From Orbilia blumenaviensis (lineage: Eukaryota; Ascomycota; Orbiliomycetes; Orbiliales; Orbiliaceae), in assembly GCA_036872755.1 (NCBI GenBank), contig JAVHNS010000011.1:682001-746000 (forward strand): a DNA stretch of 64,000 nucleotides, written 5' to 3'. Below the pieces are notes generated by a model. The model saw nothing but the letters and a program-made list of their open reading frames with translations, made no database searches and was not told the DNA's origin. This document shows, piece by piece, positions 1-64,000 of this stretch (its first letter is position 1; each line of letters begins with the position of its first letter). The translations under genes and the position numbers were made by a program.

Positions 1-744
1 CTGGTGGGCTTAGATCGCGAGATGCTCTCTCTGTCAATAATTTCTCACGCACTCCACCTCCGACCTGCTGCTGAGATCAATTAAAAAAATCCCGATTCGA
101 CCCTCCGTTTCTCCACATAAGCTTCATCGCTCCATTTAGTACGCCTATTTTGGCTTTCTATGAACCAGCTGCACGTTCGCATTCTGCTTATTAACCCTGG
201 CTCTTGCTCCGCGAAGGGGGTTTCCGATAGCTTGTTTTTCCATCACCGCTCTGTACTACAAAACACTATCGAAGTACGGGACAAAGCGAGACCAAGCGAG
301 AACGCCTTCATTCTTCAGCGAAACATCCAAACCTGGGTATTTCCGAGAGACTCTTTAATTCAATTTGATCTTTATACTCTCCCCCCCAATGATACACTAC
401 TCACATTGGACTTCTGACCGACCGATAAGCTTTTTGTTCCCTTGACATTTTGTCCCCGTTGGTATCCTTTTTCAAATATTTTATCAATTTACCCGCTGGT
501 TGAAGTATACCTTACAAGCTCGCTCCAACGGAGAAGTAACTTCTTTCAACGATTGACCGTGGGTTTATCCATTTTTCCCCATATCTTTTTTTTTTATCAA
601 GGCACGAGACCAAAATCCTGAGGGGTGCGAAGTCCCAACGTATCTTCAAGAACGAAAGAGAAGGAAAAAAGAGCTCTACTGTTTTTTTTTTTTTTTTTTT
701 TTGTCAGGACATCCGGATTTTTTGTTTTTTAGAAATCCAAAGCG
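1..744. promoter_or_regulatory. Upstream region and 5' leader of the Zn2Cys6 regulator gene
   Basis: No recognisable gene. The stretch is pyrimidine-rich near 90-130, 540-600 and 680-730, including a T run of about 20 at roughly 682-701. An ATG-initiated 85-codon frame (160-417) lies in it. It has no recognisable domain and, if transcribed, would be an upstream ORF of the following gene. The regulator ATG at 745 follows closely after the T-rich tract. Promoter role is inferred from position only. Confidence 0.4.
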
Positions 745-3700
745 ATGTCATTGAAACGGTCGGCTAGCGTCGCCGATGGGAATTCCCAATCGCTCATGGA
801 CGAGCATGCTCCCAATCCTCAGGTAGTTCCCACTATTCACAGTGGAAATTCCTCCGCTGTCGGCACCGTCAAGTCTGAAGATTTCGGACGAACGGTGAGG
901 AAGCGGCTGCAGAATACCACGAGAACCGGACAAGCGTGCGACAGATGTAAGGTAAGACTGCAACCTAACCTAACAAATTTCTGTTGGTTTTCTCGTTCCA
1001 ATGGAGCGAGAGAGCTCGTGGTGGGGGTGGTAGTACCTGTACCTCCCCACACCGAGAGATGTTCATAGAATCATTTTTTTAGTAACATTTGAGTATGGGT
1101 TTTTATAGATTCGCAAGATACGGTGCGACGGACTGGCAGGTGGATGTTCGCCATGTAGGCAGAATACCACCGAGTGTCGGACCACGGACCGGATTTCGCA
1201 TCGTGCGGTTCCACGTGGGTATATCGAACAGCTCGAGAAGAAATGCGCCGACTATGAGGCCAGAATGAAGGACATGGAAGCTCTGCTACAGGCTGGCGGG
1301 CTCGCCAGTCCTGGAGGGAAGAGCCACGATGGATCTTCTACCAGCAGCTCCAACGTTGGTTGGAATCCTAGCGATAAAGACCACTGGCGATCCAGCGAGT
1401 CTGGAACCATTAAGCTGGAGCAGCAGACACTGCCTTACTCGATGGACTATTCAGGCCATCATGAGCCAAACTCACATACCCCGAGAACTGGCAGGTCCCC
1501 AATCAGAGAGGAGAATGATGTCCACGGCCGCCCCGCCTTCTTGGTCCGCAAATCTGGAGCGCAGGCACACGTTGGAGTATACTCCGGAAACTCGTGCATG
1601 ACATCGACTCGAGCATCTGCTCTCTCGGTTTTGGGCATCAGTATTGATTTGGCAGACCTCCAGGGCGTTCCGGAGCCCGCCAGATCTCTAAACTACATCT
1701 CCGTGGACGGGCATATGGACTTCAAAGATATGAATCCCTTGGATGATTCACTCCAGAGCTTCCTCATGAGCACTTCTGGACATGCCCCTGCTTCGGTTTT
1801 GCGCCTGAGCCTCCCTTCAAAAGAGGAGGCACTTATGCTAATTGAGTGGAATTGGGTTGCTACTCAGCCCTACCTGCCAATTGTCCACAAACCAACTTTC
1901 ATGGCTGAAGTAAGTATCGCTCGGGCCACATGTCTCTGCTAATCAGCCTCGCAAATTGGTCCTAGAGTATGGCTAACTGACTATGGTCTAGTTCCACCGC
2001 ATGTACGACATACCAGACTACAAGACCAGCCCAGCCTCATTAGTCATCACTCATATGATTTGTGCTATGTCTATGTACTTCATGGCAAAGCGAGAGATTA
2101 AAATCGACGGTCAGAGTCAACAACCGGATCTCATCCGCGCCTATCGTCATTACCACTTCAGTCTTTCGTTCCTTAATCTCCTCGTCGCCGGCGGTACCCT
2201 TGAAGACTGTCAGGCGCTGGTGTACCTCCTTGCTTTCACTCGAGGCTTCACTCGTCCCGGTCCGTCATACATCTTGTCAAAGGTTACCACTGCTACAATC
2301 TTTGAGCTCCGCCTCAACCGTTCCTTGAAGAAGCAGCACCTGCGTTCAGGCGCTCCTCTCAATGTCCTCGAAGATGAAATGCGCAAGCGTGTCTTCTGGA
2401 CCGGCGTCTCCATCGATGTCGGCATCTCAGCCAAGCTCAATCGACCAATTGGTGTCTTCCCATCAGACTATGATGTCGAATATCCTGCTAGGATAGAAGA
2501 CGAATACATCACCGAAGCCGGGTTCACTCAAGAGCCCTTGCCCATTAATGCAGAGGGACGATGCTCATTTGATGTCGTATTTGGACTCATCAAGTGCGCC
2601 GAGTTCACGATTGAGATTCACACGAAGCTCTACAGTGCTCAGAAGCCACACAGCAGTGCTTACCAGCCATTCGTGGACTACATGGAAGCTCAAATGACGG
2701 GTTGGAAAGATAATCTGCCCCCGCATTTGAAGTACGACCCAGGGAATCCAGATGTAGTTGGTAGGATGCAGGCAGGAAATTTGATGTTGTGGTACAACGA
2801 GTAAGTACTCCTTGTAATATCATACCAATGTCTGTTATTCGTTGAGTTTAAGTCTAACCAAATGCATGAATCAGATTACGCATCCTCCTCCGGCATCCCT
2901 CGTTAAACCTGTCGACTTCCCCCAGTTTTAACAGCGATAACCTAACGATCTGTGTCGAATCTTCACGAACTATACTTGAAATGACAGACTTGCTACGACG
3001 AGAAAACAACCTCGATACAGCTTGGTATGCTACCAGTGTTCCACTGCTGGCTTGCATGACCATCCTCTTTGCCATCTGGGAAAAGCGTGAGACGGTGACG
3101 CAGGCAGAGATTGCCAGAGTTAAGGCCGATATGGATCTAAGTGTCTGCGTCATGAAAGACTTTGGAAGAATAAATGGTATTTCTCCCCACCCACGATTTA
3201 CTACACCTTGCATCCTGGAATATAATTCTAACAAGTCAAAATAGCCATAGGATCCAATAGCAAACTCGGCGACATAATCGTCTCCCTCACTGACGCAACA
3301 ATGAAAATGCTACGCGAACGCCACGGTAACAGGCTCGCCATGAACGGCACCAACAGCACCTCAAACTCCCACAATGCTCCAGCAGCAAAACGTCGTGCGA
3401 GCCTTACACCCAAGACATTTGCGCCACCGCCGGTCACTGCACATGAGGTCCAACAACCGCCTATTCCACCAATGTCACATCTTAATAAACATTATACCTA
3501 CCAACCTTCACAGGCGGAGCAACAACAGATCTCACCAGGCGGACAAGGTGCATTGTATGTTGATACAAGCGTCAACCCTATCGCTCAGATGAGCCACGTA
3601 TCTCTCCACCCCGTAACCTACGCCGATAATTCAGCCATCCACTCTGCAGCATCGGCTCTCACTGCTGCAGCTCATCAACATCACCCACAACAACCACAGC

Positions 3701-3954
3701 AGCAAGCAACTCAGGCACAACACCAACCACCATACTTCATCCCACATACCACCGCTCCCGCCGATACCTCCCCTTACTGGTACGGCGCCCCGGAAAGCTG
3801 GAAAGAGTACCTTACCCAGATGACCAGTCTGGCTGGCGACTCACAAGGCTTCCCAGCCATGGCTCTCATGAGCCTTGGCCAGCCGGGTAGAGGAGATGTT
3901 GATGGGACTTGGGGCTTCATGAACGTTTACGACTTCGACAACGGAGGGAATTGA
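745..3954 (+). CDS. Zn(II)2Cys6 transcription factor with fungal-specific regulatory domain
   Basis: Five exons: 745-951, 1109-1909, 1992-2800, 2875-3176, 3245-3954. They join to 942 residues, all junctions being GT..AG and frame-consistent. The binuclear zinc cluster spans the first intron: Cys65, 68, 75, 82, 85 and 92 (C-x2-C-x6-C-x6-C-x2-C-x6-C) with basic residues IRKIR between. A short coiled-coil linker (GYIEQLEKKCADYEARM) follows. The middle region (about 260-560) is the fungal-specific transcription factor domain, recognisable from the FWTGVSIDVGISAKLNRPIG stretch. The tail is rich in Gln, His and Pro (about 760-870), typical of an activation region. Expected to be a nuclear DNA-binding regulator; family members often control carbon use or secondary metabolism. 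I cannot name the target pathway or orthologue. Confidence 0.92.
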
Positions 3955-6003
3955 CAAAGACTGAAATTTGATCATGGAATTGGCTAAAAAGAATGGTGTA
4001 ATGGACCGAACGAACGAACGGACTGGATTATATATACTATTATATATATACATATCGAAAATGCTATCTTCCTCTTTTTTTTTATTTCCTTTTTGTTGTT
4101 TTTCTGTTCACATTTTTTAAAAAACAGAGTGTCTTTTGGGAAATGGATATCACCTGGTGGATTTTGTTCTCGGATTTCTTTTCATTCTCGAATTTGCTTT
4201 CCCCGGCTGTGTGTGCTTGTTTTTTTTCCCTAGTTTTTTTGGCGGGCTAAATGTACATGAGCGAACAGAAAAACCTAATATTGGTACTAGGTGGCTATTA
4301 CATATATTAGCGTGTAAGATAAGTATTCATGGGAAACCCTTTGTCCTCCTGTTTTTATTTCTGTTGGTTGTTATCACCTAGTATCGACCGGTATGGAAAT
4401 CGACAGACTATTGGTATAACTTGGGAGCCTGTCTCAACCTTTTGGCTCTTTCCGTTTCCTTCTATTTCTTTCTATCTGTTTTTTTTTTCTTCTTGGAGGC
4501 GGTTTCTAATATATATCAGTGGTACTCAAAGTCTATTCAGCGAGAAGAATGAAATTTCGAAAGGGATATATAAAAAAGAAAAAGACAAAAAAGACGGAAA
4601 TGAGGGAGGAGAAGAAAAAAGCAGTTTTGTTAGGTAGCGCTGGGTTGTTTCTTGTTTTGGTTTATTTAGTTAAATACATATATAATCAATCTATCCTTTT
4701 TTTTTATTAAATTGAGATTGGTATTAATGAAGATGTATGCGTAATATTAATCTGGGCCTTGTGTGTACCTAGCATTCAAGAGCAATATCAACTTCATAAT
4801 GCATTAATAGGGGCTGAAATCGATCGTGCACTGCTATAGTGCGTGGTATTTTTAGCACTCCCGGGTTGTAAACGCATGCTTTGATCTAGATCCATAGGGC
4901 AATGCAATATCACCAAACTCATAATTTAACTCTCCCCTGCCAATTCTCATATATACTTAAATAAGCATCCACAATTATAAGCTTTTCTGCTCCAATTCGT
5001 CATCCGGCCGGGTCTACAACTCCGTGAACTCAAACTGGGGGTGTGAAAATAAGCTTTTGGGAGGGGGGCTTACAACTGTAACGTTGTCTTGTAATTGAGT
5101 TATATCACGGTTGGTGTTAACGTTAAGATCTGCAAAATGTATATATAGACCGGACTGGTGGATCTTAAGTTAACTAGTATAGTTATACCTATGTCTTGTG
5201 CCCGGATTAGACTTTACGGGGTTAAGTTTAACTTTGTACTTTAAGGTTTGCGGGGGGGCTGTAGCTAGGTGGGTGTTCTATATTAGGCTGGTTCCTAGTA
5301 AGCTGGTTTTATTATAATAGGATAGCCATATTAATCCATGGGTGGTATCGTCCATGGATGGATGGATGGTATTGTGACACGTATTGCATGCATACGGGAA
5401 GCATTTAAACACCATCAAGCTGAGATCAAGCGTCTTCTATAATAATATTGATGACTATAACCGCCCCTTTCCCTATTAACGAAGCACCACAACCACCGAT
5501 TACATCTGAAAGCGAGTCGATCAAATGAAATCAAATGTCTCAAATAGATAAGAAAACAGAAGGCAGTATGATATGAAAAAATAAATTTGTGATGGAGTTC
5601 ATGAATTCGACCATTAATGGATATAGAATGTATGGTCTAGTGTCTATAGAAAAGAAGAAAAGAAACAATAGTGACGAGGGAACAAACGGACAAAGTGGGT
5701 ATGGACCGCTATTCCGCCAGGATGACGATGAAACAAAAAAGGACAAGAAGAATAGAACGGAGAAAACGTCAACCAGACGTGAAAAAACGAACGTAAGGAT
5801 ATCTTTGTGGTAAAGAACGAAAAAATAATAAAAATTATATGGTATATCTCTCATCCGAAAAAAAGGAAGAAAGAGGGGAGAGAAGGGTGACATTTACGCC
5901 ATCTGACATCCCAATAAAAGAAGGCCCAAACCAGCAAACAACAAAAACAAGAACATGAATCTAGCCACCTTGTATCCATCTAATAAACCCCACAGCTATC
6001 TAT
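3955..6003. other. Convergent intergenic region, no gene seen
   Basis: Spacer between the 3' ends of the regulator (+) and HMG-CoA reductase (-). AT-rich and of low complexity, with T-rich runs near 4075-4090 and 4690-4710, a GATG tetranucleotide patch near 5353-5370, and a purine-rich stretch at 5640-5890. Frames here are short and have no recognisable domains. It should hold both 3' UTRs. Confidence 0.6.
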
Positions 6004-9000
6004 TTAATTAGCCCTTGTCATAGTCAAACCTGCCGGTGCAACGAGTCCGCCATTAGCGGTCCCGTTGCCTACAGCGGGTGTGCTGCTCCTTGTTGGTGCT
6101 GCACTACGATTATGTTGCATATGCGATCTGACTAAATGTCCTGCTGCAAGTGCGGAGCACAAGCTCAATTCTCCGGCTAAGACTGCACCGGCTACGATTC
6201 TTGCCAGTTGTCGGGAGTTTGTGCCCGGTGTTGTTGGGTGGGGGCCGCGAACGCCGAGGAGGTCGAGCATTGCACCTTGGGGTTCTAAGATAGTACCCCC
6301 ACCGATGGTGCCGACCTCGATCGAGGGCATGGAGACAGAGATCTGGAGATTGCCTTTTACTCTGTAACGGGAATTATGTTAGATGTCTTGTAATTCTTTA
6401 TATCGGGGTAAGTTGAGATGGGGGTAAACTTACTTTCTCATAACGGTGATACAGTTAGCACTTTCCACAACCTGCGCCGGGTCTTGTCCAGTAGCCAAAA
6501 ATACCGCAGCAACAATATTGGCGGCATGGGCATTGAACCCTCCGACGCTACCAGCCATAGCAGATCCAATAAGGTTCTTGGCCTGGTTCAGTTCGAGAAG
6601 TGCATCAACAGTGATCTTGAGAGTTTGTTCGACAGTTTCCTTGGGGATGATAGCTTCAGCAACGACGCTCTTTCCACGACCTTCGATCCAGTTGATGGCA
6701 GCGGGTTTCTTGTCGGTACAGTAGTTTCCAGATACAGAGATGATTTCCATGTCGTCAAAGCCGGCTTCGGTGGACATGACCTCAAGAGCGTGTTCGACAC
6801 CCTTAGAAATCATGTTCATACCCATCGCATCACCGGTGGTGGTCCTGAAACGAATATAAAGGTAGGTACCAGCGAGCGCGCACTTGATATTTTGGAGTCT
6901 AGCAAATCGGGAGGTAGAATTGAAAGCGTCTTTCATGATCTTCTGACCTTCATCGCTGTCAAGCCAGAGTTTGGCAGCACCGGCACGAGCGAGGGATGCA
7001 AAACTGACACACGGTCCACGAGTCATGCCATCACCGGTAATAACGGTTGTGACACCTCCGCCAGAGTTGATAGATTTGCAGCCACGGTGAGTCGAAGCAA
7101 CGAGAACACCTTCAGTGGTAGCCATTGGAATCCAGTAGCTCTCACCATCGATAACAAGAGGTCCGGCGACACCAACAGGAAGGGGCATATATCCAATAAC
7201 GTTTTCACAGCAAGCGCCAAGAACGCGATCGTAGTCGTAGTTCAATTGGGGTAGTTTTGATTCAGCGAGGTACTGGGAGTTGGCGATGGTAGACTTAGTT
7301 CCAGCAACTACATGTCGACGAATGGCAACGGCTCGAGAGTTATCCTTGAGTGACTTTTCCAAAGCATAAATAGGTAGTTTTCCAGCTTGGCAAAGACGTA
7401 GAACTTCTGTATCAGAAAGTTCCTTCGGGGTAGCCTTCAAGATGTTGACCAAGACGCTGATATCATTTCTGTCTCCAGTAGGTTTCTCAACTGGCTCTTG
7501 AGTGTTAATGATCTCGGGAACTGGGACGGCGACCTTTGGTGGGGGTGGTGGCATAACCTGCACTGGAGCTGGGGCGGGAGCCTCGACTTCGCCAACATGG
7601 GAGTCCTTAACACTCCATCTGGCGGCATTGAAGAGGTAACCGTTAAGCACAATGCTCATTGCTAAGACAATGAAGACCCACTTGCTAAGAATGGGATCTT
7701 CGAGGCTCTTTAGAAGACTCTGCATGACACGGGAACCAACGGCGTCTTCGGTAAACAGATTGGAGTTCTGCTTAGAAGCTGGGAACGGGAGATCGGATTC
7801 ATCGTGGACAATAGGTCGGAAGGCGATTGGGTGGAGGACTTCAACGATAGTACCAGGGACAGCGCTTTCAGCGATCAGTTCAAGGCCTCGCTTTGCGACG
7901 GAGGCGACGTTGAGCTGACTGGGACTGATTGGTGTAACCACGGCGGCCGCGTGATCTCTGAATGGCAGAATGACAGTGTTCAGAATATTGACAAAGAAGA
8001 AACCAGCGACAGTGAGGACCTTGAAAGTCTTGATATTGCTATCCTTGATCTTTCGTCCGAAGATATTGGTAGTCTTATCTTTCGATAATTCATCATCAGA
8101 AATCAACTTTCCATCCTTGTCAATGACCCTCGGCCACTCGTTTTCACGAGCGACGCTTTCTGCGACCCGTCGGCTGACACCATCGTCTTCCAAGGCCTTG
8201 CGAAGAGCAACGTGTCGCTTGATACGGTTGATCTCAAGCTTGACAGATAGAATCGCGGTGTAGAAGGTAAAGAGAAGGATACAATCAAAGACAAGGATCC
8301 ATAGGGCAAGGAAGCAGAACCTGCGGAAACCGCCCTGGATGCTGGAAGCAGCTCCGAGCGCCAAGATAGCGATCTCGATAACATAATCTCTTACGATAGA
8401 GAACCCAACTTCTTGTACAGCCTCACTGACAGCGGTTTGGATGCTCGTGGCCTTGTTTTTATCCTGGTTCTGAATAGCCTTACGTCGCTGAGCCGCCGAG
8501 GCCTCAAGAACAGCCTTGGTGAGAATGATCGGCTTTTCGAATCCAACTATGACGACAAGGAACGGCAGACCTTCGGAAAGCAAGATCAGGTTGATTGGCA
8601 CGCCAAGTCGATGGGTTGTGAAGCAAGCGAAAAAGAAGGCAAATCCGGAGGAGAAGAGAACAGTGGTGGCGAGCCAAAAGTTGGAGCCAAGACGTCTCAT
8701 GGACAGGAACAAGGATACGAAGGTCGAGTGCATGGAGAGGTACCCAAACGCCATAATCGCAATATCCAACGATTCAGCATTCTAAAAAAATTAAAACCAA
8801 AAATTAAAACCCAAATACTTCTAAAAATAATATTGGGGGATAGCGAATACCTTGAGCAAGCCGAGAAAGCTTTCCCAGCTGTTCTTGAGCCAGCCAACAA
8901 GTCCTAAGGCCGACAAGCTGTTATCGGAAATATTCTTTCCACCAGCTTCATTCGCGACCCAGAAAGTTTCCTGCTCGTTAGGCAGTCCATCGGCATCAAT

Positions 9001-9695
9001 CGCCTTGCCGGTCGAAATAACGCCGACCTGCGATAGAAAAGATGTAGTTTCTTCGTATGGGAGAGAGAATGCAAGACTGTTTGGGGAGGTAGCCGGTAGG
9101 GGTTTCGCAGCGGATTTCGCAGAAACATTCGATGGCGCAGCAATGCTCTGATGCTGCTGAGACGGTGGGAAGCTTAAAGTAACCAGTGATAACCTAGAGG
9201 CAGCTTCGGATTGCTATAACAATATAAACTCTGTTAGCTATCGCTGATATGTGTAACATAACCAACATTCCAACGGTGACGGTTAACCACGTTCCCCCCT
9301 CCCTATCTATTCTTCCAATTGTTTCTTCAAAAACGATCGGGAGCAACCAATTTAGGGAATTTATATAGAAATGATCATACCCTCAATCCATTGACTTCCT
9401 CCCACTCTCCGTTCTTACTCAATTGCACCGTCGCCGCTCCATTCAAAGCAGTCTTGGTCCAATCATTCGACCTGTATCCTCCAAATCCCCAGCCTACGCT
9501 ATCATCACTTCGAGTCTCGAACAAGCTGACTTCTAACAATGCAACATAGGTAGCTGAAGCGAGGAGGGCAATGGCGACAATGGTATGTATCGGGTGCGCA
9601 CTGGCTCTTTTTGATAATGGAGAAAATAGAGGGGTGAAGGGATCAGGGAAGCCCTTCGGAGGCCCCGAGGGCAGGAGATGAGTGGGTATAATCAT
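6004..9695 (-). CDS. HMG1: 3-hydroxy-3-methylglutaryl-CoA reductase (HMG-CoA reductase)
   Basis: Four exons read on the minus strand: 9695-9381, 9213-8851, 8781-6434 and 6361-6004. They give 1127 residues, a usual length for filamentous-fungal HMGR. It reduces HMG-CoA to mevalonate with NADPH, the committed step of sterol and isoprenoid synthesis, in the ER membrane. The N-terminal membrane half starts with [20 protein letters not shown]. The sterol-sensing region lies at about 227-390 ([21 protein letters not shown]). A Pro-rich linker ([14 protein letters not shown]) precedes the catalytic domain (about 690-1110). Catalytic motifs are intact: [22 protein letters not shown], and GTIGGGT at about 1026; the conserved late His is in [13 protein letters not shown]. 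Introns are 167, 69 and 72 bases. Nothing nearby suggests a mevalonate cluster. Confidence 0.97.
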
Positions 9696-12600
9696 CCTGC
9701 CTGCTCAGGGAAATATGCAGCCTTGATGCTGCTGGTCAATTGGGCGGTTCTGCTTGGTAGCTGTCCTTGGATGTACCTATACCAGCAATGTTTGTACCCT
9801 CGTCGTCGGACGACCTCTTTTTCGTTGTCGTGAAGGTTTTTGGTGTGGTGTTGTCGGCGTTGTTGTCGTTTCCGTCGGCTTTCGTCTAAAAAGGACAGAA
9901 AAAAAACTGGAAAAAAGAAAAGGAAAGAAAGCGAGAGAAAAGGGATAAGTAGATATTTCGCAGGCCAGAAAGATGTCGGGAACAAGGCGCTGTTGAAAAC
10001 CAGGTATGATTATTTGATGGCGATACCACTGGCTAGGCTGTTGAAAGCCCTTTGGAGAGAATTACCCGAAGATACAAGAGAAAGAAGAAGAGGAAAAAAG
10101 AAAGGGAAATTAAAGTGCTTTTAGAACAGAAGAGAAAATTTTTTGAAATTATCGAACGAAAAAAGATATTCGCTCAGACTAGTTGTCAGTCGAATTTGAG
10201 CTATCTCGACTCCTTATCAAGGGGGCAGCTAACCCCAGAAACGACGAAGAGTAGTACTATAATAGCAGTAAGAAGAACTCTGTCAAATATTTTTTTTAAG
10301 TGCCAATTGAGTCGAGCTAGACAGAGAGAGAAGGAAAAAAAGAAGAGACATGTACAGCGCACTGGTGCCAAAGCGAGGAGCTTAACCCGACGGAAGGCAG
10401 AGAGATGCAGAGATGTGACCACACCGGCAGCTTTTTCGTGAAGTCGTGGCCAATGGCACAGCGAGCGATCCGCCTTTTTGTGCTCTCTCGTGCTTACTTG
10501 AAAGTGCCTTCTATGCTGGCCCCCTGTTTACAACTACGATTCTATATACTGGTGTATCTTCGTTGTTTGCTGCTGCTGCTGGTCGAGTCCCCTGCAGCTG
10601 CCGGCCCCGAAGGAATTAGTTTAGTCCTTATGCAGGTATGTCCGTCTGCACCTCTGAGAAAAGAACAAAAAAAACTGTTGAACTTGACCAGCTTCGGTTG
10701 CCCGGCTCCCGAGTGATATTAAGCTTCTGTTATGCCCATGCTACTGCTGACCCTGCTTATCCCAGAAGCGGTAATTATAAATGTCGTCACGAAGGCGAGT
10801 CCATACGCGTATCCCCCATTTCTAAGCCCCGATGGCTGAATATCAAATATTAACCTATATTAAATATGGAAAAAAGGCTGTAAGCTTTTGGTGACAGGAT
10901 CGATCACATCCTGATGAAGTCATTTGCCCAGGTATTATAACGTTTAACCAGCAAGCCAACAACTTTGGTAGAAAGGGTTATCAAAGGCAATCGTGAAGTT
11001 AAGTGTTCACGAGACACCCTTGTCCGGTCCCATCGGCCCCATCTTGGCTCGTGTCAGTACTACAGCACCTACGTCCTATTACGGTACAAAGAACAGAAGA
11101 AGAAAAGAAGCGCAAAAGCGTTGTTGGATGTGCGGTTCTATCCCGGCCCGGCAACACACAGCTGTGTCGATTGCAAGTCGGGGATTCGAGGCTACTAGCA
11201 CTACCACATTAAGAGGTACCTAGGTAAGCTAGGTACTTACTTACCTACTTACTAAGTAAGTAGCCTATAGATGCCTAGGTAGACAGACAGCTGTGTAGGT
11301 ACATATAGACTAAAGTACTAGGTTAAATGGTATGTAGAAGGGTGTTACAGGTGGAGCCTGCAAGTTTCTTCTCCCTTTCCCGTCGGAAGTCTTTTCTGGC
11401 GAGCTGCAGCTAGCTTCGGAACCGAGTTCTATCGATATCCAACCACCTATCGTCCGATTCCTGTAGCTCGTAGACACTTACCTAATATACATTATACATC
11501 TATATACCGAAGCAGCTCGCTAGAGTAGCTATACCTCTTCGCTCCCCTTCCGTTCCTTTATAATGCTGTACCACTCATAATACCCATTATCGTGGGCTTG
11601 GGCCCTTTTTTTTGAGTTTTTAAATTTTAAACCCTTTTACCGAGGTACGTACCGGTAGACCGAGTTTCAAGGCTGTAACCATCGTACGGTTCTGAGTCGA
11701 GATTGCAATATTGTTCGCTGGGATATACATATTCCTCGTATACGGTGCATAATTAACTTTTTGAGTGCAATGCAAAAATGCAGAATCCTATGTAATTAGT
11801 ACGTAAGGAACTTTGGAATGAGAATTTGCGGAGTAAGAAAAAAGCGCATTTCAGCTAGACCCTCGATCATGCACTGCATCTGGGGTAGATCGAGACATTT
11901 TTATTTTTTTTTGTTGGAAGAAATACGCGTAGATGCTGCTCGGGCACCGCTAAGCCAATAGTGCACATCCATATCATATACCATACCGTCTACGAACTTC
12001 CATACCACAGCCTGCTGACCCTGTCTTGAACTAACTGCTGACCTCTACATTCTTCTCTTTTCCGTTCTTGTATCATTGGGAATCTTTTTTTTTTTTTTGT
12101 GCCACCGTAATATAAGCCTCCCAACATTCCCTACCGACCACACTACCGGCTACTCAGCCCTATCAAAGAACCAAAAATGAAGATCCAGAGAGACAGAATT
12201 GTAAAAGGAATCTCTACACCACGTGCTCTGCGACGTCCCATATCCTCAGAGCTGGTAGCTACTTATGTTTCCTTGGCAGGTTTACTCTTCTCTTCTTTTG
12301 TTATTCATTTATTCCATTGAAGAAACTTCATGAATCTCTAAAAAAAGTATACACATGAATTATGAAGCAACGCCGAATGATCCATCATAGAAGCTAGAGG
12401 AAAAAGGAAACGATAAAGAGCCATGGTTGAGAGAATAGAGAGAGAGGGAGTTTGGATTCGTAATTATAGAGTTTTAAATGTAAATGGGAGACCCTCTAGT
12501 GAAAAAGGCGACGACATAGGAGAAGTGAAAAAAGAGGGGTGTTAAGAAGAAGTATATGTTCTTCCCACTCGGTCTACTTATATAGCCCATGCTCCTTTTC

Positions 12601-12873
12601 TCCTCCAATCCATCGCATCTTCCAGCTTAGGTCGAATCTCTTCGGGGGAGTTTCGTAGGCTTGTCGGTTAAACAAGTTCGTTCATATGTCGGTATCGTAA
12701 TAAAAGGTGAGAAGTTGAATAGATATATCAATCCTCTCTTCCTCCTTCTCCATCCTCTAAAAAAATAAAAAATAAAAAAAAGAGCGATCCACCTCAGCCA
12801 TTCCCATCCAAAAAGACCTTATAAACCAAAATGCTCCAGTCTTTCCTTCAAAGAAAAAAACACCACCACCCGC
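9696..12873. promoter_or_regulatory. Long spacer holding the HMG-CoA reductase promoter
   Basis: About 3.2 kb between the start of HMG-CoA reductase (-) and the stop of eS21 (-). The first kilobase next to the reductase is C/T-rich on the coding strand and is the likely promoter and 5' UTR. Around 11215-11282 there is a cluster of TACCTAGGTA/TAAGTAAG-type palindromic words. A T run lies near 12087-12098. No gene with a recognisable domain; one 47-codon ATG frame at 12177 is listed separately. The eS21 3' UTR should lie just left of 12873. Confidence 0.5.
12177..12320 (+). CDS. Possible 47-residue small ORF, unverified
   Basis: An ATG preceded by AAAA (favourable A at -3) opens a frame of 47 codons. 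The N-terminus is basic (MKIQRDRIVKG..RALRRP). It ends in a hydrophobic segment (YVSLAGLLFSSFVIHLF) that could span a membrane. I recognise no family. Against it: it is short, lies in a low-complexity spacer, and the hydrophobic tail may simply reflect a T/C-rich stretch. Listed because it could be a small membrane peptide or the first exon of a spliced gene. Confidence 0.15.
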   Translation: MKIQRDRIVKGISTPRALRRPISSELVATYVSLAGLLFSSFVIHLFH

Positions 12874-13226
12874 TTAACGCTGCCTTGTGGCCGTCCAAAC
12901 ATTCTTCAACAGTCCATCGCGCTGAGCAAGTCGGTTGAAGGAGTCATCAGCCTCCCCACGAGACCTGACGAAACCGCAGAGGGCATAGGTGATGTGTTCG
13001 CCGGTGGCACGGCCGTTCTCGTCGACTTTGGCAACGGAGATCTGGACGGAGGCGTGGTCCTTGGCCTTGATGATACGGTTGGTGGCAGAGCACTTGCGTG
13101 GGACGTAACTGTAGAGGTTGTCGAGAAAATGTCAGAATTCATCGCTCTCTATCATATTTTGATCCTGAGGGTTTAAATGGAGCTCTATACGCACAGGTCG
13201 ACGAGTTGTCCTTGATCGTTTTCCAT
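12874..13226 (-). CDS. RPS21: 40S ribosomal protein eS21
   Basis: Two exons, 13226-13195 and 13108-12874, give 88 residues; the yeast protein has 87. Exon 1 encodes [11 protein letters not shown] and exon 2 continues with [20 protein letters not shown]. Later blocks such as [20 protein letters not shown] and the C-terminal NVWTATRQR fit eS21 closely. It is a structural protein of the small ribosomal subunit with a role in pre-rRNA maturation. The 86-base intron has the less common GTGCGT donor and a CTACAG acceptor, after codon 10 plus two bases. Such early introns are common in fungal ribosomal protein genes. It is divergent from murD, with 1087 bases between the starts. Confidence 0.95.
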
Positions 13227-14313
13227 TTTGACGGATTTTTGTTAAATTAGACCGGTAAAGTCGTTTATTTGGTTGGAGTTTTTTAGGTAGGGAGGTTGAT
13301 TGGAGGCTTTGGAAGTCGTCGGGAAGCACGGGATATTGAAGCTTTGAGGATGGATTTACTAGGAAGTAATTTTTGTGTCTAAGCAAATTTGGAGGGAACG
13401 GTCGATAAAAAGAGCAGTCACAGGAAAAACGGAAATTTTGGGACAGGCAAACGTGTGTTGGGGGCTGCAACGCTTTGATGACAGACCTTCGTGGTCTCTC
13501 CTAATCGAGCGATACAACAGGGTCAACACATAAACTACATCTGCTATGATTTACCATCTAAAGTTCAGACGCGACCCTTTAGTTCCGAAATCTTATATTA
13601 CCAAGACTGTGCTAAGAGCCAACTAATTATATGGCTACGAGGGGGGAATTAGTTTATTTCGCAGAATTGATATATATTACAGCGTATCATGGGACGAAAT
13701 AAATTAGATGCTTGGGTATTTGCTAGGTATCTGCAGATTCAGTAACTTTCGGCCAAAAAAGGCTTGAATGAAGCCGCTGGACTTATAAAGCATATGCAAA
13801 TAAAGAATTATATCCAAGTGGTCTCTACCATAGTCGAATCGCTGCGATCAATTTTCCAGGCGGGAAATATTTTCAAACACGATTTACGAGGCTGGGCTCT
13901 AGGGTATACCGCTGAAATTTTATGTACAGTGGAATGATTGCAGATATATAAATTAATTGAAAATCGAGATTGAAGCTTGATATTAGCCTATTGGTGTACA
14001 GTACTGCTTCCTCGACCATATTAAGCGTGATTGATGGAGCACGTTGATACACCAAGAACGAAGCATATCGCAGACCTGAACTGTACTACGCCACCACAAC
14101 CGCCGTCAAAGCCTCAAATAACTTGACATTATTCCTTGCGTTGCTTATCACAGTGCTGGCCAGGAACGACGTCACACATTCAACCCCTTGCATCGCATTC
14201 TCACCTTCCCCGCGCGGCCTGAAAACGGTGCGCCAATCTAAAAAAAAATTACCTCATCGTTTAGGACCCGAGACCCGCGTGTTTTACATCACAAATCCCA
14301 TCACATATCAACC
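13227..14313. promoter_or_regulatory. Divergent spacer between eS21 (-) and murD (+)
   Basis: About 1.1 kb with the eS21 promoter on the left and whatever drives murD on the right. The right end (14080-14313) is C-rich and ends in a eukaryote-like start context, ATATCAACC before the murD ATG (A at -3). There is no Shine-Dalgarno site. The middle (13550-14000) is AT-rich with only short frames. I see no transposase, direct repeat or tRNA marking an insertion point. Confidence 0.5.
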
Positions 14314-15672
14314 ATGACAAACCTCGTAGTCCTCGGCGGCGGCGAAAGCGGCGTAGGGACAGCAGTCCTGGGCAAAACGCAAGGGTTCACCGTCTTCCTC
14401 TCCGACGCCTCCAAAATCACAGACGCCTACAAATCCATCCTTCTTCAATACAATATCCCCTTCGAAGAAGGCGGACACACCGAATCCAAAATTCTAGCCG
14501 CAGACCTTGTAATGAAAAGCCCAGGAATTCCATATACAGCACCCATAATCCAAAAGCTACAACAGCAAAACACTCAAATAATCTCAGAAATCGAATTCGT
14601 AGCTACTCGTGGTGATTACCAGACGATAGGGATTACAGGCTCTAACGGAAAGACAACAACAACGCTATTAACTCACCACCTTCTCACAACCGGCGGTCTA
14701 ACCTTTGGAATTGGCGGTAATATCGGTACAAGCTATGCTCTCCAAGTCGCCCAAAACCCAACCATGCCTTATGTTCTCGAATTATCGAGTTTTCAACTCG
14801 ACGGGATAGATACCTACAGGCCAAATATCGCAGTAATCACAAATATCAGCCCAGACCACCTTGATAGATACGAATACAAATACGAAAACTACGTCGCCTC
14901 GAAGTTTCGGATTACGATGAACCAGGGAGCGGACGATTATTTGATATACGATGCGGATGATGTGGAGAGTTGCAACTGGTTGAATAAGAATAAGACGTTG
15001 GCGGTGTTGCTTCCGTTTTCGATTAAACGGAAAATAGATACTGGGGCGTATTTGACGGAGGATGGGAAGAGCATTGTGGTTAACGTCGGTAACCAAGCCG
15101 GGGAGATCGTAATTGGTACCAGGGATATATCGCTGGAAGGGAAACACAATTATAAGAACGCAATGGCAGCGGTTGTAATCGCCAAACTGCGGAATGTCGA
15201 CGATTCGCTAATCCGCTCGGGGCTCAAAAGCTTTAAAGGGGCGGAACACCGACTAGAGAAGGTTTTGAATGTAAGTGGGGTGCAGTATATAAACGACTCA
15301 AAGGCCACGAATGTGAATTCGGTATTCTATGCGCTGGATTCTATGAAGACGCCAACGGTATGGATTGTGGGAGGGGTGGACAAAGGGAACGACTACAGTG
15401 AGATTTTTGATTTGGTGAAAGAGAAGGTTAAGGCTATTGTTTGCTTAGGGGCTAACAATGCAAAAATTATTAATGCATTTGGAAGTGTGGTGAAGACCTC
15501 GAAGATTGCTGAGGCTGGTAATATGGTGGATGCTGTGAAGCTGGCTCGGGGATTTGCAGAGGAAGGGGAAGTGGTACTGCTCTCGCCGGCGTGTGCGAGC
15601 TTTGATTTATTTAAGAGTTACGAGGATAGAGGGAGGCAGTTTAAGGATGCCGTACATAAACTGCAAGAATAG
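14314..15672 (+). CDS. murD: Bacterial-type UDP-N-acetylmuramoyl-L-alanine--D-glutamate ligase (MurD), intronless
   Basis: 452 residues in one open frame, the normal length for MurD. In bacteria it adds D-Glu to UDP-MurNAc-L-Ala using ATP, in cytoplasmic peptidoglycan precursor synthesis. The full set of ligase signatures is present: N-terminal GGGESGVG (8-15), ATP loop GSNGKTTTT (109-117), ELSSFQLD (156-163), DHLDRY (181-186), the Lys of the ASKF motif at 197 (carbamylated in MurD), GKHN (277-280 region), NDSKATN (327-333), DKGNDY (356-361), SPACASFDLF (424-433) and EDRGRQFK (437-444). The N-terminal UDP-binding, central ATPase and C-terminal domains are therefore all complete. The wording is most like Bacteroidota MurD (from memory of the family, not a search). 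It has no introns, unlike most neighbours, but starts in a fungal-like context. murC follows on the same strand. Very unusual in a fungus; see findings. Confidence 0.95.
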   Translation: MTNLVVLGGGESGVGTAVLGKTQGFTVFLSDASKITDAYKSILLQYNIPFEEGGHTESKILAADLVMKSPGIPYTAPIIQKLQQQNTQIISEIEFVATRGDYQTIGITGSNGKTTTTLLTHHLLTTGGLTFGIGGNIGTSYALQVAQNPTMPYVLELSSFQLDGIDTYRPNIAVITNISPDHLDRYEYKYENYVASKFRITMNQGADDYLIYDADDVESCNWLNKNKTLAVLLPFSIKRKIDTGAYLTEDGKSIVVNVGNQAGEIVIGTRDISLEGKHNYKNAMAAVVIAKLRNVDDSLIRSGLKSFKGAEHRLEKVLNVSGVQYINDSKATNVNSVFYALDSMKTPTVWIVGGVDKGNDYSEIFDLVKEKVKAIVCLGANNAKIINAFGSVVKTSKIAEAGNMVDAVKLARGFAEEGEVVLLSPACASFDLFKSYEDRGRQFKDAVHKLQE

Positions 15673-15925
15673 ATCCGCATGAAGGCTCAAAATTACAAAA
15701 TAAATATTCTTGGAAAGTTTTTGAAAATTCGAAAATCTCGATCTAGTGAAGTCAGCTATTTCTGTAGCTCATTCTCCGAGGCAAATGTTGGTATCTCCTG
15801 GACCTGACCGGACAGGTAAAACTTTAAAGTTTAAAATTGTCCACATTCAGACAGCTGCATAATCGATAATCTCGAACATGGCATGCATATAGAAAGCCAG
15901 CCACAAATCGAAATCTTTTATCTTC
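15673..15925. promoter_or_regulatory. Spacer between murD and murC
   Basis: 253 bases, AT-rich, including a TTTAAAGTTTAAAATTG stretch at about 15822-15838. It is too long and has no ribosome-binding site for bacterial translational coupling, so murC probably has its own transcript. The likely murD 3' UTR and a short murC promoter are inferred from position. Confidence 0.4.
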
Positions 15926-17410
15926 ATGCAACAAAATCAACACTCCTCGCCATATTATTCAATAGAATCCGAACCGACGACAAGGATCATATCGCGTACC
16001 CACTATTACTCGGTCCCGTCCAATAGTGTGCCCCACGCCGAGAAAGAAAGGATGGATTTAGGCCAAATACAGAACGTCTACTTTATTGGCATCGGCGGCA
16101 TTGGTATGAGCGCGTTGGCACGATATCTCAAGTACACTGGCAGAAATGTGATGGGATACGACAAATCTCCCACGCAGTTAACACAAAAACTGGAAGAGGA
16201 GGGTATTTCGGTCCATTACGAAGACAAGATTAATAATATTCCGGAGTATTTCACCAAAGAAAACACTCTAGTAGTTGTTACACCGGCTGTTCAAAAGTCC
16301 CATACAGAGTGGAAATACTTTGTGCAAAACTCGTATCCAATAAAAAAACGGGCGGAAGTGCTTGGTATCGTTACAAAAGAGACATACTGTTTTGCTGTCG
16401 CTGGAACCCATGGAAAAACTACGACCTCAAGTATACTGGGCCATATATTATTCGAGTCAGGGGTAGAAGTCACGGCGTTCGTAGGCGGGATTGTTGAGAA
16501 CTACGGCTCGAATCTGATTGGAAATGGCACTAAAGTAACGGTTGTAGAAGCCGACGAGTTTGATCGGTCGTTTTTGCAGCTATATCCGGATGTTGCATGT
16601 ATAACGTCTATAGATGCCGACCATCTTGATATATACGGAGATAAAGATTCAATTGAGGCTAGTTTCCGGGAATTTGCAAGTAAAGTGGAAGATAGAAACC
16701 GACTATTCGTCGCAGAGGGTGTCCCGCTTGATGGGCATACTATCTCAGTTGGGGGAAGTGCAGAATTTAGCGCATCAAATATCAGAATTGAAAACGGACA
16801 ATACCTATTCGATGTTAAGACACCTGAAGGAGCAATCCCGGACCTACGATTCAAACTTCCGGGTCGACATAACCTCAGTAATGCGCTAATGGCACTCGCT
16901 ATGGCCACTTCATTTGGGATTCCGACCAGTCACATACGGAAGGCACTTGTTTCTTTCAATGGTATCAAACGCCGTTTTTCATACCAAATCAAAAGCGACT
17001 CCCTAGTTTACATAGACGATTACGCCCATCATCCAACAGAAATCGATGCAGTTCATCACGCAGTCCGAGAGCTGTATCCGGGGAAAGAGGTCCTGGCGGT
17101 CTTTCAGCCCCATTTATTTAGTCGGACGAAAGACTTCGCGGACAATTTTGCGAAAAGTTTATCGAATTTCGATCGGGTTTTTCTGCTAGACATTTACCCA
17201 GCAAGAGAACATCCAATGGAAGGGGTCACGTCTGGATGGCTGCTTTCTAAGATGGAGAATCCAAAAAAGAGGCTGGTCACTAAAGCAGAGCTGATAAATG
17301 CGATAATCAAGAGTAGACCTCAGGTTGTGGTAACATTGGGAGCTGGGGATATAGGTGAAATGGTCTCGGGTATAAAAGTGGCGCTGCTCGAATGGAGTGC
17401 CAATTCATAA
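15926..17410 (+). CDS. murC: Bacterial-type UDP-N-acetylmuramate--L-alanine ligase (MurC), intronless
   Basis: The frame from 15926 gives 494 residues. The part matching bacterial MurC begins at Met43 (ATG at 16052, MDLGQIQNVYF) and is 452 residues, a normal length. That ATG has A at -3 and G at +4, whereas the ATG at 15926 has T at -3, so 16052 may be the main start. In bacteria MurC joins L-Ala to UDP-MurNAc with ATP, the step before MurD. Signatures, numbered from Met43: GIGGIGMSALARY (13-25), ATP loop GTHGKTTTSS (118-127), EADEFDRSF (166-174), DADHLDIYG (188-196), GRHNLSNAL (271-279), RRFSYQI (307-313), DDYAHHPTEI (322-331), FQPHLFSRT (351-359) and TLGAGDIG (428-435). All look intact. Resemblance is strongest to Bacteroidota MurC (inference from memory). 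The 42-residue extension (YSIESEPTTRIISRTHYYS region) matches no MurC part I know. Confidence 0.94.
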   Translation: MQQNQHSSPYYSIESEPTTRIISRTHYYSVPSNSVPHAEKERMDLGQIQNVYFIGIGGIGMSALARYLKYTGRNVMGYDKSPTQLTQKLEEEGISVHYEDKINNIPEYFTKENTLVVVTPAVQKSHTEWKYFVQNSYPIKKRAEVLGIVTKETYCFAVAGTHGKTTTSSILGHILFESGVEVTAFVGGIVENYGSNLIGNGTKVTVVEADEFDRSFLQLYPDVACITSIDADHLDIYGDKDSIEASFREFASKVEDRNRLFVAEGVPLDGHTISVGGSAEFSASNIRIENGQYLFDVKTPEGAIPDLRFKLPGRHNLSNALMALAMATSFGIPTSHIRKALVSFNGIKRRFSYQIKSDSLVYIDDYAHHPTEIDAVHHAVRELYPGKEVLAVFQPHLFSRTKDFADNFAKSLSNFDRVFLLDIYPAREHPMEGVTSGWLLSKMENPKKRLVTKAELINAIIKSRPQVVVTLGAGDIGEMVSGIKVALLEWSANS

Positions 17411-17664
17411 GGTTTAGCTGTTTGAAACGAGATTATTTACGATGCGGGGATATGATGTTTATTTCTATTATAATTGGACATGACCCGAAGTCTAGAAACT
17501 TAGGGTAGTCTAGCATTAATAGTTCATTTGAAATCTTGGACTACCTACACGCAACCTCTCCCGTAGAGATATTGTAAAATGTATCCTATAACCTGCGCAG
17601 GCTAGGAAGAGTATTTGCCATCTTTTCCAAAACCCGAAACCCAGGCGATCGCGGGACAATGGTA

Positions 17665-18475
17665 CTATATAATCTCTAGGCTAGTCGCGGTGGAAATATT
17701 GAGCCTGTTGATACGAGTGACATGTGGCGCCCAAGGCCCGAAGGTAGGATCATTGTGAAAAGCCTTAAGAAACACACCTTTCCCACAACTGCAAATTGGG
17801 GATACTCCTACTTTCAAACTTGGTGTAGAGAGTGGGATTTTGCTATGTTGAAAATACTCGCAGTCTCGCTTGTGCTCCCACATTCTGCATCTTTCAACCG
17901 GTCCGGCGGTAAGTTGCATCCATGCAGATGTTTCTCGACGGGTACCTTTGATGTCCATCAAGTTTGCTGCATTATCAAGTAGAATAACTTTTTCATCCAT
18001 TGAGTTATTATCTAATGGGATGATATAGCAATCGGCAACAATACTCTGCCCTGAAAAATCAAGGCAAAGTTACTTCATGTATACGAGCAAGAACCCACCT
18101 ACGGTTGGATTTGTGAGCACAAAGAAGGAACCTTGGTTTTGAAGAATCCCTGGTTAATTATCATGGAGTAAATAGTATCTCTCACGTCTGAGAGCGTTTT
18201 GTTGAGCTTCGTGGCTTTGCTAGCCCGCTTGATGTTGTCAATATTCTTAGAAGCCTGAGGGCCCGAAGGAAACCTTGTAGACCCTACCGTTTTCGTAATA
18301 TTCAGAAAACGAAGGCAAAAAGGTGGTATGGATCCACTCGTAAGTATCGGTACCGGTATATCGTACTTATGCATGTCTATAAGAACTGGAGGTGATTTAT
18401 CAAGATTGATCGGGTGCATACCCCATGAAGCAATGCTCCGAAGTCTCTGGAACGAGTATTTATGCACAGTCGAAG
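17665..18475 (-). pseudogene. Broken fungal gene of unknown function, 5'-truncated and frameshifted
   Basis: Read on the minus strand. The upstream part, about 18475-18135, encodes PINLDKSPPVLIDMHKYDIP and later NIKRASKATKLNKTLSDVR, but has no ATG at its head. Near 18135-18150 the reading frame has to change to reach GSFFVLTNPTVG. That second frame splices well: donor G|GTGGGT (exon edge 18099), 48-base intron, acceptor CAG|GG (exon edge 18050). It continues QSIVADCYIIPLDNNSMDEK and ends ICSCGKGVFLKAF...APHVTRI before the stop at 17665. The splice junction and continuous sense suggest a real gene that lost its start and suffered an indel. The tail faintly recalls fungal MYND-type proteins, but I cannot assign a family. 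It lies 254 bases past murC on the opposite strand. Confidence 0.4.
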
Positions 18476-18776
18476 TCTAGTCTGTGTGCGAGACAAATAG
18501 CTAAATAGGTCCCCATAAAGGGATTCGATTTTTTTTTTTTGAATTCCAAGTTTCTACTACATTTCAATGCACTTATTGATTATTGGCTATTATCTACAGT
18601 TGTGCTCATCGATTAATATTTTGATCCGCTTCCTAAATTAAACTCTTTTTGTCTATATGAAGCTGTATGACTGTATATTGCTAATTACCAGAGTATTAAT
18701 TAATTCGATACCATAATTCCCCTTATTGGTATCCCGAAATACCGACCTGTTAGTTGACCGGCTTGAGACCTGGGTT
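18476..18776. other. Short AT-rich spacer, nothing recognised
   Basis: About 300 bases between the broken gene and the 3' end of the first F-box gene. It includes a T run at about 18531-18540. No frame or signal worth naming. Confidence 0.5.
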
Positions 18777-20075
18777 CTATAAAACCCAAGTTCCATTTAA
18801 TTGCAAAAACTTGTCAGGGTGGTATAACAATACATGAAAAGCGAAATCATGCGCAGAGAAGCTCACTTTGGAATATGCTCGGTATGTCGGGCTGGTTATA
18901 TTGGTGCATATACTGCAATTGCTGTTATATACCCCGAAAGAAGTCAAGCGGTTGGTCACAAGCGTGTAAATCCATGGCCATCCTTGGGTAGCGGTATGAT
19001 AAGACCGTATGTGAGGAGGATAACCTTCCGCTTGTCGTTCTTGGCCAAAAATAATGCTAAATGCGGTTTTTGCTGTCCCCTCAATCCAAAGCTGGGTGCA
19101 TCTGTCAGACTGCCCTTCTGTTGGCGGTGATAGGTTTGAGATACACCTCCGAAGTTGTCTGCGCTTCCGCTCGCTCTCCCAGAATAGTTTTAGGTTGTTC
19201 AGGGAGATAAGATGTGAGATTTCTGGCTCTAGATATCTACGATATTCTGCCACAATACTGTTAAAGATCTTCTTACTGACTGCGTCGTAGTAGTCCCGTG
19301 TTTCCTTAGGGGTTGCTAAAGGGCGGATATCGTCGAAGTAAGGATGCTTGGCTGAGACATCTTTCCATTGAGCATTGTGAAGAAGCTCGACTTCCCGTTG
19401 AACATCTGGACGCCAGTAGCAGACCTTTTGGTATGGCCTAGAAGGGCCTGGGCCCATCCTAGCTAACTCGTAACCGCACATTGCGTGGAAAGAATAGAAC
19501 TTGGTAACATCAAGGTTGGGAATTTTTCTGACTACGTCGGCGACTGTATCCTCATATAAGCTTAAATAGCAGAACTCAAGGGCCCTAGGGTTTTTTCTAG
19601 CATCAGGTTACTGTTTGAATGGAAGGGGCAACGTACGGATAATGTTTTCGTCCACACATCTCACACAGACTGTCTTAAGTCTCCCCCAATCCTTCCTCTC
19701 GATTCCACACTTTGGCTTCAAACAAACTTGACATGTTGATTTGATGCCCCCAGACATTGCTTTGACGACATACTTGCGATAATCATAAGTTTCGCTGAAT
19801 TTTTGGAACCTTTTTAGGTTTCGGTGGCCGAAGCAGTACCAAAAATATTGTGAACCAGCAAGCTTGGAATGCATAGCTTTGTTCACGGAACTCAACTGGA
19901 CAGCATTATATGCGTCTGGTAAATAGCATGTTACCTGCATTAAAATTTCCAAGGGAATATTTTCTATTGTGGGTTTGGGGCGAGCAAGATACTCTAGAGG
20001 TTCCGCATTAGCTTCTGTAGATAACTTATTAAAGTCGCAGAGGAATTTATTTGAGTCAGGGCTTTTGAGAGCCAT
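18777..20075 (-). CDS. F-box/zinc-ribbon protein, paralogue A of a tandem pair
   Basis: Two exons, 20075-19637 and 19543-18777, give 401 residues. The splice (C|GTACGT ... ATACAG|TC) was chosen because the same position and phase works in the neighbouring paralogue and yields matching protein (NII-LADVVRKIPNLD here). An F-box-like segment lies at about 39-75 (PLEILMQVTCYLPDAYNAVQ, ending near GSQYFWYCFG). It is followed by a C-x2-C-x18-C-x2-C zinc ribbon (CQVC...CVRC). The C-terminus has a second Cys/His cluster (CSIC ... HDFAFHVLLYHP). Such proteins usually recruit targets to SCF ubiquitin ligases; the target is unknown. Its stop lies about 300 bases from the broken gene. Confidence 0.75.
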
Positions 20076-20438
20076 TTTGCTGATTAGGCTGAATAGAAGT
20101 GTGGTTGAGATTATTTCCTAGGTCTGGTATAAAAGTAGTTAAACTTTAGAGGATAAGATGGTCTCCTAGGATCCTAGACTCGTCGTTGCTTTATATCTAT
20201 AGAAGCCTAATTTCCAGATACTAGACGAAGGCTGGAGGCGTCTACAAACCTGTTCATTTAAGTGTACCTGTATGATGTGGTGATTTCTAGGCAAATCGAT
20301 ATAGCTATACGTATAGTCTTCTTGTTATTATATTATCGTGTGGACATTTTACAAACATTTTGTGGAATTGTTGCCAGTTAGGCCGAGATTATACTAGCTA
20401 ATCTATGTAAACTTTGTAATATCATACGGATATACATA
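20076..20438. other. Spacer between the two F-box paralogues
   Basis: 363 bases, AT-rich, lying upstream of paralogue A and downstream of paralogue B, both on the minus strand. It should hold the A promoter and the B 3' UTR. No other gene seen. Confidence 0.5.
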
Positions 20439-21769
20439 CTACTTATGATGAGAAACGGATCTCCACCCTTGCCAGTTATGATTCAAAGTCAACAACTTCT
20501 TTGGATGACATTGCGCGACATGATGCACGAATTCAGAGGCACCAACAGTATAACGGCAGGGGTTTTTAGGGTATTCGCATAGATTACAGACTCCCCGATA
20601 TTGCCCTGCTAAGGTCAGTCGATTTTTTAGTGTCCCATGAATCAGTGGCCAAAGCCTTCCTGTGGTGTAGGTTCGTGCATTCGCCGCAGCGGGTTTGCAT
20701 GTGGGATGCAAGGCCCCAAAGTACTGTATGTAAATTTCATGGGCAGTTTTTGATACCCAAGTATCGTCAGCATGATCTTTCTGTCCCTCGGTCGGCACAG
20801 ATAAACTAAAATCTTTGTTTGCCTGCTCGTTTATTAGAATTCGACGTAAAGCATCCGTTTTGAGGATTCCGCGGAAAGATCGTTCCAACTTTCGTCGGAA
20901 CTTGTTTACAACAGAGTCTATGACTTTATTTCGCACATTTGCACGATACTCCCGGATTTCTTTTGGCGAATTGAGAGGCCGTATTTTATCCATCTCTAGA
21001 TCGCTTCCTGTCAGCAGACTCCATGGAAGGCCATACGCTCGTTCCGCCTCCTTTTTTACAGCAGGGAGCCAGTAACAAGTAGATCTGAAGGATTTCGATG
21101 CATGAACCTTTTTGTCCGGTATTCCGAGTAGATAAAATGTTGCTTCGAATTGTTGTAGCTTTGTGATATCAATTTTTGGAATCTGTTTGACGACACGTGC
21201 AACTATGGTTTTTTTATTCGATATCGTATAGTAATCGGCGAGAATTAGTAATTTATATCTCAATTTTGCAGTTCTTAGTTTAATATTAAATTTTCATATA
21301 TAGGGGATAGAGTAATCAGTTAATTAAACTTACGAACGATATTGGCGTCGATACACTCTATGCAGACGACTTTCCCAATATCCTTTCTTAATACTCCCTG
21401 CTTCGGCGTCAAGCAAATTTGGCATGTACTCTTTATCCCGCCAGATATAACATGGATAATATAGCCATGATAATCATATGTCGGGCTGAATTTCTGGAAT
21501 TTCTTCAAGTTGCGATTCCCAAATCTATACCAAAAATACTGCGACCCTGCTAACTTCCAGTAGAGAGATGGACTGATGCAGCTCACTTGTACAGCTGTAC
21601 GAGCATCGGGGAAGTAAGATGCTATTTCTAGCAATATCTCCAATGGCATGCCATCAAGGGTCGGACCTGGACGTCCGATGTATTTTGGAGGGTCCGGGTC
21701 CGCTGGAACTATAGATGAATCTTTGGAGCTATCAGGGTAGTATACGCGGGTCGCGCCCTGGAGCGACAT
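20439..21769 (-). CDS. F-box/zinc-ribbon protein, paralogue B of a tandem pair
   Basis: Two exons, 21769-21334 and 21202-20439, give 399 residues. The start is the ATG at 21769 (MSLQGATRVYYPD); upstream in-frame codons lack an ATG. The splice is C|GTAAGT ... CCATAG|TT, giving NIV-LARVVKQIPKID, aligned with paralogue A. The F-box-like segment reads PLEILLEIASYFPDARTAVQ and ends near GSQYFWYRFG. The zinc ribbon is CQIC-x16-CIEC. A C-terminal Cys/His cluster is CNLC...CHP. Both paralogues share GIKSTCQ, a block rich in Arg/Lys, and PTEGQ. This is a clear head-to-tail duplication, well diverged. Likely a substrate adaptor of an SCF ligase (inferred from the fold only). Confidence 0.75.
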
Positions 21770-22976
21770 TCTGTGGTTTGTGAGAATGTAGCTATAGTAG
21801 CCTTTTCTGCGCACTTTTTATGGCCGTATAGGCAGTCTCCCTAGATATCCTTTGTTGTTTTAAATTTACAGTTAATAATACCTAGGTAGATACCTAGGTA
21901 GTAATTGTATATGATGTGAAAACTGATAGGTTGATAAGCAAACTAGATGAACCCTAGATGCGATTTGATGTTAATATAAATATGAACCGTATGCCATCGA
22001 TAGAAATTGAAAGACAAGATTATATACACCCTCACGTGCTTCGAGGGTAAAAACTATAGTACCAGCAGGATTAAACCAGATATTTCATATGTGTGCCTCT
22101 GGACCAAACTACCGATTGAAACCGTTTCGTAAACTTGAAGCGTTAGAGCTCGAGCTCAGAAAATGAGAGAAGTTTCTCTGTTCCCTCGATTTTGCTTGTT
22201 AGCGTCACATCTGAAAACTTCCCCTGAGCTCTACACAGCATTTTTCCTTTTCAAAAAAGAAATAGAAAGTGGAAGGCGCGCGGCTGAGATAGATCGATGG
22301 TCGTAAAGTTAGCTATTAAGAAATATGTGAACTCATGTACAATACAACTTTTCAGCATGATGAAGTGACTTATGGGTATTTATATGATACTCTAATATAA
22401 CACCACGCAGCATAAATAGGCAGCACGAAAAGTTTATAGTTCACAGTGGTTGTAAACTAGTGCTCTGAGAAATGTAGCGTATACTCCTAATGAATTAAAA
22501 GTATAATAAGCGGGTTTAAAGACTTTGAATTTATAATCTAGAATATATTACATACTTTCCTGGTAGATTACTATACTCACTCATGCTAGCTATTTAAATA
22601 CCTGGGTAATGAAGTGTATTCAAGAGGATGCAGGGTATATATACATACTTGAGCACCTGGGCAGTTAGGTACCTTATATCGAATATATATCGAATATACC
22701 CATATTGCATGGCCTTTTTAAAATACCACAGAACAACATATTTTACATAATACATAGAGATCTTCACTTGGGCGCCTACCAGTACTGATCATCAAAGTGC
22801 ATTACCGTTAGAATACTGTAATAATTGCCCATAAATAGTAATATACATCATTTCTTATTGGTAGTACATTGCGACTTATTTTTCCTTCATCATTTCTCGA
22901 ATGAAAGAAACTCTAGACTTCGTACATTCCTGATATCTTACAAACTTCAATTAATCCCTTTCCTTGTCATACAATC
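21770..22976. promoter_or_regulatory. Divergent spacer upstream of F-box paralogue B and the 792-residue gene
   Basis: 1.2 kb, AT-rich. It contains two close copies of TACCTAGGTA at 21879-21900. The right end (22870-22976) is C/T-rich, fitting a promoter for the gene starting at 22977. No other gene seen. Confidence 0.45.
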
Positions 22977-25427
22977 ATGAATACTGTATGCAATCACGAT
23001 CTGCCGGCGTCTACTTCCACTCTGGACATTAAGATTTCTCACCTTGCACAACCCTATGGGTATGGTACTTTCCGGTCTTTAATACCAAACAGTTTCTTAT
23101 TTTGATAAGTTAATTAACATTAACTCTGCAGCGTCAAACTTCCGGTCCGTCCTGAGCTACAGCCCAGGCTCTTCAACCACTCTACATTACCAATTTCAGT
23201 GTTCACAAAACATTTCGTAACCAATTACATCTTCAACATTCCACTTCCATGGGTCGGATCCCAGGCAATTCGCTTAACCTCGGATTCACTGGTTTCACAT
23301 GGCTCCGATCCCGAACAGCAATATACGATTCTCCCAGCAATCATCCGTTCAACACCATACCTTTTGCCGGTACTGGTTACAGATGATATAAACCAGGCGA
23401 TATTTTCTCTGGGCATTTACATCCCTGAATCCCTCTTGAAAGACATCGATGGGGTAATATCCACCACTGGGGTAGATAGTATTGTGTGTATAACACCTAG
23501 TGTGAGGATCCAGAACAAATTACCGAATTTTAATTGGATTAAGCCCCCATATGGAAATAAGGGAATGGGGGTCGTACTCGAAGTTTTCTCTGGAAAACTT
23601 GACGGTGGGTATGTGGGAGAGCTCTATTGTGGACCCGGATCAATCTACAACGAGGCTTGGAGAGCTAAAGGAATAAATGGAAGGGGCCCGACGACAATGG
23701 TAGCCATGAAGGGAGTCAAGAAAGCTATGGAGACACTCGAAATGGCGAGAAAGAGGCACGGATATCCTGTATCCTTCGCAGCCATCGGATTGAATTGCCA
23801 AGAACTACTCGAAGGCTTCGAAGGGTGGGATGAGGAAGGTGCGACTACGACGTTTCGAAAAAGAGGTCCGTGGAAAGAGGTTTTTGAGCTGTTGTGGGTA
23901 ACTAAGAAACGTGGAGTCAAGATCGAATTGTTCCGCTTGCGTAAGGAGAGGGAGGATATGTTAAAAGAAATGTTGGGGAGACGATTAAGCTTGAAAGAGC
24001 GGGTGATTGAAACAAACCGCGAGAACTCACCTCTAGTGGAAGGCTCGACACAGCACGCCTTGTACCCGCATTCTTTGGAACATAAGCCTTTGACCTCGAC
24101 TGAGAGAATCATTACGAAGGACGACGTTTTAGAGGCGTTACCAAAAGGGGTCCTAGATGATTCTACAGTTAACAAAGACCTAGCGTTGAGGCGAAGTCCA
24201 AGACAACGAAAGCGACACTGTCGGGGTAAAGAAGGGACGGGAGGAATGTCGTTGGGATTATCTTCGCGACGAATTTCGAATGTGGACGAAAATACCAAGA
24301 ACAGAACCCAGAACCCAGAATCCAGAGCCGGTCACGAGGATTCTGGCTGGGCCAAAGGTTATTGCAGCACCAACTTACCTAATGGAGGGGATTCGATTTT
24401 ACTATATAAAGAAGAAGAGGCGGATCTCGTCGATGCCAGGGAATGGAAACGGATGCTTAACATGCATATTAGGACTGGAAACCCTTTGCAATACCCATGG
24501 GCCCCTACGGACAAATATTGCAGTACCGAGGAGAGAAATGGAAAGCCAATAGGTGTGGAGGATGAATTTTCCGAACGAGCAATAGATCCGTGGTCCCAAT
24601 TCCAGCACGATGTCCAGTCGTTTCAAGAAGAATTCGGCATTGATATGTCCTATGAAGACGAGGACAGTGATGAGGACAGTTATTCCGTGGATATGTCTAT
24701 GGATGGTTTAAGTGATGATAGCCCGGGTGCTCGACTTCCACGGCTATATAGGTCTGCGGGGCCTTCACCGGAGAGTATGGACGGTATCAAGACACCACCA
24801 GTCTATTTCCGTGAAAATGCAAATGGGGTTGAATTTTTGAAACGGGAGAGACTAGAGTTAGAGATGCCGGAGTTGGAGATTGAGAGAACAGGAATGTGTG
24901 AGATTGAGGTACCTGTTCAGGTTGAAGCGCGCGGGAGAAACACCTTTTCACGACGTGTAGCCCTTTATGATGCTTCAGAAGCTATGAACACCAAACATGA
25001 TGATACATGGACTTTGGAAGAGCTACAGACGATTGGTGAACTTATAGAGGATTCATACGAGCAGGATGGAGATGCAGATGATGAAGGGGAAAACAAGATT
25101 TGCTTACAACCTAATACTTACTCTCAAAGGAGGGACAGATCACGGTCATTATCACGGTTGAGAAGAGGGATTGAAGATGTGAAACTTGGTATTATGGCTA
25201 TTCCGGAGGGACACAAGACAGAGAAAATACTTAAGAAGGGCTCGAGAAGCCCAATTAAGCGGCTAACTAAAATTCCAGGAAGTCCAGTTAAAAAGAGAAG
25301 AGATTCTAGAAGCCCAGTCAAGAGACTTACCATTTCGTCTGGGACTGGGAAACCAGTTGATCGCAATATGGCTTTTAAGGGACTTTCAAGGGCGATTTCT
25401 GACGGGTACGAATTAATCGAACATTAA
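22977..25427 (+). CDS. Unknown 792-residue protein with C-terminal Ser-Pro-x-Lys motifs
   Basis: Two exons, 22977-23059 and 23132-25427, joined by GTATGG ... CTGCAG. They give 792 residues starting MNTVCNHDLPAS. The first ~270 residues look globular (FTKHFVTNYIFNIPLPWVG, then NGRGPTTMVAMKGVKKAMET). The middle is low-complexity and charged. The last 70 residues carry three SP[IV]K motifs (about 734-762) in a basic context, which fits the minimal CDK site S-P-x-K and a possible nuclear signal. Acidic runs (YEDEDSDEDS) lie near 540. I do not recognise the family; the fold of the N-terminal part is unknown to me. It could be a rapidly evolving nuclear protein. Confidence 0.75.
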
Positions 25428-26841
25428 GAAGGAGAATTACGAGCTTTCTATACATGCGGCTCTGAGTTCCGAAAGAAATGTGCCTTTTTGCTCATGTCCC
25501 TTAATTATCAGTCACCTTTTTTTTAAAAGTATACTGTACAGTCCGAAGGTTCAAGGTACCCAGGCAACTCGATACTAGTCTCGAATTTTGGAGTTCAATG
25601 CAAAGGTTTGGGATTGGTACGCTAGATGGTTGACTCGCGCTTCGTACGTACCTAGTTCTAGGGCATGTGCATGTGTAAATATACCAATCAAGATATCAGC
25701 CTGGTTTCCACTTAGTCTTTAGGTTAAGTCTGTCTCCTCGTATACACACATCCGCTTAACTACCTAGCACCCTAGGTAGTAGCTAGTTAGCTACTAGGTA
25801 CGGCGCCAAGACCCAAAATGCAACATTTTTGTGAATACAAACTGCCACATTTCTGACTGAATACCATAAGCAACTATCACATGAAAAGGCGCCATGCTGT
25901 GCATCTAAGTCAAGCTTACCGATTCAATAGAAATATATATTCTTCTCAAATACGCATAAAGCAGTCTCATCATAAATACGTTAGCTACAAGAGCCCAAAT
26001 TTATCTATACAATGTATGTTCCCTTCGCCCTCACAAGTTTTGCAGGTTATCAGTATTCCAGTTTTTGTTTAAAACTTAAAAACATATACAGATATCTGGC
26101 ATTATTTGCGAACAATTATATGGCATATATACATGTTTTGTTAGATACTACCTGAGCTCGGGGCCGATGTTTACGTATGCATGTGGTGTTCTGTGTGTGT
26201 GTGCATGTATCTGAAACTTTTAGAACAAGGCTTTCATAATCTTTTTTTAAGTGATTCGCTAAGGTTAGTACACTACCTGAACTTTGGGCCCATAAACTGT
26301 ACCCCCGGTGGTCTCTACCAACTATTTTAATATCCCTTTCACAATTTTTAATATTATCTATTGACTCACATTTTTATTATAATTTTACCATATTGAGCAA
26401 AACTTAGGCGTTTATTGGTTTTGAGTATACGGGATGCACATTGTTAGAATTTTCTTAAGAAAGGATAATGGGACAAGCACATTGAAATAAAGAATAAAAG
26501 AAGGAATTAAAGGATAGAAGAATAGTCAAAGCAAATAACAATGGAAAAAGAAGTATACTAATAAAAGTTATGCGTAAAAGAAATCCACATCGCAATCGTG
26601 TATGTTTGATCAGAAGTTGCTACATGGCCGGTCATAGAGAGAAGCCTCGATGCAGCTATAGAGAAGTAAAAAGCAAAACCGCCACCAAGGATAATACGTA
26701 GCAATTACAAATGAGACAAAAGGGGCATAACGATACAATCTGTATAGAAACCTGCAAGTCCAGCATAGTAGGGAAATCACAGATCGGACCCGTGGTACTT
26801 TCAACGAGATCTCTAGCTAGTTAGATCCGGTATTGGATAAG
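25428..26841. other. Convergent spacer, no gene seen
   Basis: 1.4 kb between the 792-residue gene (+) and the GMC oxidoreductase (-). AT-rich. Around 25761-25800 there are several CCTAGGTA/CTAGTTAGCTA words. A short TG repeat lies near 26190-26206. Frames are short with no domain. Confidence 0.55.
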
Positions 26842-29048
26842 TTATTTACTTTTTCCCCGCCTCTTCTTTTCCAAATCCATGGCAAGACGCCGCGCTAGAG
26901 CTACTAGCGTTAGAGACGGATTTGCCGTAGGGCTCCATGGAAATATAGAAAGATCGCAGACATATAGCCCTTCGACTCCCTTAACCTTTAAATCTTTGTC
27001 GACAACCCCTTCCGAATCTTGACCAAGTCGCATTGTTCCCACTTCATGTGCAACGACTCCGAAAGGTGCCCTCTCAACCATCATTAGATCTGCTCGGACA
27101 TCCTCCAGGTTTCTGAACACCTTCACCGTTTCTTTGGCTAACTTTATATCAGCATCGGATTGCGGTCCGCCTGACGCAGACTCTCTATGCTGACTGGTAG
27201 AACCTGGAGGCGACCTAAAAACCCGCTCCAACAGAGGTGGAGGTGGGCCGACCCTCGCCGCACCCAGCGCATCGTCGCTTGTTTTCTTGCCTCCATGAGG
27301 CCCCGCATCCGCATTGTCTTGATTACTCATTCTGACACAAGTTCTGGCAATAGTGGCGGCAAATTCGCGCATGGCAGGAAGAAAGCGCGTGTTGTCCTCT
27401 CGTGTTGGAATTCTGATTGTTGGATTTGATCTCGGAAGGTTTAAGACTTTATTCTCATCCTTCAAAGGACTGCTTAGCTCGAACACGACTTGGATGCTAC
27501 ACCTCTTGAAGTCATCGCCCGAGTCCCGGAGCTCATATTCGAACTGGGCCTCTGGAACCAGCTTCCCCTCCTTGCCTAAGTACATTTTTGGAATTCCGCT
27601 CTTTGAAGAAGATCCTAGGAATGAGGTGGCGTTGATGGTGACATTTATAAGGCAGGCCGTGGTATTATTTACCTGCCTGCCGGCTGAAAGCCATGGCGGT
27701 GTTATACCATATGGCAGATCATGGATGGTAGAGTAATCCGGGGTTCCAAGTGTGGCCCAACTTTGTAATCGTAGCGCTCTACCCGATAGGCAGCCGATTG
27801 GCGAGACTCTTTTTACAAGCAAATCGAACCTTACACCCCAAATGTCATGGTCTGTAAGCCCAGCACCGATTTTCTCTGGTGACCATTTCTCGGACTTAGC
27901 ATCAGTACTAGCGGGAACACCAGAACTAGCACTAGATTTGGAGTCTAAATCGGAGGTGACATAGGTCTTTGGTAACTGGGCTAGTCCGCTCCTTAAAGCG
28001 ATAACTGCAGTATCGATAGTTCCGCAGCTTAAAATGACTTTTGCTCCCCCCGTATGAATTGTGCGCTGCTTACGCTCGCTGTCCGGATCGAAGACAGTGA
28101 TGCTGGTGATTTTTGGACGACGGGTATCGCCTTCAGCAACCTTCCCACCTTGCAGATCTTGTTCCTCGTAATTGACCGTTCTTACTTGTGTTCTAGGTAA
28201 GATTGTAAGAGCCTCGCTACTGTTATAGCACTTCGCTAACATCCAAGTAACAGCCGAGTATCCTCCCATAGCCATCTGGTACAACCTCTCAGAAGGACGT
28301 CGTGCCACAAATTCTGCTCCCATAGGACAGACTCTAAATGGGCCACGTCTGACGTAGGGCACATGACCTAGGAGATCGAACATATTTTTGACTGCTTGGA
28401 TTTCGGTCTGAACTTCGATAACGGGTTGCGTCATTGGATATGGAGTTTCCAATGAGCCCCCATTCGAAAGAAGGTAGTATGCTCCCGTGTAGCCACCTTC
28501 ATCAAAGAGATAATTTGTGATCTCCTGACCGAAGTTTTTTTGAATACTGGCTTTGTCAATAGGTGGTGTATACATCCCCCAAACATTGCTTCGCCCTCCA
28601 AGACAATGAACCGGACCCCCAGCATATACAACCGAATCCGCACTAACGGTCGTAACACAGGATTTGAAAGCCTGGAAAACAATGTCAGTACTCATCGAGG
28701 GACCATCCTCAACGTACCAGCCAGGGGTTGGAGTGTTGGTGCAGTGTGTAGAAAAGAGCAAACCACCTTGTTCAATAACAAGAACCCGTGGCGGGGGATC
28801 GTTTTCCTTTTGAAAAATCAGTAATTCCTCAGATTAAAATATTGGACCGGAGAATATTCTGTTTTTACATCATTGCCTCCTTCTGAAGAACTAGCAGTTC
28901 CCTGGGGTGAGAGATCGGGTGGACCATCTATCAGGAGCCGAGCAAGGGTCCCTCCCCCCATCCCACTACCAATTATAATATAATCATAATAGCCAGCCTT
29001 ACACTGTGCCTCGATATCATTTAGGGATGTCGTCAATGCGTTCTCCAT
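26842..29048 (-). CDS. GMC-family FAD oxidoreductase
   Basis: Two exons, 29048-28869 and 28806-26842, give 714 residues. The splice GAT|GTAAAA ... CAAAAG|GAA restores frame and joins the FAD-binding fold: YIIIGSGMGGGTLARLL (GxGxxGG dinucleotide motif) to PRVLVIEQGGLLFSTHC. The C-terminal signature is complete, with AHEVGTMRLG followed by GVEGLYVCDLSIFPWSP and NPSLTLVALARRLA. Members oxidise alcohols or sugars and pass electrons to oxygen or a quinone. No signal peptide is visible, so an intracellular enzyme is likely. The substrate cannot be set from sequence. The 62-base intron is short. The ATG is immediately downstream of a C13A31 tract in the leader (see repeat entry). Confidence 0.9.
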
Positions 29049-29053
29049 TTTAT

Positions 29054-29055
<2 letters not shown>

Positions 29056-29087
<32 letters not shown>

Positions 29088-29099
29088 GGGGGGGGGGGG
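29056..29099. repeat. Compound homopolymer T31 then G13
   Basis: Read on + as 31 T followed by 13 G; on the GMC coding strand it is C13A31 ending 8 bases before the start codon. Long adjacent homopolymers of this kind are unstable and prone to sequencing length error. They could tune leader structure or promoter nucleosome occupancy, which is inference. Confidence 0.95.
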
Positions 29100-30948
29100 T
29101 TTCCGCAGGGAGCCTAAAGATTGTAATCGACGGTGATGCGATATTGGTGTGAGGAGGCTAGTCGAGAGAGATCGATTAAATCAAGACTGGTACACGAAAT
29201 ACAGATGTATATACGAATATGCTGGCTTAATTAAATAAAGAGGTATAGCGCATACATAGAAAGGTATCAAGAAATTATGCCAGATCTAAAGAGCTAATTG
29301 ATCTGTGTACTATTGGATAGAAAGTGTGGAACCTCAATGTTCACGAAAAAAACAAGAGGAAAAGATATCAATATCAATATGGTCTATAGTCTTGAGTGGG
29401 TAAATTTTATTAATTAATGAAATCTCGAACTTTCGATGACTTCTTCACGGTTGTGGATCCAGTACTTATAGATGCTCAGGATATATAGACGTTGCTGAGC
29501 ATGAGATCAAAGATGACAACCAGCTACTAGTGGGGCGTATTATTTTCTATTTACCCCTCTTTTCCATCGTGGTATCGGCTAATTCTACTCATCTAAGCAT
29601 GCACGCATATGCATATAGACGCATATACTGTATACATGGGCGAGGTCACTCAGCCGGCATCGTGGGCCAGCTTCCACAAATTCGGAGAAATCGTTCGGCT
29701 TGTAGCCGGCGATGCCCCGCTTCATATAATTCTTTAGCTCCTACCTTTAATATTGTAATAAAGTTAAATACGCTGGATAGGTAGCTATATATAGCGCTAA
29801 AGACCAATTCCTAACCTTTTCGAATATATACAAATCGATATCCCCAACTCGTGATGTTTGGTTCCGCTAACTGATTCCTAGAGAAACCGGGACCACTTCG
29901 CAAATGCTGGTTTATGAGACTAGAGATACCAGGTTAAATATCGATATCTTTACATCGCGAACAAACCGAGCTCCAATTAAGAATTATTTCGAACTTGATT
30001 TCGTCTTGGTCATCTAGCATCATAGTATATTTCAGCTACTTGCCCCAGCCCCACCGCTCATTATGCAGCCTAAATAGAGAGATATCTGCAGACAGCTGCG
30101 GAATCCTACTAGATGAGGACTAGGCTAGCTATGGCTATCCATCAGGATATAAGAACTCTGTGACTTGTAGGATAGGAGGAAGGTATATTGCGCATTGTCA
30201 TGCGCATGCATATGCATAGTACAGAGTACTCATATCAAATGTACCTAGGTGCGTATGCACATGTTTAAAAACAATTATACAGAGAGCCCGAGAGGAGCTG
30301 ATACGAAACTTGGAATAAAAAAGAACCCTTGTAAGTATATCGTATTAGATGATATGGAGAGGTACAATCGATCTCCTCAGCGGGATTACAGTCAAAATGC
30401 TCAGACATGACACGTCACACTGCATGCAAGCCATCTGCCTCTATACCAGTGTTGTAGGCCGCGACGCACAATACGGGAGGCCTGTTCCACATGGTTACTA
30501 GAAATACCAGGCCTGGGCGTTGTCTTCGTCTATGGCCGAGGCCACACTCTAGTTTAGCTTAGACTTGACAATTGATAAGGGATTCCACAAGAAGAGTTAG
30601 TTAACTAATGTATTTTCAAACTAAAGCCGGTTGTAGCACCACCAGATTTACGAGTTTATGGTAGGCGATGCTGCGGCTCGCCCCCCAGTCCACTTGAAAT
30701 AAATTAATGTATACTGACCCGCGCTCCGGGTCTGAGGCTGGTGAGTGAGTATGTAATTCTACTTTTTAAGAAAAGGTTTCTACCTCTCGGCTTAGTTTGC
30801 TTTAACAGGGAGCTCTCTTAGAATGGTTGGTAGATTATAATGTGATATAATTCCTCATGGCTGATAGTATCCTCGACAGGATATATAGTATAGCGCAAAT
30901 TGGCTGCACAGGGAGTACGGCGTGCCGGGGTGCGAATCACTGCCTGTA

Positions 30949-31004
30949 ATACATACATACATACATACATACATACATACATACATACATACATACATAC
31001 ATAC
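30949..31004. repeat. (ATAC)14 microsatellite
   Basis: Fourteen uninterrupted copies of the 4-base unit, 56 bases. Intergenic. Simple repeat, useful as a length-polymorphic marker. Confidence 0.97.
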
Positions 31005-31086
31005 CTAATATATATAACCTTACAGAAATACATTTATATACATGTACACAAGTTTCATAAATTCGGTGCAGCTCCCCCATCTTAAC

Positions 31087-31124
31087 TCTCTGTCTCTGTC
31101 TCTGCCTCTGCCTCTGCCCCTGCC
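31087..31124. repeat. Degenerate TCTCTG/CCTCTG hexamer repeat
   Basis: About six consecutive hexamers of the pattern YCTCTG, just right of the ATAC microsatellite. Intergenic simple repeat. Confidence 0.8.
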
Positions 31125-31788
31125 TTTCTCAACGGGACACCCCTCATCCATGCATATCACCTGCTTAGGTGTGTACTGAGTTGGGCATGCATGCGTGGAC
31201 TACCGATTATCGATGCTATCAAGAGCGTTAGAACATTGCATTGGACGCGTGAATGCATAGCCAAGAGAAAAACTTGAGCGAAATACCCGCCCGGCCTATT
31301 ATGAGGCACCGACATTCACGTTTGCTTAATCTTGGCGCACACAATTAATTTGACCTATGTACGGAATAGATTTATAAAAGGCAAAAGTTCCGAGGCATAT
31401 CGCCGAAGGCATGCTTGATGTAAAAAATACGTTTAACTTTATTTATGTCTGGACCCATTTGGAGTTTGGAATATATATTCCACGATATATCAATTGGTGT
31501 TAAGATTGGTCAGGGAAAGGTAGATCGAATCAGGAAGCAAGCTAGGCGAGCATATCCACAACTCGTAGAAAAAATTAGGGAACCTGCAGTACATGGAAGC
31601 TTGAGGGCCTAGATACAAAATGGAAGCAATTGGTATACCCACTGTCTCGCAGTGGCGGTCAGCAAGAGAATGTACAGTAAACAAAAGAGCAAAACCTCAT
31701 TCAATCGGTTGTGGTAGACCCGAACATCGAAGGAAAACAAGGAAACAGGATTTGAGCATGTTTGAAAAGAACAGGAAGTGTCATAATA

Positions 31789-33981
31789 TTAACTCTGAAT
31801 CAACAACTGATAACCGTCCAATTGAGCTTTTTTCATCACGCAGTCTAAACAAGAGTTCCCCTGAAATAATGAACGAGCTCCTTGAATGCCGACGAGGTAC
31901 TGCGCAACGCTGTTTTTGTGAACCGAAGCTACGGAAAGTCTGCCTCTGCTGGCAAGTGGGGCCTCGACCCCAGTCGCAACGATACTGTTTGCATCATATG
32001 GTGGGGGAGGGGATGTGTTCCGCACGTGGTGGCAAGGTGGGGCAATAGTTGTACTCATATACGCCATTTGAAGGGCGTAGAAACTGAGATTGATCATCCT
32101 GCCCCCAACTTCAACAGATGTTCGCAGTCCAAATGCGCTATGGTACGGCCTCGCTGTCAGAACGAGCTTATCGTGCACTCCAAGCGCAGATAGGCAAATT
32201 TTTCCATTTTGCTGAAGCGAACGTTCAGCTTCAGGGCGAGGAGGAATATTTGCGTCTTCGATGAGAGCCTTATAATAATTTACTCCATCATGGTACTGGC
32301 CGTCAAGAAGAATATAGCGGACCATTGTTGATTCGTCAAAGGCAACTTTTAGCAGCGTAGCCGGAAATATAGCCGTTGAGCCGTTGCATGTGCCAATGAC
32401 TGTTTGCCCAGCACCCGCGTTCGCTGACTTGGAGTCAAGCATTTCACAAAGATCGGTATGGAGGTCGGTGACCGAATATTCCTCGGCGTCAGCGGCAAGG
32501 TGTTTTGAGCCTGGAGCAGATTGTTGAACTTTCGCGATTACACGATTGCAGAAAAAACGGCCCGCTTTGATATTTGGGTACTGCAGCAACCTGATTGAAC
32601 TGCACCTGATATCAACGAATGACAGTAGGATCGCGTACCCAATAATTGGCTGTAGTCCCGCCCAGATACTACGGACATAGCAATCGTCTCTCTTGCTGGA
32701 CAAGTCATCCCAATGATACGAATTCGGACACCCACCACAAGTGCATTCGGAATCGGGAAGAATCTCCACAACCGCGGTGCGTAGATTTTGGTACGCAAGG
32801 CCCACATCAAAGTTGTTAATCTCTAGCTCGACTCCGAATAGCAAGGACAACTGATCTCGGAGGTGATGATCGGCCAAATTCCCAAGAAGGGCCCGAAGAC
32901 CGCCATCTGGGAGATCCGACCCATGCCCGCAATCAGAAGCCTTGAAGCTGTGGAAAATTGCACCGACAAGATTGCCTAGAGAAACAACGACCTGACGCTC
33001 GGACCGTATCACACGATGGCTAAAAAGAAGCTCTACCATGCTCCGAAGGCAAGCTTCTTTACCCACCGTCAGGCGATCAAACCCCGAGATTCTCCCCGGT
33101 TGGCCTAAAAAATCATCTTTTCGTAAACCTACTGGCGAGACTACTGGATCATTCTGGTCAGAGCTTTGAATGACCCTCTCTTGTGATATCTGCAGTCTCT
33201 TCCCATGGACCACCGAAATTATAATCGATCTTCTGGGGCCCCGGAATATCACCTCGTTCTCAACCAGGAGCAAGACATCGTCTCGGCAAAGTCCAGTGAA
33301 GAGAGCGGCAAGAGTGCCAATTCCTCCGAATCCTTCGATACGCAAAGTGGTCGTCCCATCTGGGTCTAGAAGTGCAGCCCGAGCTTTATCCAGGATATCT
33401 ACCATGGAATCAACGGAAATTCGATCCACGAGGGAGGCCGAATCTCGATGGATATCGATACCCGTATCACGATACACCTCTCGAATCCGAGTCACCTGCT
33501 CAGCTTGGTGCTGCCCAAATTGCACGGCTTTCATCTTGTGCGACACAATCTCGCAAAGGTCTGAAAGATGCTCAATGCTGGAGAGATGGTGGCTTTTTGG
33601 TAGGATCTTCTTAGAGAGATCAAATAGAATATGGCCGGCCATATTCCTGCAGCACATCTCGACGAGGCAGACTGTCAACAAAGATGAAGCTTGCCCCCCA
33701 GCCGTCTGCGACAAGGCCCAGGTAGAGTCTCCCCCCATCCAGCCAACAGATACTTGGAGATTCCGCAGTTTGAAGGATCCTGACCTCGTGAGTGCACCCA
33801 AAGTTTTGTCTGCAAGTGGTCCACTCATAGGAAATTTAGAACCTATCGCCTCGAGTTGGTACACCGCAAGGGGGTCGACACCATCAGTGGATAGTGCCTT
33901 AAGGACTGGTAATAGGGATCCCAATGCGCTAATGGCACCAGTGATATCTACTTGAAATCCGATAGGCCCATGGTCTGGCAT
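31789..33981 (-). CDS. Unknown 730-residue intronless protein
   Basis: One long open frame with a true ATG at 33981 (MPDHGPIGFQVDITGAIS). The N-terminal 100 residues read like a small helical domain (ITGAISALGSLLPVLKALS) followed by SVGWMGGDSTWALSQTAGGQ. A Gly-rich FGGIGTLAALFTG stretch lies near 230. Around 460-510 there is a Cys-rich segment (CTCGGCPN) and a hydrophobic run (IIGYAILLSFVD). The C-terminus has APPCHHVRNTSPPPPYD. I do not recognise the family. Length and absence of stops argue strongly for a real gene. It is divergent from the dioxygenase-like gene at 34946, with 964 bases between starts, so they may share control. Confidence 0.75.
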   Translation of the reverse strand: MPDHGPIGFQVDITGAISALGSLLPVLKALSTDGVDPLAVYQLEAIGSKFPMSGPLADKTLGALTRSGSFKLRNLQVSVGWMGGDSTWALSQTAGGQASSLLTVCLVEMCCRNMAGHILFDLSKKILPKSHHLSSIEHLSDLCEIVSHKMKAVQFGQHQAEQVTRIREVYRDTGIDIHRDSASLVDRISVDSMVDILDKARAALLDPDGTTTLRIEGFGGIGTLAALFTGLCRDDVLLLVENEVIFRGPRRSIIISVVHGKRLQISQERVIQSSDQNDPVVSPVGLRKDDFLGQPGRISGFDRLTVGKEACLRSMVELLFSHRVIRSERQVVVSLGNLVGAIFHSFKASDCGHGSDLPDGGLRALLGNLADHHLRDQLSLLFGVELEINNFDVGLAYQNLRTAVVEILPDSECTCGGCPNSYHWDDLSSKRDDCYVRSIWAGLQPIIGYAILLSFVDIRCSSIRLLQYPNIKAGRFFCNRVIAKVQQSAPGSKHLAADAEEYSVTDLHTDLCEMLDSKSANAGAGQTVIGTCNGSTAIFPATLLKVAFDESTMVRYILLDGQYHDGVNYYKALIEDANIPPRPEAERSLQQNGKICLSALGVHDKLVLTARPYHSAFGLRTSVEVGGRMINLSFYALQMAYMSTTIAPPCHHVRNTSPPPPYDANSIVATGVEAPLASRGRLSVASVHKNSVAQYLVGIQGARSLFQGNSCLDCVMKKAQLDGYQLLIQS

Positions 33982-34945
33982 TGTGATCGATGTGATAGTA
34001 TGGTGACTCGTTAGCTAATTTGAGATATGTTAATTGGGAGAATAGAAGACTGATTGTACAACAGAGTGGGCTGAGTATAGAGCTTCGCGAATGCGACAAC
34101 AATGGCTTTGTAATGCGGTCTTCGAAAGGAATAATCAGCGGACCGGTGGCCATGGGGCCTTTTATAATACTGCTAGGGACAGTGACTTGCCGAATTGTAG
34201 TGGTGCACAACGTTCAAGCCTTCAGCTAGTTGGCGACTTCCAGCCAGCCTTAACGAACGGCACCTGGGAGTAAAATTCAAAATATTGTGCATGCAAGATA
34301 ATTGAGACGCGGCCAGTATCTAAATCTGATATCCAATAAACTAGCCTCTACGATTACCTACTATCCCGCTCCCAATCTAACCGCACCACATTCTTCCTAG
34401 GCTGTCGATCCACACACCAAGAGTCCCGGTGTATCTTTAGATATCCTGGTCCAGCTCCAAGTACTATCTGTAGCGCACCATTGCAATAGCTAACTTGCAG
34501 AACGCAAACCTCGGGGATATTGCATGGCCATATGGAACGCGTCAGCAAAGGGTTGAAAAAGAAAATTCTTGACACTGCCGTAGCTTGTAGAGGGTATCGG
34601 TGTAGCCATAGCCACTGAAGGTGGATAGATGTATAATTTCAATAAGAAATTGAAGCCTTGTATAAATTAAGAACTCCACGGCGTCGACGCATAAATATAG
34701 CCTTATCACCTCATAATTAAACCTACAATTCGAATAGTTCATGTATCACACCGAAAAGCCAGAGAGCATATATATTTACCTTCAAGTTATAACCAATCCC
34801 AGGTTCAGCCAGCCTTTCCCTGGCCTATTCAGTCTAGCTGTTTCCGTACTTTTGCAGGAGCACTTAAGTAAAAGGTTTTTATTTGTGCTACTATTCATAT
34901 CTATCAACGCTCTCACCGGTCACCCAATCGGCCAAAGCGAGCCAG
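33982..34945. promoter_or_regulatory. Divergent promoter region between the 730-residue gene and the dioxygenase-like gene
   Basis: 964 bases, AT-rich, with starts pointing outwards on both sides. No gene with support. A GCCTCTACGATTAC word at 34345-34358 resembles part of the dispersed motif seen at 38.2-39.2 kb, but the match is short. Confidence 0.45.
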
Positions 34946-35905
34946 ATGGTCATGGATCCGATTACACCAACTCTTGAGAGGGGTATCCCTATCTTTTCGA
35001 TCCCTGAAGCGAGCCGCCAAGCGGGACTTTATCCTCCAGAGCTACTCGCAAGTTCCATCAAACACCTCCATGCGTCTGGCGTAATCGTACTTGAAAATGC
35101 AATCGACCCACAACATCTTGATGCATTGAACGAGGTCCTCGCGCCTCAAGCCAAGAAGCTAGCTTGCCTGCCTGGCAGACATTTTAACTTCGGTACCGAA
35201 ACAGGCAACATTAACCAGGCCCCTCCTTCGGACGAGAGGCTAATGTTTTCTGATGTTTGGGCGAACAAATTTGTAATGCCAACACTCGCTGCCATTCTTG
35301 GGCCTGAACCAGTCTTGCAGTATGCCACTGGCAACACAGCTCTGCAGACCCCTTCAAACACTCGGCAGCCGGTCCATTCAGATATAGACTTTTCCCATCC
35401 AAATTTCCCTTTTTCTATGGTAGTAAACATACCATTGGTTGATATGACTATCGAGAATGGGGCACTCGAGGTCTGGCCTGGCACCCACATGACTACTTTT
35501 GAAGACCAAGTATTGAAAGCCGGTCAATCTGGGGACCTGCCGGTGAGAGCGATCATTCCAGAACTGCTTCACCTCCGCGAGACAGTTTGTCCCCCAGTCA
35601 GGGCAGTTGTGCCAAAAGGGAGTATAATTGTCCGAGATCTGCGGCTCTGGCACGCCGGCTGCCCAAATTTAACCTCCGACCCAAGGGTCATGCTTGCATT
35701 TGTTTGGCAAGCAGCGTGGTGGTGTGGGAGAGGTTGGTTTGAACTTCCTGTCAGGCTTCGCTCACTCCTAAGCAGTTGGGAAAACGGAACCGTTAGGTTT
35801 CGTATCGCTGCGAGATGGACGGATGACGACGGAGCTTCCCGTCGACAGGAAATTGAGGACAGCAATCTTGGAAGCCTAGATACAACAGTCTCAAGCCTTT
35901 TCTAA
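34946..35905 (+). CDS. Phytanoyl-CoA dioxygenase (PhyH)-like Fe(II)/2-oxoglutarate oxygenase
   Basis: 319 residues from the ATG at 34946 (MVMDPITPTLERG); a second ATG is two codons later. The family fold is recognisable from an N-terminal SGVIVLENAIDPQHLDAL, the iron-binding HxD in PVHSDIDFSHP, a WPGTHMTTF strand, and the distal His in RDLRLWHAGCPN. Members hydroxylate lipids or secondary metabolites using 2-oxoglutarate and O2. The substrate is unknown. No signal peptide and no introns. Upstream it is divergent from the unknown 730-residue gene. It might be part of a small metabolic pair, but I see no synthase backbone nearby. Confidence 0.85.
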   Translation: MVMDPITPTLERGIPIFSIPEASRQAGLYPPELLASSIKHLHASGVIVLENAIDPQHLDALNEVLAPQAKKLACLPGRHFNFGTETGNINQAPPSDERLMFSDVWANKFVMPTLAAILGPEPVLQYATGNTALQTPSNTRQPVHSDIDFSHPNFPFSMVVNIPLVDMTIENGALEVWPGTHMTTFEDQVLKAGQSGDLPVRAIIPELLHLRETVCPPVRAVVPKGSIIVRDLRLWHAGCPNLTSDPRVMLAFVWQAAWWCGRGWFELPVRLRSLLSSWENGTVRFRIAARWTDDDGASRRQEIEDSNLGSLDTTVSSLF

Positions 35906-37356
35906 AACTTTGAGGTTTCTTTCAAGCCCAGATCTCAAGCCATGTAGGCAACAATAGATATGGTACTATGTCATTAAAAAGTATTTCGAAACAAGAAAGC
36001 CTTTAACTTTGGTTATAATTCCACTGTTTTCATTCTAGATGTAGCTAGTTTTTGTGCGGTTTTTTTAATAAAAATTTTCGTTTAACCGACTAAACATGTA
36101 TACACCGGGAGACACTTGTAACAACGACAGCTCGCAGTAGACATGCATGCATACATACTCTCCCGCGATCATTCTCGAAGTATTAGAAATTGATGCCTAG
36201 TTAATTGTTCTCCCCAGCCTTGAATAGAAGCAATTTTATTCTTGAACTGGATACAATCGAATAGTCGACCTTCTCCTCCGCCAAATTATATCCCTCACCC
36301 GTAAAGAAATATCGTCGGCTGTATCGGAAGAAAAAAGTGTACAGACTAACCTAATTCACATCCAATATCTTGAGAACGCCGACGAGATTTCTACGGGTTT
36401 AACGTCTCAAAATTTCAATCACAATTTCAGAAAGGCATCAACATAATTATACAATACGATGTGTACGAAAGTTGATCAAAAGCGCTCTTTAAGGTGCTCA
36501 CGCCCCCAAACCCGCCCGGCCCTAGCCCCTCAATCCAGCCTCCACACAGTGCACTAGTGGCTCAGTCAGCCTCAGAATTCATGAATGACTTGCTCACTAT
36601 TATTCCACAAGCTACAGCATTTCCAGGACCCAAAGTTTCATAATAATATTAATCCCGGGTTACTGAGCCTTATGACTAGGTGCATATACCCGTTGCAGCG
36701 GTTCCACTCCGAGAACTTAGCTCATAACGGTCAGCGGTCTGACCAAACTAATGTCTCATGCGCATGCATGTCTCTCCAGATAGCGGACCAGCGCCGGCAC
36801 CCCGCTACGGAAACTTCTCCCGCTGCATGAACGTTCGAACAGCGCCCGACCAGCCCTGGCGAAAGTCTCAAGCAGGCGAGAAACCGACTATTTTCCAAGA
36901 ACCGTTCTGGCGTGTCTTCAAGCGAACTCCAAAGTCTTTGAAGCCCACTACGGTACCATGGTACTGGCTAAACATAGCCCTGTATTAACCACAATATCAC
37001 GATCCTATTAATTGTCAGGCTCCAGTGCTGCAAAATGCAACAATTTCAACACGCGAATACCACCAATTGCCTCCCTGTTGCTAGTTGCACAAGTCTATTT
37101 TTCTCCCAATTTGGTCCAACCCGAACTAGCACACCCTAGCCCACCACAAATCCAGTCTAGTCCGTCTTCCCAAAAAATACTTAGATCTACATATATAAAA
37201 TCTTGCCTCGTGCATAGCCGCCATCTCGTCAGGGTATAGGGATTCGTCTTCCCGTGTGTTGCAGCCAGAGTTACCTAGGCCATTCTCTCCCTATGATCCA
37301 GTTGCAGATACAGGCAGCTACAGGTTGTATTATCTCGATGTCGAAATCTCATTGTA

Positions 37357-37524
37357 AGTACCGTACGGAGTTTTGGCTGCTTTCTCAAGACGGTTTATAG
37401 ATAAAAGGGAACTTAAAACAGGATAAATAACGATTTGGAAGTGAATAATACGGCTTGTCTTCTTTTTAAAATGTTTTAATATTCGGAAGCAGTCCCAGAA
37501 AAGGTACCCTAATCCCCTACGGTA
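37357..37524 (+). repeat. Diverged direct repeat, copy 1
   Basis: Begins AGTACCGTACGGAGTTTTGG and ends CCCCTACGGTA. It matches 37843-38017 along its length, for example CTTTTTAAAATGTTTTAATA here against CTTTTTAAAATCTTTTAATA there, with substitutions and small indels. Likely an ancient duplicated or transposon-derived unit; no coding capacity seen. Confidence 0.85.
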
Positions 37525-37842
37525 TTCAATTAAGCTTTAAATCCAAGGGCGATATTTGCCAATAACATTATGTAACCAGCTATCGGCTGGTTGGCGTCAC
37601 GACAGTTTTGCCATCGAGCTGTGCCGTGCCACGCGTCTAGCTTACCCGAGTCCACGCAATTACTTTTCTCAAAGTACCAAAATTAGGCGTAACGAAGGGT
37701 GCTCCCTTCCCTTATTTGAAGCCTTGTCACCCCAGCCGCTCTAACTACGACGTAGTTGCTCGTCCCTGCCACGCGCCTGGTCTACGAGACAAGTTTGCCC
37801 CAGATCAACTTTCCACTTCCTAACCACAATAAAACTCCAGAA

Positions 37843-38017
37843 AGTACCGTACAGAATCTTGGCTGGTTTCTCAAGATCTTAAGACTGTTCATAGAAAAAA
37901 GAGATCTTAAAACAGTATAAATAGGGATTTAAGGGAAAACAAGACGGCTTGCTTTCTTTTTAAAATCTTTTAATATTCCGAAGTGGTCATAGGAAAGTAC
38001 ACAAACCCCCTACGGTA
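37843..38017 (+). repeat. Diverged direct repeat, copy 2
   Basis: Begins AGTACCGTACAGAATCTTGG and ends CCCCTACGGTA. Second copy of the unit at 37357-37524, 486 bases downstream in the same orientation. Both copies share a poly-T/AAAA core and the flanking words. Confidence 0.85.
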
Positions 38018-38207
38018 AATATGTAGCGGATTTCAACTCATCTCAAGAAAAGGATTTAGCGCAAGTTTTTAGAGATTGTAACTAGTCGTATATACCTATG
38101 GCCCTAGGAGTTATATTCCAAAGTTAATGCTCTTCGGAACCCGATTTCCCAATTAATTCCCACCCTACCACTAGTACACTCTTCTTCAATATATATAGAC
38201 ATAACTT

Positions 38208-38225
38208 GAGGCTGGTTTACGAGAC
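38208..38225 (-). repeat. Dispersed 18-base motif, reverse copy
   Basis: The reverse complement of this site is GTCTCGTAAACCAGCCTC, identical to 39201-39218 and one mismatch from 38545-38562. An 18-base exact repeat in reverse orientation within 1 kb is unlikely by chance and fits a fragment of a dispersed element. Confidence 0.75.
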
Positions 38226-38544
38226 CAACGTTGCAACATAACTCCTTTTTTCTTGGTATATTTGCAAATGTTCGTCTTTTTAACCACACGCGTGATTAGC
38301 AAGGCAGTTAATTGATACGTCTCTATCAGGTCCGAGTTTGTCGAAATATCTTATCCATTTCTGTCGCGCTAGGAACACTTTTCTAATATCAGACTGCACA
38401 TCTACATGACCACGTACATACCTACTGTACCGGAAGTAAGTGCTCTGGGGCTCAATCCGGTGTTAGAACGTATTGCAGCATGAACCAGGATTGAAATAGT
38501 ATTATGGCCGAAAATAAACGGTATTAGTATGGCATTATATAATA

Positions 38545-38562
38545 GTCTCGTAAACAAGCCTC
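38545..38562 (+). repeat. Dispersed 18-base motif, forward copy with one mismatch
   Basis: GTCTCGTAAACAAGCCTC, differing from the others by one base. It is followed by GACGATTATACTTGTATC, so the copies share little beyond the motif itself. Confidence 0.7.
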
Positions 38563-39200
38563 GACGATTATACTTGTATCTTACCCAACCCTTCCGCACA
38601 AAAAGTTAAAACATCTCTACGCGATCGAAAATACAACGGTGTTTTTAAACACTATTATTCTGGTGCGGTAGGTGGTTTCGCAAACCAGTATCAACAAACC
38701 GGCCTAGCGCAATATATATATGGATATTTTATAAATATCTTAAATCCACATATTCATATACAATCTTATAAACCGCCGCGCCAGCATGAACCCCCTCGTT
38801 CGGTATCCCACCGCCACCAACAAAGAACCACTACGTAGTCCTCAAGCTCCCATATAAAAAGAAATCTCATCAAAACGGCGAATTCGCGAACCGAATAAGT
38901 CCAATGCAAGTTTGTTTATAATATGGTATACCAAAATAACTATTGATAATATAACGTATGGCGCACTATTTGCTTTAAAGTGGTATAGACTTTCGTGGGC
39001 ATATAGCATTATTGCTTGATTAAACGAGGAGTATCAGCACCTAAGAGGGTGAAATTCACCCAGCTACGCCCCTGAGTCCAAATTCCATGTCGGCCTACAG
39101 TATCCACACACAGCATTTCACTGACACACACACACAACTATATATAATCAATTCTGCAAAATCCTCAAAGCCCCAGAGTAATAGTATTTCAATATCATTG

Positions 39201-39218
39201 GTCTCGTAAACCAGCCTC
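39201..39218 (+). repeat. Dispersed 18-base motif, forward copy
   Basis: GTCTCGTAAACCAGCCTC, an exact match to the reverse complement of 38208-38225. Followed by an A/T-rich run. Confidence 0.75.
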
Positions 39219-40190
39219 CACGAAGAATGTAATGTAATGTAAATAAAAATAAAATATATAAAGTATGTATGTATAAACGACCCATATATACACATATATA
39301 TCGACAAAAGAAACAAAAAAAAAAAAAGAGGAGAAGAAGGTATGAAATGAAAATGAAAGTTGCCCAAAACAAAAAAGAGAATTGACTCCGTCAAATGTGT
39401 GAAGATAAACAAGCACCTAACCTATACTAACTATAAAATAGAAAAATACCAGAAGCCGACAAAGGGGGAAGAAATGGAATAGACGATAACAAGGTGATGT
39501 ATATGCCAGCTAGCAGCAAACATGAACACCAGAGGGGATAGGAAAGGGGAGAACAAAAGTTCGAAGACCGGGAACAAGATTGAAGGCAAAGCAGGGAGTG
39601 AAATGAGGGAGATGGTTTTGTATTCCAATTCAATGCATTCGTCTCATCAGTAATAGTAATAGTAATAATAATCAAGTAGGTGTGTTAGCGGCGGGCGGAT
39701 AGCAGCTCAGAGCCCATAGGAATGGATGGTGCTAATGAACAGTAAACAGGGCTTTATGGGTGGTTGATATCGCTCATAACAGTCGTATCGCTTTTCTGTT
39801 TGTTTTTTTGCTTTGCTTTTGCTTTCTTTGTTTCATTACTAGTAACCTCCCACAATCAATTATTTCTCTTTCTTCTCTTCCTTTTGTAAACCAAGCAATG
39901 CCAAAAAAAAGAGAAGCAAAAAAGCAAATAAGGCCAGGAGGGAAGGCCTTGTTCCCTGTTAATCTGATTCGGTATCTCTCTTTTGTGAAGTTATTATCTC
40001 CTAGGCAATAAAACACCGGACACCGGCCAATACCATCCTCATCATGAACTTTCCAACAGAAAATATTCCCTCCGCAAGCTTCCAATTCGGCAGGTATTGA
40101 TACAAAAATAATTCCACTACTAGTGAACCCCTCTCACTCTCATGAGTTCCATCCCGATAAAACCAAAAGTATCTCAAGAAAGACAGGATA

Positions 40191-41776
40191 TTATCGAGCT
40201 TCCACCGGTCTTCCTCTGCTGTCCTCCCCCGGTGTCGTAGTAGGAACTCCCGGTAACTTAGCCGTCGGCGTCGGCGGTGTCCCTGTCAAGCTCATGGCCG
40301 CATCTCCATCTCTATCCCTCGTAGCTACTGCAGGTGAGGCTTTCCCGGACATTGACGGCGACTTATGATGCAATATCTGATACTCTTCCTGCTCGGATTT
40401 GTCCTTCCCATTTAAAACTTTCCCGCTCTCTAGTTTTCGTTGTTGAATGGCGAATAACTCGCGGTCGATGGTAGAGGAGTTGTTGGGGACTACTGTCATA
40501 GGTGATATTAAATCTATATCCATTGAGTCGTTTGATCTCGTCGAATCTTTCCGGTCGCCACTGGGTCGAGACGCAGGCGGCGGAGAACCCAGTCGGTATG
40601 AAGGGTCTAGGAGCTGCTCGGTAGGGTACCGCTCTAAGTCTTTTGATGACGTTGAGAAATGCGATTGGATGGCTTGTGTGTGTGTGGGCGAGTCTTTGGG
40701 CTTTGCAGATGCAGGTTCCGCAGCAGGATCTTCCTGTGGCTGGAATTCGTCGGGCGAGCTTTCGAAGGGCGTCTCCTTGAACAGACGTACGTATTCTTCC
40801 GGTACGAGGCCAGATTCACCTATACATAATTTCCGTCAGAAAAAACCTTCAACTCTATTTTCTTTCATTTTTACATAGGTGTATAAAATGGCAGGTTGGG
40901 AAATTTACCTGTTCTGGGGTCTTCGGCGACCAGCCAACCTTGACCATGACGATAACTGACCCAAATAACTTGTCCTTCAACCAGTTCTAACTCATTGTCG
41001 TTTTCCCTTCTGAAATCAAACAATGCAACCGCTTTGCCATGCATTTCTTCATCGGGGTCTGCAATACTAAAATGGTAATCTCTCGAATATCTCGATTCGT
41101 CGCCTTCGTACTCTTCATCTTCTTCCTCTTCATACTCCTCCTCGCCTTCATCTGGTTCTTCAAAATACTCTCCAGTCGCAGGATGGTAGGTTCCTCCGGG
41201 TTCTCCAATGTCCTCGGGTATTTCTATTCCATTTCCGTACTCTCCGTCCTTCATATGCTCTGTTATCGATGACATCTTTGCGTCTTTACTTAATGTGCGG
41301 CCTGACGGTAGTCCTAGCGAGGATTTGTGTTTTCGGTGTTTCTGCGTGATAACTACGGGACTAACTAAATCTTCGTCTTCAAACCAAGGTGGGCCGTCGG
41401 CGAATTTGAGCGGCGGTGGGTGATTCGTGCTACCCCGCGGGTCCCTATGGAGAGCAGCCGAATCGCTCATCCTCCTACCTCCAGGAGAGCCTGCACCCGC
41501 AGCACTGGCACCTGGATTCCACCATCCTAGGAAGGAGCTGATACCGTTTGCGCCAGAGAAGAGGCCAGAGTCGCGGGCCGAGCCGGGAGTAGAGCCAATA
41601 CTGGGGATAGGCGGTGGACCATAATGCAGCGGGTGCGATGGAGGGTACGCAAAATCTCGGACTTTAGTATAAGGAAGGGATTGAAAAGTCGGTTGGGTCG
41701 GTGTGAGCTGGTCTGGGTCGTCGCGGATGATGGGTGTCGCAGGCTCGGACTTCGCCTGCCCCTTTATTGTGGCCAT
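40191..41776 (-). CDS. NBP2: SH3-domain protein of the NBP2/Skb5 type
   Basis: Two exons, 41776-40909 and 40819-40191, give 498 residues. The splice G|GTAAAT ... GTATAG|GT rejoins the SH3 domain at about 246-303 (KAVALFDFRRENDNELELVE, then GWLVAEDPRTG, ESGLVPEEYVRLF). ALYDF-like, trough Trp and PEEYV residues are all present. Upstream is Pro/Gly-rich (HYGPPPIPSIGST) and strongly acidic (about 210-240, EEEYEEEEDEE). The tail is Ser/Thr/Pro-rich and disordered. In yeast, NBP2 is an adaptor that brings the Ptc1 phosphatase to MAP-kinase and stress pathways and has a role in mitosis. Orthology is inferred from domain layout and SH3 wording. Confidence 0.8.
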
Positions 41777-43546
41777 TACTGTTCGCCGACTTTTTCTCTA
41801 CAACTGCTTCTTCTTTCGAATACAAAAACAACTGTCCAGTACTGTTCCCTTTTCTCTAGAGGGGTATGATGAACGGATAAATCGCTGGCGACGGAGTTCC
41901 CTTGAAGAAAAGCAAAAAGTTCCCTATATATGATCCGTTCGCTACCGTGAATGAAGAGTGCCTTAGGGTCCTGAAGTCTTCCTTGGAAGTGAATGATGAG
42001 GAAACCCCAGCGACGACGTATTAGAGGCTTGTGTCGAAGGGTAGGAAGAGGAAGATGCACAAGAGTCGCTTGCGATTTTTCGTATCAAACGAGGAAAACC
42101 TGCGCGATCCAATGGCAGAGGGAGAAAGCGAGGGAGTTTAACTAAATTCGGCGAGAATTGAAACGAAACAATAAGCAGCGGCCGCAGCAACGGTCAGAGG
42201 AAAGAATTTTTGCCGTACGGGAACAGAGACTGCCGGAAATGAGGCCTATGCCTGCCCCAGAAGATGACGAATTCGAATAGAGACAGATTCCGGCTACGGT
42301 TGGAGAGGGTTAAAAATAAAACAAAAAACAAAAAAATGATAATAAATAAGTAAAAGAAGAGATAGAAGATATTCGGCAATGCACAGCAGCGTCAGGGCCG
42401 GTTCGTTCGCTCGTTCTGTCGTTCTTCCGTTCGTTCGTTCGTTTCGTCGGTTCGATGGGAGGAAAATCCAGCTCCTCGCTCGGTTCGCAAACAGGTCTTA
42501 GGGATATTGAGTGCAGTCGTAGTTGTGATGGAGAGGTCGGAGAGGGAGGGAGGAAGAGGGAGATAGAGGCCCAAGAGACCTTTAATTTCGCAAGGCCGAA
42601 TAGGATCGAAGAGGTATGTATCAGGTCCGATGGAAAGGAATCGGACAAGAGAGAGAGTGGGAGAATATGGGAGAGGAAGAGGGTGAGAGGTATGGGGTTT
42701 GAAGCTGGTATGGCGGAGGAGGTTAGGAATGGAAGAAGAGTATGAATCCGAAGCGAAGAAGCGAAGAAGCAGAAACGGAAGAAGAGAGAAATGATATGAG
42801 ACGAACAAGCTGGGTCCGAACAGGGAAGGCGGACTATCGAGAGAGTAGTAGTAGAAGAAGAATATGAAAATGAAGAAGGAGAAGTCGAAGATGAAGATGA
42901 AGATGAAGGAGGAGGAGGAGGAGGAGGAGCAGGAGCAGGAGCAAGAGGTGGGTGGTGGTAGGTTCGGTTCAGGTCAGAGATGGTGGCGGCGGTGGGGTTC
43001 ACTTTCAATTTGGTCAAACCCGCTTCGCTCGTGCCCAATTGTGTCCAATCCCCGTTCGACCTCGAAATACAGTGAAAAAAAATGAAGAAAAAAATAAAAT
43101 ATTAAAAATAAAAAAAATAAATTGAAAATATTGAAAATAAAAAAAATTAAATTTTGAAAAATAAAATAAAATGATGTCGTCGCGGTAAGTGCATGTGCAC
43201 AAGCGATCGAGGATGATTAATTGGATGTGTGTCTGAAGGGTATAATCCGCCGGCCGATGGTGGCTCTTTCAGGGGCGGCACACACAGGCCCGGGCGGGTT
43301 CTTGCCCACTTAAAATTGCAGGCCCAGCGAGCGGCTCGACTGGTAAACAAGATAATAGCAATGATAGTAATAAAAACGAAGAAGACGATGAAGAACAAGA
43401 AAAAGAAGGGGGAGGAATTAAGAAGAAGAATTGGAATCCGGAATATATATTTCCACACGCGCACACAGGCCGCTGAATAGAATGAAGAGCATTATATAAA
43501 TTGAGTGACTACTTAGGAAATTTTTATATCAAAGAAACAAAACGAG

Positions 43547-43582
<36 letters not shown>

Positions 43583-46024
43583 GGAGTCAAATAGAACACT
43601 AGATATACGAGGGAAAAAAAGATATCCAGCTATCAGAGGCGAGCGGGCTGTAAACGCCGCCCTGTATCGTGGGAGATTTGTTCCTGAACGCCTCTATTAT
43701 CAAATCCCGACCACTGGCTAAGCAGCTAGCGCGAGTACATGTATATATTATATTACAGAGACTGGGACTTTTGTACCGGTATTACACCCGCCGCTGCCAC
43801 ATGGAAGCGAATATGGGATGTTATGAATTGATGCATGGTAACGAAATATCATAAAATCCCGTCCCGGAGATATATTGTTTTATAGATTGCGTCGCATTGG
43901 GCAATAGAACGGACACACGCATGCGCACACACACACACTTACATTCAGGTACGGTCGCAAGCGACGGTTGACTTGCAGTAGTTCACTATCGATAGGGCGG
44001 TTGCATTGGGCGTGAGAGCTGTTAATGTTTGCGCAATAAAAAAAGGACGATAAGATAAATGGATTTGACAGATTGATTGATATTGATTGATTGGAAATTG
44101 AATTCAAGGTTTAAGCGGGCGGAAGAGGGGGCGAAGGGCTTGTCTGCCTGCCAGGGACACTTACTCTACATGTCATTCATTGCATTTGCATGGACAATTA
44201 TCTTACTTACCTTGTCGAAGTACTCACAGTCACCACTCACTCACGCCTTAATTGCTAGCTAACCTGAAAAAAAATCCTGAAACTACTATCGATAAGTTAA
44301 CGGCCCCCCTCGGAGAAGAATAGTGGATATAAGAAACCGTGCTAGATTTTTTTTTCAAAACTAACTAATGACTTGCCCAGTAGGTCAATAGAGCCCTTCT
44401 CACTTTCCTTTCACTTCGAACTACTGAACTTGTCCAACAGAGTGTCAAGAGCTCTACGGAAAGAGGTCACTCGAGGGATTTCCTCTTCTCTGTTTGACGA
44501 CCGCGGGCAACTTTTTGGGGGACAGTCGACCTGAAACACCGGCTGCCCTGTTTAGGTTTAGTCTATTTTGCCCCCCGGATGTCCGTTTTCTATAAATAGC
44601 CATAACTGTTCTGCTGAAGATTCATTTCGATCTTTAACTTAAATTTTTTCCTCTTAATTTTAAATTTTTTTCTTCACTGTTGTACTCCGTATCACGATAG
44701 CTAGAGTAACTTAGTGCCCCCGCTTAGCAGTAACCTTAGCACCTAAATGGTAGTTATCAGTATCAATATTATTCTAATATATATATTATTTATTTCCGAT
44801 ATCGCAAGTATACGTACAGAGTTCAGTAAGGTACTATGAGCTGAGACCAAAGCGCATCAGTGGACTGGCAGCTGCAGCCGGCCGGGGCGTCTTCAGGCGC
44901 AGCACATACAAATCACCTGAGCAGAATAACCAGACCACGAAAAAGAACGCAGTTGTCGTTGTTGTTGTCATTGTCGTCCGTGCTTACGTAATCCCGCATG
45001 GCTCTGTCCCACCGAAAATTTCTCTCTCCCCTCAACTGTCTGTCTAGCGTCTGCACCACCAAACATCTTCCCTCATCTCATCCAAGTATCCGTCAATCGA
45101 ATCAATCAACTGATCGCATCGCACTTCCAATTGACCTATCGCATAGCACTAGTGACAGCATCGCCATCTCATTCATGCATTAGGTAAGCTACATACATTC
45201 ATTTATTTGTGCAACCATCATACACACCATTCAAATACCGCACGTTATATACTTCTATTACTATGATGAATAATTATTATTGGAGCTGTCCTAGCTGCGG
45301 CTCTGAGGACAAGCACTTATTAATTACGCAACTTTGAACACTCTGAAACCTTCTTTTACTACCAACCTGTGATTATCATATCACATTACCTCATCTTGCA
45401 TCCCGTCTTGCATCTGTTTGGATCTGTTGGAATCACGAGCTAATGCGGTTGTGCAGAATTCAATAGCGTACAGGTGTTTTCCCTTAGCTGGATACTTGAA
45501 GAGTTATCCATTTCTATTACGTAGTGCTTGGAATCACTTACATAAAATATCTGCTTGCTCGGGTGTTTCGAGACATTGACCTACTAAGTAGTTAACAGCT
45601 CAAGCATTTGCTTAAGCAGTTTTGTGTGGAAATTTTAAGCGCGTGGGCGCCTCTCTGTGTGTGTGCTGGATATATCCAACTTCAAGCCCAGACATACATG
45701 AGACTCGATTAGTTAGATTCCCGGCAGGAGCTTCGTTGTTGACACCTTGTAATCATCTCTAAACTCTTATTACCACCCTCGACTTCATCACTATTTTGTT
45801 CTCTGTCTAGCCTCGTATCTCTGTCATCATTATTATCACCTCAAAAGCACCCTTTAAGATTCTCCGAATAGGTCACGTGCTCTCTACGCGTCTCTCAACC
45901 ACCACCATACACGACCTTGTAAAACACCCACTACACACGTCTCCAAAGCTTCATCACCACACACGTCATACACCCTAGCGCTGTATACTAGCATACCCAC
46001 CCAGAATAGGATCAGGCATAAAAA
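41777..46024. other. 4.2 kb divergent spacer rich in simple repeats
   Basis: Lies upstream of both the SH3 gene (-) and SSU72 (+). The first 1.3 kb (41777-43080) has GTTC tetranucleotides near 42400-42450 and a GAG-rich trinucleotide tract near 42905-42945. An A33 tract is at 43547-43579. The 44900-46020 part is C/T-rich and probably the SSU72 promoter and leader. Open frames such as those at 42310-43038 (Pro/Ser runs) are by-products of these repeats. No gene called. Confidence 0.5.
43547..43579. repeat. A33 homopolymer
   Basis: Uninterrupted run of 33 A. Intergenic. Could be a retroposon-like tail, but no element body is recognisable on its left. Confidence 0.9.
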
Positions 46025-47034
46025 ATGAGCAAACCACGGTCGTCAACCCCTCCCGGCGACCCTCCACCGTCTGTTCTATCACTCTATCCGCCTCCAAAAA
46101 ACACCAAATCTCGAACCCCACCCCCTCCACCCGGCATTCCCGGCCGCCAGGGTACAGCCGATGACTTCCCATTACGATTCTGCACTGTCTGTGCCAATAA
46201 TCAGAACCGGTATGCCCTTTCTTCTCTATATTTATATTTTTTTTGGCCATACTATTACAAAATACTAACAAAAGCTACGATAATTTCAGATCAATGGAAG
46301 CCCACCTCGTCCTCTCCCAAGCCGGTTTCCCTGTAATTTCCTTCGGCACCGGGTCCGCTGTCCGCCTTCCAGGTCCTTCAATCGATAAACCCAACATCTA
46401 TGCCTTCAACGCCACCTCCTATGACGAAATGTACACGGAGCTAAAAGCACGCGATATAAGACTCTACAGTGCCAATGGGTTATTAAGCATGCTTGACAGG
46501 AACAGAAAGATCAAAAGAAGTCCCGAGAGATGGCAGGATTGGAATGTTGGTGTGCCCAGAGTGGGTGCTGGGCCGGTTGATAAGAGAGGCGAGGGGGAGA
46601 AGACATATAGTGATGAGATTGAAAGTGGGATTGTGGATGTGGTTATTACATGTGAAGAACGGTGTTGGGATGCTGTTGTCGATGGTATTCCCACCCTTCC
46701 CTTTCCCCTTTTCTCCCAAAGAACGTCCCTTGAGTATACTAACAGAACGTATGGTATAGACCTAATATCGCGCGGCGCACCTTTAAATCGCCTAGTCCAC
46801 GTCATCAACATCGACATCAAAGACAATCACGAAGAAGCCGCCGTCGGTGGCAAGGGTATTCTAGAACTCGCCAAGATGTTAACCACAGCCGCGAAGGAAG
46901 AAAGAGACAAAGCTGCTGACGAAGCTAGAGACTTCGACAGAAGCTCAGTCGACGGCCGGGTTCCAGAGATACTAGCGGAATGGCAGGAACGACATCCTAC
47001 GCTACCGGTGTTGTGGACTGCTAGTTATTTTTAA
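46025..47034 (+). CDS. SSU72: RNA polymerase II CTD phosphatase SSU72
   Basis: Two exons, 46025-46209 and 46290-47034, give 309 residues. The active-site loop C-x5-R spans the splice: CANNQN at 56-61, then R62 completed by the second exon, followed by SMEAH. Downstream wording [19 protein letters not shown] is characteristic of the family, and [17 protein letters not shown] holds the catalytic Asp region. The enzyme removes phosphate from Ser5 of the polymerase II C-terminal repeats and acts in the cleavage-polyadenylation machinery. The N-terminal ~45 residues are Pro-rich and look disordered, longer than in yeast (yeast protein is about 206 residues). The intron of 80 bases sits inside the active-site motif. 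Confidence 0.95.
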
Positions 47035-47560
47035 ATGAGATACGAAAGCGTGTGTGTATGATATGGCGGAGGGAACCATGGCGTTTTAATGCTTCTGTTG
47101 TTTTTCTGTGTCGGGTCTTTTGGCGTCTGCATACCATCGAGCATTAGAATAATTGACACTAATAACACTATCTACGATATATCGTCAGGTAAATCAAGAT
47201 TCTTTCACGAAGATGCACCAATGCAATTAATTTCACCTAGTAGGATCCATCTACTTGATGTACCACTAATGAAACCCCAGGAATCACATAGTCCACTCGA
47301 GGAAGCTGTAGCTTCGAGTTCTCTAACGTGAAGGCCATGGAAGGTTCGAAGTCAGTTCTGATTCCACTATCTTCACCGCCTTTTCGTAGGTAGATATCTT
47401 CACCTCCAGCACAAACAGATATACACTCTACCATTCAATATCACTAATCTACCTCCATCTAAACCACTGCCATAACTTCAACGGAAAAATAGAAGGATAA
47501 AAAAATTAAAGTTAACAAGATACCTTTATCAATCCAAACGCTTCAAAGAAAAAAGAAAAA
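47035..47560. promoter_or_regulatory. Spacer between SSU72 and the small basic-protein gene
   Basis: 526 bases holding the SSU72 3' end and the promoter of the next gene, both on +. The last 60 bases are A-rich (AAAAGAAAAA just before the ATG at 47561). No other gene seen; a 47089-47331 frame has no domain. Confidence 0.45.
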
Positions 47561-48113
47561 ATGACAGACACAACCAATATTGATACCAACCCTCCAACCC
47601 CTCAGCCCCAAGCTCAACCCTCACAGCCAACAGCCATGACCCCAAAAAACATGGAAATCCTTGCAACAGTACTCCAATATGCCACTATCGACGTAATATA
47701 CTCACTCCACTTCTCATGTACTATGTAATTCTAATATATGTTATGTATAGATAACAAATGTCCCCTTCGACATCATCGCTCAGAAACTGGGTTATAAAAA
47801 CGCAGAAACGGCCAAGAAGAGATATCAGCAGGTTAAGCAAAAGGTTTCTGATGCTGCTGTTGTTGGTGGCGGTGATGCGGGTGGCGGTGATCAAGTTGGT
47901 TTGATAGGTGATGCGGGTGTGGCTAAGAAGGGGAAGAGGGGGAGGAAGCCTAAGGAAGGGGGCGAGAAGAAGGGTGGGGAGAAGAATGAAGGGGATAAAA
48001 AAGGACGTGGGAGGAAGAAGAAGGTTAAGGTCGAAGAGGAGGGCGAGGGAGTTAAAGAGGAAGAAAGAGTGGAGGCGGTGGTCGAAGAGGAGAATATGAA
48101 GGCGGTGGATTAG
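47561..48113 (+). CDS. Small basic protein with Myb/SANT-like helix and AT-hook-like motifs
   Basis: Two exons, 47561-47692 and 47751-48113, give 164 residues. The intron is GTAATA ... TATAG, phase 0. The N-terminal part is Pro/Gln-rich. A helix-rich segment around 33-75 (MEILATVLQYATID, then VPFDIIAQKLGYKNAETAKK) has the spacing of a short Myb/SANT-like DNA-binding fold seen in many fungal genes. The C-terminal third is highly charged with two GRKPK/GRGRKKK-like basic patches resembling AT-hooks. Probably a nuclear DNA-binding protein. Specific function unknown; the Myb assignment is by eye. Confidence 0.6.
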
Positions 48114-48271
48114 GATCAGAGGTGATATAGCGGTTATATCAAGATACAAAAACACTATTTTATAACGGCCACAGCGAATTCTATTTGGATAACAACCAGT
48201 TTATCCTACCATGACAAAGTTTATTTTACATTAGAGAGATCAATTAACATATCGATCGAATAGAAGAAGTT

Positions 48272-49561
48272 TTAACCCGCTGCTGTCAATATCATCTTAA
48301 AGATCTCTAACTCCATGGCCGCATCTTCCACCGTTGTCTTCACCGGCTTCCCATTGACCATAAATTCCCACCACTCTCCCATCTGCTTAGTATACGGATC
48401 CTCATAACTACTCCTCACAATCCTCTCCTGATACCCACAATTATCCTCTCCGACTTTCTCCCTAACGACCATAGTAGTTGGCAGTCCCTTAACATATGGA
48501 GTGTCATACTTCACTGTAACTGCTTTATTCTCGGTGAATACTTCAATAGAGGCGTCGAATAGAGGGATACTGTTAAATCCGGACTCATAGGTTGCTACGA
48601 ATGTTGGGTACTTGAATAGTACCGTCCACATCGTGGGTGTTAAATAGGCACCTAAAACCCCTGTCGGCATACCGATGAGCTCTCGCATAGCGGAGAGGTC
48701 ATGGGATCCCAAACTATAGATCTCATATGCATTAGTAAAGACTGCGGATAGTATGAAGCCATCAGGAACGGTGAGACGCACCCCCCTAACAGCCGCAACA
48801 TTGTCGTTCGCTTCTCGGTAACGGTGAGACCCATATCAACCTCCAATGCCTCATGAACCATGCTCTCTTCCCGCTCTGCCAGCGCTTTGGCAGCCTCTTG
48901 AGTCACTCCTTCGGGGAACTTGTAAGGAAAGGTTCCGGATTGGTTGATAAAAACGCTGTTTGGGCATATTATATCTATAATCATCAGGTATCCCTTCTTT
49001 TAGCCACCCATCCACTTTATTCATATATAATACACTGCGACATGCATCAATGATTCTCAATTGGATTATGGTTTTATACAAACCTCGAACCTTGACATAC
49101 TGCACCCCCTCCACCCCACCAATCTCCTTTACTGCATCCAAAAACGCAGAAGCATACCGTCTCATATACCCCACAAACACCTTCCCCTTACTCCCTTTCT
49201 CCGCCTCCATCAACGCCTTAATATCCCTCCTACAAAGCGCCAACGGTTTCTCAATAAACACATGTTTCCCAGCCTTCAAAGCCAACAACCCATGTTCCGT
49301 ATGAAACGCATCAGAACTACAAACCATCACTGCATCCACATCCGGTGATTGACAGAGATCAGAAGCGGATTCGGTGCATTTAATAGATGCGTTTGAGCAG
49401 CGAGAGGCGCAGAAGGCGAGGGACTCGGCGTTGGTGTCGCAGAGGTAGGTTAGTTCGAATTTTGAGGAGAGGTAGGTTAGGTTTGGGATATGCGCTACTT
49501 GGGCGATTTCGCCGCAGCCGATTAGGCCGATGCGGATTGGGGGGTGGTATTTTAGAGACAT
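48272..49561 (-). CDS. Gfo/Idh/MocA-family NAD(P)-dependent oxidoreductase
   Basis: Three exons, 49561-49084, 48974-48782 and 48713-48272, give 370 residues. The N-terminal Rossmann fold begins IRIGLIGCGEIAQVAHIP (GxGxxA-like). The family EKPLA motif is present (KHVFIEKPLALCRRDIK), as is GYMRRYASAF. The splices restore KVR-DIICPNS and RLLG-GLGSHDLSAM, matching the family's C-terminal domain. Introns are 109 bases (GTTTGT donor) and 68 bases (GTGCGT donor). Members oxidise or reduce sugars, inositols and related polyols; the substrate is not clear. The start at 49561 was chosen because upstream in-frame codons lack an ATG. Convergent with the small basic-protein gene, 158 bases apart. Confidence 0.9.
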
Positions 49562-51063
49562 CTTAGTTTTCTTCTTGGGGGGGGGTTGTTCTTCTTTGGG
49601 GGTGATAATTATTGAAAGTGGTGTAGTGAGGGGAGGTTCATACACATTTGCATTGGAGCTTCCCCGCAACGCGCTGTGCAACGTTGGCTGCCGCAAAATG
49701 CAACAGCGGCACGGTTCGGGATTGCGGTTAGCCGATGCAGGTACTCAGGCACGAAATATCTCAGATGAACTACTACTACATGTTTTAAGATTTCAGAATA
49801 CTGCTTCCTTAACAGAAATTCGACTTCTGGCTCATAATTCAAGAGTGAGGGATGAATTGGTTAAATGAACAGTTATTCATTGCCTCGTGTGAGGACCAAT
49901 CCAGGTTAACGTTGCTCCGAAATTTGTTAAATTTCGGGATTTACCTGCAGCTGTAGTGCGGGAAGATTACTCAGTTCATCTACTCAGCTGATTCTAATCA
50001 TTTTATCGCCAATCAAATATCTAGATATCCACAGGAAGTTCTTTGGAAACACAGTTATGCGTTTGGTGAAATATTATATGGAGAGGACTGGTGATCAATT
50101 GACATAATCTGATCAGGAATGTTTCTAATCAGTAACCTACAATATAGAGAAACCTTTGAAATAAACGATATCACTAGAATTCCAATGATTAATATGTAGA
50201 TGTGTACGCGTATGCCCATAACCTGCAGTGATGATGATCAAAGCCTTGTATCGTATTGCAATATATTGGCAGACTGCAGTACTGACAGTGTATTGTTCTG
50301 TACGCTACATTTGTATATCCATTATGAACAGCTGTTAATTACGAATCATTCAGCAAAGCAGTATACTAGCAAGGCAAATTTCGGTAATCTATTTTCACTT
50401 GAAATAAAGTGTTAATATGCCTTAGCTCAACTCCGTAGACAAAATATCACCGTCGCACGGTGGGTTGTACCCCAGGTTCAGCCTCGCAACACATAAAAAC
50501 ACCCCGTTTGCCGCAAAATACCACACATGCATACGACAGCAGCGGCATACTTGCACCGACGTCTACGGCATAGCTTACCCCGAAAACACCTGACCCCTTA
50601 CCGCATCCAGTCTAGCCCTCTCCCCACTCCCGCAAAGCAAAAACAACCAAAAAAGAAACACCAGAAAATTCACAAATTAAAGGCTGACCCGTCTTGGTCC
50701 GAAGCAAACATTCCTAGCAAGGCAAGGAACGCCCAAGAAAACCAAAGAAAAGCCAGTTAGGCGAAATATATATATTTGGAGCTGCAGGCTGAGATGACAT
50801 ACGTAAGAGGTCTTGGGAGAAAATGACCGGGGGGTTGGTTGGTTGTATGGGGCTGGTCTTGCGACTATTTAATTGCTTTCTCGGAACCTTTTCCGAGAAA
50901 CAAAGTTTCCCACACGTAACTTTTTTTGTTAGAGTATACTTCGAGAGTTCCCCAGGTTGTTGTATATCTAGGAACTTAGCTCTTTACTTTACTTTCTTTC
51001 AGCATACTATAACGATTAGAATATATTTATCAATCAAAAGCTATTGGGTTTTCACAGTTGAAG
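49562..51063. promoter_or_regulatory. Divergent spacer between the oxidoreductase and the lectin-like gene
   Basis: 1.5 kb, with starts outward on both sides, holding both promoters. AT-rich in the middle. No gene with support; short frames only. Confidence 0.45.
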
Positions 51064-51777
51064 ATGCAGCTCAACGAAGGAGGGAAGTACAGACTTATCA
51101 ACGTCGAAGGTGGGACTGTTCTCGACCTTTCCAAGACTGATGATATTTCCATTGTTGGATGGGAAAACAATGAAGGCGAGAATCAGAAGGTTCGTTCTAC
51201 TCTCATACGTGGGGTGGGCTTGTTGCGTATACCCCTCCCCGCCAAATGACAACCCACTTTTCTATAACCACGTACTTATCATTGTGGGCACAAAATGGCA
51301 CCCAGACTATATATATTTTATCTAGGCTTTTGCTAACATTTTACATTATTCAATTACCAGTGGATCCTAGGCAAAAATGCAACAGGACAATGGACCTTCA
51401 GGAACGTCGAACGGCCAACGATATTTCTCGGTATCACGACATTCCCCGGCGTCGCTAACAGTGCTACCCTTCAAGACGGAACACCGCTAGCAGGTGTTCC
51501 TGAACCTATTGGGTGGGATATTTGGCCAGATGAGGATGATGCGGTTTATTTCCGGTAGGTGAATATTTCGAAGTGATACTATGGGTTCTATGGTATTAAC
51601 CGTGGTGTTTTGTCGTATGATAGCATTTCACGCCCTGGTGGGTTCATGCCGGATTTAAACGTTGACCTGGCGAACGGGAAGCCGAAGAATGGAACACCGA
51701 TCTTGCTGTGGACGAAGAAGCCGAATACGGGTAAGAAGGTTAAGAAGAACCAATTGTGGATCTTTCAATCGGGTTAG
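51064..51777 (+). CDS. Ricin-B-type (beta-trefoil) lectin-like protein
   Basis: Three exons, 51064-51189, 51361-51554 and 51624-51777, give 157 residues. Junctions are phase 0 and phase 2 and all read through. The opening GGKYRLINVEGGTVLDLSK and the following QKWILGKNATGQWTFRNV are typical of one lobe of a ricin-B/beta-trefoil lectin. Repeats of W/F with N..G are visible at LWTKKPNTGK and NQLWIF. No signal peptide, as in cytoplasmic fungal lectins. There is no catalytic toxin domain. Sugar specificity cannot be read. An alternative 3' splice (GTTAGT near 51773) would change only the last one or two residues. Confidence 0.6.
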
Positions 51778-52182
51778 TAGCTCTACCTTGTGTTATTCTT
51801 GGTGAAACAAATGTGGCTTTTGCTGACTGAATATGGTGGTTGTTATATATAGTAATTTAATTGCCCAGTTTATATACATCGATCGCGAGAGTGGATGGAG
51901 ATGTTTTGACATGTTGTGTTTCACGAATTCGTCAATTGGACGGCGGGTTGGGGTTCATCTTTATCTTATTGGTTGAATAAACCAGTTCAGTACTACGATG
52001 TAGCTACGCGACAGAATATCTAGGACATGTAAATTTGCAAAGCCTGTTACCGAACAGAGTTTCAACTACTTATAAATATTCACAGCATCTTCGAGGTAGA
52101 TAGGTATCCTTGGGTTTTAGTTTATGAAACAAGATTCTGACAATTCAGACTGTTTTAACACTAAATATCTTTAACTAGTTTC
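51778..52182. other. Short spacer, no gene
   Basis: 405 bases, AT-rich, between the lectin-like gene (+) and the doubtful minus-strand gene. Probably the lectin 3' UTR. Nothing else seen. Confidence 0.5.
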
Positions 52183-52734
52183 TTAATACAGAACGAACAG
52201 GCCCCTCAAACCCTGGCAGTACAATGTCGAATATTCCTTTCCAGGATTGTACAATGTTTCTTGAGGGGTACATTGTTGTATCAAATAGATAACACATAGC
52301 AATAGGATAATCCGTCTGTTCGGATGGATTGTACTCCAAGAAGGGGAAGACCTGCCTTTCTCTCCGCTCCCGATCCATTGTTGTATCAAATAGATAACAC
52401 ATGCCAATGGGATAATCTGTCTGTTCGGATGGCTTGTACTCCAAAAAGGGGAAGACCCGTCCCCCTCTCCGCTCCTGATCAATTCCTTCAAAATCTGTAC
52501 TATTAAATAAACCACGACTCCCTCTTTCACAACATAGCATACCTCATCGACTGTCTTTTTCTCTAAACGGCCTATCCCAGAAAGAAAGTTGTTTATTCCT
52601 ATCAGAAAGACGCCTAATCCACCGGACCCGACTCCGATTAACGCAAACCTGACAAACCGGTCCCTCAGGACAAATTTTGCGGTCTCTATAGCCGCACTTT
52701 CCAGCATAATGTCTAGAGAATACCCAAATACCAT
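52183..52734 (-). CDS. Doubtful 183-residue protein with an in-frame tandem duplication
   Basis: A single ATG-initiated frame (MVFGYSLDIMLES). The N-terminal half has a helical and then a hydrophobic segment (FALIGVGSGGLGVFLIGI, possible membrane span). Residues in the C-terminal half are repeated: GSSPFWSTSHPNRQIIPLAC and then RSSPSWSTIHPNRRIILLLC, from a 105-base (35-codon) tandem DNA duplication. I recognise no family. It may be a real small membrane protein or merely an open frame kept by the repeat. Confidence 0.35.
   Translation of the reverse strand: MVFGYSLDIMLESAAIETAKFVLRDRFVRFALIGVGSGGLGVFLIGINNFLSGIGRLEKKTVDEVCYVVKEGVVVYLIVQILKELIRSGEGDGSSPFWSTSHPNRQIIPLACVIYLIQQWIGSGEKGRSSPSWSTIHPNRRIILLLCVIYLIQQCTPQETLYNPGKEYSTLYCQGLRGLFVLY
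52271..52480. repeat. 105-base tandem duplication (two copies)
   Basis: Copies at 52271-52375 and 52376-52480, each starting CATTGTTGTATCAAATAGAT, with about ten or so base differences. 105 is a multiple of 3, so the frame on the minus strand is kept. The copies have diverged, so the duplication is not very recent. Confidence 0.9.
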
Positions 52735-55700
52735 GAAAGCTATAATGCAGCTGACGACAACAATAAGTGAAGTCCCGTAACGCTATAGCTGGGATTTGGG
52801 CTAGGTGGATTGTGTACGTCTGGACCACAATATGGTAACTATAGAATACTTTTAAGAAGGTTTAGATACCCACAAGGTAGTGCGGACAGATTGCTAGGAA
52901 TAATTACTTACTTACTACGGATACCCTCCACCCTCAAGCAAAATATATAGCTACTCCTACACTCGCGCCAGCTGTGCGGTGTCAAAGGTAACGAGACCAA
53001 TCTACCCCGACCGTTCTTTTTATCCCGTACTCCGGATGACTGGTTTTGCTAGCCTTGCCTGTGTACCTTCAAGAATTCAGGCTTGGTATGTTTATGAAAT
53101 TACGGCTTTTAGTGTAGTTACCGGAACCGGTATGGTGACCGATAGATAGGTTAAGGAAAGAAAAAAACAGAAAAGATGAAACCGAAGTGAAGAGAACTTC
53201 AGGCATCTTTTTATAAACGAATACTACTACGTTGGAAGTTAAGTCGACCCAAAGGAATTAGTATCGAATGGGGGCCAGCCAGTCTTCCCCCACCGTTTGA
53301 TCCATCTTCATTGCGCGAACATGTGGAGGAGCTCGAGGTGTAAACGGCTGCACCTTGGCTCTGCTATGCCACAGTTCTGCAGCAGACGTGCAGACTACTG
53401 CATTGCAGTTGATTGTCGTGGCAAGGCTTTGTGGATTCGGTGTCTTGAACCACGAGTTAAAGGAATGGGCATCCTGGATTACAAAGAAAAAACCGATGGT
53501 GGGGTATTGTGGGGTTTGAGGAGCATGCAATTGGCGTGTTAATCGAGGGCGGAAGGTCTTAAGGCTGCTGAGAGTTGATTGCTCTATCTGATCCTTCTCC
53601 TGCAGTGCAGTGTGGAATGTGTGTGGGAGAGCTCTAGAGAGCATTTCGATACAGCATGTGACCCTGGTATATGGTACAATTGGTACCGGTATTGAGTTTT
53701 GGCGGTCTCGTAGTATGCATCGTAAGATAAGTTAAAGACTCTTAAGTTGGCTTGAGAAATCGTAGTCTCTTTGTATAGACTACTCGGCTCAGTTGACTTG
53801 AATTTTCAAGACTTCTACGGTCTGTCACCTGCCATACTGTAACAAGTACCTGGGTAATACATCCTTAAATATTCGGCATAACAAATGAGTTGTAGATGCC
53901 TACATAGTCCGGACCTATAAGTATACGAAGGTACCTCGGAGCTGGTTTCCAAGTACCTAAGATACCTCCTACCTACCCAACAAAACCAAGCATCGATCTA
54001 CATTGGGAATTATACAGACTTCTTTTACCTACATAGGTACTTTCTACCTAGGTACCTTGCTCTGTATGCTGGAAGAGCATACTTTTAAATACTCCGTTTC
54101 AACCCCAAACATCATGTGGGATCGTTTTGATGTAATGCGTTAGTTAGCATATTATCACCCTGTCAATATAGGTATAGGTAAGTGCCGAGTACCTAGGTAT
54201 TAATGCAATACGTCTCAGCTTAATGTCCGTCAAAAACGCATTACCACGTCAATACTGGATCAACCCCGTTCGATCGGATTGCTAGCACAGTAAGTAGTTA
54301 GGCCTATAAAGCCATAAACTAAAGGGACTGCAATTGCATTTAGACGTGAAGTGGCCAAACACGAGACTAAAACTGGATTTGAAAGTTAAACTGGTCACAT
54401 GACTACAATCGATGGTTGCACAAGGCCTTTTGCTGCGAACCTAACCTAACGTTTGAAGGGTAACCAGATCCCACATATCTCACAACTCAGTGTTTTGCCC
54501 CCCTGCTGTGCAACCTCGCAAAGCCAACGCCATCCGGCCTAGAATTTATAAGGTACGGTTGAGTTCCCAGAAGTACCCTACCCTGTCACAGGACATGAAA
54601 CCGGTCCGGAGATACCCTCGTGGCATATCATAATTGGCATTGAATTCCGGGTTTTTTTTGAATTCCGCCGTTTTCTCCAGATATATTGCAACCGTATTAC
54701 ACAATTGTTATTGTTACCTGTCGCAATGTTAATGGCAGCTTGGCCTTCCCTTGGGGGTTGAGAGAAAATTTTAAATTAATTTCAGAACCTGCAGGAACGG
54801 AAAAAATAGTCCACTCTTTTTTTTTTCTTTCCCAATTTCAATTTTCAAGAAATTTTAAATTTTTTATCAGATGTTCTCGCTCTCCCTCAACTGCGGGAAC
54901 GGGATGTTGAAACTACGCCTGTTATACGTAGATTGGAACCTGCCGATAAATGCCCTCTCGCTAGACGAGCAATTGAGGCGTTCGGACCTGGCGCTAAAGC
55001 ACATCATTCATTGCATTATACGTTATCCAACCGACCGGATCGATATGATATGATATGGGACAGTCAAGTGATGTCCAGGCACAAGCATCTGATTGGACGG
55101 ACGAAGGGGGGAGGTTGCTTGGCTTGGGCTCTAAAGCTGGGTCTCGCTTCAGCACCTGGCTCAGTCAGGGTCCCGGCTGGATTACGAGGCTCCCCCCCTG
55201 GTGATAATCTTAAATTTCGAGGAAGAAAAAGGAAGGGAAGATTTCGAACAAGAAAAAGTGGAAAGGAAGGTCTGGCGAGATGTTCGAGAAGGTCCCGGTT
55301 GGATCCTATGCGCAAAATACGGACGGAGAGTATGTCAGTCCGCTGCAGTTGCATATGTTGTATTACCATTGCCCTCCCAAAAGGGGACGCATGTATGTAT
55401 GTCATCCTGTTGACGAGATCCTAACTAAGACCATGGGGCAGGCCCCCAAGCCCAAGATCTCAAGAGCCCAGGCCAAGCCAATTGAATCCGGCATCGAATC
55501 TGGGACAGAAACATGTGAATCCGCAATTGCATCGCATTGGGCAGCACAGCGCACAGTGCGATTCCAGCGGGTATCAATAGTGTATATGTATGGCTATATA
55601 GTTATAGCGTAGGATATAAAATCGATCATGCACGATCAGGGCGGACCGTCCGTCGCAAATCGTGAAGCTTTTGGGAGAGATCTTGGTTTTGGACATGGGC

Positions 55701-56678
55701 TTCAAACACTTATTTCGGTAAGCTGCCCATAGGATTGTATAGAATAGGGGAACAGGATGCCGGGTATACTTTTTATCGATGTCATGCTAATTAAATCCGC
55801 TTCTTCCGCTTCGAATTCTCAATTCTTCTTTCCTTTCACTGCTCTCGATTTTAATTTTTTTTGAATCGTCGTATCCTCCCCCCCTCCCCCTTCCCCGAGG
55901 CTGTTCGGTTTTACATCCTCCTCGACTCAACGATAACGGAATAGAGCATATCCATCCATCCATCCATCCAAATACATTCTTCGATTGAATGTCAGCTCAT
56001 GTTCATGCGACAAACAGAATTTATGACGCAAACCGTGCCTTCCGACACCTTCTCGAGCATCCGACGTTTTAGCCTGCCCTGAAGCTTCTGATCCAACAAA
56101 CACGCCCACACCCAACCTGGAGTACTTTGGTCATTGCATTCGGAGCGCATTAATTGCATCGGAAGGCTGGTGGCATCTGCATCTAAGTAGTATACTCCAG
56201 ACGAAAGAATCTCGGACACACATATCGAAGCCTGGTTGGAAGCATTCTGCTGGCCGGATAGAGAAAGATCGTTAATATTTTGGCCAGCCCCCTTTGCTGC
56301 ACAGTACTTCCTCGCCCCCGAGATTGAGACTGGACAAGGGCTCAGCCGGCCATTGATTGCATCGAGCTCGCCAGCCAATAGACGCCCGCAGGCCCTGCAA
56401 ATTGGCTTGGTTGGCAGCTGGACAGGCAGCCAGACCTGTTTTAGAGGTTTAAGGTTAGCAGAACAGAACAGAACAGACAGGGACAGGCAAGCAGGCAAGA
56501 GTATTAAAATAATTACTAGTCGACTGCAACTGGCCCAAAAAAACTCGTTTGAAGCTGCTGCGATTCTGTTGGAACTTCTGTTTGAGCGTTTTAGAGGAAT
56601 TTATCGAATTCCCAAACCCGCCAAAAATTAAACCACCATCGGCCGCCGCAGCCATCTACCCTCCTCTTCTCCTTCACC
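52735..56678. promoter_or_regulatory. 3.9 kb spacer upstream of SPA2
   Basis: Contains many AGGTACCTA-type palindromic words between 53930 and 54200. It is AT-rich until about 54650, then higher in GC with an A-rich/T-rich boundary near 54820. The last kilobase before 56679 includes a CATC repeat near 55950 and C-rich DNA just before the ATG (CCTTCACC), fitting the SPA2 promoter and leader. Frames here (54933-55424, 55992-56498) have no domain or codon pattern I trust. Confidence 0.5.
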
Positions 56679-59600
56679 ATGAACAACATCACCGCCTCCT
56701 CCCGACCACCCCTCCTCGATCACCGACCTCCGCTGTCGCCTATGTCCGTTGCTGGAAGCGACTGGTCCGGCATCAGCACATACAAGTCCCCTACCGACTC
56801 TGGTAGTACAATGTCAACATCTCGTACCGCCTCCTCTAGTGGTCCAAGCATGGGACGTTCATCAAACACATCACCACCATCATCAGTAGCACGATCATCC
56901 GACGGCATGAGAATGTACGAAGACTCGCCTAACATGCGATCCCGCATGAGACTCCCGCCTAGAAGGGACCAGAAACTCGACGACGAGTTCCAGGTTGCTC
57001 GCCAACACGCCGCACTCAAAGCTCTGCTCGAACCTTACCTGAAAGTTGATAAGAACGGCTCGAAAGCGAATAAGGCGCGCGACAAACTTCTCCGACTCAC
57101 GCAGGTTCAGTTCCAGGAGCTAAGCACCGACGTTTACGATGAGCTGCAGCGACGGCAGGGTGCTGGGGATAGGCTCTCCAGCGCCTCCACAGCCACCAGA
57201 AGCGGGCCTGTCGATCTTCCTGAGGGTGCGACGGCATTCCTCCTCCCTCGACCGGAATTCCATCCTAAGAGGAACCAGGCCAGGCAGAAGCTCAGTACCC
57301 TACCAATCATCCGATTCCGAGACCTGGCAACGGATGTATTTTACGAGCTGGAGAGAAGGTTTTCGCACGTCACGGGCAGCAGCACAGATCGGTCGGCAAG
57401 TCCTGCCAGCAGTCTTCGCGATAACTCCCCGAACAGCCAACATGACAGGCGTCCGAAGCCCGCTCCCTTAAACCCCAATCCGCAAAACGGTGCGCAGCGT
57501 CCTGGCCCTGGTGGCTATGGAGTGCCGCCGAAGACACCAACCGGCCTCGGTCCAGGGTCCGGGCCGGGAGGACCAGGAGGACCAGGACCGGGACCAGGGC
57601 CAAATGGAATGGGAGGGCCAAACGGAATGGGGGGGCCAAACGGGTCCAGCGTCGGACCTAATTCTTTAGGCCGACCTTTGCCAAAAAACCTACCTCCACA
57701 GAACGGGCCTGACAAGCCTGTATCTGACGAGGATTACGATGATTTGCGGAACGAAGAGGATGAAGATGCTTTTGGCTTGGAGGATCGGTACCGGCAATCT
57801 GGGGGCGCCAACAAGAGGGCAGTCAACGGCCGAGAGAGCTTGGCTAGCAACACCAGCTCATCTCGCGAGCCGTTGAGCAACCAGGTAACTCCTGGACGTC
57901 ATTCAGATAGTATCTTCAGCTACTGACGGAAATATTGGAATTGTGTAGGCCGACAAGAAGTTGATCGCCGATTACCAGGTGCAGGTATCATCCCTACAAA
58001 AGAAGCTCGATCAAATCGAATACCAGACCAGAGAGAAGGACCGTGAGATAAGCAGGCTGAAGGATGCAGAGCAGCTGTGGAAGGACGACGAGGAGGAGCT
58101 TCGATCTGTACAGGGCCAACTGAAAGTTCTCCAAGGGCACAATGAACATGTACGTCCCCACGATTTACCATAATTTAGGGCTTTATTGACTAGGAATTAG
58201 GCGCTAGAGAGTAAAACCCGCGAACTGTCTGAACTTAAGAATTCGCTTGAGAACAAGCTCATCAATGCCCAAAACTTAAACTCCTCGTTGCAAAGTGAAC
58301 TCGCCCGACTACGATCTGAAAACCAGGCTCTTGAGGATTGGCAGAATTCACATGAATGCCAGGGCGGTGGAAATATCGGTAATGGTGGTGGTTTCAGTGG
58401 AGGCGACCCAGATTTACAGCGGAAATACAGCGAACTTCTCGAAGCACACAAAAACCTCAAAGTCGAACTACAGCAACAGCAGGAAACGACGGAGGAAGTT
58501 CGGAAGCAGGCCATGGGTTTCTTGGAGGAAATGAAGTCATTGTCCGCTAGCGGCGACATAACTCACTCCCACGACCAACTAACCGCGGAGATAACAAGCC
58601 TTCGGGACGAAGTTAAGGACTGGAAGGCCCGATACACGAAGACGAAAACCCAACTGCGAAATCTACGAGCTGCTTCAATAGGACTACAGTACGCGATGGA
58701 GAGTAATATCAACAAGGCGACAGTTCATTCCGACCCTAACGGGCTGATAAAGGATATTCACATCACCAAATGCCAGCTAGCAGTCGACGAAATTCTCCGG
58801 ACGGCCCGTATTGATCCTAAAGGGACTTTGGTGCATATGAAGAGTGTTGCAGTGGTAGTCAGGGCGATAACTAAGGGTATCGACAATGCAAACCCACCCG
58901 ATGACGTCTTAAAGATGTCGATGCGGGTCGAGGCAACTGGTCAGAATTTGATAACCGCTATTCGAAACCATGCATCCGCCGATGGACTTTCGCCTGTATC
59001 CCTTGTTGACGCTGCGACATCCCACCTGACATCCGCCGTTGTCGACCTGGCTAAGAAAGTTAAAGTCCGGCCCACACCCAGCGAGGAACTAGAAGACGAT
59101 GATACAGTGGATGGAATGACGGAAGATGGAGACGCGGAGTTACTTAGTGTGCCGATAAAATCGAGTAAATCCACACCAGTATTAAACGGTAATAGCCCGG
59201 CACGTACTAGTATCGAGTCGGTGTACAGTACCTCTTCGTTTTCGTCACGGTACTCAAACCAGCGAGTCTCGGCGCGGAATCAGAGCGGAAATTGGACCTC
59301 TAAGCGAGATGGCAAGTTTTCAGCTCTGAACCCAATGGGAATCAATGGTCTGCCAACGTTCGAAGTTCAGGAGGAGCGAAGCGAAGTTGAGGAATTAAAG
59401 GTATGCCTTATAGTCTATGCGCCCGAGTTGTTGGATTTGAATTCTTAAAGGATACTAACAATTGATATTACAGAACTTCCTCATCAGTCAAACTAATGGA
59501 GTGATCGAAAGCATTCAGCGCCTCCTTCAAGAAATTCGAACAGAAGGCACCCATCTACGCACCCTGCGTCCTCTCATGGATGACGTTATCTTGGTTGTAG

Positions 59601-59918
59601 GTAAGGTGATACAATCAACAGAAAACGCCATGGATACTGGGCGGTCGAACAAGTTACGGGGCAGAATTGAACATATCGTTAAGAGTTTGGACGGGTCTAT
59701 GCACCAAATGCTTGCTATGAAGATTGAGGATATTGAGAATGAAGGCAAGGCTTCGAAGGACTTCAATGCGAGGTTAGCCGGGCATTGCTTTGCTATGGCA
59801 AGGGAAACGAAGGTATGTAGGCCCAGAACCCCAGCAACCTAAATGAGCCAGACGATGCTAACTACAAGCTTAGGAACTCGTGCGTGTCGTTGAAGAGATC
59901 GATAACGAGACTCGATAG
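56679..59918 (+). CDS. SPA2: Polarisome scaffold protein Spa2
   Basis: Five exons, 56679-57884, 57949-58149, 58201-59400, 59474-59812, 59874-59918, give 996 residues; all junctions are frame-consistent. Two Spa2-homology (GIT) repeats are at about 105-155 (HAALKALLEPYL, then LTQVQFQELSTDVYDELQRR) and 190-230 (LSTLPIIRFRDLATDVFYEL). A Gly/Pro-rich disordered stretch (GGPGGPGPGPGPNG) follows. A long coiled coil spans roughly 403-590 (LQKKLDQIEYQTREKDREIS). The C-terminal region (about 680 onward) is the conserved Spa2 C-terminal domain. It scaffolds Bni1, Pea2 and MAP-kinase components at sites of polarised growth, the hyphal tip in filamentous fungi. Confidence 0.95.
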
Positions 59919-60991
59919 AGACAACACTTGTTTCCTCCACGTTTCTTTTATGTTCTCTTATCTATTTTTTTTATTCTGGTGGTTATTACCCCATGTGCTC
60001 ATGGCATGTTTTTCTTACTCTCTCTTCTATTTTTTTTTCACTCTGATGGTAATGACCGGTTTAATGATGAAGCGGAATCCATTTAATGTAACAATATGAT
60101 TTTTCTTCCTTGCATTCTGAATATGTTCCACACACCCGCCCCCAGCCTTCCCCTCCTTATTGGCCTCTTCGTTCTCACTACTTGCCACTCGTTAAATTGG
60201 AACTTCTGGATGTTTTTGGCCTTTGCTCTTTCCTGTTTCTTTACATCTTCTCCGCCTCCCTCCATTACCGCTCGCCGTTTCAATCTACCTGTGCTCTTAG
60301 CGCCTACTCTTCCTTCTTACTCTTCCTCTTCTTCCTTTTTATACTCACACTGTACATTCATACCGCTTTTTCTATTCTCTTCATTCATCTAACCCCCTTT
60401 ACTTTTATCATTTGTATTCATCCCTCGCGCTTTCGAAACGGAACTTTCTCTTTGGAGCTGCATGCTGTCCACCAGACTTGTTCGTTGCAATTATTCATTT
60501 CTGTCCCTTCGTTTTGGCGAATTTGACAGTTGTTTCCCGCTTCCTGACTTAAAATTTGTGTTCCTCCGTAAATATTGTGTAATATATATCGTATTTTTTC
60601 TTCTTTTTTAATGGATTACTTCTAGGATTTTGATTTTGTTTGAAAACGGATTATTGAACGCCAAATGTTGATAGAATCATGGTATCGTTTCTCAAAGCCC
60701 TTCTTAACAGAAGGATGGTTATATGTAAAACCTCAACATACACGAATTTGAATGCCTATGCCAACGCTCGTATTATAACTGTAGCTCTCCCATACTCAAC
60801 CCAACAGAAACAAAGAAATCAAATATATAGAACTTCCAAAAAATATGCAAAAGAAAAGAAGAAGAAGAAAAACATAAAGCACAAAAACCAAAGAACGAAC
60901 ATTTCGTGATGCAAAAAAAAAAAAAACTCCAAAAGGGTCATCACCAATTAACCCCTCCACCTTCAAAAACCCCTTTCTAATTAGGCGCAGC
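59919..60991. other. Convergent spacer between SPA2 and the permease
   Basis: 1.07 kb, T-rich on + from 59930 to 60620 and A-rich after 60820. Holds both 3' UTRs. ORFs here are low-complexity Phe/Ser/Pro by-products. No gene seen. Confidence 0.55.
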
Positions 60992-62601
60992 CTACCTCCC
61001 AAATCTCGCTTTTTCAAAAGGTCGAAGAGTAACATAAGTCACTGCCGCAAACCCAAACGCCAGCTCAAAGCCCACGTCACCACCAAACTCGCCTCCACAA
61101 AGCTTCGCCACAGGACCGGTCCAATACACCTGTGCCATCCCCAACACCGCACCTGCGATACCGGCGCAAAAGGCTATTCCTGCTGCAATCCCGACGGGGA
61201 GTTTGTCGGGCTGATCGTAATGCGACGCTTCGTATCCCTTAAAACCTCGGCGGAAGACAAAATGCTCGGTTAAGGAGATACCTTCGTAGATTCCGAGCCA
61301 GTAGGCGATGAGTAACATGAAGTTCTCAAGAACAGTTTCGAAATGTGTAGCTCCTGGAATAGCGATTGCGATATAACAGCAAGTGGCGATAAAAGTCCAG
61401 ATGAACCTTGGTACTCTCTGCAGTTTTGTCGACAAGACCTGGACGGACAATCCGATCGAGTAGATATTTGGGCAGTTGTTGCCAATAATCGAAAGCGCTA
61501 GGATGACGAGACAGAAGTTTCCAAAGTTACCGAGAGAGTTGGTGACAAGTACTGCGCCGAATAAGCCACCGATTTTGCCGGTTTCGTAGCCGGTTTTGTA
61601 GATCTCTGAGGAGTATGTGCCCATGTATACTGCTGCGCCGAGGATTTCGGTGAAAAGTAGGGGAACGATGAGACCGGCCCAGGTATAGAAGAATACAAGG
61701 TATTTGTTAGCCGATTTGGGTTGGTACACGGTATAGTCCGCCGCGTAAGAGCACCATCCGGTTCCGAAGCCATAAATTGCACCTCCAAAGCTGAGTATTG
61801 ATCCAGCAGTGGCCTTTCCACTTCCATCTGGAATGGCGGTAAACACACCACTTCTACCGTATTGGATAACAGTGATAAGGAAGACAACGAAGCACGGGAT
61901 CCAAGAGTAGAACTCGTAGTAGTGAACGACTTTGTATCCGAAGCAGGTAATTATGAACGTGCAGAAGGCGATAATGAGAATTCCGGCGTATTCTGGAACG
62001 GAGTGATTCACAGTGTGGATCAGCTGCGCGCCGACGATGACGTTTACGGACGACCAGCCGATGCAGGCCAAACAATTGAGGAAGGCGATGAATCGGACCA
62101 AATGGGGGCCAAAGAAGAAGCGACTAAGGATCATTTGTCGTAGTCCAAACTCTGGGCCGAAGGTAGAGAAGAAGCAGACAGGTGTTATAGAAAGGAGGTT
62201 GAAGAAGAGGATCGTGAGCCAGGACGAACGCCAGCCGAGGCCGAAGATGTGAGGACCGAGCACTCCAATTGCGAACGAGGAAACGACGAGATTTGCGGCG
62301 AGCCACATTGTACCCGCCTTATAGAGCTTCGCGTCGGTCTTTTCAGACTCTGGGACCTATTTGATCATTTAACATCATTATCATAGAGGATTTAAGCCAT
62401 TAGTATAGTCCAGGAACCTACCCGCTCGATACCTCTCTGTTCGATATTCCATTTTCCGGCAAATCGCTGCAGCCTTGCATACACAGAGTCGCCAACTTCG
62501 AAAGTCTCAGCTGCTACAGCATGAGAACCATCCTCCGAAACCCCAGTAACCGATCCTCTTTTCTCATGGTCGAGTTTCTCGACGTCGTTATCGAACGACA
62601 T
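60992..62601 (-). CDS. FCY2: Purine-cytosine permease (NCS1 family, FCY2 type)
   Basis: Two exons, 62601-62422 and 62356-60992, give 514 residues. The cytosolic N-terminus carries FAGKWNIEQRGIERVPESEK, a typical FCY-family signature. Twelve or so hydrophobic segments follow, with the family's GPEFGLRQMILSRFFFG, GYKVVHYYEFYSWIP and SYAADYTVYQPKSANKY. It is expected in the plasma membrane, importing cytosine, adenine, guanine or hypoxanthine with protons. The C-terminus FRRGFKGYEASHYDQPDKLP is also usual. The 65-base intron lies just after the first conserved motif (GTAGGT donor, AATAG acceptor). The start was chosen at the first ATG in frame (MSFDNDVEK); upstream codons lack one. Confidence 0.93.
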
Positions 62602-64000
62602 CTTGGTTTCTTTTTTCTGGGTTTGCGTTGTCAGACGTTGGAATTTGCAGTAACCAATCAGAAAAGCCGAGTTCCTGAAGATTTTCTGCTTGCGGGTTTC
62701 GGTTGGGTAATAGAAACTCAAAAAGGGCCTGTAGTGTCTGGGTTTATAACAGGAGCTTTGAACGCTCTCAAGAATGCTTTTTGGCCCGGGGCTCTAAAAG
62801 CAAGGAGTCGAATGAAATTTGAAGAGTATCGTCAAATTTCGTTTTTAAAGCAAAAGGCTACCCAAACGGCAGTTTGGTCCTTATTGGTTTAATTTTTCTC
62901 GGGGTCTCACTTGATCCCAGAAAAAAAAAAAAGAACTGTCTGAATTTTTAAGTTTCCAGATTTTCGATACTACCTATGACGACCCTCTTCGGCAGGAAAA
63001 CAGTGTCGTGTAGCGAACTAGGTCGCTGTCCCGAATAGTATAATAGAACGTAAGAAGGTATAAGGGGCGTATAACCACTACGCTTAGCAGTTATGCGAAT
63101 GGAAGCTGAAAGAGGCCTTGGAACTATAGTAGATAGCAACTAGACAAGGTACCCTTTTCGGCCTATTTGCCTTAGAAAAGGTACTACTTAGGTAAATAGA
63201 CGGTCGAAGAGGCGAGTGAGGTAATGCACTGGCTTAGTGTAATGCACTCTTGGGGGGCCTGAATACCAGAAGGGAAGTTGGTCGTTTGAGAGGGGGGATG
63301 TGGTGTATTTAAGTCTTGAGAAGCTAGAGGGGCGTGTGATACCGCGATACTACTGTGCAGTAGTGTTCCAAACTCTAGTTTTCTAGATTATACCAGGGTC
63401 AGGTAATCGTATCGGATCGTATATCGAATGCCTACTAGCTAGTACATGGTTACGTATCTTTTCGTAAAAAAAAAAAAAAAAAAAAGAAATAAAATAATAG
63501 AGAAAGCTTCTTTTACCAGGTGCTTCTTTTTGCCATGCGCTAATAGTTGACAGGACCTGACAATCGCGAGACTTCGCCGCGATACAGTGCATGCATAGTT
63601 GCATTTTGCTGGAAGACGGCCTGTGGATAACTCGGACAGGCGGTGAGAGGAGGAGGCCGTCCAATCATTCCTTCCACCTTTTCGCCAAATCATGCATTCA
63701 CCGAAGTGCCAATGAATGCTTATCCACTGATAAGCATTGGCTGCATTTTCCCACTTCTGCATCTGATTTTCCTTTTTACGGAGGCAAAAAAAAGGTGTCC
63801 TGGGGAGGGAAAAAACGTGGGTGGGTTTGGGGTTTCCCTGGCTAGCACGGAATAGGAGGACGGCCGTCTCCTGGCTCTACTCAAGAGGTATCCTTTGGAG
63901 ACTGTAGATACCAGCGATCAGAGTACTGGTGGAGAAGGTGTGCAGGTATGCTATGCAGGTTGTACCGAAACTCTGCGAGTGCAGGCCAAGGCCCCACTTC
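62602..64000. other. Upstream flank of the permease, no gene seen
   Basis: 1.4 kb, AT-rich with a mixed-GC patch near 63180-63320. An A20 homopolymer lies at 63466-63485. The permease promoter should be the first few hundred bases. No frame has a recognisable domain. Confidence 0.5.

Follow-up and report, generated by a model that had tools for sequence, protein, structure and literature searches.

The murD–murC locus and its surroundings

The window, that is the whole stretch of 64,000 nucleotides of Orbilia blumenaviensis DNA that was analysed, contains two adjacent genes on the same strand, murD and murC, which sit within a 1.83-Mb contig of the fungal genome (Table 1). The product of murD matches the TIGR01087 model with 385.7 bits (curated equivalog cut-off 211.95) over residues 4–448 of 452, hence in its full length, and Mur_ligase_M, Mur_ligase_C and two MurD N-terminal models exceed the Pfam cut-offs. 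Alignment to solved MurD structures reveals the P-loop GSNGKTTTT, the carbamylated lysine and the stretches DSKATN, DKGND and SPACASFD, which we take to be residues of the ATP and substrate sites. K113, K197, D328–N333, D356–D360 and S424–D431 are unchanged in 7/7 fungi, and 103 of the 110 columns invariant across the sampled bacteria are retained in all fungi compared. The product of 14314–15672 is confirmed as a full-length MurD, with a predicted ligase activity on UDP-MurNAc-L-Ala.

Table 1. Features of the murD–murC locus and its flanks (positions within the window)
Feature	Position	Strand	Length or evidence
Ribosomal protein S21e gene (part), fungal flank	12877..13131	-	PF01249 119.9 bits, cut-off 25
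murD, UDP-N-acetylmuramoyl-L-alanine--D-glutamate ligase	14314..15672	+	452 aa; single open frame without internal stop
Spacer, murD stop to likely murC start	15673..16051		379 bp
murC, UDP-N-acetylmuramate--L-alanine ligase	16052..17410	+	452 aa; TIGR01082, solved-structure alignment, tree
Possible F-box protein, fungal flank	19611..20075	-	F-box-like 21.8 bits, cut-off 24.3 (weak)

The open frame of murC reaches further upstream, up to 15926 (15926–17410, plus strand, 494 aa), and this start had been called in the sequence-only reading. Since homology begins only at about residue 43 of this frame, the gene counts 452 aa in the protein database and the five fungal orthologs listed have 447–451 aa, a start at 16052 is more likely; the full-length gene is real but its called start was probably too far upstream. 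The match to TIGR01082 amounts to 370.2 bits (equivalog cut-off 335.1), the motifs GTHGKTTT, EADE, HLDIY and DDY.HHP.E are unchanged in 6/6 fungi, and 74 of the 78 columns invariant across the sampled bacteria are retained in all fungi compared. The product of 16052–17410 is likewise confirmed as a full-length MurC, predicted to act as a ligase on UDP-MurNAc. The family matches and motifs thus bear out the earlier description of two full-length, same-strand genes carrying the MurD and MurC signatures.

That the two genes are intronless is suggested by reading their open frames. The window contains 46 splice-donor-like GTRAGT sites against a mean of 51.3 in shuffles, and as this is no excess the count is uninformative on introns. 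The ribosomal protein gene proposed as one fungal flank is solidly identified as S21e, whereas the F-box flank was over-called: an F-box-like match exists, below its cut-off. Farther from the pair lie genes for an HMG-CoA reductase with sterol-sensing domain, a Spa2-domain protein and a purine/cytosine permease. In 12500–19000, where target-site duplications were sought, no direct repeat reached a length of 18; one imperfect inverted pair in the same interval is not meaningful.

Distribution in Orbiliaceae and bacterial relatives of MurC and MurD

Among the matches listed, MurD orthologs occur in at least six and MurC orthologs in at least five other Orbiliaceae species, so that with O. blumenaviensis included at least seven species carry MurD, at least six MurC and at least six MurA. 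MurC of O. oligospora and MurA of A. flagrans are absent among the best 120 matches listed. The ortholog contigs measure up to 8.3 Mb, and murD and murC bear consecutive locus tags in 5/5 species having both among the matches listed. In the trees, fungal MurD and fungal MurC each form one clade, placed among Flavobacterium-type sequences. Orthologs in related species, one clade per protein and retained invariant columns agree with the initial claim of a transfer from a bacterium to the fungus with frames left intact.

The same observations bear on contamination or chimeric assembly, of which near-identity to a single bacterium and bacterial flanks had been named as the hallmarks. Among the matches listed, no bacterial MurD exceeds 65% identity and no bacterial MurC 74%, the flanks are fungal, and the GC3 of the two genes (0.52 and 0.43) is host-like when compared with the one host gene measured (0.525). 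As the genes also recur in other Orbiliaceae, with consecutive locus tags and on long contigs, contamination is ruled out, its probability being practically nil.

The Flavobacterium-type dcw cluster, which holds the nearest relatives, has the same genes in the same order and on the same strand (murD, then murC, in 4/4 loci picked from the phylum Bacteroidota). Protein scans of one bacterial locus place ftsW, murG and one further ORF in the corresponding interval, whereas fungal murD and murC stand alone, 379 bp apart, with a GC3 near that of the host gene. The evidence supports a MurD–MurC block that would have moved long ago from a Flavobacterium-type bacterium and then been retained.

Further mur genes and the end of the pathway

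The set is larger than the murD–murC pair: five mur genes are present in one fungal genome, and orthologs of murC, murD and murA in other species. O. blumenaviensis also encodes an adjacent MurB–MurA pair, in the order found in bacteria. The closest MurA sequences bearing an organism name among the matches listed are from Saccharimonadales (71%), with 72% for sequences that bear none, and in the tree fungal MurA groups with sequences whose named members are Saccharimonadales/Saccharibacteria, nearly all called UDP-N-acetylglucosamine 1-carboxyvinyltransferase, on a long branch of 0.93 changes per column. With 276 bits against an equivalog cut-off of 392.7 it is not filed as a member of TIGR01072, and with 291.8 bits it falls just under the cut-off of NF006873 (297); all 36 bacterially invariant columns are retained. 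MurB is closest to Patescibacteria (57%), the comparison having covered Patescibacteria plus two Bacteroidota loci with 24–26% matches. It exceeds the cut-offs of TIGR00179 (189.4 bits against 144.5) and NF000755 (334.5 against 277) and retains 66 of 70 bacterially invariant columns; in other Orbiliaceae it was seen only within a single gene model of O. oligospora. The order and strand of the fungal pair are those of murB-(glyA)-murA in 3/3 Saccharibacteria/Patescibacteria loci examined, glyA having been domain-scanned in one of them (L070). In contrast to these, the fungal genes have a gap of 295 bp with glyA absent, and fungal MurA has kept the enzyme domain without the N-terminal helix-turn-helix of most listed bacterial MurA. 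Likely donor groups are shown for four genes (murA, murB, murC and murD), most firmly for murA and murD.

The fifth gene, murE, encodes a protein above the cut-offs of both TIGR01085 (472.5 bits against 257.3) and NF001126 (508.1 against 373). It contains the DNPR stretch, presumably a DAP signature, and retains 29 of 30 bacterially invariant columns, the change being a proline in place of R414, within a stretch that we assume to be near the third-residue pocket. Matches to it occur in 345 of 379 Patescibacteria genomes, with a highest listed identity of 41%, and in 394 of 395 Bacteroidota genomes, with 44%; a donor scan of genome contigs gave 6 loci at 33–38% and was uninformative. A single donor for the whole set is not supported: the nearest sequences belong to Patescibacteria for MurA and MurB and to Flavobacterium for MurC and MurD, and MurE reaches 41%/44% at best among the matches listed. 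The best solved matches to fungal MurE include eukaryotic Mur ligase homologs, namely the plastid Mur enzymes of plants and algae (for example MurE-like PAP11); these were inherited with the plastid, in contrast to uptake by a fungus.

Six-frame searches of the own genome, at the sensitivity used, found none of MurF, D-Ala ligase, MraY, a MurI-like racemase and DapF. PF08245 has four matches (MurD, MurC, MurE and FolC), PF07478 five, within carbamoyl-phosphate synthases and a biotin carboxylase, and PF00953 one split locus, nearest to the eukaryotic dolichyl-phosphate GlcNAc-phosphotransferase. The Ddl, MraY and FolC look-alikes were judged by eye and then domain-scanned with the same outcome; locus L014 shares a long frame with L013. 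The search of this genome for a D-glutamate source yielded one gene of the Asp/Glu/hydantoin-racemase family, matching no solved MurI; D-Glu and meso-DAP would therefore have to come from elsewhere. With MurF, D-Ala-D-Ala ligase and MraY not found in these searches, the set does not amount to the bacterial peptidoglycan pathway. Read literally, the genome would enable the fungus to synthesise UDP-MurNAc together with the dipeptide and perhaps the tripeptide derived from it, but not peptidoglycan.

A possible UDP-MurNAc-peptide route and its meaning

Fungi do not build a bacterial peptidoglycan wall, and they make UDP-GlcNAc as the chitin precursor. We propose that an ancestor of these Orbiliaceae acquired part of a cell-wall cluster of the Flavobacterium type, from which murD and murC would have been retained and the genes between them lost. 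A separate murB–murA piece would have come from a Saccharibacteria-like (CPR) bacterium, and murE perhaps from a third source. The enzymes would be made and active in the fungus: in the cytosol, MurA and MurB may convert UDP-GlcNAc to UDP-MurNAc, to which MurC would add L-Ala, MurD D-Glu and MurE perhaps a third residue. As this route would end before MurF and MraY, its product would be a soluble UDP-MurNAc-peptide. A single genome contains open frames for five consecutive steps, MurA to MurE, and the bacterial gene order is retained in both pairs; that successive steps should have been acquired from different donors is difficult to account for unless the pathway was selected for. Transfer together with an active route to a UDP-MurNAc-peptide appears quite probable to us from these sequences. 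The MurA score below the equivalog cut-off, the R414 to P change in MurE and the searches that found neither a D-Glu source nor DapF count against an active route.

These features could also be taken to mean that the Mur-type ligases and the enolpyruvyl transferase have been given a different substrate, either some other sugar nucleotide or a peptide of fungal metabolism. Besides the lack of a D-Glu or DAP source in the searches of the own genome, the long MurA branch and the MurA score under the equivalog cut-off, such repurposing would be in line with the occurrence of MurA-like NikO, presumably an enzyme of nucleoside antibiotic synthesis, among the solved relatives. The retention of nearly all bacterially invariant columns in five enzymes that act one after another in a single pathway argues, however, for the original substrates, and we judge repurposing improbable. 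To our knowledge these nematode-trapping fungi have no obligate symbiont, which counts against a peptidoglycan mosaic, in which the fungus would hand UDP-MurNAc-tripeptide to an endohyphal bacterium keeping MurF, Ddl, MraY and the rest. A host with MurA–MurE and without MurF, Ddl and MraY is the very split required for such a hand-off, and in the mealybug transferred genes are described as complementing the symbiont's wall pathway (PMC9116674). Moreover, Arthrobotrys musiformis, a species carrying mur genes, is reported to harbour diverse bacteria; the same source describes them as diverse, variable and partly culturable (PMC10860758), so that they probably possess whole pathways. We judge the mosaic improbable.

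Returning to a soluble UDP-MurNAc-peptide made for the fungus itself, the use that we guess to be most likely is a muropeptide-like product of its own, secreted or wall-attached. In C. elegans, bacterial peptidoglycan has been reported to act as a food signal (PMC11021419). A muropeptide-like product serving, for example, as a mimic of bacterial food for nematodes is put forward tentatively and is rather unlikely in absolute terms. The complete account, according to which predatory fungi assembled a working cytosolic UDP-MurNAc-peptide pathway from Flavobacterium, CPR and perhaps a third source and use its product for a non-peptidoglycan purpose, as a fungal muropeptide and possibly a nematode food mimic, may be correct but is less likely than not.

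The mealybug Planococcus citri offers a parallel in the literature, as transferred peptidoglycan genes are likewise found in a eukaryotic host and there complement symbiont genomes (PMC9116674). The present case differs by its fungal host, by a set that runs from MurA to MurE and then ends, and by a likely donor in the CPR, with no partner bacterium known to us. The literature searched on mur, peptidoglycan and transferred genes in fungi contained, among the matches listed, no description of a fungus with mur genes. For 23 genomes of nematode-trapping fungi, a survey from 2024 describes 36 transferred genes, mostly bacterial, and the word peptidoglycan does not occur in its main text (PMC11481490).

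If the proposed route is real, it would show plainly how a pathway can be put together step by step through transfer from unrelated donors, including a member of the CPR radiation. Since cultures and genome sequences of Orbiliaceae exist, and genetic manipulation is feasible in some of them, the pathway is directly testable. Muramic acid serves as a marker of bacteria, a rule that UDP-MurNAc-peptides from a fungus would break; they would also represent a new metabolite class for fungi, together with an enzyme set otherwise known as bacterial drug targets.

Genomic setting of the MurD and MurC genes

The sequence-only reading had placed adjacent bacterial-type murD and murC genes in the window. 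Both are confirmed there by their open frames, by NCBIfam equivalog models whose cut-offs they pass (385.7 bits against 211.95 for MurD, 370.2 against 335.1 for MurC) and by solved MurD and MurC structures, which align with the respective window protein across nearly the full length of each. The database entry of MurC has 452 residues, which implies a start at 16052; homology sets in at the same point, and the 42 residues ahead of it probably do not belong to the enzyme. The frame stays open over these 42 codons (15926–16051), which could reflect an N-terminal extension or chance.

Coordinates of the mur genes and of the racemase-family locus in O. blumenaviensis
Feature	Location	Strand	Remarks
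murD	C11, window 14314–15672	plus	452 codons, uninterrupted
murC	C11, window 15926–17410	plus	uninterrupted; likely start 16052
MurE	C6, L009:4446–6005	minus	519 aa, one open frame; 508.1 bits vs. cut-off 373
MurB, MurA	C16, L008:3031–5773	common strand	345 and 469 aa, 295 bp apart; MurB and EPSP-synthase domains
Asp/Glu/hydantoin racemase family	C2, L010:1474–1971	minus	sole PF01177 locus

The window covers positions 682001–746000 of contig C11 (1,832,565 bases), in a genome of 42.46 Mb and 23 contigs. A domain scan reveals fungal genes on the flanks of the mur pair, encoding ribosomal protein S21e, HMG-CoA reductase, a Spa2-domain protein and a purine/cytosine permease; of the fungal neighbours named earlier, the ribosomal protein stands and the F-box gene is weakly supported. 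Two ORFs of more than 700 residues (23199–25427 and 31789–33981) have no Pfam match at an E-value of 0.001.

Presence in related species, which had been proposed as a check, was found. Among the matches listed, the top six for MurD are fungal (Arthrobotrys conoides, Orbilia oligospora, A. flagrans, O. javanica, A. musiformis and A. megalospora; 67–74% identity), above the best bacterial sequence (65%), as are the top five for MurC (A. conoides, A. flagrans, A. megalospora, O. javanica and A. musiformis; 75–77%), the best bacterial identity being 74% and the lowest-scoring fungal protein lying barely above the best bacterial one (762 vs. 760 bits). O. oligospora MurC is absent from the 120 sequences listed. 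The MurD and MurC locus tags are consecutive in all five species with both listed (e.g. TWF506_000340 and 000341), and the pair is therefore conserved. GC3 of the two genes (0.52 and 0.43) is near that of the sole host gene measured (FolC-type, 0.525). Fungal orthologs ranking above bacterial sequences, the conserved pair and this host-like GC3 together rule out contamination.

Further mur genes, their integrity and the missing steps

Genome-wide searches for the rest of the pathway used the Mur ligase middle domain and the EPSP-synthase and MurB domains. The first gave four matches, namely MurD, MurC, the C6 ligase MurE and, on C12, a FolC (295.7 bits, cut-off 162.65). On C16, MurB scores over its cut-offs and MurA under that of TIGR01072 (276 vs. 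392.7 bits). A TPR-repeat gene lies less than 10 kb from MurE and an amino acid permease near the MurB–MurA pair, neither being exclusive to fungi; both loci are regarded as fungal because their contigs measure 2.47 and 1.22 Mb and, for MurA, because orthologs occur in other species.

Columns invariant in bacteria were scored for retention in fungi. They are kept at 103 of 110 positions in MurD (7 fungi vs. 23 bacterial sequences), 74 of 78 in MurC (6 vs. 23), 36 of 36 in MurA (6 vs. 26), 66 of 70 in MurB (2 vs. 15; a truncated gene model supplies one of the two fungal sequences, and two of the four changes fall where it is cut) and, in MurE (1 vs. 29), 29 of 30, the exception being R414 to P, which could matter for the third residue. 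At variable columns, all fungi share the commonest bacterial letter at 111/313 positions in MurD, 171/363 in MurC, 224/364 in MurA, 94/261 in MurB and 167/349 in MurE. MurA to MurE are present and intact, and we infer that they are active.

The missing steps were sought by six-frame domain searches, which could overlook genes broken up by many introns or strongly diverged; within this scope the O. blumenaviensis genome contains no MurF and no DapF, the DapF search being positive in 9 of 14 control genomes. All five PF07478 (D-Ala ligase domain) matches belong to carbamoyl-phosphate synthases or a biotin carboxylase. The sole PF00953 locus is closest to a eukaryotic dolichyl-phosphate GlcNAc-phosphotransferase (221 bits), matching MraY weakly (29 bits). 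The PF01177 locus matches no solved structure, MurI structures included.

Affinities of the fungal enzymes

The phylogenies suggested earlier for MurD (7 fungal, 39 of 113 other sequences listed, 4 outgroups) and MurC (6 fungal, 40 of 114 others, 4 outgroups) were computed as quick trees in which the outgroup branches are long; each recovers a single fungal clade (SH-aLRT 100). Fungal MurD is nested within Flavobacterium-type sequences; its group (96) contains five of these, Flavobacterium sp. MAH-1 and F. selenitireducens among them. The MurC tree has a weak root fork (75) and does not place the fungal clade firmly; F. silvaticum, MAH-1 and F. selenitireducens are among the top-scoring bacterial MurC matches listed. 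Four loci were chosen from the phylum to which a Flavobacteriales genome belongs, and all four have murD ahead of murC in the same orientation; the single locus that was scanned has ftsW, murG and one additional ORF separating the two. A single transfer of a piece of the cluster, followed by loss of its middle, would fit.

In sequence, the MurB–MurA pair is nearest to Saccharibacteria/Patescibacteria. The closest MurA matches listed are six further fungal sequences from five species (86–87%; O. oligospora twice), A. flagrans being absent; bacterial ones reach 72%, the best named, Candidatus Saccharimonadales, 71%. One of the two O. oligospora sequences, TWF173_003538 (689 aa), is a public gene model fusing neighbouring MurB and MurA, probably an annotation artefact. 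In the MurA tree (7 fungal, 40 of 113 other sequences listed, 3 loci, 2 outgroups), fungal MurA is a single clade (100) on a long branch within a group of these bacterial sequences (98). MurB is 57% identical to two Patescibacteria (matches in 303 of the 379 genomes searched) and 24–26% to two Bacteroidota loci, these being searched in addition to that phylum; in a midpoint-rooted tree with 15 loci, the two fungal sequences form one clade (100/99), which groups with five of the loci. We read the phylum searched with MurB and MurE as Patescibacteria; its central genome, G001, has a 51% MurA match. In all three Patescibacteria loci examined (L070, L071 and L072), the MurB match is followed on the same strand, some 1.7 kb downstream, by a MurA match; in the one scanned (L070:6604–10646), the interval holds a serine hydroxymethyltransferase gene (glyA) on the opposite strand. 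Most bacterial MurA sequences listed carry N-terminal helix-turn-helix domains, which suggests that such MurA also binds DNA; fungal MurA lacks these domains. For MurE, the top identity among the matches listed is 41% in 379 Patescibacteria and 44% in 395 Bacteroidota.

Proposed pathway and its possible uses

MurA and MurB convert UDP-GlcNAc and phosphoenolpyruvate to UDP-MurNAc, to which MurC, MurD and MurE add L-Ala, D-Glu and a third amino acid. The fungal MurA and MurB would likewise make UDP-MurNAc from UDP-GlcNAc and phosphoenolpyruvate; MurC would add L-Ala, MurD then D-Glu, and MurE perhaps the third amino acid. D-glutamate and DAP might come from digested bacteria or prey. The six-frame searches found neither MurF nor MraY, without which no lipid I and no murein would be formed.

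One candidate use is a muropeptide-like compound of the fungus itself, since bacterial peptidoglycan reportedly signals food to C. elegans (PMC11021419). Another candidate, by analogy with mealybugs, insects in which peptidoglycan genes were transferred into the animal genome (PMC9116674), is provisioning of bacteria living inside the hyphae, which have been reported from A. musiformis (PMC10860758). The enzymes may also have been repurposed. Plants, for their part, have Mur genes of plastid origin. The sequence-only reading knew of no described fungal case, and we found no report of mur genes in a fungus in searches of the open-licence literature, outside which lie most subscription papers and all bioRxiv preprints; the main text of a survey of transferred genes in 23 nematode-trapping fungi does not contain the word "peptidoglycan" (PMC11481490). 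Transfer of peptidoglycan genes was known before into insects; what is probably new here is a five-step, mosaic and truncated peptidoglycan-precursor pathway in fungi.
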